Below, piece after piece: positions 1-64,000 of a stretch of DNA of 64,000 bases. The DNA is from Cliona cf. orientalis (Eukaryota; Porifera; Demospongiae; Clionaida; Clionaidae). Position 1 is the stretch's first letter, and every line of letters starts with the position of its first letter. Both the position numbers and the translations under genes were made by a program. Where the stretch lies: assembly GCA_963930775.1 (NCBI GenBank), contig OZ005689.1, forward strand, positions 22,690,058 through 22,754,057, given 5' to 3'. The notes beneath the pieces are model-generated. The model searched no databases, was not told the DNA's origin, and saw only the letters and a program-made list of their open reading frames with translations.

Positions 1-445
1 GTGTGGCATTGGTGTTAATTATACACATTTCATCACTTAGAGAGATGGATGACTCACTACTTCTGCTACCAACGTAGCTAGCTTTATCAATTTCTCTCTC
101 TCTCCCACGCCCCCCCTCCCCGCAAAGGACAGTAAGGCCTGCTCAAGACACGAAGAATGAACAAGATACGGAGAATGTACAAGACACAAAGAATGCACAA
201 AATAGCTACAGAGAATGCAGAAGACACTGGGAATGCATAAAACACAGTGAATGCTCAAGATACAGGGAATGCAGAAGACAGAGAATGCACAAGATACTGG
301 GAATGTAGAAGACACGGAGAATGTACAACACAGCAAACTCGGTATACAAGTATGGAGCACGCGGGATGTCCGTATTCTTTTCAGATACGGGGTAAGTACG
401 GAGTACGTTGGTAAACGGACTTACACGTGCTCCATTCCTACAACA
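1..445. repeat. Non-coding start with a 15-bp-type minisatellite
   Basis: Between about 145 and 332 a degenerate unit of about 15 bp is repeated head to tail (variants of GAATGCACAAGATAC and GAATGTAGAAGACAC). Both strands show open frames here, but their Cys/Ser/Leu-rich or Glu/Asn-rich translations only mirror the repeat. A CT-rich tract lies at about 88-120. I see no gene in this stretch. Confidence 0.7.
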
Positions 446-862
446 CAACAGCATAGGCTCCAACTTTTCCTGAATAGCTCCAGGGACATAGACCACACCC
501 ACTAGATACGCCCATCATTAATTAAAACTCCACCCATACCACACCCAATATGATTGAATTTGTTGACAACAATGGCCAGAATATACTTTCTAAAGCATGA
601 ATTTGCAAGCCTAGTAGACCTCCTGTAGTGTAGTGTTGCTACTGCAAAAACCAATGTTTGTAAGGCACTACCACAAGCAGCTTGTTCATTTTGCCACAAG
701 TAAGTGACTATTTGTACTACTACTACAGTGTTTATGCTAGTGTCTGGACCTCTTCCGGGACCAATAATACAATTGTAATAGAGCCTTCCGGGACGCGGGA
801 CAGTTGCTAAAAATCCGGGACTGTCCCGGAGATTCAGGGACAGTTGGAGCCTATGCAACAGT
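446..862. mobile_element. hAT-like MITE with imperfect terminal inverted repeats
   Basis: The left end has GCATAGGCTCCAAC (451) followed by CCTGAATAGCTCCAGGGA. The inverted counterpart at the right end (about 828-862) reads AGATTCAGGGACAG followed by TTGGAGCCTATGC. The interior has GC-rich CCGGGAC/GTCCCGG inverted stretches and no gene. The termini resemble those of the MITE at 26271-30284. The hAT assignment is inference; no clean target duplication is evident. Confidence 0.55.
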
Positions 863-893
863 ACTACTGAGTCCATTCTACAACTGTCTGAAT

Positions 894-2238
894 ATGGCCG
901 AGGAAAGCACTGCGCAAGCGAGTGTTAATGCCGAAGATAGTGACCAGGCGATTTCTATTCAACCCAAAAGGCGCCGATGCTCACTGCTTTGTGGACACTG
1001 TGATCGCTATCTCTCAAAATCAACGTACTATCGGCATCGTGCGGCATATTTCAACCATGCATCTGGCCATTGGCAGCGTTTACAATCAGATGACGTTTCA
1101 AGTTCGTCTGACGACCCATCTTCAGGTGCTGAGCAGGAAAACCACCTCTACAACGAGGGGCTAAGTGAAGGTCAGTGATTTAATCTAGTTCAAGGGTTGC
1201 GGTGGAGCTCCTCCCCTCATTTTGCGTCGCGGTACGCAACGTACAATAGTGAGTCGTGGTTGTTCTGGGGTAACCTTGCTTGAGCCTGCCAGTATTTTTG
1301 GTGCTGTGCCTGTACGGTTGGAAGTGTGGTATAAAGTACACTATTAATTTTGATTGTATTACCCTAGCCACTGTAATCACGTGTATTGACGTGTACTACA
1401 GATGTTGAAAGTCAGAGCTCTGAGTCTGATTCTGATAGTACTAAAGGGGATATCAACTCGAGCAGAATTTTGGATGATGTCAGAGAATTTGAGGTGAGTT
1501 TGTAGCTATAGAGATCAGCTATAAAATTGTAATAGTTCGATATAAAACTGCTTTTTTTCACTTTAGTTGGAAGAGATATGGATATCTAGCAGTGACGAAG
1601 ATGAAAGTATGATTGAGGAAAAGAATTCTGAATCAGTACCTTGTGATCGGCCAGTCTGGCAACTAGTGTACTTTCTTTTAATGTGGCAAACTTTGTATCG
1701 CGTATCTAACACTGCATTGAAAGTTCTGCTCAAATTTTTGTCCCTATTTGTACTCCTGTTTGGCCGAGCATTTGCTCCAGCAGCCGTGAATGAATCCTTA
1801 CACAGATTTGCAGCTGAAATTCCTCATTCAATTCAAAATGGTCATAAACTCCTATGGAACACTACAGGAGATGATTTCATCACCTTCGTCGTTTGCCCTA
1901 AATGTGATTCTGTATATAAATATGATGACTGCGTTGTCACTGTTGGTGGAAAGAAGGAATCAAAAAGATGTGAAAACGTTGCTTATCCTAACCATCCATC
2001 CACATGTTTGCAGGAGACAAAAACGTGGTGCTCTTCTGATAAAAAAACAGATCTGGAAGAAGCTACAAGCTTTCTCCTATTAAAGCGTATCCATATCTAC
2101 CACTACACAAATCCTTCGCTTACTTAGCAAGACGAGGTTTCTTAGATGCATGTGAACAATGGAGAAAAAGGTCATCTTCGATTCCACCTGGTTATCTTGG
2201 AGATATCTACGATGGGCGTGTATGGCATGAATTCCAGT
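894..2238 (+). pseudogene. TE-encoded zinc-finger protein, 5' part, frameshifted
   Basis: Three exons are visible. Exon 894-1170 encodes an acidic Ser-rich protein with a C2H2-like cluster (CGHCDRY...TYYRHR). Exon 1402-1493 joins in frame (phase 1) and is acidic. Exon 1567 onward has a Trp/Phe-rich helical stretch and a Cys motif (VVCPKCDSVY), followed by AYPNHP. From about 1990 the frame must shift twice to keep a recognisable chain ending with DIYDGRVWHEFQ near 2238. I recall this order (finger, acidic linker, CPKC, PNHP, DIYDGxxW) from a multicopy family of sponge and cnidarian transposon proteins. The catalytic half is missing. The family function is probably transposition, but I cannot name a superfamily. 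Confidence 0.55.
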
Positions 2239-2599
2239 CTGAATCTACACTAAAACATTTCGTAGGCGTCCAAATGTTGTTGCCTTGCGATACTATTTCG
2301 ATACCGCACTATTGCTGCTCCGTTGTCACATGATGAGCAGCCAAGAAATGACATACTGGGTGATGACTGTTCAGGAGAAAGAACTTTTTGGTATTGCAAC
2401 GACTTAACTTGTACGACTATATATGAATAAGTAAAATTTATTAGAAACTTGTTTTTCAAGACCTGCCAAGAAGCATGTGTATGTGTATGTAGGTTCTAGT
2501 AGCTAGTCTCTCTAGCTCACGCTCTCTCTCTCGCATTATGCCCAAGAAAACCACATACTTTTCGGCTTGCTGGCATATCACATGTGACACAACATAGAG
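2239..2599. other. No gene recognised
   Basis: AT-rich sequence with a CT-rich microsatellite-like patch at about 2500-2535. Nothing here resembles a known coding domain. Confidence 0.5.
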
Positions 2600-2851
2600 C
2601 TAGTCGGATTGTGACTTCAGAGTTGGATGCTGTTTTGACACGGAGTCCAGCATACCATGCCTGTTGCAACTCGTGTACAAGGGGTGCAAGATATGAATTG
2701 TTAGTGATGGCTCACTAGGACCTGGCATTATTCCCACCAAAATGACATTCTCTTCCTTATAGCGTTCACTTCTAGGTAGGTTTTGCACTGTCAGATATAT
2801 GCCACCCACTGAGTATTGAGTGTGGGTAAAGGGTTGAAACCAGTCCAAATT
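2600..2851 (-). pseudogene. Fragment of the same zinc-finger TE family, opposite strand
   Basis: Read on the minus strand, 2851-2600 encodes a stretch with LDWFQPF, YSVGGIYLTVQNLPRSERY and ILVGIMPGPSEPSLTI. I recognise this as the segment that follows DIYDGxxW in the family represented at 894-2238, but it runs in the opposite direction. It is cut off at 2851 by the terminal repeat of the IS630-like element, so that element probably inserted into an already resident TE copy. The frame runs on into unrelated sequence and ends near 2600. Confidence 0.55.
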
Positions 2852-3661
2852 TGTGACCGGATCTGGGAAAACCCGGCATATCGCGAGAATGCGCAAGCAG
2901 CGCAATGCACGCTTTTTAGTATCTCAGGTCAAAAAATGTCAAAGTCGAGTTTTTGTCATATTCATATCAAAGAACCTTTCTACTACCAACCTTTGCCACC
3001 ACCTACGGAGGGTAAGCGTAAGTAACCAAGGCGAAATAAGCCTTCATTTTGACCTACCTAGTCTGTACGGCAGCTGTACACGGAGCCTGTTGCTATGGGC
3101 ACTAATTAGAATTCTCTACCTAGATACAGCTAGATTCATCAAACTACTGTACGTTCGCTCACCTTTTTAGCTTCTTGGGCATCTAAGAACAATCGGCTGT
3201 CATTGTCAACAACGAAATTCAACTCTTGCTCGATCTTTACGTTCATTTCGAACGGCTCCGCCCAGGTCCATTTAATCGATTTCCGGGTCACGCGTAGTAT
3301 GCGGAAACGCCATACGCGTGCATAGCAATGCCTTTAGGCCGTAATTTCTCGATTATTTGGGGTGTGGCGCGATTGCAAACAAAGCGCTGTACAGGGATTT
3401 TGAAGTTCGTTGTCAAGGGCCAGAGTTCGAGGGGTGCGCATGCGCGTTTCAAACTGGTTGGGCGCGAGCGCCAGTGCCATTTGGTAGTTGTACAAAGAAG
3501 AAAGAAGGCAAAATGGCTAAACAGTCTTCTACCTACCTGGTGATTGGTGCACCGTCTACTAATGTCACTGTGTCTCCCTCAGTTAATCAATAGGCTCCTA
3601 GCAGTAGCAGACAAGTTCTAGTGACCCCACTATCAGGTCGCAGCAGCCTACTCACCAGTTA

Positions 3662-4507
3662 ATGTCATCCCAGATTGCAAAACCCCCTATCAAGAAGGTG
3701 ATGCTCAAGGCTGTTAGTAGGGGCAGTAAGGGGAAAGAACCGAAGATCTTTACTTTGAGGGATATAAGACCAGAGGCTATGACCTCCTGTACAGCCCTCA
3801 AGATTCTAATTAAAGCGCAGCTGAGCCAAGATATTACCGAGGACGACTTCGACATAGGATATCTCCATGGTAATACAGTGGTGAGTATTCGAAGTAAAGC
3901 TGATCTGGATGAGCTTTGGGAAGGGTTGAGAAGGGGATTAAACACCACCCTGTGGTGCGATGGAATGACTGGTGAAGTGGCACAAAACTCATCGCTTGGT
4001 CGGAAACGGTCTGCACAGGATGATGAGACACATGATAAGAACAAGGATAAAAAGAAAAAGAAGAAGAAAAGATGATGAATCCAAGGAAGAAAAAGTTGAA
4101 GCAACAATAGAAACACTACAAGATAAACACGGCAAGGATTTTACCCCTATGCAGTACCATATATATTATGGGCTGAAATGCATGTGGGGGGCTATCAGCC
4201 AAGTCTCGATGAAGCACCTTCTAATTCAATGTTTCTCAGAGCTGGTGGAGCTGCTGTAAAGAGGACGACTGCAGACATTGTATCTCAAGCTATTAATCAG
4301 CTTGCTCCCACATTGTCTCCAAGTGTTACCACACCAATTTCTCACGGCTCATCTGGATCCCCTGCTAAATTGATCGATAATCGATCAAAGTGTTACAAAC
4401 AACTTGGAGAGCTAAAAAATTTAATGCAGACTGGACTTTTATCTGATGAAGAGTATAGTCGTGAAAGAGAGGCTGTTATGGGTACCCTGAAATCACTTGG
4501 GCAATAA
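3662..4507 (+). pseudogene. Transposon accessory gene: GY..TLWC N-domain, basic linker, SHOCT-like C-terminus
   Basis: The first segment (3662-4075) starts MSSQIAKPP. It contains an approximately 80-residue domain with DFDIGYLHGN and NTTLWCDG, then a lysine-rich tail (DKKKKKKKR) that looks like a nuclear-localisation signal. After two frame changes the chain continues (DDESKEEKVEATIETLQDK, from about 4070; then 4178-4507). It ends in a Ser/Pro linker and a C-terminal helix pair LGELKNLMQTGLLSDEEYSR. The L..L...G.L..EEY pattern is that of the SHOCT short C-terminal domain. A possible upstream exon, MAKQSSTYLVIGAP, starts at 3513. The stop lies 107 bp from the stop of the convergent transposase at 4614. 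The role is unknown; oligomerisation or DNA/protein binding in transposition is inference. Confidence 0.6.
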
Positions 4508-4613
4508 CACTTTCATTAAACTTCATTTGAAACATTCAATGACATGATCTCAAAGTAATCATAATGTTTACATTATTACAAAATTAATAAACAAAATTAA
4601 TTATGATCACATT

Positions 4614-5096
4614 TCAGAAGTATCCACTATGGGATATGTGACCACAACAATCTGTTGTTGATACCATCCCAAAAATCATTGCCAGCATTGCTCTAGGAGC
4701 TGCGGTCGCTTGAATTAGTTTATCATTCAGCTTCATGATGCTTTTGGCTTGGCTAAACACTCCCTCTACGGGATTGAGATCTGGAGAGTATGGAGGGAGG
4801 TAGCATAGCTTAGCTCCTGCTTGTGTCTCTATTAAATCTGCTATTTTATCGACATGATGGATACTAGCATTATCCATTACCACGACAGAGCGAGGGTTGG
4901 TGCCATTGAATGGCATGAGAATTGGGAGGAGCGAGTCCTGCACGAATTTGGTAAACCTCTCGCCGTTCATGTTGCCCTCGGCTATGTACACATCATGTAC
5001 TCCTGCTATTGAAACTATAGGTATAGCAGAGTAGCGAGTGCCACGGATGAGCAAGCGGATGGTCACATGGAGGAATTCCTCGCATGCTGTAGCCAT
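4614..5096 (-). pseudogene. IS630/Tc1-like transposase, C-terminal half (interrupted gene)
   Basis: Encodes the catalytic end of a DDE transposase. RGTRYSAIPIVS is followed by VVVMDNASIHH (second catalytic Asp) and PPYSPDLNPVE (catalytic Glu), with 35 residues between the two acids. The protein stops at SHSGYF. The other half is at 11172-11653, separated by a 6-kb DIRS-order element. Next to the junction the codons read YGYSMRGIPP, then a one-base frame change is needed before RLLIRGTRY. The gene was therefore damaged by a small indel as well as by the insertion. Confidence 0.8.
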
Positions 5097-5194
5097 ACCT
5101 CTCACTAAAGGTGTGCATGCATCATGCATCATGTGATATTGGACACATTTCTCAATTGGGATAAATTGGGTAATTGTGGGGCAATGAACAGCGA
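5097..5194 (-). repeat. Split direct repeat B2 (outer end of the DIRS-order element)
   Basis: 98 bp nearly identical to 5883-5980, in the same orientation; I noticed one mismatch (GTGATATT versus GCGATATT). It forms the minus-strand 3' terminus of the retroelement and abuts the interrupted transposase codon. Confidence 0.85.
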
Positions 5195-5654
5195 ACAGAG
5201 AAACGTAAAACACACAGAGTCCGTCACACAACATACAGGACACACAAACAGCTTTGATAGAAACTGACAGAACTCAATAGCTCAACAGGTATACGTAGCA
5301 CAATTCACACGTACAGTAACAGGGCTACACTGGTATGAGCCAACTTAAAACATAATTTATTTAGGACATGTGGCCAACATGTCCACGGAAAAAAACCCCT
5401 CTTAAAAAACCTCTGTGAGGAAAAATTGTGAGGGGAAAAAACCAACTTAAAATAACATCCCAGGGCTAGCTATGTTGATCTTCGTCCGGAGTCTCCATGG
5501 TGGGGAGTTTGCCTAGGTGGGACGTCATTTGCACAGGTCCTGGACTGGGGTGGGACTTGCAAGGGTAGAAGGGGAGCATGTGAGAAATGCACTATAGTCT
5601 AGGTATACCACAATACAGGTATTGCTACGCTTGGCAACTTGCGTTTTCCATTTT
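5195..5654. other. Spacer between A2 and B2 of the DIRS-order element
   Basis: About 460 bp with no coding signal. It contains a TGGCCAACATGTCC stretch and short purine runs (GGAAAAAAAC, CTTAAAAAACC). It is probably the 3' untranslated region of the element. Confidence 0.5.
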
Positions 5655-5980
5655 GAAATTTGAAATTCACAGGTAGCAGACGTTGCTGTTCTTGCTTGAG
5701 AGGACTACCATCACGCAGTTCCCGCTTTAAAATGCCACTATCCTTGTACCTGACCTGACAACTCAGGAATGCACAACATGTACATGCCCTCACGAGCCCC
5801 ACCCCCATTTCTGCATGCAGAGCCCTAGCGCTAGAGAGCTTATTTTCCGTCTAATTCACTGCGTTCAAACGACAGAAAATACACCTCTCACTAAAGGTGT
5901 GCATGCATCATGCATCATGCGATATTGGACACATTTCTCAATTGGGATAAATTGGGTAATTGTGGGGCAATGAACAGCGA
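5655..5980 (-). repeat. Internal B1-A2 junction of split direct repeats
   Basis: A2 (5655-5884, 230 bp) matches A1 at 10947-11171 except for a 5-bp CTGAC duplication and a few substitutions. B1 (5883-5980) matches B2 at 5097-5194. B1 and A2 abut and overlap by the dinucleotide AC. This internal copy has the sequence that joining the two outer ends in a circle would produce, as the DIRS/PAT model predicts. Confidence 0.85.
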
Positions 5981-6010
5981 GACTCAAAGAAAGTAGTTAG
6001 GTGGCAAGAG

Positions 6011-7017
6011 TTACAAACCTAAATTCTTAGTTACACGGAGTCTATCTTCAAGTTTATCTTTAACGTAACCATCTTTGGCATTCTCTGACAGCCACCTGCC
6101 ATGCCGTTTAAACCAACGGTCAGGTATACCTGCATTTGCTGCAGCAGACGCGCCTCCAGATCTAAGGCTGTGGAGGCCAAATGACTTTCGGTCCAATCCG
6201 ATCTCTTCTAGCTTCTCTAGGACCAATTCCCGCACTCGGGTATAGCTTATCCCGCCTGATGGGCGTAGGCGGCATCCTTGCTTAGTCGACGTCAGGCCTC
6301 TGAATAACAACTTGTCCGTATCGCCTTTGATCTCAGCTACTTGAAAATATCGTTCTACCATTGAGACTGGGCAGATTTTTGAGCCGGTGCGTGCGATAGG
6401 GACCCAAGCTCCTTCTCTGAATTGATCCGTTTTGCTCGATTCTATAAAAACTTCCATGTGTTCGTCGTAAAAGGAAATATCACATTCTTTCAGGGACGCC
6501 AGTTCACTAAATCGGAGGAAGCCCGCATAGCCGAGGAGACAGATACTCATAGTACGAACAATAGGCAGTTGTGACGCTGGCGTAACGAACTTATCGAACA
6601 TTTTGTTGAGTATCTCCGGCGTAGATGGTTCCTTCTTTGTTGTCTTGTGCGCCAAAATACGTTTGGAACCTGCCAAGACCTGTTTGACTAGCGGGTGGTC
6701 CGTAGGGTCTTCCACCACCGCCAGCTGATGTGCCCATGAGAGGGAATGGACAGCTTCCTCAATTGGTGCGCTAGTCTTAGCTGATTGGGTTAGGAAGGCC
6801 AGATATAAAGCGAGCTGAAAGGGCTTAACTGGGAAGGAATCGATACCAGGTTTTGAATCAGCCCACTTCTTCCACCTATTGAAACCACCAGCGTACTTTT
6901 TCACTGTAGCTGGTGCCTTGCTACGGAGAGCAATCAATGGAAGAGACTCTGCCAACTCTTTTAGCTCTGGGTCGTGTATCTGGTCTATCTGTGGCCAGAT
7001 GCCATTCGAGAATACAT
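6011..7017 (-). CDS. Tyrosine recombinase of the DIRS-order element
   Basis: The main frame is 6955-6011 (314 aa from an internal Met, MAESLPLIAL). Residues at the N-terminal side form a SAM-like core-binding region (KAPATVKKYAGGFNRWKKWA). The catalytic domain shows GYAGFLRFSEL (first Arg), GLHSLRSGGAS (His-x-x-Arg), HGRW and DGYV (nucleophilic Tyr), so the R-H-R-(H/W)-Y set is complete. The open frame continues upstream to a splice-acceptor-like TTTCCAG at 7018, suggesting that the true start is in an upstream exon or in the RT transcript. It recombines the circular cDNA into the target. It appears intact. Confidence 0.85.
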
Positions 7018-7216
7018 CTGGAAATTAAACAGGGACCATCCATACGTAAAACATAAAATATTATTGTGCATGCTACAACCGAACCTATTACTATTAGCTG
7101 GTCTAAAGGTATATCCCCCCACTTTGACTGAACCCAGCCTACTCTGGCAAGTATGTATAACGCAACTGGCACATGCAGTTCAATCGTGGCATGCTGCCAC
7201 AAGCTACCCATTGTAG

Positions 7217-7645
7217 ACCACCGAGGTCACAGTCCCTGGCATTCAACCTATAGACCACTGAGGTCATGCTACTTGACCACCGAGGTCAACCACTCAACAC
7301 TTGACCACCGAGGTCAACCACTTGACATTTGACCACCGAGGTCGACCACTTGACACTTGACCACCGAGGCCAGACTACATGTACTTGAGGCTTGTTTTGG
7401 CCACCGAGGCCAGACTACTTGACATTCGACCACCGAGATCATATTCTTTGAAATTAAATGTGACCACCAGGGCCCAATAGTATACGTGCATATCTGCTTT
7501 ACAGTAACTTGTATGCCACCTGGCATTTTGACCACCGAGGTCGTCACTAACTCTTAACCAAGGAGGTTGCTGCAGTGCATGAATATGCCAAGACATTGAA
7601 CCCCCATAAGTCCTAATGGGGCGGCAGTACGGCCACCGAGGCCAC
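7217..7645. repeat. Array of GACCACCGAGGTC motifs inside the DIRS-order element
   Basis: About eleven copies of a 13-mer, GACCACCGAGGTC or close variants (GGCCACCGAGGCC, GACCACTGAGGTC). They are spaced regularly at 28 bp between about 7273 and 7357 and irregularly elsewhere. Each unit has imperfect dyad symmetry, with arms GACC/GGTC. It occupies the gap between the RT and recombinase reading frames. It could be a protein-binding array, an intronic satellite or the element's internal promoter; the sequence does not decide. Confidence 0.8.
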
Positions 7646-7822
7646 AATATTAAGTGTGATCACCAAAAATAGTGAAATTGTTCAATACGCCAAAACGCTG
7701 GAGTACCAGTACCACACCACGGGGTGAGATGAATTACCAATTAATTTTATTATACACATGCACCAGTAACTAAGAACTGCAGCATGTTATTATTATTAAG
7801 ATTCACAAATGGTATACAGGCA

Positions 7823-9988
7823 TTAATGAGTGCATACAGCACAAGCTCCTGTAAAGTCTTTTGTGCAAAATCCATAAATATAGTCTCTAGGGGAGGCAGT
7901 AAAATCCACCCACAAACACAAAATAATTGAGTCTGAGTTCATGGCCTGGCCTATGTTGTTGCCACTCTTCCCAGGGATGAAAGTGGTAGGTTGAAAGGGA
8001 ATGTACACCCACTTGTGGACAAAAGGAGCTAGATGAGTGCCATCAGGGCATATCAACGGCCAAAATGAGGCTGATTTCCATACAGGAACAATTAAACTAC
8101 CCATAGCACTGCAGGTCTCTGCGTGCCTTAAGACTCGGCCAATCAAATGGATAGGCGGGGCCTACCAATTTATATTGCCAGCCCAATTGACAGTAAAGGC
8201 ATCTATGGCAGTGGAACCTGGGCACCAGAATCTGCTATAGAATGTTGGGAGCTGCGTATTATCGACATGGGCAAAACAGTCCACAGAATGAGGTCCCCAC
8301 ATTGCATCTATCCAAGAAAAGATACCAGGATTGATTTTCCAGTCGTCATAATCCCGAATGCGACTAATATAGTCGGCCTTGTCATTTAGGCTACGCGGAA
8401 TCCATTCCATGTCCAGCCGGATACCCTGACGAAAGCAGGTCACAAAAATGGACAGAGCTATGGACTGCAGGTGCTGCTTCTTGCTACCTGCCTCCACAAT
8501 ACGGACAACATTTTGGTTATCGGTGAACCACTTAACTCTGTGCCCAGCTAGTTTGGTAGCAAATGAATCCAAAACCAGAGATACTGCCTTGAGCTCCCTC
8601 CAAGTAGAACTAAGCGTAGCTTCGTACTGAGACCACTGCCCATGGGCAATACTCGGGCCAATTTCCACTGTATGACAGCCACCATAACCGGTAGAGCTAG
8701 CATCTGAGAACACTACTCTCGTAGCACTAGGAGAAAACCAAATTGGCCTGCCATTAAGAGATGGTAAAGAAGACTGCCAAAACAAAACTTCATCATGAGC
8801 TAGGAGGGAAAGCTGAAGCTTATCTGACCAAAATCTCCTCTTATTGATCACCTCATATAGTGCTCTCGTACGCAAACGAGCCACTGGACCTATCGCCAGG
8901 TTCATAGATATAATTTGACCAATAATACTAGCCAAAAGACGTGCAGGAACTAGCCGGGTAGCCAATACACTGTCTATGGAATGCATAAGCTTGACGATTT
9001 TTTCCTCGGGCACAAAATACCTCCCAGTCAGAGCGTCTATAATTACCCCAAGCCATTGGCCAGTCTGCTGGGGGGAAAGCTTCGACTTTGTCGTGTTTAG
9101 AATAAAACCTGCTAATGCAAGGTCGTCTACTATAATTTTTGTATCCTTAGAACACTGCTCACGAGATTTAGAAGCACAGATACCATCGTCAATATACACG
9201 ATGCATCGCAAACCTCTAGACCTCCATCTTTTAACCAAAGGTCTTAAGAGCTTGGTAAAAACATAGCATGCAGTGGAGAGGCCAAATGGTAATACCCGAA
9301 ATGTGTACCACTTCCTATCGGGTCCATAGTTCCAGGAAAATCCCAGATATGACCAACTATCCTCATGTATGTCTACATGGTGGTAACCTGATTTCAGGTC
9401 AAAAGTTGTGAAAAAATCACCACTGTTAAATAAGGTAGGAACAAGCTCCAAACCCTCATACTTGAATTTACGGTCAGGTAGAAACTGATTAACATATCTC
9501 AAGTCGAGAACTAAACGTTGCTTCCCAGCAGCATTAGTTACAACAGATAGAGAGCTACAAACAGCAGGACAAGACCCACATTCAACCACACATCGACCCG
9601 ATACAAGCTCATCGATAGCACGAGATACAAATATTGCATTTTCCATAGCAGACCTATGATTCATCTGAAATAAGGGATCAGGCAATCTCAGAAAGGGCAG
9701 TCGGTAACCTTCCGTGACAATACCTGCCACAAAAGATGAGGGCTCAAGCTCATCAAGCCAAAATCTTTCATGCTGCTTTAACCTTCCCTGGACAGAGGGA
9801 ACAGACTTGGAAACAGCATCTGTCTGTGACTTAGTACATGTCACATCACCTATAGTAACCACACCAGGATCTGACTCCAGGCCGTCCCCTCCAAAATAAT
9901 GGGACCACTCAAGGATACACGGATCCAAACAATCATCCCCAAAGTATGGGCAAGGGCCATAGTCTAGACAACAATGTGTGCAAAACAT
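7823..9988 (-). pseudogene. Reverse transcriptase-RNase H of the DIRS-order element, one in-frame TAG
   Basis: 9988-8162 encodes 608 aa. RT motifs in order are RLVLDLRYVNQFL, TFDLKSGYHHVDIH, RVLPFGLSTACYVF and the catalytic YIDD (CIVYIDDGICA). The RNase H domain follows, with VVFSDAS (Asp), WRELKAV (Glu), VKWFTDNQN (Asp) and ISRIRDYDDW (Asp). After GNINW comes TAG, then the same frame continues with APPIHLIGRVLRH, SASFWPLICPDG and PGKSGNNIG to 7823. This is the C-terminal module normally fused in DIRS/Ngaro RTs. The family has W or another residue at the stop position, so a TGG-to-TAG nonsense change is the simple reading. Confidence 0.85.
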
Positions 9989-10110
9989 GAAACAGCAATG
10001 CTCATAATTGTTGATACATTACATAACCACCAAACATAATCAAAGGCAGACAGATCGGTTCAGTCCATGACAACAGAAAGGAGTAAATTTAAGATAAACA
10101 ATAGCGACAG

Positions 10111-10962
10111 TCAAGTACTACTATAGTAGTTTGTGTTCTTAGCAGGTGACCCACCTTGCAGCAAAGGACAGGCTTTTCTATAATGACCCGTTTTCCCACA
10201 CAAAAAACATGGGCCAAGCTGGCCAGTAGGCATAGAAGGGAGCCTAGGCCCCTGGTTAACAAACTGGGGGACCATCCATTGCACTCCTGCTGCAGGCCTG
10301 AAAGCAGTGGCACCGCCACTCTGCGCACGCTCCCCGGACCATGGGGAGGGGCTCGCCCACGGCAAGCTCCTGTAGGGCTTCTTTGCAGGACCGCCCTTCT
10401 TTTTCGCATCCTTCACACTCTTCTGCTTAATTTTTCTCCCCGCCCTCACCTCAGCTCTAAACAAACGCTTCTCATCATCAGAATTATCCGCTAACTCATC
10501 CTCCTCATACTCGGCCACTGTCGCCCACCCGTGCTCACTCCTATCCGCTATCAATATGTTCTTTTGGCGTAAGTTAATTAGCTTCTCACCTTCCTGGAGG
10601 CAAGTGCGAGCCTTCTCGACGGCGGGAGGAGTCTGTTCCAGCGCGGCGGTAGCAGCATCGATCTTATCCTGCACCTGCTCGTTGAACTGGTGCTGCTTCT
10701 CGTGGCCGCGCTTCTTGAAGGTAGGCTTGGTGTCCAGCCTCATCCTCTTGACAAGGCGGTCGTCGGCGGACTCCATCTCCCTCTTCATATCCGAGAGCTT
10801 ATTGTCGACCTTGGATTCGACGTCACGTACGGCACGCAACACCTCCTCCAACTTAGCTGACATTGAGGTGCCTTCGCCAGTAGACATGCTGGAGGTAGTA
10901 GCTAGATTTTCGGGTTGAAAGGAGGAAACGATGCGAACGACAAAGAGAAATTTGAAATTCAC
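10111..10962 (-). CDS. Gag-like nucleocapsid protein of the DIRS-order element
   Basis: 283 aa from the first ATG at 10962; the ATG at 10887 (MSTGEGTSMSAK) is a plausible alternative because the first one lies in repeat A1. The protein has an acidic/basic coiled-coil-like region (LEEVLRAVRDVESKVDNKL), a lysine-rich middle and a C-terminal CCHC zinc knuckle CFLCGKTGHYRKAC. It is placed first in the element, as a Gag should be, and lies 122 bp upstream of the RT frame. No stop or frameshift is visible. Confidence 0.8.
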   Translation of the reverse strand: MNFKFLFVVRIVSSFQPENLATTSSMSTGEGTSMSAKLEEVLRAVRDVESKVDNKLSDMKREMESADDRLVKRMRLDTKPTFKKRGHEKQHQFNEQVQDKIDAATAALEQTPPAVEKARTCLQEGEKLINLRQKNILIADRSEHGWATVAEYEEDELADNSDDEKRLFRAEVRAGRKIKQKSVKDAKKKGGPAKKPYRSLPWASPSPWSGERAQSGGATAFRPAAGVQWMVPQFVNQGPRLPSMPTGQLGPCFLCGKTGHYRKACPLLQGGSPAKNTNYYSST

Positions 10963-11171
10963 AGGTAGCAGACGTTGCTGTTCTTGCTTGAGAGGACTAC
11001 CATCACGCAGTTCCCGCTTTAAATAGCCACTATCCTTGTACCTGACAACTCAGGAATGCACAACATGTACATGCCCTCACGAGCCCCACCCCCATTTCTG
11101 CATGCAGAGCCCTAGCGCTAGAGAGCTTATTTTCCGTCTAATTCACTGCGTTCAAACGACAGAAAATACAC
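10947..11171 (-). repeat. Split direct repeat A1 (outer end of the DIRS-order element)
   Basis: 225 bp matching A2 (5655-5884) in the same orientation. It includes the palindromic CCCTAGCGCTAG. It is the minus-strand 5' terminus of the element and should contain its promoter. Its outer end AC abuts transposase codons at 11172. Confidence 0.85.
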
Positions 11172-11653
11172 TTCCTTCGATAGTTGCGATCATCGCATCC
11201 ACTTTCATCCAGCCATACGAGCATGGACACATCATATAATGATATTTCAGCCATGAATCTAGCTCGCTGTTCGTCGGATCTTTGTAGTGCTACTCGATGC
11301 ATAGCTTGACGAGTGCATCCCATAATCTTCAGAGTCCTGCAAATAGTCGAGACGCATACGTAAACGCCAAATGCGCGCATAAGCTCGTCTTGGATTTCAC
11401 TCAAGTAAATGCCAGGCTTATCCAAAATCATTCTGAACATCATCATTTGTTCAAACTCTCCAAGCAAAAGCGCTGGCCCATGTCGACGTTTGCATGGCAC
11501 GACGTCTCCTGTGATTTGAAAACGAGCGATGTATCGCCTGACTGTGCGTTCAGAGACACTAAACAACACAGCGATTTCGGAATAAGACCGCTTGTGTGCC
11601 AGGTATGACCAGACTATCCTCCACCGTAGATCCAACGAATATGGATTAGGCAT
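11172..11653 (-). pseudogene. IS630/Tc1-like transposase, N-terminal half
   Basis: Starting at MPNPYSLDLRWRIVW, the protein has a helix-turn-helix paired-like DNA-binding region (YSEIAVLFSVSERTVRRYIARF), a second helical unit (PGIYLSEIQDELMRAFG), and the first catalytic Asp in MLVWLDESGCDD. It runs to NYRRK, where the DIRS-order element interrupts it. With the element excised, codons read on into YGYS of the half at 4614-5096. An in-frame extension upstream to 11749 looks like inverted-repeat sequence, not protein. Confidence 0.8.
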
Positions 11654-11902
11654 TTTGGTAGAAATATCAAACGTGTAGAATTCAAACTTGTCTGCCAGAA
11701 TGTGTTTTGAAACGCGCATGCGCACCCCTCGAACTCCGGACCTTGACAACGAACTTCAAAATCCCTGTATCTCCACAATGAAGCGCACAGTCGCTCTGAA
11801 ACTTGAACGCAGGTTAGCCCTATGGTAGAACTTATCAAATATGTAGCTAACTAAAAATTCATAAAATTCGCTATATGCCGGGTTTTCCCAGATACGGTCA
11901 CA

Positions 11903-12168
11903 TTTAAAGTCATCAAGTAACATTGTGGTGTATGTGAATTTTTCGTAACACTTGTTACACCCAAGTGAGGGTTAGTTGGAGAAGCTACTGACTATTCTGG
12001 CTACGATCGTCACCAGTGGATACTTCGAAACTGTGATTTACATCGTCAAAATTGTCCCGATGATCACCTGCAGTGTTGGCTTCTATTTGTTTGTGCCTGC
12101 ACCATTTTAAGCCAACGCATTTTGAGAGAGAATGAGGTCGTGACCGCAGACTTGCTATTATTGACATT
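11903..12168 (-). other. Unassigned segment with a 60-codon minus-strand frame
   Basis: 12167-11985 encodes MSIIASLRSRPHSLSKC... with a donor-like CAG/TAG end. It might be an exon remnant of the TE gene into which the IS630 element inserted, but I cannot match it to a domain. Confidence 0.25.
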
Positions 12169-12699
12169 TGTGACCGGATTTGGGAAAACCCTCTGTAAGG
12201 GATCCGCGCGCGAGTCTCGCAATGCGCGTTTTTAGTAGCTCAGGTCGAAATTTGTCAAAGTCCAGATTTTATCATATATATGTCGAATAACCCTTCTAAC
12301 TGTTACCGTCGTCTTCGGAGGCTAGTCGATCTATACGAAGGCGAAATAAGCCTTCATTTTGACCCACCTAGTCGGCCCAGCTGCCGTACCCGGAGCCCGT
12401 TGCTATGGGCGCTAATTAGAATTCTCTACCTAGATTCATCGAACTACTGTACGTTCGCTCACCTTTTTACCTTCTTGGGCATCTAAGAACAATCGGCTAT
12501 CGTCAACAACGAAATTCAACTCTTGCTCTATCTTTACGTTCATTTCGAACGGCTCCGTCCAGGTCCATTTAATTGATTTCCGGGTCACGCGTAGTATACG
12601 GAAACGCCATACACGTGCATAGCTACGCCTTTAGACCGTAATTTCTCGATTATTGGGGGTGTGGCGCGATCGCAAACAAAGCGCTGTATCTCCACAACA
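12169..12699. mobile_element. Truncated TGTGACCGGAT-family MITE
   Basis: It begins TGTGACCGGATTTGGGAAAA and follows the MITE consensus seen at 25482-26136 (CAGGTCGAAATTTGTCAAAG, CCTTCATTTTGACCCACCTA, GCGCTGTATCTCCACAAC). The second terminal repeat is missing, so it ends abruptly at about 12699. Confidence 0.75.
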
Positions 12700-13512
12700 A
12701 TGGACTACTTGGATCCTTTCACACTAACAAGAGGTCAGTTGAACAGATCATGCAAAAATTTGTAAATACTCAATACTTACGCAGTGAAGCCATGTCAGCT
12801 AATGCACAACTGCTTGTACTTCTTCCTAGTTCTCAACAGCCTGTAATGCCGATTTTGACTACACTTTCTGCAAACGATACAGACACACTGCAAATGCTAA
12901 GATTATCCTCATCCCCTCTGCCTTCTATTCAATCATTTGAGAATCATGGTATTGCTGCTCTACTTCCACCACTTCAGGAAGATGTATTTGATTCTACAGT
13001 TGTCAGAGATCTGGAATTGCTGTACACTCAACTCTATCCAAACAAAATAATAGCTCGTTTCACCTTTCTACATACGAGCTGGACGTGCTACTTTGTGTAA
13101 TCAAGTAATTGGTTCCACAATGAATGCTGCAAGTAGCAATTCCTCATCAGTGATCATGGCTTACTGGCCAGCACGGGGAAATGGCCTTTCTATTATTGAT
13201 TACTCCAGAATGAGAATTGGAACAGTGCACTATTACTGTAAACACCAGGTTGCATTTACTGGCAATACCACTGCACATAGTGAACATATTTTCGCTTATG
13301 TTATTTGGAAACAAAGGCACCCTCATGAAGAATGGTATGGAATATCAGCGACTGTTGCTTTAAACACTAATGAGCCTTCTTCTATGTGTAGCTTCATCCC
13401 AGTGCAAAGAATTTATTCTGTATGTGCTCATACTAGTTTAGACACAAATATACATGGCCTTGAGGAGAATGTTTTTGTATCCATCCCAGTGCCTCTAAAG
13501 TTCAGTATGTAA
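12700..13512 (+). pseudogene. 3' part of an unidentified TE-family gene
   Basis: Two frames joined by a shift near 13070. The first (12750-13100) is Leu/Ser-rich (PQEDVFDSTVVRDLELLYTQLYPNK). The second (13120-13512) is a conserved-looking C-terminal domain, with MNAASSNSSSVIMAYWPARG, IGTVHYYCKHQV, HIFAYVIWKQRHPHEEWYG and SFIPVQRIYSVCA, ending FSM. I recall similar C-terminal domains (a short beta-rich region ending in PVQRI) in multicopy sponge and cnidarian proteins, but no characterised function. The 5' half is absent, replaced by the truncated MITE. Confidence 0.45.
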
Positions 13513-14112
13513 TTTGATTTCTTCTGGCCATAGATTATTGAATTCGATCATATAATAATATTATGACAATAGCAATAATATTAATCATGTGATAATTATT
13601 ATTATTATCAGCATCACACAGAGAAAACAGACGTGCTATTTTGACACAGAAAACTGCTAAACGGATGTCTCCAGTTTCAACACACTGCACATGTGCAGTA
13701 TTGAAATGTGTGCTGAATTAGCACGTGTAGTTTAGAATGTGTGCTAAAAGTGTATAATATGCTGTTCTAAAGATGTGCTGTTTTAACACATGCATACGCA
13801 TGCGCACACGTGATGCATTATTATACACATATATTACAGGGGAAAAGAAATATATCATAGTAGTATACCAATGTACAACAAATGATGCATGAGGTATATA
13901 TACAAGTATATAGATGAAGAGGAAGTCAGCAGTAATAGTGGGTAAGTCCTATACACACTAACTTATAGGGAAATAATTATACACTTAGTCTAATAATATA
14001 GTTACAATAGAATTATGATGATGATGTTATTTATAGTTTGTGTACATGCATGTATAATAGTATTATTAAGAGGATGAAGCTCTTCTTAGGTAAGTCATAT
14101 GACTGTGCATGT
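13513..14112. repeat. AT-rich region with repeated TGTGCT/AGCACA motifs (13616-13810)
   Basis: After the TE gene stop there is GAGAAAACAGACGTGCTATTTTGACACA and then repeated TGTGCTGAATTAGCACG, TGTGCTAAAAGTG and TGTGCTGTTTTAACACA units. Many are self-complementary. The same motif field, bounded by an inverted AAAACTGC-type end, occurs at 23985-24240. The rest of the stretch is AT-rich with no gene. Confidence 0.5.
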
Positions 14113-17100
14113 TCATGATAAAATGAAGTTAACTAGTTTAGAGTACTTAGAAGAACGTTTTACACCACTCACAGCTTTTTGTTTCAGGAAAATCTCCTGA
14201 ATAAATAGGAGGAAGCTCTGAGCCAGCAGCGACTTTGGGTAGTTGATATAGTAGCAATAATAAGCAGCCATAAGAGAGACGATTCCTTCTGAAATTGAAA
14301 AATTAGCTATTTCAAAAAGAAGTTCCTTCTCTGCAACTATAAATCCTTGAGCCAGCATTGGATTGGATTTGTTCACAAATATGATCAACCGGGGTTCGGA
14401 GAAAGTTTTGTGCTTCAGGATCTCTTGAATGTCGGTTCCAGGCTGGATAAAGATAAAAAGAACAAATGCATTATTATAATAATAATAATAATTATACCAA
14501 TAATATTATATCAGCCAGAGTATAACTAGGATTGAATTCCATATTTCCCTCCCTCTGGCTATTATTTCGACCAATCAAAGCCATTGCTTTGGTTTACACA
14601 AGCAGTCACGTCATCATGCCTACTATACTATGATATTTGCATGTGCATTATTACGACGCAAATGCGATCTAACGCGAATGCGATCTATCAACACTTAGAA
14701 AAATTCGACAGGAAAAAAAATCAAAGTGTACGGCAAGATTTGAACCCGCTCTATTCAGTCCCATACATAAGAGCCCAACCACTCGACCACCACCGTTGTT
14801 GCTGCTGGCAGCCGTTATTTCAACTATTTTATAGACAAACCCTACACAACCCAGCCCCTCCAGTCCATGTATACACAAACCCTAGAGACTAACCCTGCTA
14901 ACCATTCGCAACCCATCCCCTGACCTCCCAGCCCCTCCCATCCATATTGTCCAGCGATCGCAGCGGCGTACGTACCGGCGTATCGCGAACGGGTCGGGAT
15001 CGCATTTGCGTCGTTACATGCATCAATACTGTATGTACATGCACATGCAGAGTTTATTGCACCATGGTTGCATACACTACGTACACTGTGTGCATACAAA
15101 ATAGGCAGCATAGATGTCATTTGTACAGTACAGACATGGAAACGCACACACACTACTTGACACTAATCAGGAACCAATTAGATAGCTATCGCTCGATCTG
15201 GCAGTTTTGCCACATGGCATATAGTCCACAGTCTAGATAGCGTAGATCTATTTAATAGCCATTGCCTGCGATTATTGAAGCGATCAATTTTGTTGCCGAA
15301 CCTGACCGTCTTCTATTCACAGATTGCTGTGAAAGCACTGGTTGATTCAATTACCCATGATTCAGTGACTCAAATCATCCGTAAAGTGAACCTTGCAGGT
15401 GGAGGACTCCAAAATTATACTCGTCATTAATTATAATAATGTGACTTTAGTTATTGCTAAATAAAATATTATTGTTGGAGACAAGCAGAGCAATATGCAG
15501 GTAGCCCAGTGCAATAAGAATAGTTTTCGGGCTCCCTCATGCTTTGATGCAAAAAAATCACATATATACATACCTCGTGAATGCTCTTGATATGACAATA
15601 ATACAGTGGAACCCCTCTTTAAGGAAATCCCTTAAAGTAGGACATCTCCTTTAATCAGGATACAATGCATGCTCCCAGCTACATAGAACAGTTTATAAAA
15701 CTATCCCTGCAAATTGGTCAGGACACTTTAAGCTAAGGGTGTCCAGATTAGGTGGGTTCCACTGCATATTTCATGGCATTTCGATGGGCATTATAAGAAT
15801 ATATGTGACGGTCCAAAAAGAAAGAGAGAAAGAAGAAAAGAGGAGAGAGAAAGAGAAAGAAAGAGAGAGGTGCATGGTGGGGGAAGGGGAGCGTGTATAT
15901 TTTGGCGTCGCATTGCAAGTGATCAGTACAGTCTACTTCATGACTGAATTATTTAAGAGCACTAGATAAAACTATGCAATACCTCAGTGACATAAGAAAA
16001 CACAATCATTAATCCATATCAATGCTTAATTGGGGAGGGGTCACGGTGCGTGAAACTGCCACGCCCACTTCTCCCCCAAACATTTCTTTCTGGATGAAAC
16101 CCTGACCATGCATAATGCTCTGAAAAAAATTTTTGAGTTAAGGCCACCATTACCATTACCAACTACAACCTTTGAACTATTGCTACAGCAAATTTGAAGT
16201 CTCTAGCCCGTGTGGTCATGGAGATATGACCAAAAATGTACCTGGATCGCCCATACTAAAGTTTTGCAAAATATTGCAATGAACATTGTTATATACGTAC
16301 GTTGCATGCGGAAGTTCATATGTTTGCTGTTTATGGTAAAGAATAAGAAGACAAGTGCTTCTAAAAATCGTCTGTACAAAAATTCGAAGAAAGAAGTGAC
16401 TGGAGATTTTTTTTTCTGTGCAGCTGCCTTGCTTGCCTACCTGCAACTATGGCAATGGCTCCGTGTCATGGACAGCCAATGTTAGCTACACGGCTGATTT
16501 CTTTGAGCCATGTATAACTCAGTAAGTATAGCGTTCTAGAAGCTATGAAGCAGATTTTTGTGTAGATGAATGATTCTTCTATCGATCTATACAAAATTGA
16601 TAGTTATCACCATAGATGACTATTTTGGCCTGTATCTCAGATTGATATCCAGCGCATTACGCATGGTTTTCTCATGGACGGTCACATATGGTCCATAAGT
16701 AAATTTATTGACTTACTTCATGAAGAGAGAAAACAGTTGGAGCTTTTGCACCCGGTCCTGATGGTTGGACAGATTTATCCAAAGCTTCAAGCACTGAAAT
16801 CATTTCTTTCTCGCCAATCGATTCTGGTACTTCGTACCCAACGTATTGCAGTAGATTTGGAGCATACTCTTCGAGGCTGGCTGTTATTGTTTGCACAGCA
16901 GTTTCCCCACACATTAAATTAAATTCCATCTGAACCTATAAAGTTAATGGATAAGTATTAAAACATCAACATTGCACCATGATGATAAACTAACGACATT
17001 TACTTGGGATAAATAATGTACGTACCCATTTCTTTGAACCAAAGAAAGGATATTCCTCCCGCAGTTGAGAGGCCCGTAGATCACACTGCTCGATCTTCCT

Positions 17101-19220
17101 TCGTCTCATGCTGTGAGTGAGCTTCAATAACTGATACACATGGCTGCTGTTTGGATTCGCTTTTGCTAACTCCTCTGAAAGAGACTGGATGTTCCTCTCA
17201 TATGCTACAACATCGTCACTTTCATCAGCAGAGGATGGACGGCACATTGCTACAGGTACGGCATGTTGAGCAGTTACAATCTTCTGTTTGGACTCACGGT
17301 GTGCTGGTACTGGCTGCGAATTTCGACGCAGGTAGCGGAACTTCTGGCTTAAGTAATCCTTTGTTGATGACTGAATAACAAAGCAATTAATAATTAGAGC
17401 TCTTTAGAGCACCAAACCCTCAGCGCATTGCATGGCATTAGTTGCATTGAGCAGGCAACGACAACACAATGTTGCCTTGGGGACATTTGTTACATAGGTT
17501 CTTCAAGATATCTTCAGTCAGCAAGTCTATTATTAAACTGTGCTCTGATCAACGATGAGCCAGTCATCTTATAGTCTAGCAAGCTAAACCCTCACTCGCT
17601 CGCCGCTTAGTGGGTATGGTATGTTATAAAAACTACACCCAATAAGTTGTGAGCGAGATTAGTTGTTCTATACATAGATATACATTCGAAAGAAGCCTCC
17701 GTCGTTAGCTTCATCCACTGAAAGCTCCACATGTCCACTTGCAAGGGAGTGAGGAAGGTGGTGACCAGTGCAACTTCAATGATTATTGTAACTCTACAGT
17801 GCATGCACGGAGATTTAATATAAGCTTACTGTATATAGCGTGTGACACTCAAGGTTCTATTTATGTATAAAATCAAGTCAAGAAGCTTAGAATCAGCAAA
17901 TGACGTCAAAACTGGCAAAGAAAGCAGAGTCGGCGAAATCCACACAATATATGCATTTGGATCACCGTAAGGAACCTTATATGACATTGCATTTCGGGCT
18001 TGAAAATGAGGTACGTATTTAGCCGCTATCTTGATAACAGACACACACACACACACAGAATGACTACTGTAACCCTCGTGCATGCACCTAGGGTTAAAAT
18101 GTCTGGATCAACTATAACTTACCCAGTATTCACCTTCAATTACAGGCTTTTTGTCCTTTAGCTCTGGATATTCCTTACAGAGGGTCTTTGCTATTGTGAT
18201 GTATTTAGATGATGATCCACCAGAGCAAATACCAAAGTAGAACATAGCAGACTCTCTTAAGAGACGTGTCTTCATGTTTCCGGTAAGTTGTCCCTGCTCG
18301 ATGGCCTGACGTGTAACCCGTGAAAATGAATTTGGTAAGGGACAAGGATCTGGAAGACGCCGTGTTTCTGTTGGAACACAAGGATCGGGAAGACACCGTG
18401 TTTCTGTTGGAACAGCTGGAATTACTTGTTTGCTTGGTTCATAGTCATCTTCGTCCTGATTAGTGACGTGTCTCCGTTTGGGTTCTGGCTCAGAGGGTTC
18501 AGCTTTTTGCTTGGATGATGTGGTGGTGCTAATTATTCGTGGTGGGGTAGATACGGCAAGCTCTACGTCGTTCATATCAACAGACCACTCTTCAGTGAGA
18601 GGTTCACCATTAAGGGCAGAATAGCTCGAGGAGATACACTGGATAGTGTCACTAATAGAGGATTCCTACATATCATGATACATAGAATAAAATAACTAGT
18701 CAAACACGTATAACCTATGCCAGCTTAATGGAGGTGGTGGGGGGGGTATTCAGGGTAATAAATAGCCTCTACTCTCAGAGCACGTAGCTAGCTAAAATAA
18801 CTACAGTCTGACTGAAACTGTTTGCACAGTTCAAAAATATCATGTTTATGGAAGTGTCAGAAAGCTCCTAAATGGTACCATTATAGCTATCTAACTTAAA
18901 ATGATATACACAATGGAGCTACCTGGTGTAAGGGTTGATAATCAGAACACATCAGTTTCTCAATAGCGGCTTTTAGTTTAATTCTTAATCCACTCTGAGG
19001 TAACAGGTGTGAAAATTCAACAAAATCTTCTGGCAGTATTGCCAATGCGGCACCATCAATGTCATTTCCTATAAAGAATAATTAATATTTTTTCTAATAT
19101 CAAGAATAACAATAACTACAAAAATCTGGCAGTCCGCTTACCAGCTAAAGTGTCGAGTATTTTCTCAGGAATACCTTTTCGAAGTACACTAGTGACCTGG
19201 TCGACTGTGAATGTCTCCAT
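14113..19220 (-). CDS. SAMD3-like protein (SAM domain), six exons, apparently intact
   Basis: Exons on the minus strand: 19142-19220, 18923-19068, 18665-18123, 17370-17026, 16929-16717 and 14442-14113. All have GT-AG borders and keep one frame, giving 1,656 bp and 551 aa. Residues 1-70 form a SAM domain (FTVDQVTSVLRKGIP...NDIDGAALAILPEDF...GLRIKLKAAIEKL). A Pro/Ser/Lys-rich linker follows. Then comes a domain (VTRQAIEQGQLT, FYFGICSGG, LCKEYPELKDKKP, EYW) that I recognise from vertebrate and sponge SAMD3-like proteins. The C-terminal exon (VAEKELLFEI, SISEGIVSLMAAYYCYYINYPKS) matches the same family's end. If the donor at 16716 is not used, translation stops at 16705. The function is unknown; it is the best candidate for a host gene here, though related genes are often multicopy. 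Confidence 0.75.
14653..15015. mobile_element. Inverted-repeat element in the last SAMD3-like intron
   Basis: CGACGCAAATGCGATC at 14653 recurs inverted as GATCGCATTTGCGTCG at about 15000, giving 16-bp perfect arms about 330 bp apart. The interior has a duplicated AACCCAGCCCCTCC-like stretch and a tRNA-like Pol III promoter (14730-14800). It looks like a small non-autonomous element or a SINE with flanking inverted repeats. Confidence 0.5.
14730..14800 (-). ncRNA. tRNA-like (SINE-type) Pol III promoter segment
   Basis: On the minus strand TGGTCGAGTGGTTGG (A-box-like, 14789-14775) is followed about 40 bp later by GGGTTCAAATCTTGCC (B-box-like). Spacing and sequence fit a Leu/Ser-type tRNA 5' region and T-arm. 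I do not see a clean cloverleaf with paired acceptor stem, so it is more likely tRNA-derived SINE sequence than a working tRNA gene. Confidence 0.45.
15602..15766. mobile_element. Short MITE (TACAGTGGAACC type)
   Basis: TACAGTGGAACCC at 15602 and GGGTTCCACTGCA ending near 15765 are inverted repeats bounding about 165 bp with no gene. The TACAGTGGAACC end is common in mariner/pogo-type MITEs of animals. It lies in the last intron of the SAMD3-like gene; a purine-rich (GAAA/GAGA)n tract follows at 15820-15871. Confidence 0.65.
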
Positions 19221-19430
19221 GTTAAACTCGAAAATTTTGAATGCCTTCTTCAATGCGAGCTAATAAATTGCAGCTGCGCGCGCAGCTGCTATTAATCAAT
19301 ATGCAGGAACAGCGCATGCGCAGTAACAATCTTCTCTATTTATACGTGAAGTACCGTAAAATCAATTGTGTGCCGCGCGCGCGCTATTTGAGTACCAGCA
19401 GAAGCTAAAAGAAGCATAGGATTCGAATCC
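19221..19430. other. Intergenic or promoter region between divergent genes
   Basis: About 210 bp between the SAMD3-like start (minus) and the C2H2 TE gene (plus). It contains CAGCTGCGCGCGCAGCTG, an 18-bp perfect palindrome near 19271-19288, a GCGCATGCGC palindrome near 19312 and GCGCGCGCGC near 19375. CpG-rich palindromes between divergent genes could be promoter elements; this is inference. Confidence 0.4.
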
Positions 19431-22031
19431 ATGATGTCCGCTCTGTATTGTAGCTTCTGTGACTACCGATGTCATACTGATCAATTTCTACTAACAATAG
19501 CGTGATTTTCATGGAAATTATCCAAACTTCCTAAAGTAAACTGCTCTTTATGTGGCAAAAGCTATAAAAAGTGGTGTTCATTAAAGAAACACCTACATCG
19601 AGTTCACTCAGGTAAGAATTGGAGTGATATGACTTACATTTATTTTTGTTATGCTTGTATAGCCAGCAGTATGGAATCTCTTCTGCATAATGGAAATAGT
19701 GATGATCAGGATAGTTTTGATGATCCTTTCCGGACCTGGAGCTGATAACCTTGTGCCTGCCCGAGAAGAAGTGGGTCAGCAGTGGGAAAGCGCTCGCTTT
19801 CTATTGCATGTTACTGAAGAGCATTCACTCACACATTCTGGTGTAGAGAGTTTTTGCGAGTCAACACAACGATTTGTGGATAAAATTTGTTCACAAGTTT
19901 CCGAAAAAATCAACACTCTGTTACCAGCAAATGTTGATTCAGCACTACGGCAAAGTCTCCCCGCAGCTTGCAAACCCGGTGAATTATTTATCGGGCTTAC
20001 AACCAGATATAGCAGGGAGAAATACTACAGCGAAGCATTCAACTATGTGGTGAGAAAAAACAATGTATTATGGCATTAATATATTCATGCATTCCTATAG
20101 TGAGTGCATGTTTGTAAATAGAGTTTCATTGTTTTGTGTGTGTATATGTCTTACTGAAAGTTCTGCATTCATTAGGAACCAACTCCTGTACTGCTGGGAA
20201 CAAACTGGGAGTGGACTGTGCAACGAGGTCAAAGGAAGTTGGTAGAAACGAAACACCTCGGATATGTAGTGGACCTATTTGCTGGACTCAAAGTAAGCAA
20301 GAATTTTAACCATATTATTATAGTTTGTCATATCATGTTACTATCAAATTTTTAGGCCTTGTTGAGTAATCCTGCTGTTAGGCATGAAATTGAGAATCCA
20401 CATGTTCGCACTGATATTATTATTATAAGGGATTTCTGTGATGGAGAGTTTGTGAAAAATCACACAGTATTCACTAACCATCCAAAAGCTCTTCAGTTCA
20501 TCATTTATTATGATGACATTGAAGTTGCAAACCCTCTCGGAGCAAAAGCAGGGAAACATAAGTTAGGTATGTATTGACTACTAACCGGGGTCTATAAGCC
20601 CTTACATTAGTGATATGTGTGCACACACACAATTTTATAATCCTTTAATAGGTATGTTTTATTATACACTGGGGAACATCATCCGCCCAGTTTTCCGATC
20701 TTGCCTTCAAGCAATACAGCTTATTTCAGTGGCAAAGAGTTCTGACATTCGTGTCTGTGGTTTTTATGCATTGATTAAGCCATTCATTGACCAAGTGAAC
20801 TTACTAGGAAAGGTACACGTGTACTGTTCAGTTTATGATGTTCATGTATGTACATAAAGTTAATGTGTGTTTTTGTAGGATGAAGGTTACTGCTTACAGT
20901 TGAGAGGTGAACAGATTATGCTTCATTGAGCAGTTGTTGCTTTATGTGGTGACACACCTGCTAGTTGCTATGTCGGTGGATTCAAGGAAGGTGTTGGTTT
21001 TTCACTGAGAAAGTGTAGGATATGTATGGCCACTCTTTCCGATATGTGTTCAAAGGTTAGTTCTACATGTGCGTACTAGAGTTTGATTACTCACTCCCTT
21101 ATTTAGTTTCATGCTATGGAGTTTATTGAGAGAAACAAACAAACCCATGCTGATTATCTCGCACTAATAGCTGAGGGGGAGAGCAGAGATTCAACCACCT
21201 ATGGTATCAACCGTGCTAGTCCTCTCCAAGAGCTCACTGGGTTTGACATCACAAAATGTTTACCATTTGATGTAATGCATACGTTATTTGAGGGAGTGGT
21301 GGTGAACCACCTCAATCTTTTGCTACAACATTTGATTGATGAGTCCAACTCTCTTTGTCTTGGTGAGCTCAATCATGCTATTACTAGTCACGACTATGGG
21401 TATTCTGAAGCAGACACTAAACCTTCTCCAATCCACCGAGAATCAACTGCTACTTCAGACTTCAAGTTTAAACAATCAGGTACCGTATATTATGTAAAAA
21501 AATGCCAGGAGAAAATTTTCACCAATTTCATCCCCAGCTCTCATTGGCAATAATTTCATCACCCTAATATTTTGTTAAAGATTGCATAGAGGTTGTGGCG
21601 ACAATTTTTCCACCAAATTTAATATTAATTTTGTGCAGTACAAGGGAAGCTGGGCTTGGCAACATATCATGGTTATTGCCAGTCAATTTACACCTTTCAT
21701 GTCATTACATATTGTGTGTATCTCGTCACAGCCTCACAGATGATGACCCTTGTACGCCTTTTGCCGCTCATGATCGGGAAATTTATTGAGCAAGATGATG
21801 ATCACTGGGAATGTTTCCTCAAGCTGTGGGATATCTGTAGTATAGCGTGTGCATTTGAAGTGGTGAAGGAAGAGGCTGTACACCTCATATGGTTGACTGA
21901 AATGTATTTAGAGGCTTTTAAAAGTCTTTACTCCACTTCAGTAACCCCTAAGATGCACTATTTAGTACATCTTCCCCAACAGATATTGGCGTAAGTTTCC
22001 TATTTTTACTAATGTGTATGCATGGGTAAGT

Positions 22032-22483
22032 GGCCTTGTCCAAAGTCCTTGTGGAAAAATTAATGTCATTATGATATTACCCCCCTCCCCCCCTCTCTTA
22101 ACGTCACAGCGTTTCAGCATAGATTCAATACTGAAACTCTGATTCTGCTCCATTTAGCCTACACAGTTGATATTCACTTGTATTCTACAGTGCTAGCTAT
22201 GTCGTCATGGATTCATTGCATACCTGTGCTTCTTTAACAGTTTCTTGCTTGCCTGTAGCTACATGCACACTTTCAGCTAGGTAGTGCTTGATACAGCTGT
22301 CACAAAAATGCAAATTTTGACACTACTGGAGGTGTGTCCAGACTTGTTCAACCACAAGAATGCATAATCACAACTAAAGCTAAAATCTGCTGACAATGCA
22401 GTTGTAAAACGTCGTGGACCAAGACCCCCTCCCCCCTAACGTTATAATGACGTTAATTTTTCCACAAGGACTTTGGACAAGCC
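22032..22483. mobile_element. MITE with about 40-bp TIRs in the TE-gene intron
   Basis: GGCCTTGTCCAAAGTCCTTG at 22032 continues with TGGAAAAATTAATGTCATTA. The right end carries the inverse, TAATGACGTTAATTTTTCCA followed by CAAGGACTTTGGACAAGCC, to about 22483. C/G-rich tracts (ACCCCCCTCCCCCC) sit just inside both arms. The interior has no gene. Confidence 0.8.
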
Positions 22484-23399
22484 CCCTATAAGTGATTGGT
22501 TAATTGTTGCAGGTTTGGACCTCTCCGACAACATTGGTGCATGCACTTTGAATCCAAAAATGCACAAATAAAGCGATTTGTGAAGTTGTCGTTCAGGAAT
22601 GTCCCATTGACTGTTTCCATTCATCACCAGCAGTGAATGTCTTACCATCTTTCAACTCGGCCAAACCAATCAGTTTCCAATTTTTTTTATTCCGGTGATG
22701 AGATAGTGTCAGGTAATTACAATGTCATAATAATATTATAATAGTATTTGCTATTGCATATAATATAAATAATAATATTACGTAGGCTCAATGGTGAATG
22801 TTGACCAGTATGCAGAAGTAATTACGTTATGTGGAGAAGACTCTTTGGAAATAGTAGATGGTTCGCTGCAATTACTAAGGTGTGAGTGTGTATTATATAC
22901 TATACATAAATTTGCACGTATGTGTGTACAATAATTACCCTGTGCACATGCGCAAGGGGCAAAGCAATTGGTTTGCATGGACGTTCGTCTGTTGTCGTCA
23001 GGACAAAAATCACCAGATCTCACGTTCTAGCCTCTGTGCGCTGTAAGCACAACCAATCAGTGGATATCGGTGACACTTCGAATTCACGGCTCAAAAAGGC
23101 TTACTAGTGCTACAAATCGTGCATTTTCTGTCAGCATGCCTGTGGTTTATCGACCACACCCACTAATGCAACTGCATATGCTTAAGCTCAGTGTTGGAAA
23201 GAGTCATCAAATCATATAAAAACAGCTCTGCAGTAGTGTTGCGGTACATACACTACATTGACTACAGAGTGCGTGGAGTATGTGCTCCACGAGCTCTATA
23301 GTTACTATTATGTAATATGTACAGACATGTATATAATGCATGTGTTTTAATTACGTGTTCACGTAAGTAATAGTTGCATTACCTTAACTTGTGTGCATG

Positions 23400-23560
23400 A
23401 GATGCATGCACCCCAAGGTCTTTCAACTACATACTTTGTTGGCCCATGACCTATCTCATCATTAGCCTACCCTATGATCACCTGCACCCCTCTGACAGCT
23501 GGCAATTTGCCTATGCGGTAAAAATCTTTGGTTGCTAGGTGATAATTATCATCCACCATG
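23400..23560. repeat. Dispersed repeat shared with 28200-28350
   Basis: TGCATGAGATGCA, TGGCAATTTGCCTAT and CTTTGGTTGCTAGG occur here. At 28205-28345 the sequence has TGCATGAGATGCA, CCGGCAAATTGCCTATAAA and CTTTGGTTGCTAAG in the same order. Both copies sit in introns of TE genes. It is probably a short non-autonomous element, but I cannot define its ends. Confidence 0.5.
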
Positions 23561-23984
23561 TACGTACAATATAGCTGTTCAGGCGTGAAGATCCATGGTG
23601 TGCTGTACAAGTGTGGCTCCATCATTCGTGTAATATCAAACGATAATGCTGAGGATCTCCCATTCATTTATGCACAGATAAAGCAAATATATGTTCACCT
23701 TGATCACAAGATATTCGTAACAAATATTGTTCAAGTTCATGAATTTGTGCAGTCACTTAGAGCAATCAATGTTGTTACTGAGCAACCTTTGCTATGTTTG
23801 TCAGTTTGTTTGTACTATCATGGTGTCCTTGACCTTATAACAGCTTGTATTTGGTAGAGAAAGACCATTGGCTTAAACATTCTGTTTTCTATTGATTAAT
23901 TTTAATTAATGGCCATGCATAGTTATGAAAACACTTCATTATCATTGTGGCAGCATAAAAAAATGATTGTGCTAATTTTTAATG

Positions 23985-24240
23985 TCAACACAGCACACTA
24001 ATGTGTCAAACATGGACAAAAGTGTACATTAAGCACACTTGATTAATCTAGCACATCCAAAACAGCACGCACACTTGGTGGAGGTCAATTAAGACTTGTT
24101 ATCAAACAGCATACCTACTGTGCCATATGACCGCAAATTAGCACGATTAGTGCGCTAAATGCTTGAACAGCACACCTCTGTGTTACATTAGCACACCAAC
24201 AACCATCAAAACAGCACAGCAGTTTTCTCTGCATTAATGT
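23985..24240. repeat. TGTGCT/AGCACA motif field downstream of a TE gene
   Basis: About a dozen AGCACA or AGCACG words (AACAGCACACT, AGCACACTT, TTAGCACGATTAGTGCGCTAA) within 250 bp, ending in AAAACAGCACAGCAGTTTTCTCTGCA. That end is the inverse of GAGAAAACAGACGTGCTATTTT at 13616. Both fields start 100-130 bp after the stop of a plus-strand TE gene, which suggests subterminal sequence of one TE group. Confidence 0.5.
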
Positions 24241-24619
24241 TAACAGAACAGAGTTAATCATAATAATATTATATTATACTAAAGTTAAAACAGAAGTTAT
24301 AAGTACTATAATCATTATAATTATTGTTACACTGATAATATTGTAATGTCATTCGATTTAGAATAGCCTCACAGTAAACGATAGTATATATATGGATCTG
24401 ACACAAAACAGATAGCATGGGTTTTTATAGGGTGAGGACACAAGACAGGCTGACAGGGTATGATATAACATGACAAGGACATACAGTGAAACAATGGATA
24501 CAAGACAAAATAATAATCATTCATACACGAGAACACAATTAAAGTTCAACGTGTCTGTTTGGAACACGATAGCATGTTACAATATTATTATCATAGCATC
24601 ATGCATGCACATTAATTAA
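24241..24619. other. AT-rich non-coding stretch
   Basis: AT-rich simple sequence (ATAATAATATTATATTAT) followed by unremarkable sequence. No coding signal on either strand. Confidence 0.5.
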
Positions 24620-25085
24620 AGAATTAGCTGAAGGTAGTTCAGTGCCTTAGCAGCAGAAGGCCTTGTGAAGTACTTGGGAAAACAACATTCAGTAGCGAGA
24701 TCATCCACTGCCTTCTTGATCTCATACGTAGTCAGCTTTCTGCTTCCTACTACATGTTGAAGGATATACCACCTACAGCGTAAATGTCACTCATCTTAGT
24801 CTGCCTAGATAATCCTTCAATCACTTCTGGGGGGACGTGTGTGTATTGTCTCGTGTAGTTGGCCTTCTCCAGATCATTCAAGCGATAATGCTTCCCACTG
24901 TCGACCACTGTTGCCTTTCCAAAGTCTATGATCAAGATTTGTACACACCGCTCACTTGATAAAGGTGCAGGGGGGTCAGCAACACTATCACACACAGATT
25001 GTTACATTTCAAGTCATTATGAAGCACTTTCACATCATCATGCATATATCGCACTGCTTCCATTATACTGGTTGCAAGTTAATTG
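24620..25085 (-). pseudogene. Protein kinase C-lobe fragment
   Basis: On the minus strand the chain reads AVRYMHDDVKVLHNDLKCNN (catalytic-loop HxD...N, with Asn in place of the usual Arg of HRD), then LIIDFGKAT (DFG), HVPPEVIEG (in the place of APE), and SDIYAVGGI. After a frame change it continues IKKAVDDLATECCFPKYFTRPSAAKAL. Two shifts (near 25000 and near 24755) are needed and the N-lobe is missing, so this is a pseudogene fragment. The HNDLK...DFGKA flavour is typical of kinases expanded in sponges; the substrate is unknown. Confidence 0.65.
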
Positions 25086-25264
25086 AGCTTAGTATTGAAA
25101 CGTAGTTAAAGATCTGATTAACAAAACGTTTCGGACCGAAGTCCATCAGCTGTAATGATAGTGAAAATGACCTGCACAACTGAACCTAGTTAGCATATTA
25201 GTACTCTTATATACTATTGCATGCATACTATGTGATGATGTAATCATGATGAGTCACTGATAAG

Positions 25265-25462
25265 TCAGGTGATTTGAAGTGTGCTCCATATGGGGTTAAT
25301 TTGAAATCCTTGGTCTAGGTTCATGGGCAGGTTTTCATCCTTGATATGAAGAGCTTCTTTGAACTTCCTCTTGTACAAGTAGGATTCTCGTTCGAGCACC
25401 TCCGCACTGTCCCACTGGAGGGTCTTGTTCGCGTGGACTGCAATTCGATTTGTAGCATGCAA
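25265..25462 (-). pseudogene. Penelope-like GIY-YIG nuclease end fragment
   Basis: 65 codons: RIAVHANKTLQWDSAEVLER, then ESYLYKRKFKEALHIK and ending near INPIWSTL. The HA...WD.A.VL..E....KRK..EALHIK pattern matches the last third of GIY-YIG domains found at the end of Penelope-like retroelements. The upstream part is removed at 25482, where a MITE begins, so only the extreme 3' end of the element remains. Confidence 0.5.
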
Positions 25463-25481
25463 TGAATTGGTATGGTAACAT

Positions 25482-26136
25482 TGTGACCGGATTTGGAAAA
25501 ACCCTCCGTATGGGATTATTTTCTGAAAATTGAGTTTGATGCAAGGTTGATAGAGCTAACCCGCGTTTAAGTCATAGGCCGATCGCGCGCTTTGTTGTGG
25601 AGATACAGCGCTTTGTTTGCGATCGTGACACACCTCCAATAGAGAAATTACGGTTTAAAGGTGTTGCTATGCACGCGTATGGTGTTTCCTCATACTATGC
25701 GTGACCCAGAAATCAATTAAATGGACCTGGGCGGACCCGCTCGAAATGAATGTAAAGATCAAGCGCGAGTTGAATTTCGTTGTTGACAGGGACAGCCGAT
25801 TGTTCTTAGATGCCCAAGAAGGTAAAAAGGTGAGGGAACGTACAGTAGTTCGATGAATCTAGCTGTATCTAGGTAGAGAATTCTAATTAGCGCCCATAGC
25901 AAAGGGCTCCGGGTACGGCAGCTGGGCCGACTAGGTGGGTCAAAATGAAGGCTTATTTCGCCTTCGTATAGATAGACTAGCCTCCGTAGACGATGGCAAC
26001 AGTTAGAAGAAGGGTTGTTCGACATGTATATGATAAAATCTGGACTTTGACAAATTTCGACCTGAGCTACTAAAAACGCGCATTGTGCGAATCGCGTGCA
26101 GATCCCTTACGGAGGGTTTTCCCAAATCCGGTCACA
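25482..26136. mobile_element. Complete TGTGACCGGAT-family MITE (655 bp)
   Basis: The left end is TGTGACCGGATTTGG; the right end is CCAAATCCGGTCACA, with the CCCTCCGTA/TACGGAGGG extension also inverted. The internal sequence is shared with 12169-12699, 50210-54657 and the left arm of the IS630 element at 2852. It has no intact gene. The terminal bases match the IS630-like element, which is the likely source of the transposase. Confidence 0.85.
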
Positions 26137-27165
26137 TATTATGGGTGATGAACGTGCAAGTATCAAATTGCTTCCTATGGCCCTGATAGGTGCAGTAGAA
26201 TATCAGCGATAGCAGCTATGACTACAATTGGAATGCTAGCAGTTGAGCTAAAGATCGGCTCTGTAAATAATAGGTGCCAACTGTCCTGGAACGTCCGAAA
26301 TTGGAGGTCTTGTCCCGTGTCCCGCACGGAACTTGTTTTTTGGCTTAAATGTCCCAGAATTTCTACCTGACTGAGCTGATTAACAATTATAACTTACCAA
26401 TTGCACTTGTAAATGGCTGAGCAACCTTCAAAAACTACTAGTAAATCGCTACAGGATCTCTTTAGAGTGGATTGATTGTTGACTTGTGCCAATCAGCTGG
26501 CTTGGGGGTGGAGTCAACCATTAATGATTAGTAGTGGCATTAAGGTCACATTCTCGGGGTTTAACCGATTATACGCGAATTTATACGTGCGCGCGCTCTT
26601 GTACAGCGAAATTATTTTGGGCGGAGCGAAAAATTTGAAATCATGTGACTGACAAAGGTCATAAGTCGCGAACGTTTTGTTTTTTGTATGGAGAAGTCTC
26701 TGGGATCTTGAAGAACGATCAATAAGCTATCCATCGACCCCAAGAACGTCCCCATTCGGTGTCATCTCGAGTAAGTACGATCGGGACGATGAAGCTAGAA
26801 GGGAAGATGTCGGATGAACGGACAAAGTAGCCAAATCACACATGTAAGGTATGTCATAGCCTTTTTGTGGGGCAGATGGGTAGCGAAAGAATATAGCAGT
26901 GGTAAGAGCCCATTGTTGGTGGGTTATTTCATATAAGCTACTTTAGTTACTGTTACATGCGGTAGGTGTCGATTTCTAGTGTACGTGTTTGTGCATGACT
27001 ACAACAGTGTCATGTTATTTCTGCTTTGTAGCCTAATTTGGCATATCACCTATTCCTAGTGTAGTTTGTGAGCCTTTTCGCTCACAAGATATACTTTTAT
27101 AAACAACAGATATAACTACAAGTGCTATTATAATATAGTTAAAATATGGTGCTGCTTGTGCCACT

Positions 27166-29810
27166 TCATAAACAGTCTGTTGCAGCATCTCCATTGTGGC
27201 ACAACCACACCCCACACTCGCGGCAGTGCCAAGTGGTTTCAGCTCGAACCTTGGAGGCAGAGTGGAGTGCACACTTTCTCCTCTGATGCCTGTGAGGGTT
27301 GTTCTCGTCATGTTGCCTGATAAGGAAGTGACGGTAGGGCAGAGAGCAGATGATGCCACCACGGCCTCACCTACGGCGACTGGAGTGGTCCCCAATCAGC
27401 TCCTTGGCCAGCTGGATCCTAAAGGACTTGATATTGGCGAACGTGCTTGAACTGCTATAGTGCTTCATGAAGATAAAAGCATTTGTTATTGCCACATCTA
27501 GCAGGAAATACTTATAGAACTTTCTGCTCTTTGTCCTGCAGCTGTAGTATCCTCTCAGCTGATCACCACGGTCTACTCCTCCCATATACTTGTTGTAGGA
27601 GATGATACTCTCGGGGCAAGGGACAGGGATCCGTGTTCCATCTAGCTGCCGCCTGAGGACATGTCCAGCATCATTGGGTTGACGGTTGGTCGACATCAAC
27701 ATCACTATCTCCGGTCCATCCAGGCGCTGGCGGACAACTTTCCCTTTGGGACGGTGAGTGATTCGCCCCTAAGAAATTATTCAATATCATGTACACACAA
27801 TATTTGGGCGTGTAAGTTTATGTGGTGCATGTGCAAGTATGTACTCACAAAAACCCACTGTATTATGTATTTCAGCAGTGTATAGTGTGTGTGTGTGCGC
27901 TTGTATATACACACAAGGGGTGTGCGCACTTCCATGGGTATGTCCATTTATGTAAGTATTCGTACTCAAATGACCTTAACGCTCGGCGCATGTGCACTCA
28001 CACGTGTGTACGTATCCAACGAATCCATGTGTGAGTGATACGAATGTTGAGTACAAACATTTGCACACATGAACACACCCATCCCGTGTATATATATGTA
28101 TGTATCGAGTATGGTATGAGTGTGTACACACAATACATGTACCTACATGATCAAATGACCTCACACTCACATGCACATAATAGTTATCTGCCAGTAATTG
28201 GGGTGCATGAGATGCAGGGTCGAATGTTACTGGCCGATAACTATTTTGTTGGTAGTTGACCTCTGTTGATCATTGGCCTACTTTATGATGACCCAACCCC
28301 TTCCCATAGCCGGCAAATTGCCTATAAAAACTTTGGTTGCTAAGCAACTACCAACAAACACACATACACATACACATACACATACACATACATACATACA
28401 TATACACACACACACACACACACATACATATAGTGTGTGCATATGTACGCATCCATGTGTGAAGTATGCGATCGATTTTGAGTAGGAACATTTGCACACC
28501 AAAACACTGCCTGTATATATGCACTTACGTTTTGTGTATGTGTATGTATGTATGTATGTATGGTAGTGATATACACCAGTGTGTGTACACACAATAATGC
28601 ACTACATGTACGTGTACATGCATGTCATATTGTATAGCCACTTACCCACCTATCATACATACATACATACATACAATGTCATGTATCATCATGCATACCT
28701 TTTCTTCAATTTCACTTCTTTTAGGGCTGGTGGAAACCCTTTGCGGTCCTTTCTGGCAGTACCACATGCAAGGATACCATCGTCAAGGAGATCCTGAAGC
28801 AGCTGCTCACTCGTAAAAAAGTTGTCAAAAAAGACATGGTGGTTCTTTCCTTTGAGTAGTCGAGTGAGATCTTTTACAACCCTCTGCCCAAGCTGCTTTT
28901 CTCCACTCTCCTCCTTTCCAGTATACACTTGAAAGGTGTGAAAATAGCCATTGTGGCTGTCTCCAAGCACCCACACCTTTATCCCTCGCTTGATAGGTTT
29001 CATAGGCATGTATTGTTTCACTGCAGATCTACCAGTAAACTTTATCATTGCCTCATCAACTGCTACCTCTCTCTTTGGCTCGTAGAGATCAGCGAACTGC
29101 TTGGACAGGTTATCTATCATCACTGACCGCACCTTACCTAGCCGATCATATCCGGTGATCCCTTCGGCAAAAGAGTGCTGTTGTCAGCGAAATGAAGGTA
29201 GCGAGAAATCTCGTTCTCTGGAAATTTTGTCAGCTATGGGGGGATAACGGAGGGTGCGATCAGAGTTCCAGTAGTCATCCAAAGCAGGAAGCCGGTTGAT
29301 CCCTATGAGGATGCAGAATCCCAAGTAAGCCTTGAGCTCATCTGATGTTACCTCGTCCCAATCAGTGTACTTTTCATCTCGCATGACCTGTTTAGCGTAC
29401 AGGTTAGTCTGTTCGACGATGGTGTCCGTGAGAGATGGGGTAAACATGAGCTCAAAGACTTCGGAGGGTGACTCTGGGACTGCAACTGTGGGGCCAACAG
29501 GAGACGTAAAGTCGCTGATGGAAACTGAGCTCAGTACGGATGACCATTGAGTGGGAGGGGTTGAGGGGGGAGATGCGGAGCATGACGAAGAGGGTAAGGA
29601 GGCTCCAGAACTGCCTTGCTGAGGTTGAATGCTGGTAAGTAAATTGGTATTGTTGTCATTGTCATCATTTTCATTCTCATCTAGGTCACAGTCATTAAAT
29701 TCATCATCACTCCCAGCCATCATCGGTTCATCCAGTTCATCAAAATCATCCCCACGCTCAAGCTCCTCCAAGACATCTTCTGCAGTCAGAAGCCTCACCC
29801 TCTCTGCCAT
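27166..29810 (-). pseudogene. piggyBac transposase 1, damaged
   Basis: It starts at 29810 (MAERVRLLTAEDVLEELE) with an acidic N-terminus. The frame breaks near 29190 (after RERDFSLPSFR) and resumes at 29132. Catalytic acids are present: VAVDEAMIKFTG, HVFFDNFFTS and YMGGVDRGDQ. The 5' coding part ends at 28699 (LKKR, donor GTATGC). A 0.9-kb microsatellite-rich intron runs to the acceptor at about 27772, followed by GRITHRPKGKVV. An in-frame TGA at 27367-27369 follows RRR; beyond it the same frame encodes the C-terminal Cys/His domain (KCALH, WHCRECGVWLCHNGD) ending at 27166. The TGA fits a CGA-to-TGA change. It cuts and pastes at TTAA when intact. Confidence 0.85.
27800..28690. repeat. Microsatellites and dispersed repeat in the piggyBac intron
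   Basis: CA/TG, ACATAC and CATA runs (for example 28361-28430 and 28655-28675) surround the copy of the dispersed repeat described at 23400. The many short open frames with Val-Cys-Val or Thr-His-Thr patterns are products of these repeats. Confidence 0.75.
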
Positions 29811-30740
29811 TGCTAGCTTTTCTCCTTAGTTTCTAAGTAGTTTATATTGTATGTGTGTGTAATAAAAGCGCTAGCGCTATGTATGTATACCAATATTCAT
29901 ACGCGTTGGCTACCGCTCACCTCAATAATTCAATAAACTTCAACTCAAATTTCCGGGTAAATTTCCTATGGAAGTTGCTGGTCAAGACCACTTGAGAGGG
30001 ACCTTTGGTAAGTGTAGAGTACACAGGAAAACCACAAAGAGCTGTGCTCTACGATCGTCGATAGGAGCCTGCTTCATATATACCACTCGCTATGCAGCTG
30101 ACGCCTTGAGGCGTCTACCGCGCTTAACGGCTTGCTCGCGCATGCATGCTCGCGTATGACGCCTCGAGGCGTCTATCGCGTATAATCGGTTAATTGGTCC
30201 TAGTGGGTGTGGTATGGGCGTGGAATGGGTGTGTTTGGGGCGTGGTCATTGTGCCCTGATATCCACCAAAAAAGTTGGCACCTATGGTAAATGGTGATAA
30301 TTCTTTTGACTACGTACGTGGTAGTCTAATCCCTGAGATGTTGCCATTTGATGGCAGAAATCCCAAATCTATTGTACTCCTAGACAATTGTTCCATCCAC
30401 CACGTTCGTCCAGTAACACATCTATTCAAAGATTCTGGGATACTAACACTATTCATCTCTCCATACAGCCCAAATCTCATGCCCATAGAGACAATCTTCA
30501 GTTACATTAAGTATTATCTTCAAGAGCACGATCAACTGTGGCAAACTATGCTTAACCCAAAAGTACTGGTCCAGGCAGCATTTGATGGTGTTAGCAGTTC
30601 TCATTGCAATGGGTGGATTAACAACTGTGGATACCCTTAGCAATAATAAATCACTAAACAATGATGTATGTATGACTCTATTTACACATTCAATGTTTGT
30701 CATATTATAATATAGTGTATTATAGGCCTATAATCTCGAT

Positions 30741-30990
30741 CTAGATTAGAGCTTCCTGACATAGTATCGTGCCTTGAATTTCATCATACTGTTCCTTAGT
30801 AATAGCTCCACAGTCAAGCAGGGCGTGCCATTTCTTTAACTGGTCTATACCTTCACAAAGAAAGCTAACTCCGACGGCCTGGAGATGTGACTAGTGGTGC
30901 TTGGTGTACTAGCTGCAGAGGCACTAGCTAGTATTAGCAGCTGAAGAATGTGACGAAGGGGAAGGTGAGCTCTCAGAATATCCTCAAATC
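30741..30990 (-). pseudogene. Second SHOCT-like accessory gene remnant, tail-to-tail with IS630 copy 2
   Basis: The last codons (about 30850-30741) read IDQLKKWHALLDCGAITKEQ followed by YDEIQGTIL, then a TAG. The L..L...G.IT.EQY pattern is SHOCT-like and parallels the end of the accessory gene at 3662-4507. Upstream a Ser/Pro/Ala-rich linker is visible, but with stops and shifts. Its stop codon lies 101 bp from the stop of the convergent transposase (30640). The N-terminal domain is not recognisable here. Confidence 0.6.
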
Positions 30991-30999
30991 TGAAAGGAA

Positions 31000-31880
31000 C
31001 GCTTTTTCGGTTGCTGAGAGATAGAATCGTGTTTCCCTAGCTCAACCATGTGAGCCCAAGCTCTCTTGTTCTGGAGAATATGTCACCATATGTCCCATGA
31101 ATCTTCTGGCAGATCTCATCTACCTTGGCTATTTTGGTAACATGGGCATCATATTATCGCAATGGCCCAGCTCTATTGTCTGACCTCGCTATTTATTTTC
31201 TGCAAATAAATTGCAAACGCAAAGTGCTCTGTTCTTCGCTATGGCCTTGCACCACTAGTCTTGCACTTCCGGATCGCTTGGTTTTTGTTCCATAAAAATA
31301 CGCGAGATAGCAATTTCCCGTACAAAACATATGGGCATACTTAGCATACCTTTGACCGCCGTGAATTCCAATACCTGACCTTACGTCCTGTGTGTTGTGA
31401 GAACGTTTTGGAAGGTTTTGCGAGTTGCCTTTAGCGTGGTACCCCAACAAGTGAACACTGTAGTGCTCTACCGAGTGATCATTTGCCAGTATCAAAGAAG
31501 GTATGTCGAGATTTATGTAATATACTACACACATAAAGATTTTGCTGTGAAAACAAATATCAAAACATGTAAATCGTGCTACAACGTTCATCCTAAGTAT
31601 GGATCGACCAGCCCTCTTCTCCATAGTCATGAACTCCCTGACATTGTTCACTATTCTCCTGGCTGTACTCGAAAGGCGCTGTCCCTGTCTCCCCATTTCA
31701 ATCTGTTAACATGAATAAAGATCTCATATAGATCCACAATACAGTAGTGTTGAAATACCAATAAGTTGAATAGCACAGTACACATGATCTCCTTTTGAAT
31801 TTTATTCAAAAACTGCCCGCGCTATACTCGTGCTTGTGCGCCTGGCACGGGCGTTTCATGTACATACAAACCGCCAAATT
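31000..31880 (-). pseudogene. Degenerate segment with a transposase-type HTH fragment
   Basis: On the minus strand 31696-31560 reads MGRQGQRLSSTARRIVNNVR, EFMTMEKRAG and ILRMNVVARFTC. This resembles the N-terminal helix-turn-helix of IS630-type transposases in animals. The frame then runs into sequence without a recognisable domain. The remaining sequence shows nothing I can support. Confidence 0.35.
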
Positions 31881-31883
31881 TAG

Positions 31884-32209
31884 TTTAGTCTCGTCCCCAG
31901 ACCCCACCCCCAAAAGGAGGAAAGGGTCTGGTACACATCGAGCGCTTTTTGGGGCGCACAGGATGCAGCAGGTCATGTGATCGTCATGACAACGCATCGT
32001 ATAGGCATGGCAACGCATCAGCGGCTCTCACGTGCAGCAATAGGCAGCTAGCGCGCGGGGTCACATGATAATCACATGCAAGCCACATGGCGTGAATCTG
32101 ATTGGTGCGACAGAATTCAGACATGCCAAGTCAGCAAGACCCAAAAAGCGCTCGATGTGTACCAGACCCTTTCCTCCTTTTGGGGGTGGGGTCTGGGGAC
32201 GAGACTAAA
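31884..32209. mobile_element. MITE with about 70-bp near-perfect TIRs
   Basis: TTTAGTCTCGTCCCCAGACC at 31884 continues with CCACCCCCAAAAGGAGGAAA, GGGTCTGGTACACATCGAGC and GCTTTTTGGG. The exact inverse occupies 32140-32209. The central 190 bp is unique. TTTAG occurs on both outer flanks, a possible target duplication. Short remnants with related cores lie at 33509 and 40803. Confidence 0.9.
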
Positions 32210-32649
32210 TTTAGTTTTCACCGGAAGCGCGTAATAATTGTTCATAATTAGACAGGAAGTTTCCTTAGCAACCACACATACCACAAGAATCCCCTTATAT
32301 CTATTCCTGGAATTGAGGTATGAGGCTATTTATAGCACCAATATACAGCACGTAGGATGCTGCATGTTGTAGTGCAAGAGCCATGAAATTTGACCGCTCC
32401 AAACGAAAGTTATGGCTACAATTTCTTGGAAGATGCGTTCTGGAAGCGCTTTACTTTCAAGCCTGTTGCTATTACTCTGGAGTTTTCCTGGAGTTCAGTA
32501 CATCAGCAGAGCAACTGGTAGGATGACTCTATCCTGTACAACAGTTGAAGTCTAGCTCCCCCTTTTTTGAGGAGAGTTATGGCAGGTAAAAATTTGTACT
32601 ATCTTGTACCCTACTTGTATTATAGTTGGTCCACTGAATAAGACCAAAG
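32210..32649. other. No gene recognised
   Basis: Unique-looking AT-rich sequence between the MITE and the end of the RAG1-like gene. No convincing open frame. Confidence 0.4.
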
Positions 32650-33508
32650 ACATAGATAAAAGGGCTTTGCTGTACAGTTACTCTTCTATGCTACTCCTAG
32701 AGAGCTTCTTTTTTATTGGAGGTCTAAGAGCAATGTTTTCAGGGGCGATATGGAGGTAGTGTGCCTCCATCAGGTGCTTTAGCCTCTTCAATTTATCTGG
32801 TATGGTGCGGTAGGTGTCCTTCAGAGTGTTGAATTTGGCATGAATTGACTGCTCCTTGTTCATCAAGAAGCCCAAACCCCACTTTACACCTCTGCAGCCA
32901 TGGCACCATGTGGTCTTCTAAAATGTGGAGCTTTGGTGTGACTGTTGCCTGCGGAAACTCTTCTCGGTAATATGCCATGAACTCTTCAACATTTGTGGCT
33001 GTAAAGGTAAGACTAGTCATCTAGGTTTGGGTCTACGATTGTTCCACAGTAACACCTAGTTCTACTATTTCCTCGTCATCCATATAGTTCCTGTTGAAGA
33101 TCATATGGCACTTCCAGAAGAGTCTCAAGCCTTGTGAAATCGAGTGGATATCTGATCAGCCTGAGTGTGAAGTGAGGGATCGAGCTCAAGAGCTGTGGAT
33201 GGAACAGAAGCACAGAGTGTGTCAATATTCTGTTCCTGGTGAGCATTATTTGAGATCAGTGAGTACTGGATGCATTATGAGTGTACATGTATAATACCTT
33301 CAGACATCTGTGTACATGGTTCCCCACAAAGGTTCCGCTGAAGTAGGTGCACTTTTCCACGTTAAATGAAGCCAATGCCTTGTCTAGAGCTCTCACAAAT
33401 GGACCATCACAACGCGAGAACCTTTTATTAATGATCTTGTTCAATTGTGAAATCCTGGACTCCTATAATTATGTATTGTATAAATTTGGTGTAATTGTGT
33501 GAATAGTT

Positions 33509-33570
33509 TCTAGCCTCATCCTCGGGCTCCAACTATTCAACGAAAATGGAGAGCCTGGGGATGAGGTTAC
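33509..33570. repeat. Short imperfect palindrome, probable collapsed MITE
   Basis: TAGCCTCATCCTCGGGCTCC and GGAGAGCCTGGGGATGAGGTTA face each other across about 20 bp. The core (C/T)CCCAGG resembles the TIR of the 31884 MITE. It lies in an intron of the RAG1-like gene. Confidence 0.5.
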
Positions 33571-34153
33571 GATATGATTTATACCATTTCTTCAGCCGCT
33601 TTCTTTTTTGTGTTTATCTCACTGGCTATTTGCTGGAGGAGGGTATTGGTTGTAGGTGTACCAGGAGGGAGAGTTACCAGTGTCAGTGTAAACATCTGCT
33701 CAAGGCAGGAAATCTGTTCATTGACTGTGTCAATGTCGTCTCGTAGGGTAGATTGCTGCTGTAGTGCATCTGCGTACTGGATAAAGCTTGGTCCAGCTGA
33801 GCCTGGTATGGATTGCAGAGCTATTGAAACATCTAGCTCATGGCACGCATCTTCCAAGAGTGTGAACAGCCTGAAGAAGATGCCTAAGCTGATGTGGAGA
33901 CCTGGAGGGCACACCTGAAACATTCATTCATGGTAATACTATACACAGTATTCTATACACAGTATTGTTATGATGCTTATTATAAACCTACTTTTTGTAT
34001 ATCTAGAGCTACATATGGCTTCCTGATGACATTATTGAAGAGCTTTGCCTTCTTGATGTTCCCCCCATCATCTTGAAAGGCCTTCAGGTCCCGCTCAAGA
34101 GTGGCATTCGATCTCAAGCTTATAGTTCCCCGGATACTGGGACTCTTGATTAA

Positions 34154-35151
34154 GGTACCATTAAATTGCGTGGGCGTGAGCGTGAGGATTGGCTAATTCA
34201 ATTAGCGAATCGTGAAGGGGCGTGGCCGAAGAGGCCATACGAGTGCTTTTGGTTGAAGGTGGGCGTGTCCAGAATCGGCCAGGGATGATTTTGCGCGTGT
34301 AATTAGCAACCGGAAGTGGCCCCTGAAGAAAGACCGGTAATGCCCACATCAAAGCAAGATCAAAGCATTCTTTCTTAACTATTAACCGCAACGACTTAAA
34401 AAAAAAAAAGCTAATTAGGCCTAATTAAGCATGTGGGCGTGTTCCTGGCACTGTGTGGAGTGTGTGCGTGTGCGTTAATGCAGGTTTTATTGCTTCTGAT
34501 TGGGCGTGGCTTCACGGGCCAGTGCTTGGATATCGGCGCCTGGGACTTGGCCGCGGCGATAGGTGGGCGTGTCACGGAAGCGGTGGTGACCTTTGAACCC
34601 CGCGAGGAGGCTTTGGGGGCGTGGCAGGAGGTCAAAGGTGAGGCCATGTCAGTTAATGAGGCACTGTACTCGGGTGCGATCGAGGGGACCGTACGGCTGG
34701 ACGGAAGCTGACGATGGTTTGAAGCGGATGTGGTTGCGATGACGTGTTGTTACCCCGCCCACACAGGAAATGAGGTGAGCTCTTGTGTGGGCGGTGTGGC
34801 AGAACGGCCTTGAAGTGTTTGTGTGTGTTTTGGCCTTGAGGAAGCGGTGTGTTTTAATTGGGATTGATTGTGGGCTTCCGGTGGACATCCGGTGGCAAGT
34901 CGGCACTTATTGAGAATGGTGGCCCTTGAGGCACAGGGTGGTGCTGTTTTGGGCGTGGCCTGGCCCCTCCCTTCCGGCTCGTCTTCCGGTCCATTGAGGA
35001 TATTAAATGAACACTTCCGGCTCTAGCAGCCACACCCCTGAGACCTGGGCAATTAAAAGGGCGTGGTTACACAGCATGCACCTCACTTATGACTTTGATG
35101 TGGTTTAGGTGTCATATTCCCCACCTCACACCCACACAATTTAATGGTACC
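34154..35151. mobile_element. GC-rich TTAA element, copy 1 (998 bp)
   Basis: TTAA at 34150-34153 and 35152-35155 flank GGTACCATTAAATTGCG and its inverse TAATGGTACC. The interior is rich in GGGCGTGG/GGGCGTGT boxes (at least eight) and CCGGAAG/CTTCCGG boxes. Copy 2 is at 62225-63231 with high similarity. The TTAA duplication suits piggyBac or Kolobok mobilisation. It sits in an intron of the RAG1-like gene. A 92-codon frame is open in both copies but looks incidental. Confidence 0.8.
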
Positions 35152-37339
35152 TTAACTGGCTAGATGCTATATGGCACCACAGACAGCAGTGACGTCCTAA
35201 CGGTGGTGAAGTATGTTTTAGTTGTGTTGACTATGGTGTGTTTGACTGACTTACCACTAGCTCCTGACAGGCCAAACATTCTGGTCAAGAATTCATAGTC
35301 GCCACAGAAGAATACCTTAATCTTTTTCCCGCTATCAAAAGTATTACAGGTACGTGTAATTTATTACTATTTTAATTTTAACTAATTGTGCAGTGTTGTA
35401 AATTTAGGCCTCTCACTTCCAGGTGTGCTTCTCCAAGTCTCCAATCTCCTTGCCAAACTGGTCCCCAACTACCTTCAGGTTGGTCACTGTGTCTGGAGCT
35501 TCAAAAATACTAAACACACAGGTGCTAGCTGGCGAGTTAGGAGTCTTGGTGTTCACAATCTGGAAGACCATCTTGAACGTGCCACCACCTTTATCCCCCC
35601 CTACCTTCAACCAGATCTCGTCACTGGGGATTCTTCCTTGGTGCCAAAACAGGGTGTTGTTCCTTATTATTAGATATCTCAAATACCCATCTGATACAGG
35701 AAGGGGGTGGGATTCCTACCTCTCATGCTGATCCAGCAATGCTTCAACCTTATCCCACAAGGAAGAAACGTACACATAAGGTGCTGTCCGAACTTCCTCT
35801 CCACCTCCACCTCCTTCCTTCAGAGGAAAAGAAAAAGCACCAACCTCGGCAATAAGGTGGTCCTGCACAAGCTCCTTTGCTCTAGTGCGCATTTTTCCTT
35901 CACTGGCAAAGGATACACCCCATTCACGAAACCACCTATCAGTAATTACAGGTCAGCGCTGACTATAATAATTATTATTATGTGGCATAAAACTTTGTTC
36001 ACCTTCTGACCTCTCGCAGCTTTGTCCATGGGATGCAGAGGTCTGCCTTCAGCGCAAGAATCTGGTTTACTGGCACCTCCACCTTGAACCCACCTTTGTG
36101 CAGCTCACAAAGGATCTGCTCACGTTCCGTAGAAGTACGAGCCTTGATCTCCTCCTGTAGCTGAACAACATCTGCACCCCGACTGGTTAGAGACCTGTGC
36201 TTGCTTAGCTCTACTGTGCGGGTTCTCACGGTCTCCTTGGAAGCAGCACTTGAATCCACTCGGGGCTTTGCAACTCTCATGAAAGTAAGTGGCTATATTA
36301 TTTAGTTTTAGTGAGCTTGTGTATGGTTTATGAAGTTTACAACTGCTTACTTGACCTCCTGTATTCACCTCAAGCACACCATGAGACTCTTGACGACGAA
36401 CTAAAACTAGTCGTCAGCTTCATTTCTTGAGGGGTCAAAGGAGCATCTGGAGACTTGGCAAGAACATCCTCAATGGTGCTAATTTGTGACTGAGAATTGC
36501 TGTGGCCTTCCAGACAATAACTCTCCACATGTTGCTGGTAATTTGCTATTATAGGATGCTTAATGATATAAATGTGCAAATCTGTATGTAGTTGAATATG
36601 CTTATGTATACCTGCTGCTATATGCTGCCTGCACTTCTTACAGGTCACTTGAAGATACCCTAGAACCTTCATTACTACAGGGGAAGGCTGGACCATGGTG
36701 TTGAAATCATGCAAGTGATCACTACCACAACAGGGGCAACAGAATCCTCTCTCCCTCAGACTTGTGCACAGACATCCCACACACACGAGTCGATTGCAGG
36801 TTGCCAACTGGATCAGCCGATCAACAATGGCTGAGCGGAGATGACACATCAAGTCGTCAGTGGACAAAGAGCTGGTGCATGAGTGTATTGCTAGAGAGTT
36901 GAGATTAGCTGGATTGAACAGGCTTGGTGGAGCTATTGCATACAGGTGCGTGATGGCCGAGTGTGTGCTGGTGGTTGATGGACGACCAATCTTTTGCTTT
37001 CTCAGACGCCCACCACTTGATGCTCTCTTGAAGTGATCACACACACTACAACTATGCTCTGTGTGTGCACTCCAAGCAAACAACTGCACAGTGGGAGTAT
37101 ACACTCTATTCTCCTCTTTTGCCTTCTGTGAGCGCACTAGCACATTGTAGCAGCTATGGCAGAACGATGATGGTGGTTGTACATCTGGATTATCCTCCTT
37201 GACTGATAATCCAAAGGTCTTTCTCAGTGCTTCAGACCTCTCTGCACATCTGTAGCTGACTTTAAATCTGGCCAGTGGCTTGGCACAGACCCTGCAGTGC
37301 TTAGTTAGCACCTCCATGTGATAATCATCCATCCTATAT

Positions 37340-37564
37340 TATATATTTAATTGTATTGCATTGAATATTATTGTTTGTTCACTAGGCTTCTGTGCCTAAC
37401 AAAAAAGGGGGAGCTGCATTTTGTTTCCAGGAATGCCAAGGGAAGTTGTTAGTAGTAATTGTAAGCTCTTACTTGAGTTCCAGGAAACTCCCTAGTCTGG
37501 GTTACTGCTGGTACTGGAGTGGTGACTTTGCGGGTGTGCGGCTTCTTCCCACAAGTAGTATGAA
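37340..37564. other. No gene recognised
   Basis: Upstream flank of the RAG1-like gene. AT-rich at 37336-37372, otherwise featureless to me. Confidence 0.4.
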
Positions 37565-37788
37565 TACCGTATTTCTTCTAAAAATTCGGCCCTTCTAATT
37601 ATTCGGCACCCTTTACCGAATGATTGAATATAGTCTCTAATTTTTCGGCAAAGGTCGTCATGTGTATATGCTATAAACGGGAATGGAATGCGCACGCAGA
37701 CGGAATGTTGAATATTAACCTCTAAAAATTCGGCGAAGCTAAAGCAATATTGTTATTTTCATGCCGAATTTTTAGAAGAAATACGGTA
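37565..37788. mobile_element. MITE with 26-bp perfect TIRs
   Basis: TACCGTATTTCTTCTAAAAA (37565) continues TTCGGC; the right end is GCCGAATTTTTAGAAGAAAT followed by ACGGTA (37788). The interior repeats TTCGGC words. It resembles TA-target mariner/pogo-type MITEs. No gene. Confidence 0.9.
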
Positions 37789-38189
37789 GTATGTATGCGC
37801 AATAGGTCTGGACCGCAGCTGCAGCTGCGCAGAAAGTTGCCATGGGCACTATAGTAGGTGGAGTGGTTGCTGGGATACCAGGAACCTATGAATAACCCTC
37901 GAAACTCGCGCTAGTACTAGCGCGAAATTCGAAGCTATATGCATCTTGGTAAGTGTGGTTGCTAAGGATGTTGCTATGTGCGTGACGTATATACGGTACT
38001 GTTCTAATTATCAACTAAATCTGGAGATAAAACGCCCGTGCTGGCGCGCCTGCACGTTTGTAATAGACTTATTGTACCCAAGGGTATGAAAGGTCACAAC
38101 CAAAAAAATGTAATTAAGGTGTACCGGATGTGGCTATACTACTAAGGTTTCTACTAGAGTAGCGAGGTCAATGTGAACAGACAATAGTG
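37789..38189. other. Non-coding stretch with a 16-bp palindrome
   Basis: GCGCTAGTACTAGCGC near 37908-37923 is a perfect palindrome, and CGCAGCTGCAGCTGCG lies near 37821. No coding signal recognised. Confidence 0.5.
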
Positions 38190-38457
38190 ATTGGGGATCT
38201 GGACCGAGAACGCTTAGAATTCTTCTTGGCTTTACCCTTCGAGCTTGACTATAGCACCACAGAGTGACTGATGCTTTCTTCCCCTTGAAACTTGCCAAGA
38301 ATTTCTTTGCATCACTATCAATTCCTTCTTGCCTTTAAGTCCATGGCCAGGCACAATATATCCAAATTCAAGCTGGTCTCTATGAGGTTGTTGAATATGG
38401 CTTACTTCGGTTAGCTTAACCCAAGGAAATCCAAGACGTGCAAGCTACATAACAGAA
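38190..38457 (-). pseudogene. Third copy of the transposon-accessory N-terminal domain
   Basis: On the minus strand LARLGFPWVKLTEV, QLEFGYIVPGHGLKGK and KKASVTLWCYSQARR are read with one stop or shift. GY....G......TLWC is the same pattern as in the first domain of the accessory protein at 3662-4075 (DIGYLHGN...NTTLWCDG). The piece starts at a splice-acceptor-like TATGTAG. It ends abruptly on the LINE, and no SHOCT end is visible nearby. Confidence 0.4.
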
Positions 38458-39253
38458 CATCATCCTTTATACCTCCCCTATCAAATTCTGCCACTGTGGC
38501 TCATACACATATTGAAAAGGCTGAACTTTTAAACTCATTTTTTGCCTCTTGTTTCAATCAATCTCATAGTCCATTGGACATTGCTGACTCCCATGTTATA
38601 CCCCAAGCTGGGGAGCCATGTAGCTCAATACTCTGTGATGAGGGCCTTGTATGTGATCTTCTGGCTTCTCTTAAAGGTGCTCTGAAACGGAAGTCAAACG
38701 CCCCGCTTACATTTTTGAATTCCTGACCCGTTTTTCAAAGCTCAAACCTGATTGGTCAATCCAATGTCATCGCGAAGGCGTGACAAAGCAATATTTTCGC
38801 ACTCGCACCGATTGAGCTGCATGAGAGGTGTGGCGCGCTATACGCGCGAACGATCGATCACGAGGTGAAAGACGGCTCACGATCCTGCTGTAGCCAACGT
38901 CAAGAGGATGAAAGCAGCGAAAAGTAAGCTACATACTAGTAGTATCACTGGAGTGAGTCATGACTGTAGTTTCCTGATTCCAGAGTGAACTTACCTACTG
39001 CATCAACCCTGTCTCCAGAAGTAGCAGCAGAGGGAGGCATTTGCGAATCAGGGGTAGGATATGACAAGCTTGAGCTATGTATAATTTACCTTGTTTGATA
39101 CACAATATTGATTTATTTTAATAGAACCATCTTCATCAGATTATGATGTCAGTGCCATTGCCTCGTCACCATTAGTGGGAACTGCTGGGGACGAGGCCAG
39201 GATTGCTAGTGACCCTCGCACCTCTCTACTGCTCAGAAAGAGGTTTGGCTTAA

Positions 39254-39899
39254 CCGATTATGGGCGATAGACGCCAATTGGCGTCATATACGTAATGTAC
39301 GTTATAGGCGATTGACGCCAAATGGCGTCAGAGCCGTTTTCTTCGCGTTTTTCGTGCATAGCGCTAGGCTACTACGCTCTACGTCCGGTTTGTGGTTAGC
39401 CGCTGACCGCCGCTACTAAGTTATGGCTTCAGGTCGTGCTGGTAGCAATTAAGTGGGTGTGATCGATACCGTTAACCAAGCCGCTCGATCGCCATTACGA
39501 TCGACCCGGGCGAAAGTTCGAGGCTATTATCGTTGAACCAACAGAGCTACAGCCATGGCGCTTGGTCCATAGCTAGACGAGTGGATAGCGACTACCTACG
39601 AGTAGCCGCTTTGTGAAGCCAACCTTGAACGCGAGCGGCAGACTTGGACGGCGGCCATGATCGAGGTAAGAAGGCTTCTAAGCTTTTAGACGCTACTACA
39701 GCGTTTAGTTCGATAGTGTACGGCGGGACAGAAGAACGTGAGGCTTCTGGCAACTTATGTAGTTGTCAGCAAAGCCTTTAGAGGTAGCTAAGGCCTGTTA
39801 CTTAGCTACAATAAGCTTGTCTATAGGACGTTTTATTTTCATGTTAAATATTTCGGAGTTCAAAGTTCAATTGACCCGTACAACCCCGCCCATAATCGG
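39254..39899. mobile_element. piggyBac MITE nested in Kolobok
   Basis: TTAA (39250-39253, 39900-39903) flanks CCGATTATGGGCG and CGCCCATAATCGG. Inside are GACGCCAATTGGCGTC and GACGCCAAATGGCGTC. TIR and palindromes match piggyBac 1 (26565-30189), its likely mobiliser. The 646 bp has no transposase. It interrupts the 5' acidic part of the Kolobok gene. Confidence 0.85.
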
Positions 39900-40802
39900 T
39901 TAAATACTATAAATATGCCTACTTGATATATTATTTATAATATTATAATAATTATGTTCCAAGTTTGCTGTCAGAGACTCTTCCATCTCTTCGTGGGGAC
40001 CCATACACATCAGATGAAGACGAGACTTACCAACCTCCTGATGATAGTGAGAGCAATGATTCGGATGACAGCGATGATTAGACAGAACACAGTAAGCTAA
40101 ACTGACTTCCAGACATTACACTTAACACTATCAAATATGTAGCTTAGATGTTGCTCTGGCATATCTTAACAACAGTGGTAGTGAGCACGACTCTTCCGAA
40201 AGCGATTTTGAAGGGTGTAGCTACATGTACAATATTACTAATAGTATGACAACATGCATGTATGCTCCTGAATGTCTAGACCAACGTCTGAAAGTGGTTC
40301 TGAGTCTGAACAAGATGATGATTCCTCACATGCTTCAAGTTCAGGTTAGTCAGCACAATACAATGATATACAGTATTGTACATGCACATGCATGTACATA
40401 TATTTTACTGTTTACCTCTATAGTTTTCTCAATGAACTCTCCCACTCTGGTTTCGATTCAGTGTGACAAGGTCATTGTGAGCATGCCTCAGTTGCTACAG
40501 CTGGTACCGTCTATATGCCTACACCCTTCCTGTATCTCCAAACTATCTCATTCAACTCAGTTTAGGGGGTGTGGAGTGTATCTACACTTCAAATGTGATA
40601 TAGGACACACATACTCATGGTCGTCATCAGATGAGCATCTAGATAAGAGAGGGTATTCTATCCACTCAAACAATCTACTGCTTAGTGCTGCTTGTTTGCT
40701 GTAAGGAAATTGTTTCAGTAAGATCTCACAGATGTTGGAATTCATGGGTATCAAAACTTTCTCAGAAAATATGTATTATAGGTGAGTGATTCTATGGTGT
40801 AC

Positions 40803-40836
40803 TTAGCGTCGTCCCCAGGCCTTCTGAGGGGACGAT
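40803..40836. repeat. 34-bp hairpin, probable collapsed MITE
   Basis: TAGCGTCGTCCCC and GGGGACGATGCTA are separated by 11 bp in a Kolobok intron. The CGTCCCCAG core is shared with the TIR of the 31884-32209 MITE. Confidence 0.55.
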
Positions 40837-42888
40837 GCTATAGTGTACTCCACATGCACATGACTTCACATCATTGCAGGTATCAGAGAGCTTACTTTTT
40901 CCAACCTATTGAATCTTACTGGAAGGATCGTCAAACTGAAATCCTGAATTCTCTTCAAGGAAAATCACTTATTTTATCCGGAGATGGCAGATGTGATTCA
41001 CCTGGATTTTCAGCTATGTACTGTACGTACTCACTAATGGACACGGAAACGAAGTTGATACTCCACTCAGAAACTCTGAAGAGGTCTGAGGTAAATTTAC
41101 ATGTGGTTGTACATGGAGTACGTCTTAATTTCAATTGCAGCACATCCAAGTTTATACCAATGCTTATATGTACAGGGCAGGGTTTAGTTCAGGGGGATCA
41201 CAGCTTGCCATATATTATGGTTGTCCCCTCCCTTTGAATCTGTAGTTTGCCTGCATCCTTGAAATTTGCTAGCACTCCCTCTTGAGTGAAATCCTGAAAT
41301 AAACCCTATGTATGTATAGCTAGGGAGGTATCAACTGTCGAAGTAGTGTTTTTCTGTACAGAAAAGCTGGATATAGGATCATGTATTGAATACAGGTTGA
41401 ACTACAAACATGGAGGTTCTAGGACTGAAGCGGGCTTTAAACTTCTTGAAGGACAGAGTCAATATTTCTGAAATTGTGACTGATGCATCAACTACTGTCA
41501 TATCTTGCCTAGGTATATCACAATATCATACAAAAAAATTTACATTTACAGCCGATAATGCTGGAATAAATTACAGCTAATGAGTTCCCAGAGTACCATC
41601 ACAGCTTGGATGTCTGGCATAAGGCAAAGAAGCTCAAAAAGAGTGTATCTGAAGTTAGTTTTATGAAAGTATAGCATACAATGTCATGTATTTATAATAT
41701 ATTATAATAATACTATCGTCCTCAGGCTGCCAAAGCTAAAGGGATGGGGATATTGGACATGTGGTCAAGCAAAATTATCAATCACTTCTGGTGGTCCTGC
41801 AGGACGTGTGATGATAATGTAGATGACCTAAAGGTAGTATTTCTTTTACCAAGTAAAACATTTTAATTATGTGAAATGGGGAATGAACTCCAGACATGTT
41901 GCTACGGCAACGATGCCTCATTTTTTGTCTGTACTGAGATAATTTGATATGACATCCTCACCTATAGTGCACACAATAACGCTCACATTACCTCCTAATA
42001 ATGTTATTTTGCAGACAAAATGGATAAGTATACTTCATCACATATGCAATGAACACAAGTGGACTACAGGCCAGTGTGAGCATGAAGAATTGGAAGGGCC
42101 CCCTACTGAAAATGACAAAGTGATCCCATACTTCAAGAAGAATGAGCCTCCTTTTCAGAATGTGCAAAAGATTGTTCTGAATCACAAATGGCTCGAAAGT
42201 GTGAAGTATTATGCACGTTTTAGGTGAGTTACCCCCTGCCAAACGTATTCCTATTTGAAAATGTTTAAAATTAGACATACTGGGCTATTGGAAGTGTTTC
42301 ACAATTCTCTTCTGAGTTATGTGAGCAAGAGAGTTTCTCTAAGGTATGTGTGCACACACCAATAACTTTCACGGACTAAAAATATGCATTGATCTACTTG
42401 CATGTTTATTGACATGTGGGTAATTTTTGAATAATAATTATTAAATTTACAGTGACCAGATTTATGTGCTGAGGATTATTCTTGCCATCATTGATCACAA
42501 TCACCATGTGAAAAGAGCGTATCGTCGAAGTGAGTCTGGCGAGATCCAGTACCACAGACTTTGGAGAAGACGGTCTAAGCACTGGGATGCTGTGCCAATG
42601 AAAGTGAAAAAAGACTATGCCTATGTTCCAGAGATATTGATGCTAATATTTCGATTCCGGGAGCGATTAGACCAGCCTCTGCGTTCCATTGTAGGAAAGA
42701 AGAGAACTGGTTCTACCATCACACCAACCCCCCCCTCCCAGTACAGCCGAAATTATTAGAGCAAAGAAGTCTCGTTTTTCTGAATAACAGTCATTATCAA
42801 ATTGTATGTAAATGAGCAACAGAATAATGACTATAAAATTTGATGTGAGATAGTAAAATGCCAGGTCAGAGTTCATTTGAAAAAAATT

Positions 42889-43580
42889 TCAATGCTCCCA
42901 AAATCCCATGTAAATTCCAGTTGGTGAAGGGTACCAGTGTCTGATGGCCCACACTACACATGATGGGATCACTCTCCTGACTCCTCTCCCAAGGTACCCG
43001 TAGTTCCATAGAATGTAGTGCCTGTATGCAATCTTGCGGTATTTAGCAGGTGAGTAATCGATTGGGTCAGCTCTAGTATCAGCATTATCCAAGATCCCAA
43101 GAGTAAGGACCATGTGATTGACACACAGAGAGAAGAACTCCTCGTAGTTGGTTATGCATTTCACCTTCTGGCAGCAAACATTTTCTGTGGGGTTTCCCAT
43201 CTCCTTACACTTCCCACAGACACACCACAAAGGACCACTTCCACGTGGATCATTGGGTCTTGGTTCATTCTCACCAGGCCCATGACCAGCAAGCTCTTTG
43301 CTAGGCCAACCCCTCCATGTCCACACAACAGTCTATTATATAGTTGCTTTAGCTGTACCGGGTCTAAAGCGTCCACGTAGCTCTCCAGTTCAAGCTGCTG
43401 CTGCAGAAGAGACTTTTCTTCAGTGGGCAGGTGAGCGAGCTTATTCTTGCATGGTTTGTTCCTTGTTCCACACTTGCACTACTCTGTGCACTGAGTATCG
43501 ACAGTACGGCAAGGACATTTTCTCTGGCAGCTGTTCTTACAGCCACAAGAAGTAGTCGATGGAGCTTGAGTTTCAGCCAT
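42889..43580 (-). pseudogene. CXC + P2X7 C-terminal-like gene inside the Kolobok element
   Basis: From ATG 43580, the protein starts MAETQAPSTTSCGCKNSCQR with a CXC cluster (CGC, CPC, CKC, PCKNK). A helical stretch ALDPVQLKQLYNRLLCGHGG follows. Then comes a Cys-rich domain: LWCVCGKCKEMG, NVCCQKVKC, YRHYILWNYGYLGRGVRRVI, PSCVVWAIRHWYP and GIYMGF. That second part matches the cytosolic zinc-binding 'ballast' domain of P2X7 receptors, a domain also found alone in many invertebrate proteins. A TAG after CTE and a one-base loss near NQDP/NDPRGSG break it. The stop lies about 130 bp from the transposase stop, tail to tail. There are no transmembrane segments, so it is not a channel. Confidence 0.75.
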
Positions 43581-45549
43581 GGGCCAGAGAAATGCTGCTC
43601 GTGTTGTTGGCAGCTGTCCATGATAGCTTGATCGGCCTCGTGCTCGCGAACTTTTTACGCTACGGTAATATGCAACGCGTGCGCGCTTTAGCGCTTTTAC
43701 GCGTTGTTCGATTACGTAATGACTTCCGTTTCAGAGCACCTTTAATATGAGCAAGTCAACCGCACCTGATGGAGTATCTGCTCAAATGTTGAAGCGAACA
43801 GCTGCCTGTATTGCACCATCCGTCACCCTACTATTTAATCAGTCACTCGGAGAGGGGATCATTCCATCGGGTTGGAAAACATCTTATGTTGTGCCCATTC
43901 ATAAAGTTTCACAAGCTAAGTATCCAGACCACTATAGACCAGTCTCACTCCTCAGCATCCTTTGTAAATTACTTGAGAGGCATGCATACACCCTCGTTGC
44001 AGATCACCTAGATGCTATTTGCCCTCTCTCTGACTGCCAGTGGGGATTCAGAGCTGGCCGTTCTACGGTCTCTGCTCTCCTGTTGACCACCACTGATTGG
44101 TTCTCCATACTATAGACTGGAAATGAAATCTGTGCTATATTTTTTGACTACCGTAAGGCGTTCGATTCAGTGCCTCATCAACCATTATTGAATAAGCTGA
44201 TTTCACTTGACCTTGATCCTTTCATACTTCACTGGATTGCAGACTATTTGACTGCAAGACATCAATATGTGGTGGTGGATGGGGAGAAGTCTTCAGCGGT
44301 GCATGTCCTCTCTGGTGTTCCACAGGGATCTGTACTCGGGCCACTTCCTTTTCTAATATATTATATTAACGACATTAACATCCTATCATTGTCCCCAGGG
44401 GCCTGCAATGTGATTTTTGCTGATGATGTGTGCATCTACGGATTGATCAGTTGTTCAACGGACTATGAGTATGTGCATGACATAGCTGTGGAATAGTGGT
44501 CTGCAGATAATTTCCTCACCTTAAATCCATCGAAATGTAAAGACATGCTAATATCGAGGAAGAGATCACCCACGCTCCCCAATGTGCCTTTGCTACTTCA
44601 TAACCTTCCACTCAGTAAAGTGAGCACATTTAAATACCTTGGTATTCTGCTTTCAGATAGCCTGTCATGGTCACCACATGTCCATGCAATATGCTCTAAG
44701 GCACGGCAAATTCTTGGACTTTTGTATTGCAAATTTTATAATTTTTCTAACTGATACTCTCATTCAACTCGATATATCTTTGGTATGTCCCCACCTTGAA
44801 CATGCTTCCGCTGTATGGTCACCTCACTTAACTAAGGATATTCAAGCACTTGAGAGAGTACAAGCAGTTGCGTGCAAAATGGTTACTCATAACTGGAAGG
44901 CAAACTATCAAGAACTGCTATCACTAGTGGATATTCCCACCCTAGAAAGGAGGAGACTGGATCTTAGGCTTGGACACCTCTTCAAAAGTATCCACTATTT
45001 ATGTTTCTTCCCTCAAGGTGTTATACTACCCAGAGAACAAACTCCCTTGATCTGTAGTACCCGGTCAACACACTCACTCCCTCTCATACAGCCTTTTGTT
45101 CGTACTAATTCATACTCACATTCTTTTGTACCACATACGGTATCATATTATTGGAACTTGCTCCTACAAGAACTTGTCAATGCACCTTCTGTAAGTACTT
45201 TTAAGTCAAAATTACATACTCACAATTTTTAACTTTGAACTGTTTAGGTTTGTGACTTTATGCCTGCTCAGTTCGTGCTTCATTTTATATAATATTATCA
45301 TCTGAATTATTTACTAGCTATTTACACTAAGTTATAATTACTTATTATTGCTAAATGTGTATCCTTTGCCTTCATTGCATAAACTATTATAGACAAAAAA
45401 GATAATTAGCTGGAAAACTTGCCAAAACAATATTTTTTTATTTCATCAAATCCCTTAGCGGGCGACATGTCAGCTTTTACCATTACATAATCTTTCTTCT
45501 TGTCTGGATTTACTATCATTACCCTCACAGAGTAGGCTACTGTAGTTGC

Positions 45550-45919
45550 TTAAGACTCCGAATACTGAGCTTCATCGTCGTCAATAATACACACAGGGTT
45601 CTGTAAGGGAAACGCACTAAAAAGTTTGTTCTTATTAACACCCACCATTAACACCGTGACATACCTGTGGATCATTAAGAGAAGTTGGCGACTGCAGCGG
45701 ACTTAACTGTAGCTCTGAGTCTAAGCTGTAGGTTGACCAAGTTTTGGCCCCATCTGCTGTTGCTGATGTAGTCACAGAGTGACCCTTCTGTGGGCCTAGC
45801 AGAGCCATGGCATGATTACAAAGTGGATCAGTCACTGGATAGCGCACATGGCTGGCCCCAGAATAGATTTCAGTCTGCAAACCTTGGTGATAGTAGCTAT
45901 TCCACTTTTCCATCATCAT
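45550..45919 (-). CDS. Small two-exon gene with a SUMO-interaction-like C-terminus
   Basis: Exon 45919-45665 (MMMEKWNSYYHQGLQTEIY..., ending NDPQ at donor CAG/GTATGT) joins in phase 0 to 45600-45550 (NPVCIIDDDEAQYSES, stop). This gives about 102 aa with a tail VCIIDDDE: four hydrophobic residues followed by acids, the usual form of a SUMO-interacting motif. The rest is Ser/Thr-rich without a domain I know. An upstream exon may exist. It could be the 3' end of a larger TE gene. Confidence 0.4.
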
Positions 45920-46885
45920 AAAATTTATCTTCCAGGCAGCTCACCAGTTTTGGCGGTAAAAGTGCGCGGAACGGATCACGGATCGCAGAACAGACGCTAC
46001 ACAATATTCAAACGGAACGAAAATCGACTATACATGCAGCTGATCCAGTCAGGGATTAACTTTTCATCAGACCCAGAGAAAAGAGCCATCCATAAGAAAC
46101 CATGTCATACTCAGCTGTCAATATACTTCAGTGAATATAGAATCAGTCAGCTCAGATTAAACAGTATTCTATGTAGACATAAATAATATGAAGACAAAGA
46201 ACAGTGAATCCGACAAAAGAAAGTGCGATAGTATATTAAGTAACTTGACGGGAAGAGAATGGAGAGCCAAATGGCATTGATCATTGTCTTATATTTCCTG
46301 CTGAGACAACAAATAATTGCTGGTAAAATGCCTCATTATAAATCAATCAGTGTATAATGCATTGTATTAAATATACAATATTATACTCTTTCGAAGGTAT
46401 ACAAACAAGGACCATAGTAGATGTATATAAAATGGATGGCAAAGTGCAAATCAAGGTTGCGTAATTCAGTTGTGGTCGTCCATATGCCACCAGAACGGAA
46501 TGTGGACATGGCATTCAATATGCCCTAACATAGATGCCTGATCAACCAACGTCAGCTGGACAGCTCAAGGTCATAGATGTGGCTGTTGACAAGATCAGTT
46601 CAAGAGGTACATCGATACTATACACATGGTCCAACACAAAGTGGTAAGATAATAAAATACTTAAACATCATGTATTTGATATATAGACACAATAACAATT
46701 AATAACTGCAGGGTGTGAATAGAGTAGGTGTCTACTGTACTAGCCAGATACCTGGTAGTTCAGGGGGTGGCAATGCCCTGTCATTGCTAAAAGTGGGGGG
46801 GGGGGGAGCAGCCTACGTTTCGCTGCCTATGAGAGTAGCTATAGCAAGTGAGCCTATATCTTTGAGTATTGATATAATATCACAC
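45920..46885. other. No gene recognised
   Basis: A plus-strand frame to 46186 (VRGTDHGSQNRRYTIFKRNE, SINFSSDPEKRAI-type sequence) is compositionally coding-like but unmatched. A poly-G tract lies at 46795-46807. Nothing else is supported. Confidence 0.35.
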
Positions 46886-47124
46886 TAAGGCGAGGCAAAC
46901 TAAATTCACCGTTTATCGTCACAGACTTTTCAATTTTGCATGTGGCGGGTGGTCATTACTCAGATTTGAAACTAGTGAGTAGGTTCAAACTCGTGATCGT
47001 CGAGGCCACGCCCTTCGATTGCAATGCTTGAGGGGGTGGGGCCAAAGTTATTTTTTTGAGAAATCTGAAAATCCATGCGGGTGGTGACAAGAAACAAACT
47101 GCTGATTCAGTTTGCCTGGCCTAA
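46886..47124. mobile_element. Short MITE (TTAGGCCAGGCAAACT type)
   Basis: CTAAGGCGAGGCAAACTAAA at the left and TTCAGTTTGCCTGGCCTAAG at the right are imperfect inverses about 240 bp apart. No gene. Confidence 0.65.
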
Positions 47125-47131
47125 GCTATGT

Positions 47132-47773
47132 ATTACCGTCAAACCCGAAAATAAGCCCCCTCCCCTCTTTAACCCTCAAGTTCTTGTATGTTTGCCTCGA
47201 CTATAACCCCCCCTCCCACCAAGTAGAGTGCACACATACACGCATACACGCACGCGCAAGCGCATACATACATACATACATACATACGTAACCCCACCCT
47301 TCAATTGACTATGAGTACAAAGAGGAATCTTTTGTATATGGTGGTGGCTTTAAAAAAGCCTGTTTTGAAGTCATTCTGTTGTGATGGCACTTCTAGCTTG
47401 GCGAAGATACTTATGAGCCAGTCAAGATGCTTTTGCTTTCCTCTGAAGGCGTACGCACACGGAACGAGTCCTTTCCCCACCGCCGATTGTCGTCTGTTAC
47501 TGTCTACTTGACAGGTCTTCTCACTGCCGCTCTTTTGGATAAAAAAAACAGCAAACTCTGGATATTTCCCGCGGTACGTGACCAACGATGGTGTCATCCT
47601 TCCACACAGCAACTGCAAATGGATCGCGATCGTTGTCACTTTCACTGGCCAAGGGGGGGGGTATATTTGAGGGAAAGTGCATATTTGAAAATAAGCCCCC
47701 TCCCCAGTCTAGGTCATGTCTACTGCTGAAAAGGGGGGGGGGGGGGGCTTATTTTCGGGAGGATACGGTAATA
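47132..47773. mobile_element. MITE with TATTACCGT...AAATAAGCCCC ends
   Basis: TATTACCGTCAAACCCGAAA (47132) continues ATAAGCCCCC. The right end is GGGGCTTATTTTCGGGAGGA followed by TACGGTAATA. Poly-G tracts and an internal GAAAATAAGCCCCCTCCCC copy at 47687 suggest slippage. A (CATA)n run is at 47263-47286. No gene. Confidence 0.7.
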
Positions 47774-48759
47774 CCCTTATGGTCAACATTGTTATTTGAT
47801 TGGTGTAAACCATTCAGGAGGCCAATTTACACTTATACATACATACATACGTACATACATACATACATACATACATGCACATACACATACACATACACAC
47901 GCACACCCATGCACGTTGACATACTACAATATCAAGCTTGTTAGCTTGTAACATGAATTTTGTGCATTCACTATCTATCCAACATTCATGCAGGCAATGT
48001 CCAACGGCCTCCCAATGCTTCTCTCTCATGTGCTGAAACTTAATCAATATTTTGAACATACCTGTACACTTTCAGAAAGTAGGTACCATTTGACCTATAC
48101 AAACGGCAAGCCACATGCATGAAAATTTATAATGGGATAAAACAATTACTCCAAGATTTGTGGATTCATGGACCACTTCATGCATGCACACTGTCTTCAA
48201 CCCCTTCCCAGTGCCGTTCTAGTTCTCTCGTGCATACTCACAAGCATACATGCTGTATCATAGGTGGTAAGTCACGTGCACAAAATTTAGGTGTTATGAT
48301 CCACCACTACACTCATACACACTTGTTCGCTCATCCCTTCACCGTTGACTCCACGATTATTTACAACCCCTACGCTACTTTAGCTACATGTACTTTTACC
48401 TCCATCGGCTGCTTGTCCAGTAAGTTCAAATAGTGGTAGAAACGGCAGGTTGGCAAGCAGCCGGATCGCGATCGAACTTACTTGTACAAACCAACAGAAG
48501 CGACGGATAATATCATTTCAAGTCTAAATTTTATAACGAAACTTACTACAACAACTCTTCTTTGTCCAGATCGAGTTTCAACCATGGGGAGCAACGTTTT
48601 GACGTACAGCCCCATAAGTGCCACAGGGTCATGCCCTTATGTCACACGCGTGAAACCCCTGCCCACGTGGTATAAACGCAATAATAATCGCCGCCCGCGA
48701 AAGGGTTAAACACTAATGATAAACTTATATAATACCATGCTATATTATATGCTCGGTAA
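47774..48759. other. Non-coding stretch with CATA/CACATA microsatellite
   Basis: 47836-47905 is (CATA)n then (CACATA)n. The remainder has short open frames without domain signal. Confidence 0.5.
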
Positions 48760-50110
48760 CAGAATCCAATGATGAATTGTTAGATGAATGTATATCATGT
48801 GGCATGTGGCGAACATGCTACTATTTAGTAGTGCTACTATTTACTGTAGTACTTGTAAGTCATCGAGATGTGCACCTTGCAATGAACAGTGGCATGAACG
48901 TCCAAGAAGAGATCATGAAACTAAGGTACTAACAATATTATTGTGATATTGTGCATAATAATTATTCCTAAGAATAGTAAAGGTAATTGATTATTATTGT
49001 ACATTCGGGTTCTAACCCAGGATACTCTGGGAGATGATAGTGCAACTGGTCTAGATGAATATAGTATGGATGATGAGAATGACTTTTTCAATTCATCCTC
49101 AGCTGAAGATTCATTCCAGCATGCCACACTAGTTGCAACCTTAGCTGAGAAACTTACTCTTAAAAAATTATCACAGCTGCTTTGGAAGGGAGAGATACAT
49201 TAGTGATTCAACTAATTGGAAGCGGTAAGAGTTTGTTTTCAGTTTATCTCAGAAAGAAGGCAACAATTGTAACTCCAACAATTAGTTTAATGGTGCATGA
49301 ACTCAATAGCATCAGAATATCATCAGTGTTATCAAAGTCAGCTCAACTGGATAAACAAGTTGAAGTGCATGCATTGAAGCCCGGAAGTAAGGAGCATTTG
49401 ATATTTGTCACTCCAGAGTAGATAACTAAGCCAGCTGATCAATATTACATTCTCTTATTGAGGCTAATGAGCTATCACTAAGTCTTATTGCCATAGATGA
49501 AGCACATCTATTTACTGAGTGGAATGATTCTAGGAGTGCCTTCAGTAATCTTAGGAAATTTGAAATCAGATTTCCTAGCATTCCAATTATGGCACTGACA
49601 GCCACTGCAACAGCAAACGTGGAGGAAGACATCAAACTTAGTTTGAGAAATCCTATTACCATTAAAAAACTCACTGAATCGGCCCAGTGTAATCCTAAAC
49701 ATGGAAAAGTTACCACATAAAAAGTCTACACAACCTGTGATTTTCTTTGCAAAGTGAGCAGCAGAGATAATTGATTCTGCTTCATCTATTTTCTTGCTTA
49801 TTTCATTGCAGATAATGGGCCAATTATTAGTGCTCTACAAGAAATTGGGGTAGAAGCAGTTGGCTATCATGGCGAGATGGATGCACCATCAAGACAAGAA
49901 TCATGTGAAGTGGCAATCAGGTCAGGTACAAACAATTGTAGCAACAAAAGCATTTGGGATGGGCAAACACATATTCGCCATGTAATCAGAAATGGAGTAC
50001 TAGAGAGCATGCTCTCCTGGGCACAAGAATTGAGGTGAGCTGGTAGAGATGGTATTCAAGCATATGCTACAATACTATATCATAATACTGACATGGGACA
50101 TGCCAATCCG
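48760..50110 (+). pseudogene. RecQ-type helicase pseudogene
   Basis: Fragments in changing plus-strand frames follow the helicase order. An upstream Cys cluster (CSTCKSSRCAPC, 48855-48890) and an acidic exon come first. Then ALEGRDTLVIQLIGSGKSLF (degraded Walker A, 49175-49235), TIVTPTISLM (motif Ia), HLIFVTPE, LIAIDEAHLFTEW (DEAH box, about 49490), PIMALTATAT (motif III), NRPSVILNMEKLP, EAVGYHGEMDAPSRQ (motif V) and RAGRDG-like AGRDGIQA (motif VI). Stops and deletions interrupt every block. It may have been TE cargo or a host paralogue; the sequence does not tell. Confidence 0.75.
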
Positions 50111-50586
50111 TGGGTCTTAAATACTGTAAGTGATCATGATAGGTGCAAGTGTATACTTTCCAGTTTTTCAGAGTCATGGCAGTATGTCTATGTCCACTTG
50201 GCTGGAATATGTGACCGTCTCTGAGAAAACCCGGCATATGGGATTTTAATGGAAGTTGATATCTACATATTGTTGATAAGCTCTACCATAGAGCTAACCC
50301 GCGTTCAAGTTTCAGACCGACTCTACGCTTGGTTGTGGAGATACAGCGCTTTGTTTGCGATCGCACCACACCTCCAATAATCGAGAAATTACGGCCCAAA
50401 GGCGTTGCTATGCACGCGTATGGCGTTTCCGCATACTACGCGTGACCCGGAAATCAATAAAGTGAACCTGGGCTGTAGAATCAGCAGTAGCTAAAGTTCA
50501 TCTCCAGGTGAAAATAAAGAAGTGGAAATCACTCTTTCTGAAAAGAATGACTTTCAAGTAAATGGAATGATGTCCCATGTCTTGAT

Positions 50587-50974
50587 ATTATCGTATTGAT
50601 TCGAATAGTAATCGTGGCTACTATTAGTTTCAGCCTTGCTGGAGTGCGGCTACTAATCAAGGGCAGCTCTTATTCGAGGACGGCTTTTATTTATTTTGTA
50701 GGGATACCTTTGCGTCGTTCCGGTGGTATCTTGTGATAGAACTAGCTTTTCTTTTTTGAAAAATAGCAGCAGAATCAAGCCAGGGACGTCTTCTGTCATA
50801 CTTTTGCCTCGAACTGACAATTGTTCATGGCGTGCAAACGTGGCCACAACCACTTAATTGTGTTGACGCATGCGTGCGGCAACTATTTCTCTGGTAGAGC
50901 TCCAGGTGCGGCTACTATTCGAGGGTGGCTACTATTTGGGATGCAGCGTCTAATCGAATAAATACAGTATTATA
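50587..50974. mobile_element. MITE with TACTGTATTTATTCG-type ends
   Basis: ATTATCGTATTGATTCGAAT (left) is inversely similar to ATTCGAATAAATACAGTATTAT-type sequence at the right. Both arms contain GTGGCTACTATT/GCGGCTACTATTCGAGG direct and inverted copies. No gene. Confidence 0.6.
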
Positions 50975-51589
50975 CTAAACATTATAATATTATTATGGTT
51001 GCGTTCCCGTTCTGCAATTTTTTACTGTAACTCCAGATTTTGTCATATACATGTCAAAAACCTTTTCTTCTAACTGTTGCCGTCTTCTACGGAGGCTAGT
51101 CGTGCTATACAAAGGCAAATAAGCCTTCATTTTGACCCACCTAGTCGGCACAGCCACCGTACACGAGCCCATTGCTATGGGCGGTAATTAGAATTCTCTA
51201 CCTAGATACAGCTAGATTCATCGAACTACTGTACGTTCGCTCACCTTTTTAGCTTCTTGGGCATCTAAGAACAATCGCCTGTCGTTGTCAACCACGAAAT
51301 TCAACTCTTGCTCGATCTTTACGTTCATTTTGAACGGCTCCGCCCAGGTCCATTTAATTGATTTGCGGGTCACGCGTAGTATGCGGAAACGCCATACGTG
51401 TGCATAGCAACGCCATTAGACTGTAATTTCTCGATTATTGGGGGTGTGGTGCAATCGCAAACAAAGCGCTGTATCTCAACAACGAAGCGCGCGATCGGCC
51501 TAAGACTTGTAGAGCTTATCAACCATGCATCAAACTCAATTTTCTGAAAAAATCCCATACGGAGGGTTTTCTTAACACTTAGCGGACGA

Positions 51590-51692
51590 ATGTCACGAAT
51601 TCGTGACGCGCGCGCGCTTGCGCGCAGACGATTGTCACGCATGCGTGACATGCGTATATGTATCATACGGACGATTGTCACGCATGCGTGAC
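51590..51692. promoter_or_regulatory. Subterminal palindromes of piggyBac 2
   Basis: Three palindromic 17-18-mers, TGTCACGAATTCGTGAC (about 51591) and TGTCACGCATGCGTGACA (about 51635 and 51675), lie between the left TIR and the gene. Repeated perfect palindromes this close to the end suit transposase-binding sites; this is inference. Confidence 0.6.
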
Positions 51693-51771
51693 ATCCAAGG
51701 TGACCGCCCCCTTCATGAATTTTGTTACTTAGACGCACGGATTTCAACGTGATTTACACCTGCGATCGACG

Positions 51772-54115
51772 GTGATCTCACATACGAAGGCTTCGAAGAC
51801 CATGGCAAGGCTGTTTGATGCTGACCAGGTAGCTGACTGTTTGTCAGACTTTGATACTGAAGCTGAAAGTGAAGATAGTATGTACAATGAATTAGAGAGT
51901 GACAACAGCAATAGTAGTGAGGATGATGCTAGCCTAGATGACAGTGATGCTACAGCTAGTGATAGTGACTCCTCTTCAAGCCTTGGAGGAGCCTCTGGGG
52001 ATGACAGGGATGGCTCCAGAGACAATGTGAGCACCAATGGGCGTGGCAGAGCGAGAGGGAGAGGACGGGGTAGGGGAAGACCAGGAGTGAGAAGAGGGAG
52101 AGGGGGCAGAGGAGCAACTGGCAGACGAGGGAGGGCAGGTACAGGCTCCAGCAGCACCAACCTGTATGTTTGGACAACAGTTGGAGAAGGTATGTATAAC
52201 AAGAAGGCATCAAACTAACCCCCCCCCGACTAGTTGTACATACATGTAAAAGTAGACCACCACTCAACTTTACATACAATTGTGTATAATCTTTGCTCAT
52301 TCTACTTGTACATGCTCATACATGTGCCTACAAACCCTTTCTTCATTTTGCCTGTGTACGTACGCACTGATTTATTCCAAACGTGCATGTTTAGAATCAC
52401 CAGAGCATAGAAAACAGGTTCACGTAGTATGTGTATGTACATGCAAAAATAATCTCCAGATAAAAATCACCTAGACTTACATGCGTGTACATGTACATGT
52501 ACATGTACATAAAATTGGCTAGCCATCAACTAACCTGTATGATTCTTTGTATGTAGATGACACTGCTCCAGCCGCCCAGCCATTCACAGAGCAACCAGGG
52601 CCCAAGGTACCACCATCCTGTCAGACTCCAGAGGACTGCTTCTCCCTCTTTTTTGACGACACCTTGCTCCAGTACCTAGTTGACACCACCAACACATACG
52701 CTACGAAGAAGCTCGCCACCATGACCATCTCAAGCCGGTCGCTATACAGGAACTGGAGACCTGTAACAGTGGAGGAGATGAAGGGCTTCGTTGCTGTTGT
52801 GCTCAACATGGGGATAGTGCAGCTGACTAACCTGAAGGATTATTGGAGCACAGACGACACTACCAACTTCCCCTTCTTCCGCTCTGTCTTCTCCAGAGAT
52901 CGATTTTTCCAGATCTTTGGTATGCTGTACGTGGGAGATCCAGATGGCACCACCAAGCGCAGCAAGATCCAGCCTCTGCTTGATCGTCTCTGTCCAGTAT
53001 TTGAGGCCACCTTCACACCCGACAGACAGATCGCAGTCGATGAGAGTGTCATCAATTTCAAAGGTAGAGTCTCCTTTCGCCAGTACCTGAAGGGAAAGCC
53101 ACACCCCTGGGGTATCAAAGCATTCGTACTATCAGATAGTAAGACGGGATACCTTCAGCGTGTGTGCGTGTACTATGGCAGGGAGACTCAGCTCATCGAT
53201 AATGACAATCCTCACACTGTTCGGGTGGTGCAAACACTGGTGGAGCCGTTCCACAACAAGGGATATGATCTCTATGTGGACCGGTTCTACACGAGTCCTC
53301 TCCTCGCCAGTGAGCTGACCAAGGTGGGCATCACAGTCACAGGTACGGTGCAGTCCAACAGGAGGGGCATGCCAAAGGATGTGACGGCCAAGATGAAGAG
53401 GGAACCCCGAGGCAACATCCGTGCTGCTCGATCCGGCAACATCCTTGCTCTGTCCTGGTTGGACAAAAGAAAGGTTCTTATGCTATCAACAAAGCATAAT
53501 GCTTCACGAACACAGGTTCGGACAAGGTAAATTCAAACAATGACTACTGGCTTGGTAAACATTACAATACATGATCTCACATACCTTATTCTTTTCTCTA
53601 GGCGTGGAGAAGTCCAAGAAAAGCCAACGGTTATCGTTCACTACAATCAGTTCATGTTGGGGGTGGATAAGTTAGATCAGCTGATGGCATACTACAGCTT
53701 CCTCCATAAGTCAGTGAAGTGGTGGCGAAAGATCTTCTTCTGGCTGTTGGAGGTGATGGTTATCAACGCCTATATTATTTATAAGGAGTTGGCCAGAAGA
53801 AGAGGAGAGAGACCCATCACTCACTTGGCTTTTCGGAGGAAGCTGATTGAGAGCCTGTCCGAGCCAATCCGCAGCAGTGCCTCCACCAGTGCTAGGCCAG
53901 GTTCAAGAGCATCACACCACCTCGAGCGCCTTCAGCCTGTACGTCATTACCCTCAGAAAGGAAGGAAGAGACGTGACTGTGTGGTCTGCAGTGACAGAGA
54001 GAATGGTCCTAGGCATTTAACTCACTATCAGTGTGCTACATGTCCTGACAACCCCGTTCTGTGTCCAGATACTTGCTTCAAAGCCTACCACACACAAAGG
54101 AATTATCGCACATAA
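51772..54115 (+). CDS. piggyBac transposase 2, intact, three exons
   Basis: Exons 51772-52189, 52557-53526 and 53602-54115 join in frame (phases 1 and 2), giving 633 aa; a start at 51802 (MARLFDADQV) would give 623 aa. The N-terminus is acidic, then an Arg-Gly-rich stretch (GRGRARGRGRGRGRPG) is followed by the DDE domain. Catalytic aspartates appear in IAVDESVINFKG, LYVDRFYTSP and LGVDKLDQLM. The C-terminus has a Cys/His-rich zinc-binding domain (RRDCVVCSDRE, HYQCATCPDNPVLCPDTC, FKAYH) typical of piggyBac. It cuts and pastes at TTAA, matching the flanks. No stop or frameshift is visible. Confidence 0.9.
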
Positions 54116-54657
54116 CTTATCTCGCTGCTCCACCCACCAACCATCGCTCGCCCCACCCCTCCAAACACTTATGACTACCTAGCTATAGCTACTTTTATAT
54201 TAATTTTTGCTTCGCCCCACCCCTCAAAACACTTATGACTATCTAGCTATAGCTACTTTATTTATTTTATTTTGCTTACCTTTCATGTCTGTATGCATGT
54301 CCCGTCCCAGAGTCGCCATCATGAGAGGCTTCTCGCTGGTTTACTCCAGCGTTTGGCCACTAAAAATTTGTCCACAATCAACGCCCAGTGAGTCGAACCT
54401 CAATGAAACGCGTCCAGCTTATCTAAAGCTTAACGGACTCGTGAGGCTTTAGCGTTGCCATGGGTAGCTTCCCGATCTCATCGCTCGAGTCGCTAGCCTA
54501 AGGCAAGTCGATCTTTCCATCTCCTTCCATACCTTCAATCTCCAAAGCACGCGGTTGAAGGAAGCCGTCTGGGGGAAATGATGTCACGTTCCGCGTGACG
54601 TCCGGGCGCGATATTTAAATATTTTTTCGCGTCCGCTAAGTGTTAAATCCAGTCACA

Positions 54658-55459
54658 TTTTACTATGTATCATGAGCCTTGTTGCACACGAGTGTAGACC
54701 AGCGGTCCAAAAACACGTACAAATGTTGCAGATCAAGGAAGTGCATCCGGTGGCACATTCTAGTGCAAGGAATTTTTTTGCCGTTTTTTATCATTTATCT
54801 TACCTATTCTATGTAGGCCATCTTTCTCTTCTAGGACTCCATACAAGACCAGCAGATAGAGCAACTCCTCTACTCTAATTTCTGCTTGTTCAAGTCCTAT
54901 AACCCAGGGGCGATTTTTTATCTGACACAACCTTTTCGAACTTAGAGCTCTAGCTCCATGGCCGCCTGCGCATGCCGCCGCATCATACTTTCCTCCAATT
55001 ATACGTACATGTAGCTATGAGTAAAATCACAATCGGTGTTGCCACAGATCTGACAGAGAGTGTATCTATGGTGACAAGGTGAGTTCTTCTATGTTCTACA
55101 TTAAAATTGTGATAGCTATTAATTTATGGGGTGATTATGGTACTAACTATTGTTATATAAGATACTGGCTAGTGACCACTTCCATGTTTAAAGCTGTTTG
55201 CTTGATTCTTTAGTTCGTTCTGCCTTAGGTTTTGCTTTCATTTTGTATGTTCCTTTCTACCATAGAATCCCATATGTTCTATGTCAATCTAAGGTACTTT
55301 CATCTGATTCTTCCAAATGTCGCTTACAAGGGCGAACACTTGGTGCCATGTGACTACCTGTAGTGATTCCTTGACGTCTCCTGGAAATTGCTGTGGGTTG
55401 AATGTACGTTTTTCTAGTACCTGCTACTGAGCTGCGAGTTTTTTGAGTGGTAGAAAATA
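54658..55459. other. Non-coding stretch between MITE and DUF7869 element
   Basis: Small frames without domain signal, such as one at 54672-54878. A minus-strand frame at 55487-55284 is basic and unmatched. Confidence 0.4.
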
Positions 55460-56095
55460 TGTGACCGGATCTGAGAAAACCCGGCATATTCGATTTTTCA
55501 TGAAAATCGCAATTGCACTCTAGTACCTTTCTATGACCTTTGAACTAACTGCCGTCCAAATTTGAAAGCGATCGCCCGCTTCATTTATGAGATATGACGC
55601 ATTTTATCTGTTCGCGCTTGAAACATTGAATTCGAGAAATTACGTTCTAAACGCGTTGCTATGTGCACGAATGATGCATCCGTATACTAATCGTATACGC
55701 ACGCGCATTGCGCTTGGCGTGGAATTAGTGATTACGTAACCGTCACCTGATCGGCCGGTCGCTGTAGTTAGCTAGCTAGATCTCGCGATTGAATACAAGG
55801 CTGGAGAGAAAGCTCTATGATTGAAGGAAGGAAAGAGGTAAGCTTAAGGGTTAATACGGAGGGGGGGGGTTATGTTTACTTTAGCAACACTCTTTTGCCG
55901 CTGTCTTACAGTGCACGTCGGGTGATACGCAGGATCTAAGTACTACTAAAGATAGAACAGGCGATTGACCCCTTCGAATTATCAGGGGAGGTAAGTGCGT
56001 ATAAAAGAGAGAGAGAGGGCCCCATGGCCGGAGTAACAATTAAGGCATGCACAGATATACACAAGCAAAATAATAAGAATTGCTAGCAATGGTAG

Positions 56096-58334
56096 TCAGT
56101 GCCTCCTGGTGCGTTTAGGTGTGGGTGGTGTGTCTGTGTCAAGTGAAGGGTTGGGGCAGACAAGATCTTGGCACTCCTCTGGACAAAATTCTCTGATTTT
56201 ATCGAAGAGGTATTGTCTACGTTCATCTGATAGCCCAGGGGGTGGTATGATGGGAGGTAAATCTGTTGGAGATGGTGTCCACTTTTCATCCTGAGCCATC
56301 TGTATCTCTCTCTCAACACTATCGACACTATCCTTGACGATTACGTAACCTGGTTTGGAGTGGGTGAACGCAAGGTGATGCATCGATTTGATGCCCTTCA
56401 GAGCTCTCTGTCGAAAGGGCTCATCAAAAAAGCTTGCCCAGTCATATGTGGGAACGATCACCTTTCCATCTTGACTGCCAATGAGCTGAGCGTGGTTCAC
56501 AGCTGCTGATGACTCTACCACTCCAACGATGTCATTGAGGCACCCAATTCTGGTTCATCTGTATGCTTGCTTAAACAAGCCGAAATACCAGTCAGGTGAG
56601 AACTTTGTGTGTCCCACGATTAGAAACGACAGTGTGATGTTCCTGTTCAGGCCAGATAAGACACTCCATGCAAGATATTGCATGATGTAGCGGTTCTTAT
56701 TTTGGCCAGCGCAATTGTCAGCATGGAGGTGGAGATCAGCTTCACCAAAGTTGTGTGTGGCCAGAAAGTGGTGGAGCATGCTTATATTGTTGGCTCCTTT
56801 CCCAGTGTTGACTGCCTCGTCAATAAGATAGTTAACCTGTATTTATATGCCACATTAAAGTTGAAGATAATGCTTTCTAATTAACTTGCACCTGCCTTGG
56901 TACCGCCTCACAGCACACGCCAAAGATGGCACACTTGCGTGGTGTGAGGAAGTACACAGGTCCTGGTTGTTGAGGGTCACTGGGATAATGCACCCACATG
57001 CAAATTACATGTACATGTATGTACTGGTTGTGTGTATTATGATAACAAAGGACATACTTGCTGAGCCATATCAAAGCTAAAGTGCATTGTGATGTTGTTG
57101 GTTGTAGGGGGCAGGCATGCATAGATGGGAGGGACTTGGAGTTGGCCATCCACAGTGAAGGTTTCCTTCAGGGCCCCTTTGGATGTGTCAATTACACTCC
57201 TATAGTACGATCTCTCCTCGGTGGCCAAACGAAGATGCACCTCCGCATCCTTTAACACCTGATGTTAGAACATGTTATCTGTGAACTGGTGTCATTGTTA
57301 CCTGTGTCTTCTCTTCGTCAGGTGTGTTAGCAGATCTCATGATAGCCCTACTGTGTTGTTGACACACCCAACAGAGATCGGATATGGGCTTCATGACCAT
57401 AACCTGCGGGGCCAGCTGTCGCCAGAGTCGACAAAAGGTGGTGTAGGCAGCTGCTTTAATGTTCGCCTCATCAGCTGACAGCTTGTACTGGACCCAAACT
57501 CCCTAGTTTGTACAGGTATGAATGCAAGTATAGTAAGTCTGTGTACATGTAGATCACATGTCACATACAGTGTGCTGTATAGTGTTACAGTGACAGTGCA
57601 TGCTCTTGTAAAACTTGGTCCAGTTTGTGTGTGTGTATGTCTGTGTGAGTGTGTATGGGGGGGGGGGGGATAGTGTATATCGGAGTGTGTGTGTGTGTAT
57701 GTCTGTGTCTCAAGTTTGGGGGGTGTACATCTGTGTGTTGTGTATGGGGGTAGTGTATGTTGGAGTATGTATGTGTGTGTGTGTCTGTGTCTTGAGTGTG
57801 TGAGTGTGGGGGGTGTACGTCTATTGAGTGTGTGTGTGTACATCTGTGTGTCTTGAGTGTGTGTGTGTATATGTGTGTGTATGTAGGGTGTATGTCTGTG
57901 TGTGTCGAGTGTGTGCATGTGTATGTAGGGTGTATGTGTCGAGTGTATCTCTGTGTGCGAGTATATGTGGGGGTGTATGTCTGTGCGTGTGAGGGGTGTA
58001 TTGCTGTGTGTGTATGTCTGTGGAGTCTTGTACCTTCTTGGTTGTGTTAGATGGTAGTAGTTGGAGGTCGTCCCGTTTGTAGCCAGGAATCCGACCAGGG
58101 AGGAGGATGGCATTTTCCTCTGCGTAGTTAGACAAGAAGGCTACCAGGTTTTTGACCTCATCCAGCTTCAGTGCATGTTTTGGCAGCCTCCTTGTATTCC
58201 CATGCACTCGCATGGTCAACCCTGTAGCCAAGAAGCTAGCCTTTAGGGCCATGAAGCAATCTTTTCCTGTGAAGCACATAGTATTACTATAAGCATGTGC
58301 ACTAGTTTGTGTGTGGGTGTACGTCTCTGTATAT

Positions 58335-58365
<31 letters not shown>

Positions 58366-59281
58366 TGTGGGTGTATGTGTTGAGTATGTATGTGTGTGTG
58401 TGTTGTGTGAGTGAGTGCACATAATTCTTGTACCTATTCCATGTAACTTTTGGAAGGTGGTCCTACAAATTCTTACTCCTCCATGGTAAAAAGCCATATT
58501 GGAGCGCTGTCGTACTTTCTTTGAGTTGGTGGCCTGGTTGTTGGAGAGTAGAGCAGATATCTGCCCTAGGAGGACGAGATCTAGCTCGTCTCTGCTGAGC
58601 TCCTTACACTGCAGCCTCACGCTCTCATATTGAGCTTGAGAAAACTGCGTGTAGCAAGGGTTGCCGTCATTCCTTTTACACCCACACCCTTTACCCAAGA
58701 ATGCAGCAAGGTCAGCATCAATGTCGGCCTATTACAATTATACCATAGTATATAGCTAACTTTGTATGATGTATTGGACTTTTATAGGTACCTCTCTCAC
58801 TCCCTCTCTCTCTCCAGGACTCTCCCCAGGATTTGGAATCGGGTCAGCTATCATCTCTTCAGGCTCAGTAGTAGGCTGAGAAGGCTCAAGGAGCTCTGGT
58901 GGCACTCTAGTAACAAGATCATCCAGGTCCAGCTTCCTGATGAATGGGTCATTACCCATCATCAATACCACCATCATAGAAACCTACAGCCATACTTTTG
59001 AGCATTATTATCGTATTTTCGTTTGTTTTGTTTACCATTGAATTGAGAGGGAGAGTCTTCCTCCTCTTGCTCGTCTACAGCAAGTGGTATTGATTCGGTA
59101 AAGTGGGGTCAACGCTATAAGTCAGTCACTTACCTGGAGAATCATAACCAGGGTCATCCCCACAAAAGGTGTGGATAAAGTCTGTGAGGGCGGGGTCATC
59201 TGTACTGCCGACGTAGGTGCGGCCTTCTTGAGTCAACGCGTTCAAAAGCTGGGCAGCGTCTCTGTCTCGCGACATGGACAT
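56096..59281 (-). pseudogene. DUF7869-domain gene, about nine exons
   Basis: Exons on the minus strand: 59281-59134, 59074-59036, about 58983-58792, 58728-58434, 58266-58034, 57502-57302, 57258-57058, 56993-56892 and 56836-56096. Motifs are KGCGCKRNDGNPCYTQFS, VCQQHSRAIMRSANTPDEEK, HFSFDMAQQ, VHYPSDPQQPGPVYFLTPRK, LHADNCAGQNKNRY and FLIVGHTKFSPDW. This is the DUF7869 family order as I recall it. A TGA follows KQAYR at about 56557, in a position where relatives have Arg. The acceptor before VHYPSD reads GTGG instead of TAGG. Frames of exons 2-3 do not join simply. D/N residues in HADNCAGQNKN and SFD suggest an RNase H-like fold; this is inference. Confidence 0.7.
57608..58412. repeat. TG/GTGT microsatellites with poly-G in DUF7869 introns
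   Basis: Long GT-rich runs interspersed with TATGT and poly-G (57657-57669, 58351-58366). The open frames on both strands (Cys-Val-Cys or Thr-His-Thr repeats) are artefacts of the repeat. Confidence 0.85.
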
Positions 59282-59498
59282 AGCTCGCAAAGGACGATAC
59301 AGAGTGGTTCAGCTTTGGAAAGTCCTGAAGGCTGCTCAGCGCAGGTGGCGTTTACCCACGCGCGCATTTCAATTAGCGTTTGTAGCAACGCACTCCGTAA
59401 ACTACGGCCACTGACAGAGACCTCGCCCGACATGCCGGCACGTTCGAGCTTATTCTGCTCTTTCCGTTGAGAACTAGTCTATCTCAGATCCGGTCACA

Positions 59499-60854
59499 TA
59501 TGTAACAATGAAGATAGTTTGGGTGTAGCAGAGCTTGGAGGTAGGAAAAGGATTTCTTTAAACCAATTAGATACTTGACATCGAGAGTTTTAATTCTTTC
59601 TCCTACCTCTACATCTTCCACAAATGAGTTACAGAGTCTCACTATTTCACTTTGGAGTTAACCATGTTCCTCCATTAATCATAGAGTCGGTAGACTCTAT
59701 AAGTAGGAATGGCCCGGATATGCCATATATGTAATACATTACAAATACCCAAATATCTCAAAATAGGTAATTTTGTGAAATTTCTAAGTGTGAAAATCAG
59801 AATCTCCAGCAAATTGTGCATCTAGCAAGACCAAGATTATACAATTGTACATGCCAGAACCAGATATTTGAAAAATAGCCCATTTCTCATTCTTTCTTTC
59901 TTTCTTCTTTTTTCATTATCAGGGCTAACTCAAGACTGTCTGGACCGCTCGCCTTAGTTCTTGTATAAATCCACTCTATTTTGTAGCGCGCAGGTCCATG
60001 GCACGTTTGTTTGGCGTTATCTCGACAGCTATACGAAATGGTGGCGGCGCATTAACTAGTGGGTGTGTCTGATACGCCATTAATTTTTGTCATACAATGC
60101 GCATGCTTGGAATGTTGCCATGGTGAAATCATGTGACTATGGTCAGGGGCGTGGCGCGCACAATGCAGCATGAACTGCGATACCGGAACGCATACAATGT
60201 AACTGGCCTGGCTCAAGCTCGATCGCTCAGCGCTCAGACACTCGCGGCGCTCAGTTCTAGCTTTGAGCTAGGCGCCAGGCTCTCCCGCGTGAGCTAGCTA
60301 TAGCGTAGTTAACTAGGCCAGTGCGAGCTGAGCGCTATACAGTGAACTAGGTATCAAGACTCTTGGCCTCAGCAGTCAGCATATTAAACAAGCCAGTTCA
60401 CAACTTGAAGAGACACACCGCTACCTGGGCAGCCTTCTTTGTCAGCCACCTTGAAGGGAGTGGCTAAGACTTTTCGCGCACGCGCGAACTTCGGTACCTC
60501 CCATCTACTAGCTACTTAATTACACTGAGAGTTGAATGAGCAACCCATTTAAGATGGCATTGATAAATTATGCTAAGAGCAATAAAAAAAGAACAGAAAC
60601 AAGGATAAAAAACAATAAAATTGAAGGATGAAGTAGGGATGGCAGGATCAAAAAGTACACAAACAAGATTTGTAAGGCATAAGCATCTGCTATACATCCC
60701 TACGCTTTCTTTTTGAGGGGTGCAGAAACTAAATGCAACTGAATCAAAACTGACTATCCTGAACCATTGTGGCAACCACAGAACAACCTGAATGTCTCCC
60801 ACATGCCACACTTGACAAATACATCAACATTAATAGCTAGGTGCTTAATAATGG
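59499..60854. other. No gene recognised; GC-rich inverted stretches
   Basis: At 60198-60340 GGCCTGGCTCAAGCTCGATCG, TTTGAGCTAGGCGCCAGGC and ACTAGGCCAGTGCGAGCTGA are partly inverted to one another, suggesting a decayed inverted-repeat element. The rest shows nothing. A 99-codon minus frame at 60811-60512 is hydrophobic and unmatched. Confidence 0.4.
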
Positions 60855-61345
60855 TCAATACAAAATCTTCCATATTTGGATGATTCTTGCACTACTTCAA
60901 AAAATCTTCCATATTTGGATGACTATTGTTCATTTGTCTCTATAGAGAGACTAATGTCATCTATAATCATCCAATTATGGATGTTTTTGAACATCCGATA
61001 ATGGATGATTCTACAATCATCCAATGATGGATGATACTTTTCATAAATTTATGGATGATTCTTGTCATCAGTTTATGGATGTTTCTAGTACGGAACAAGA
61101 TTCATCCAGTAATGGATGGTTCTTATCATCAAATTGTGGATGATTCTTATGCTAAGTAAACATCCAAAAGTGGATGAATCTTGTCATCAGTTTTTGGATG
61201 TTTCTAGTACGGAACAAGATTCATCCAATAATGGATGATTCTTATCAATTTATGGATCATTCTTATGCTAAATAAACATCATCCAAAAGTGGATGATTCT
61301 TGTCATGGATGTTTCTAGTAGCTACTTTGACCAATAATGGATGAA
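60855..61345. repeat. TGGATGATTCTT satellite with about 118-bp higher-order unit
   Basis: Words TGGATGATTCTT and their partial complement CATCCA alternate through about 490 bp. A larger unit (GTCATCAGTTT...GGATGTTTCTAGTACGGAACAAG...CATCCAAAAGTGGATGAATCTT) starts at about 61055 and recurs at 61173 and, truncated, at 61291, so the period is about 118 bp. Confidence 0.8.
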
Positions 61346-61800
61346 TGTTATCATTAACATTAATTAATAAACCAAACAGCATACTATGAATATTTGCATA
61401 AATTTAGATGGATACTTTTTCTAAACCTAATCTACCTCTTTTATCCATGTTTGTAATACTTAGAAACAATGTTATGTGAAACAAAGTTTTCGGATTTCAT
61501 GTAGGCTATTTGCCCCTTGATTCTTTGAAGTCCAGCGTTGGCTTGTTCATTAACTTGAGAGTTAATTGATGCCATATCTGAGCTGGTATACCTGTTCAGA
61601 GAATAGCCACTTGAACAGCCAACATGACCACGCCAATGAAAGCGGTCAACTAAAACGTTGGTGCTCTGGAAGTGAATTGGTTGGCGGTTGAGAATGTACT
61701 GGTGCAACTTACAGCTGTTATCATAGATGATGGTTGGAGGCTGTTCAAAACGAGTCAAAAAGATTTCAAAAGGATGTCGTGGGGACTCGTGAGATCACAT

Positions 61801-63285
61801 TACCGTAGGATTGGTATGTTATGCGGTATTTTTAGTTATGCGATTATGCGAATTTTAGCGAAATCGCACGATTAAAAATCGCAAAATAATAATGCGCATT
61901 ACATACATAGCGCATAGGGCGGGCGGCCGATGCGCGCGCCGCGTACATGTGGTCCTATTGCATGCATGCGCGATCGATCTGCTACAGCGCTAGTAAGCGC
62001 TCAGTGTGTTTGGCCGAATAGTACAACAGTTTGAGCCTGGAAAGAGCCAGAGAGAAGTACGCTGCCGATATTTACGGACTACTGGTGAGTATTTTCACCT
62101 ATACTAAGGGCTGATAGCTCTTTCCTCTACTAGAGCAGGTAGTCTTATGCCCAGACCCCACCCTTGAGGGTGGAGTCTGGCTCATAGTATTATCGCATAA
62201 ATAAAAATCGCACAATACTTTTAAGGTACCATTTAATTGCGTGGGCGTGAACGTCAGGAATGGCTAATTCAATTAGCGAATCGTGAAGGGGCGTGGCCGA
62301 AGAGGCCATACGAGTGCTTTTGGTCGAAGGTGGGCGTGTCCAGAATCGGCCAGGGATGATTATGCGCGTGTAATTAGCGACCGGAAGTGGCCCCTGAAGA
62401 AAAGGCCGGTAATTGCCCACATCAAAGCAAGATCAAAGCATTCTTGCTTAACTATTAACCGCAACGACTTAAAAAAAAAAAAAAAAAAAAGCTAATTAGG
62501 CCTAATTAAGCATGTGGGCGTGTTCCTGGCACTGTGTGGAGTGTGTGCGTGTGCGTTAATGCAGGTTTTATTGCTTCCGATTGGGCGTGGCTTCACAGGC
62601 CAGTGCTTGGACATCGGGGCCGGGGACTTGGCTGCGGCGATAGGTGGGCGTGTCCCGGATGCGGTGGTGACCTTTGAACCCGTCCAGGAGGCTTTGGGGG
62701 CGTGGCAGGAGGTCAAAGGTGAGGCCATGTCTGTTAATGAGGCACTGTACGGCGGTGCGATCGAGGGGCCTGTACGGCTGGACGGAAGCTGACAATGGTT
62801 TGAAGCAGATGTGGTTGCGATGACGTGTTGTTACTCCGCCCACACAGGAAATGAGGTGAGCTCTTGTGTGGGCGGTGTGGCAGAACGGCCTCCAAGTGTT
62901 TGTGTGTGTTTTGGCCATGAGGAAGCTGTGTTTTAATTGGGATTGATTGTGGGCTTCCGGTGGACATCCGGTGGTTAGTAGGCACTTGATTGAGAATGGT
63001 GGTCCTTGGGGAACAGGGTGGGGCTGTTTTGGGCGTGGCCTGGCCCCTCCCTTCCGGCTCGGCTTCCGGTCAATGGAGGATATTAAATGAACACTTCCGG
63101 CTCTAGCAGCCACACCCCTGAGACCTGTGCAATTAAAAGGGCGTGGTTACACAACATGCACCTCACTAATGACTTTGATGTGATTTAGGTGTCATATCCC
63201 CCACCTCACGCCCACGCAATTTAATGGTACCTTAACTAGAAAATCGCATAAATTTAACCTCGCATAACATACCAATCCTACGGTA
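61801..63285. mobile_element. MITE with 25-bp TIRs inserted at TA
   Basis: TACCGTAGGATTGGTATGTT (then ATGCG) at 61801 is inverted as CGCATAACATACCAATCCTA (then CGGTA) ending at 63285. The interior repeats GCGAT/ATCGCA words. It contains the GC-rich TTAA element copy 2. Confidence 0.9.
62225..63231. mobile_element. GC-rich TTAA element, copy 2 (1,007 bp)
   Basis: TTAA at 62221-62224 and 63232-63235 flank GGTACCATTTAATTGCG and TAATGGTACC. It is collinear with 34154-35151 throughout; differences are scattered substitutions and a longer internal A-run (62471-62490). Confidence 0.85.
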
Positions 63286-63330
63286 CTTCAAACCCATAGC
63301 AAATTGCGTGCCAACAGTACAGCGTGAAGA

Positions 63331-64000
63331 TGCCTGGCGTTAGGGTGGGGTGACTAGATGAATACTTTCGGCAGGAGTCTGCATCGTCTCATGTTCGGCT
63401 GGAGTTGGTGTGGTCAGTTGCATAGACGAACTATTGGCAACTTAGGGAAAAAGGAAAGTTTTTTGTCTGCTGGTGGTTTTGGAAAGGCTTGTGATGTTCT
63501 GTCTTGAAAAGGGGCCAGCAAGAGTTCGCAAAGATGATCAAAAAGTTTGCATACATCAGCTGGGATTGGATCGCCAAAGGGTAGCTTCAGAATAAATGAC
63601 GCCAGAACTGGAGCGACATCCTACAGCATCTTCAGCTCACTCTGGTACTGGATCTGGCAGATGTCGACACCTGATGCGATCAATCTGATTACTTCAAGAG
63701 CTTCCGGATCCCAGCAGGAAAAGAATGAGACACACAAATATTATTGAAGAGGAAGAGCAAGAATGGCCAAGGAGGAAACAGAGAAAGGTGTATGATCCCT
63801 TGAGTGAAAAGCCAACACCATTAGCTATTAGACGCCCAAGAAGAAAGTAGAACTAACCATAACTTCGCTTACTCTGACTTTGTACATGTACATTACAATA
63901 ATACTTATCATCATGCACCACTAAAACTTAATGACAAGTTATATAATGGCTAAGAAGCATCCAGTACCGGACGATATATAACGCGCACAAGAAACATCCA
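63331..64000. other. Unassigned end of window
   Basis: A plus-strand frame with MRHTNIIEEEEQEWPRRKQR and KPTPLAIRRPRRK (63725-63849, stop) looks like an acidic/basic protein tail, but I cannot place it. The last bases repeat CATCCAGTACCGGACGATAT/ACATCCA. Confidence 0.3.

Follow-up and report, generated by a model that had tools for sequence, protein, structure and literature searches.

Background

The Chapaev transposons of Kapitonov and Jurka (2007; cited through PMC4411706 and PMC4079192) are distant relatives of Transib and RAG1 in the passages of PMC4411706, PMC12730594 and PMC3985635 that treat them. Their hallmarks, as set out in a passage of PMC4079192, are target site duplications of 3–4 bp, CAC/GTG ends, and C(2)C, LH and H(4)H motifs, and a passage of PMC12730594 gives the C(2)C and H(3-4)H motifs as common to the CMCT clade and RAG1. 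DUF1280 is equated with the Chapaev transposases in PMC3985635, where an excerpt assigns RAG1 to a small clade together with DUF1280. The relevant part of PMC4411706 describes a Chapa domain, with a RING after it in two of the Chapaev subgroups; its conclusion is that an ancestor shared by Chapaev, Transib and RAG1 already had Chapa and RING fused to the core. A contrasting model, outlined in a section of PMC8355894, has N-RAG-TP joined to Transib. RAG1-like (RAGL) elements are described from cnidarians in portions of PMC7204232 and PMC9435367, the latter also extending beyond cnidarians. The words sponge and Porifera are absent from the main texts of these two papers, as are sponge and Amphimedon from PMC4411706.

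A Chapaev element in the window

We analysed a stretch of 64,000 nucleotides (the window) from the genome of the sponge Cliona cf. orientalis. Element ends were taken from the pairwise homology of same-genome copies, which stopped sharply together; those of the window copy were placed by likeness to the end-mapped copies and by a 4-bp duplication. The mobile unit defined in this way is larger than the interval 32678–37332 given in the initial annotation, and comprises the following features:

31846–38040, minus strand: whole Chapaev element, 6195 bp including three presumed inserts, with ends CACGGGCG...CGCCCGTG
31842–31845, no strand: left target site duplication CTGG, identical to 38041–38044
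38041–38044, no strand: right target site duplication CTGG, identical to 31842–31845
31846–31870, plus strand: left terminal inverted repeat, beginning CACGGGCGTTT..., degenerate farther in
38017–38040, minus strand: right terminal inverted repeat
31876–32217, no strand: presumed insert A, with 78-bp arms that are 96% complementary and recur on another contig
34150–35155, no strand: insert B, about 1 kb, with TTAA ends and 31-bp inverted repeats, interrupting the CxxC exon
37565–37788, no strand: presumed insert C, with 26-bp perfect inverted repeats

The sequence CACGGGCG was found at both ends of the element, with CTGG flanking it on either side; two random 4-mers from the window were identical in 0.3% of draws. 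Inverted repeats and 5-bp duplications had been proposed as a check on the locus: the repeats are present with CAC ends, and the duplication is 4 bp, not 5. All of the Chapaev hallmarks in the cited passage of PMC4079192 occur in the window element. Without A, B and C it would measure about 4.6 kb, compared with 4.5–5.2 kb in the other mapped copies; A and C, which we presume to be inserts, lie in the non-coding ends.

Insert B has at least 45 further near-full-length copies in the genome, with 93–97% identity, on many contigs and in some cases as adjacent pairs, a lower bound obtained by scoring 39 of 3574 candidates. It looks like a young and successful non-autonomous family. The neighbouring sequence holds a piggyBac-type transposase remnant (28689–29183, minus strand; PF13843, E=2.6e-37). 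Such transposases are TTAA-specific, and a piggyBac-type source could have moved insert B. The same neighbourhood includes a DDE_3 transposase fragment (30260–30640, plus strand; PF13358, E=2.2e-9), which we take to be Tc1/IS630-like, and an open frame (38415–38726, plus strand) that by eye looks like a piece of a retrotransposon.

Gene model

A spliced reading on the minus strand runs from an ATG at 37332 to a stop ending at 32678, in about 11 exons with mostly short introns, and its start codon and stop end coincide with the limits first annotated. Exon limits and joins were inferred from splice-like sites and homology in genomic DNA. All exons lie on the minus strand:

36612–37332, minus strand: exon 1, RAG1-type N-terminal zinc domain (Chapa) and RING-like region
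36351–36545, minus strand: exon 2, end of the zinc finger region, frame break near 36400
36013–36284 (approximate), minus strand: exon 3, linker and first core helices
35720–35936 (approximate), minus strand: exon 4, core
35417–35662, minus strand: exon 5, GGDKGGG with the presumed first catalytic Asp; DUF1280 (PF06918, E=7.7e-14)
35254–35331, minus strand: exon 6, GDYEF (presumed second Asp) and GLSGASG
33992–35196, minus strand: exon 7, CLWC (CxxC) and the stretch after it, divided by insert B
33585–33914, minus strand: exon 8, PPGLHISLG (LH motif)
33298–33460 (approximate), minus strand: exon 9, FVGNHVH
33037–33192 (approximate), minus strand: exon 10, frame break near 33130
32678–32998, minus strand: exon 11, HILEDH (HxxxxH), GEQGAES region with a frame break, and stop

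The exon piece carrying HCCLWC lies within about 35196–35152. Both Asp contexts are in frame in the window copy. The expected catalytic Glu is not, because the third of the three frame breaks, in the GEQGAES region of exon 11, falls inside the GEQG(A/G)ES(I/M/V)H motif, which is present in relatives. Since one exon is split by the TTAA insert and the frame is broken three times, this copy is unable to make a whole protein; it is dead, a fossil.

The CRVC...FCHSC...W..H...C.VC cluster and RING-like region (exon 1), GGDKGGG (exon 5) and GDYEF...GLSGASG (exon 6) were recovered on the minus strand in the order originally annotated. EQSIHAKFN, offered with them as a conserved motif, had to be abandoned as such, the frame breaking inside the family motif and the E of EQS coming from another frame. 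The motifs quoted were otherwise real, and the list had overlooked the CxxC exon and HILEDH, which are telling landmarks of the core.

Domain homology of the two halves

Exons 1–2, when joined, matched PF12560 (E=7.6e-9), in agreement with the RAG1-type zinc/RING region of the initial annotation, and the exon bearing GGDKGGG matched PF06918 at the E value listed above. As judged from the sequences, motif agreement is far above chance and homology of the N-terminus to the RAG1 zinc/RING region is supported. DUF1280 was found in 25 of 25 scanned relatives. PF12940, the family of the RAG1 core, matched none of ten window pieces at E ≤ 1, and was absent from the best 25 of 47 families for the 25 relatives; families below these were single-member matches ranked under the last one listed (E about 0.1), any match to PF12940 thus being no better than that value. 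Against the PDB, an HMMER core profile retrieved neither RAG1 nor Transib at E ≤ 10.

Full-length profiles, built from 25 Chapaev proteins and 20 of 120 listed RAG1 proteins, aligned over 598 columns with a probability of 99.7; this value is driven by the N-terminus, because the cores alone gave only 16% in hhalign (P=0.0017). In a low-threshold alignment of the cores, the GGD stretch falls opposite the DGMGD region, GDYEF opposite GYDEK, CxxC opposite CTLC, GLHISLG opposite ALHCDIG, HxxxxH opposite HKTLAH, and GGES opposite GNES. The C(2)C, LH and H(4)H motifs of Chapaev appear in the window as CLWC, PGLHIS and HILEDH, and likewise in relatives. By sequence, the core is DUF1280/Chapaev and not RAG1/Transib, and its link to RAG1 is weak on that basis alone. 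A better fit to another DDE superfamily had been named beforehand as evidence against a RAG1/Transib core, and at the sequence level that better fit is what we found.

Copies in the sponge genome

At least 20 DUF1280 loci, the window included, were found in the 217-Mb genome. The N-terminal module lies near the core and on the same strand in 18/20 loci, the exceptions being L031, without a module, and L032, which is doubtful; L036 has only the last part of it. We inspected ten other copies, seven of which could be mapped at both ends (L025, L027 and L028 were without two-sided ends and were left uncounted). Including the window copy, the module lies inside the element ends in 8/8 copies mapped in this way. 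CAC...GTG ends were found in the window and in 7/7 of the others, and six of those seven have perfect 4-bp duplications, with L029 differing at one base (TATG/TACG). Two pairs are nearly identical (L023/L024, 97.9%; L021/L022, 95.8%), which indicates transposition that is recent on an evolutionary scale; L023 and L024 each have a perfect 4-bp duplication that differs from the other's.

For the N-terminal open frame, dN/dS was 0.18 for L021/L022 (17 synonymous and 11 other changes), 0.27 for both L021/L035 and L022/L035, and 0.35 for L023/L024 (4 and 5 changes). For the GGD frame it was 0 for L021/L022 (5 and 0 changes), 0.52 for L023/L024 (2 and 4 changes), 0.16 for L021/L035, 0.14 for L022/L035, 0.36 for L029/L039 and 0.21 for L021/L039; counts are small in these comparisons, the frames may contain some intron, and more distant pairs are saturated at synonymous sites. 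The values are consistent with selection having maintained the module during the element's active life.

Predicted fold, relatives and phylogeny

For a relative, not the window copy, structure prediction gave a core with the RAG1 fold from end to end. The best fold match of this predicted core was RAG1, followed by ProtoRAG and Transib; ProtoRAG was not among the best 50 Foldseek matches, though its VIA score was 24.1. On this prediction, the RAG1 core fold is present in the relative.

The first protein search gave 48 relatives, of which the top seven were from Ephydatia muelleri (three of them assigned by their Em prefix) and others from echinoderms, Hydra, Sycon and one further source. Taken by itself, this ranking points to a probable sponge host. 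Single predicted proteins with both halves occur in Ephydatia, Antedon, Asterias and Hydra. For the phylogeny, 51 cores were placed in a quick tree: 19 came from the 20 Cliona loci (L037 was too short and was dropped) and 32 were proteins hand-picked from 58 found. The tree clustered by host, its six groups requiring 5 changes, the minimum possible. Sequences from the Cliona genome had two origins in it and those of the further source three, and long branches were flagged. The module is carried by members of the Ephydatia, Cliona, Hydra and echinoderm groups. Host-wise grouping fits long vertical residence in each lineage and is compatible with old horizontal transfer too; repeated transfer of Chapaev3 families is described in a passage of PMC4079192.

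Alternative explanations

The initial annotation took the locus for a genuine member of the RAG1-like (RAGL/TransibSU) or Transib elements, and the RAG1-type N-terminus, the predicted core fold with RAG1 as its best match and ProtoRAG and Transib next, and the CAC at the element ends all speak for this. We nevertheless regard it as very improbable, and as largely refuted at the superfamily level by the sequence comparisons: PF12940 went unmatched in the window pieces (E ≤ 1) and stayed outside the best 25 of 47 families for the 25 relatives, the core profile drew neither RAG1 nor Transib among its PDB sequence matches, and the duplication is 4 bp rather than 5 bp.

Even less credible is a chance neighbourhood, in which an N-RAG-TP-like N-terminal element came to lie next to an unrelated DDE transposon and the halves are separate genes. 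N-RAG-TP is indeed the N-terminal part only according to the cited part of PMC8355894, and the gene here was joined from genomic DNA alone, but a separate N-terminal gene is unlikely because the halves are close together on one strand in 18/20 loci, lie between the ends in 8/8 mapped copies and, in Ephydatia, Antedon, Asterias and Hydra, belong to one predicted protein. The claim of one full-length gene with both halves therefore holds as a single gene model with inferred exon joins, its core being that of Chapaev. We give least credence to a domesticated host gene: no near-identical copy of the window element was found, the nearest relative being 60% identical in the core, as might suit such a gene, and against this stand both ends with their duplication, the insert in an exon and the broken frame.

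Discussion

We conclude, with a probability of about 93%, that the locus holds a dead Chapaev DNA transposon of the CMC/CMCT clade, resident in a sponge genome and with relatives that encode one transposase with a RAG1-type N-terminus and a core of predicted RAG fold. Domain homology, the predicted fold, ends, duplications and near-identical copies support it directly.

With published Chapaev elements, as far as the cited passages describe them, it shares the DUF1280 core, CAC/GTG ends, a duplication of 3–4 bp, the C(2)C/LH/H(4)H motifs and Chapa, with RING in two subgroups; it differs in its sponge host and in being a dead copy with nested inserts. Chapaev3 is a distant Chapaev group that has the Chapa domain as well (PMC4411706, in part), whereas its duplication is a 3-bp TWA in the passage of PMC4079192. 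RAG1 and RAGL/TransibSU/ProtoRAG have the N-terminal zinc/RING, the predicted core fold and the order of landmarks in common with it, but its core is unmatched to theirs by HMMER and its duplication is 4 bp. Transib (HzTransib) is without the N-terminal module in excerpts of PMC4411706 and PMC8355894 and makes 5-bp duplications in the latter; the window element has the module and 4 bp. N-RAG-TP (Panchin and Moroz 2008) is likewise mobile and carries a stretch resembling the RAG1 N-terminus, but is N-terminal only in the cited section of PMC8355894, while here the core is also present. N-RAG-TP may itself be a Chapaev.

In the relatives, the transposase would consist of the zinc/RING module followed by a DDE core of predicted RAG fold with CxxC, LH and HxxxxH. 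By analogy, the protein most likely binds the CAC-ended inverted repeats, and the element would be cut out and reinserted elsewhere with a 4-bp stagger and duplication; RAG-like cleavage with hairpin formation would be expected from RAG1, Transib and other relatives. The RAG1 zinc/RING region has roles in dimerization, nuclear import and ubiquitination. The module here may serve any of these, and its RING may act as a ubiquitin ligase.

How RAG1's two halves came together is a long-standing question of its origin. The initial annotation saw in this locus a bearing on whether they were joined before vertebrates; both halves in one sponge gene model speak for that, with less force as new evidence since the architecture was already published. 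Our additions are the sponge copies and the whole-core fold match, and we claim first publication for neither. Possibly, though at somewhat under even odds, the RAG1 zinc/RING module and the RAG-fold core already formed a single transposase before the divergence of sponges from other animals, with no late meeting of N-RAG-TP and Transib, and Transib lost the front half. This reading draws on the host-wise grouping in the tree and on the module in the Ephydatia, Cliona, Hydra and echinoderm groups, which fit long vertical residence. The whole-core fold match opens the distant link between Chapaev and RAG1, which in the cited passages rests on motifs and trees, to structural testing. The Cliona genome contains 20 or more Chapaev cores, both halves being present at 18 of these loci, and some of its copies are nearly identical; it extends the joined architecture to sponges and provides material to test an ancient fusion.
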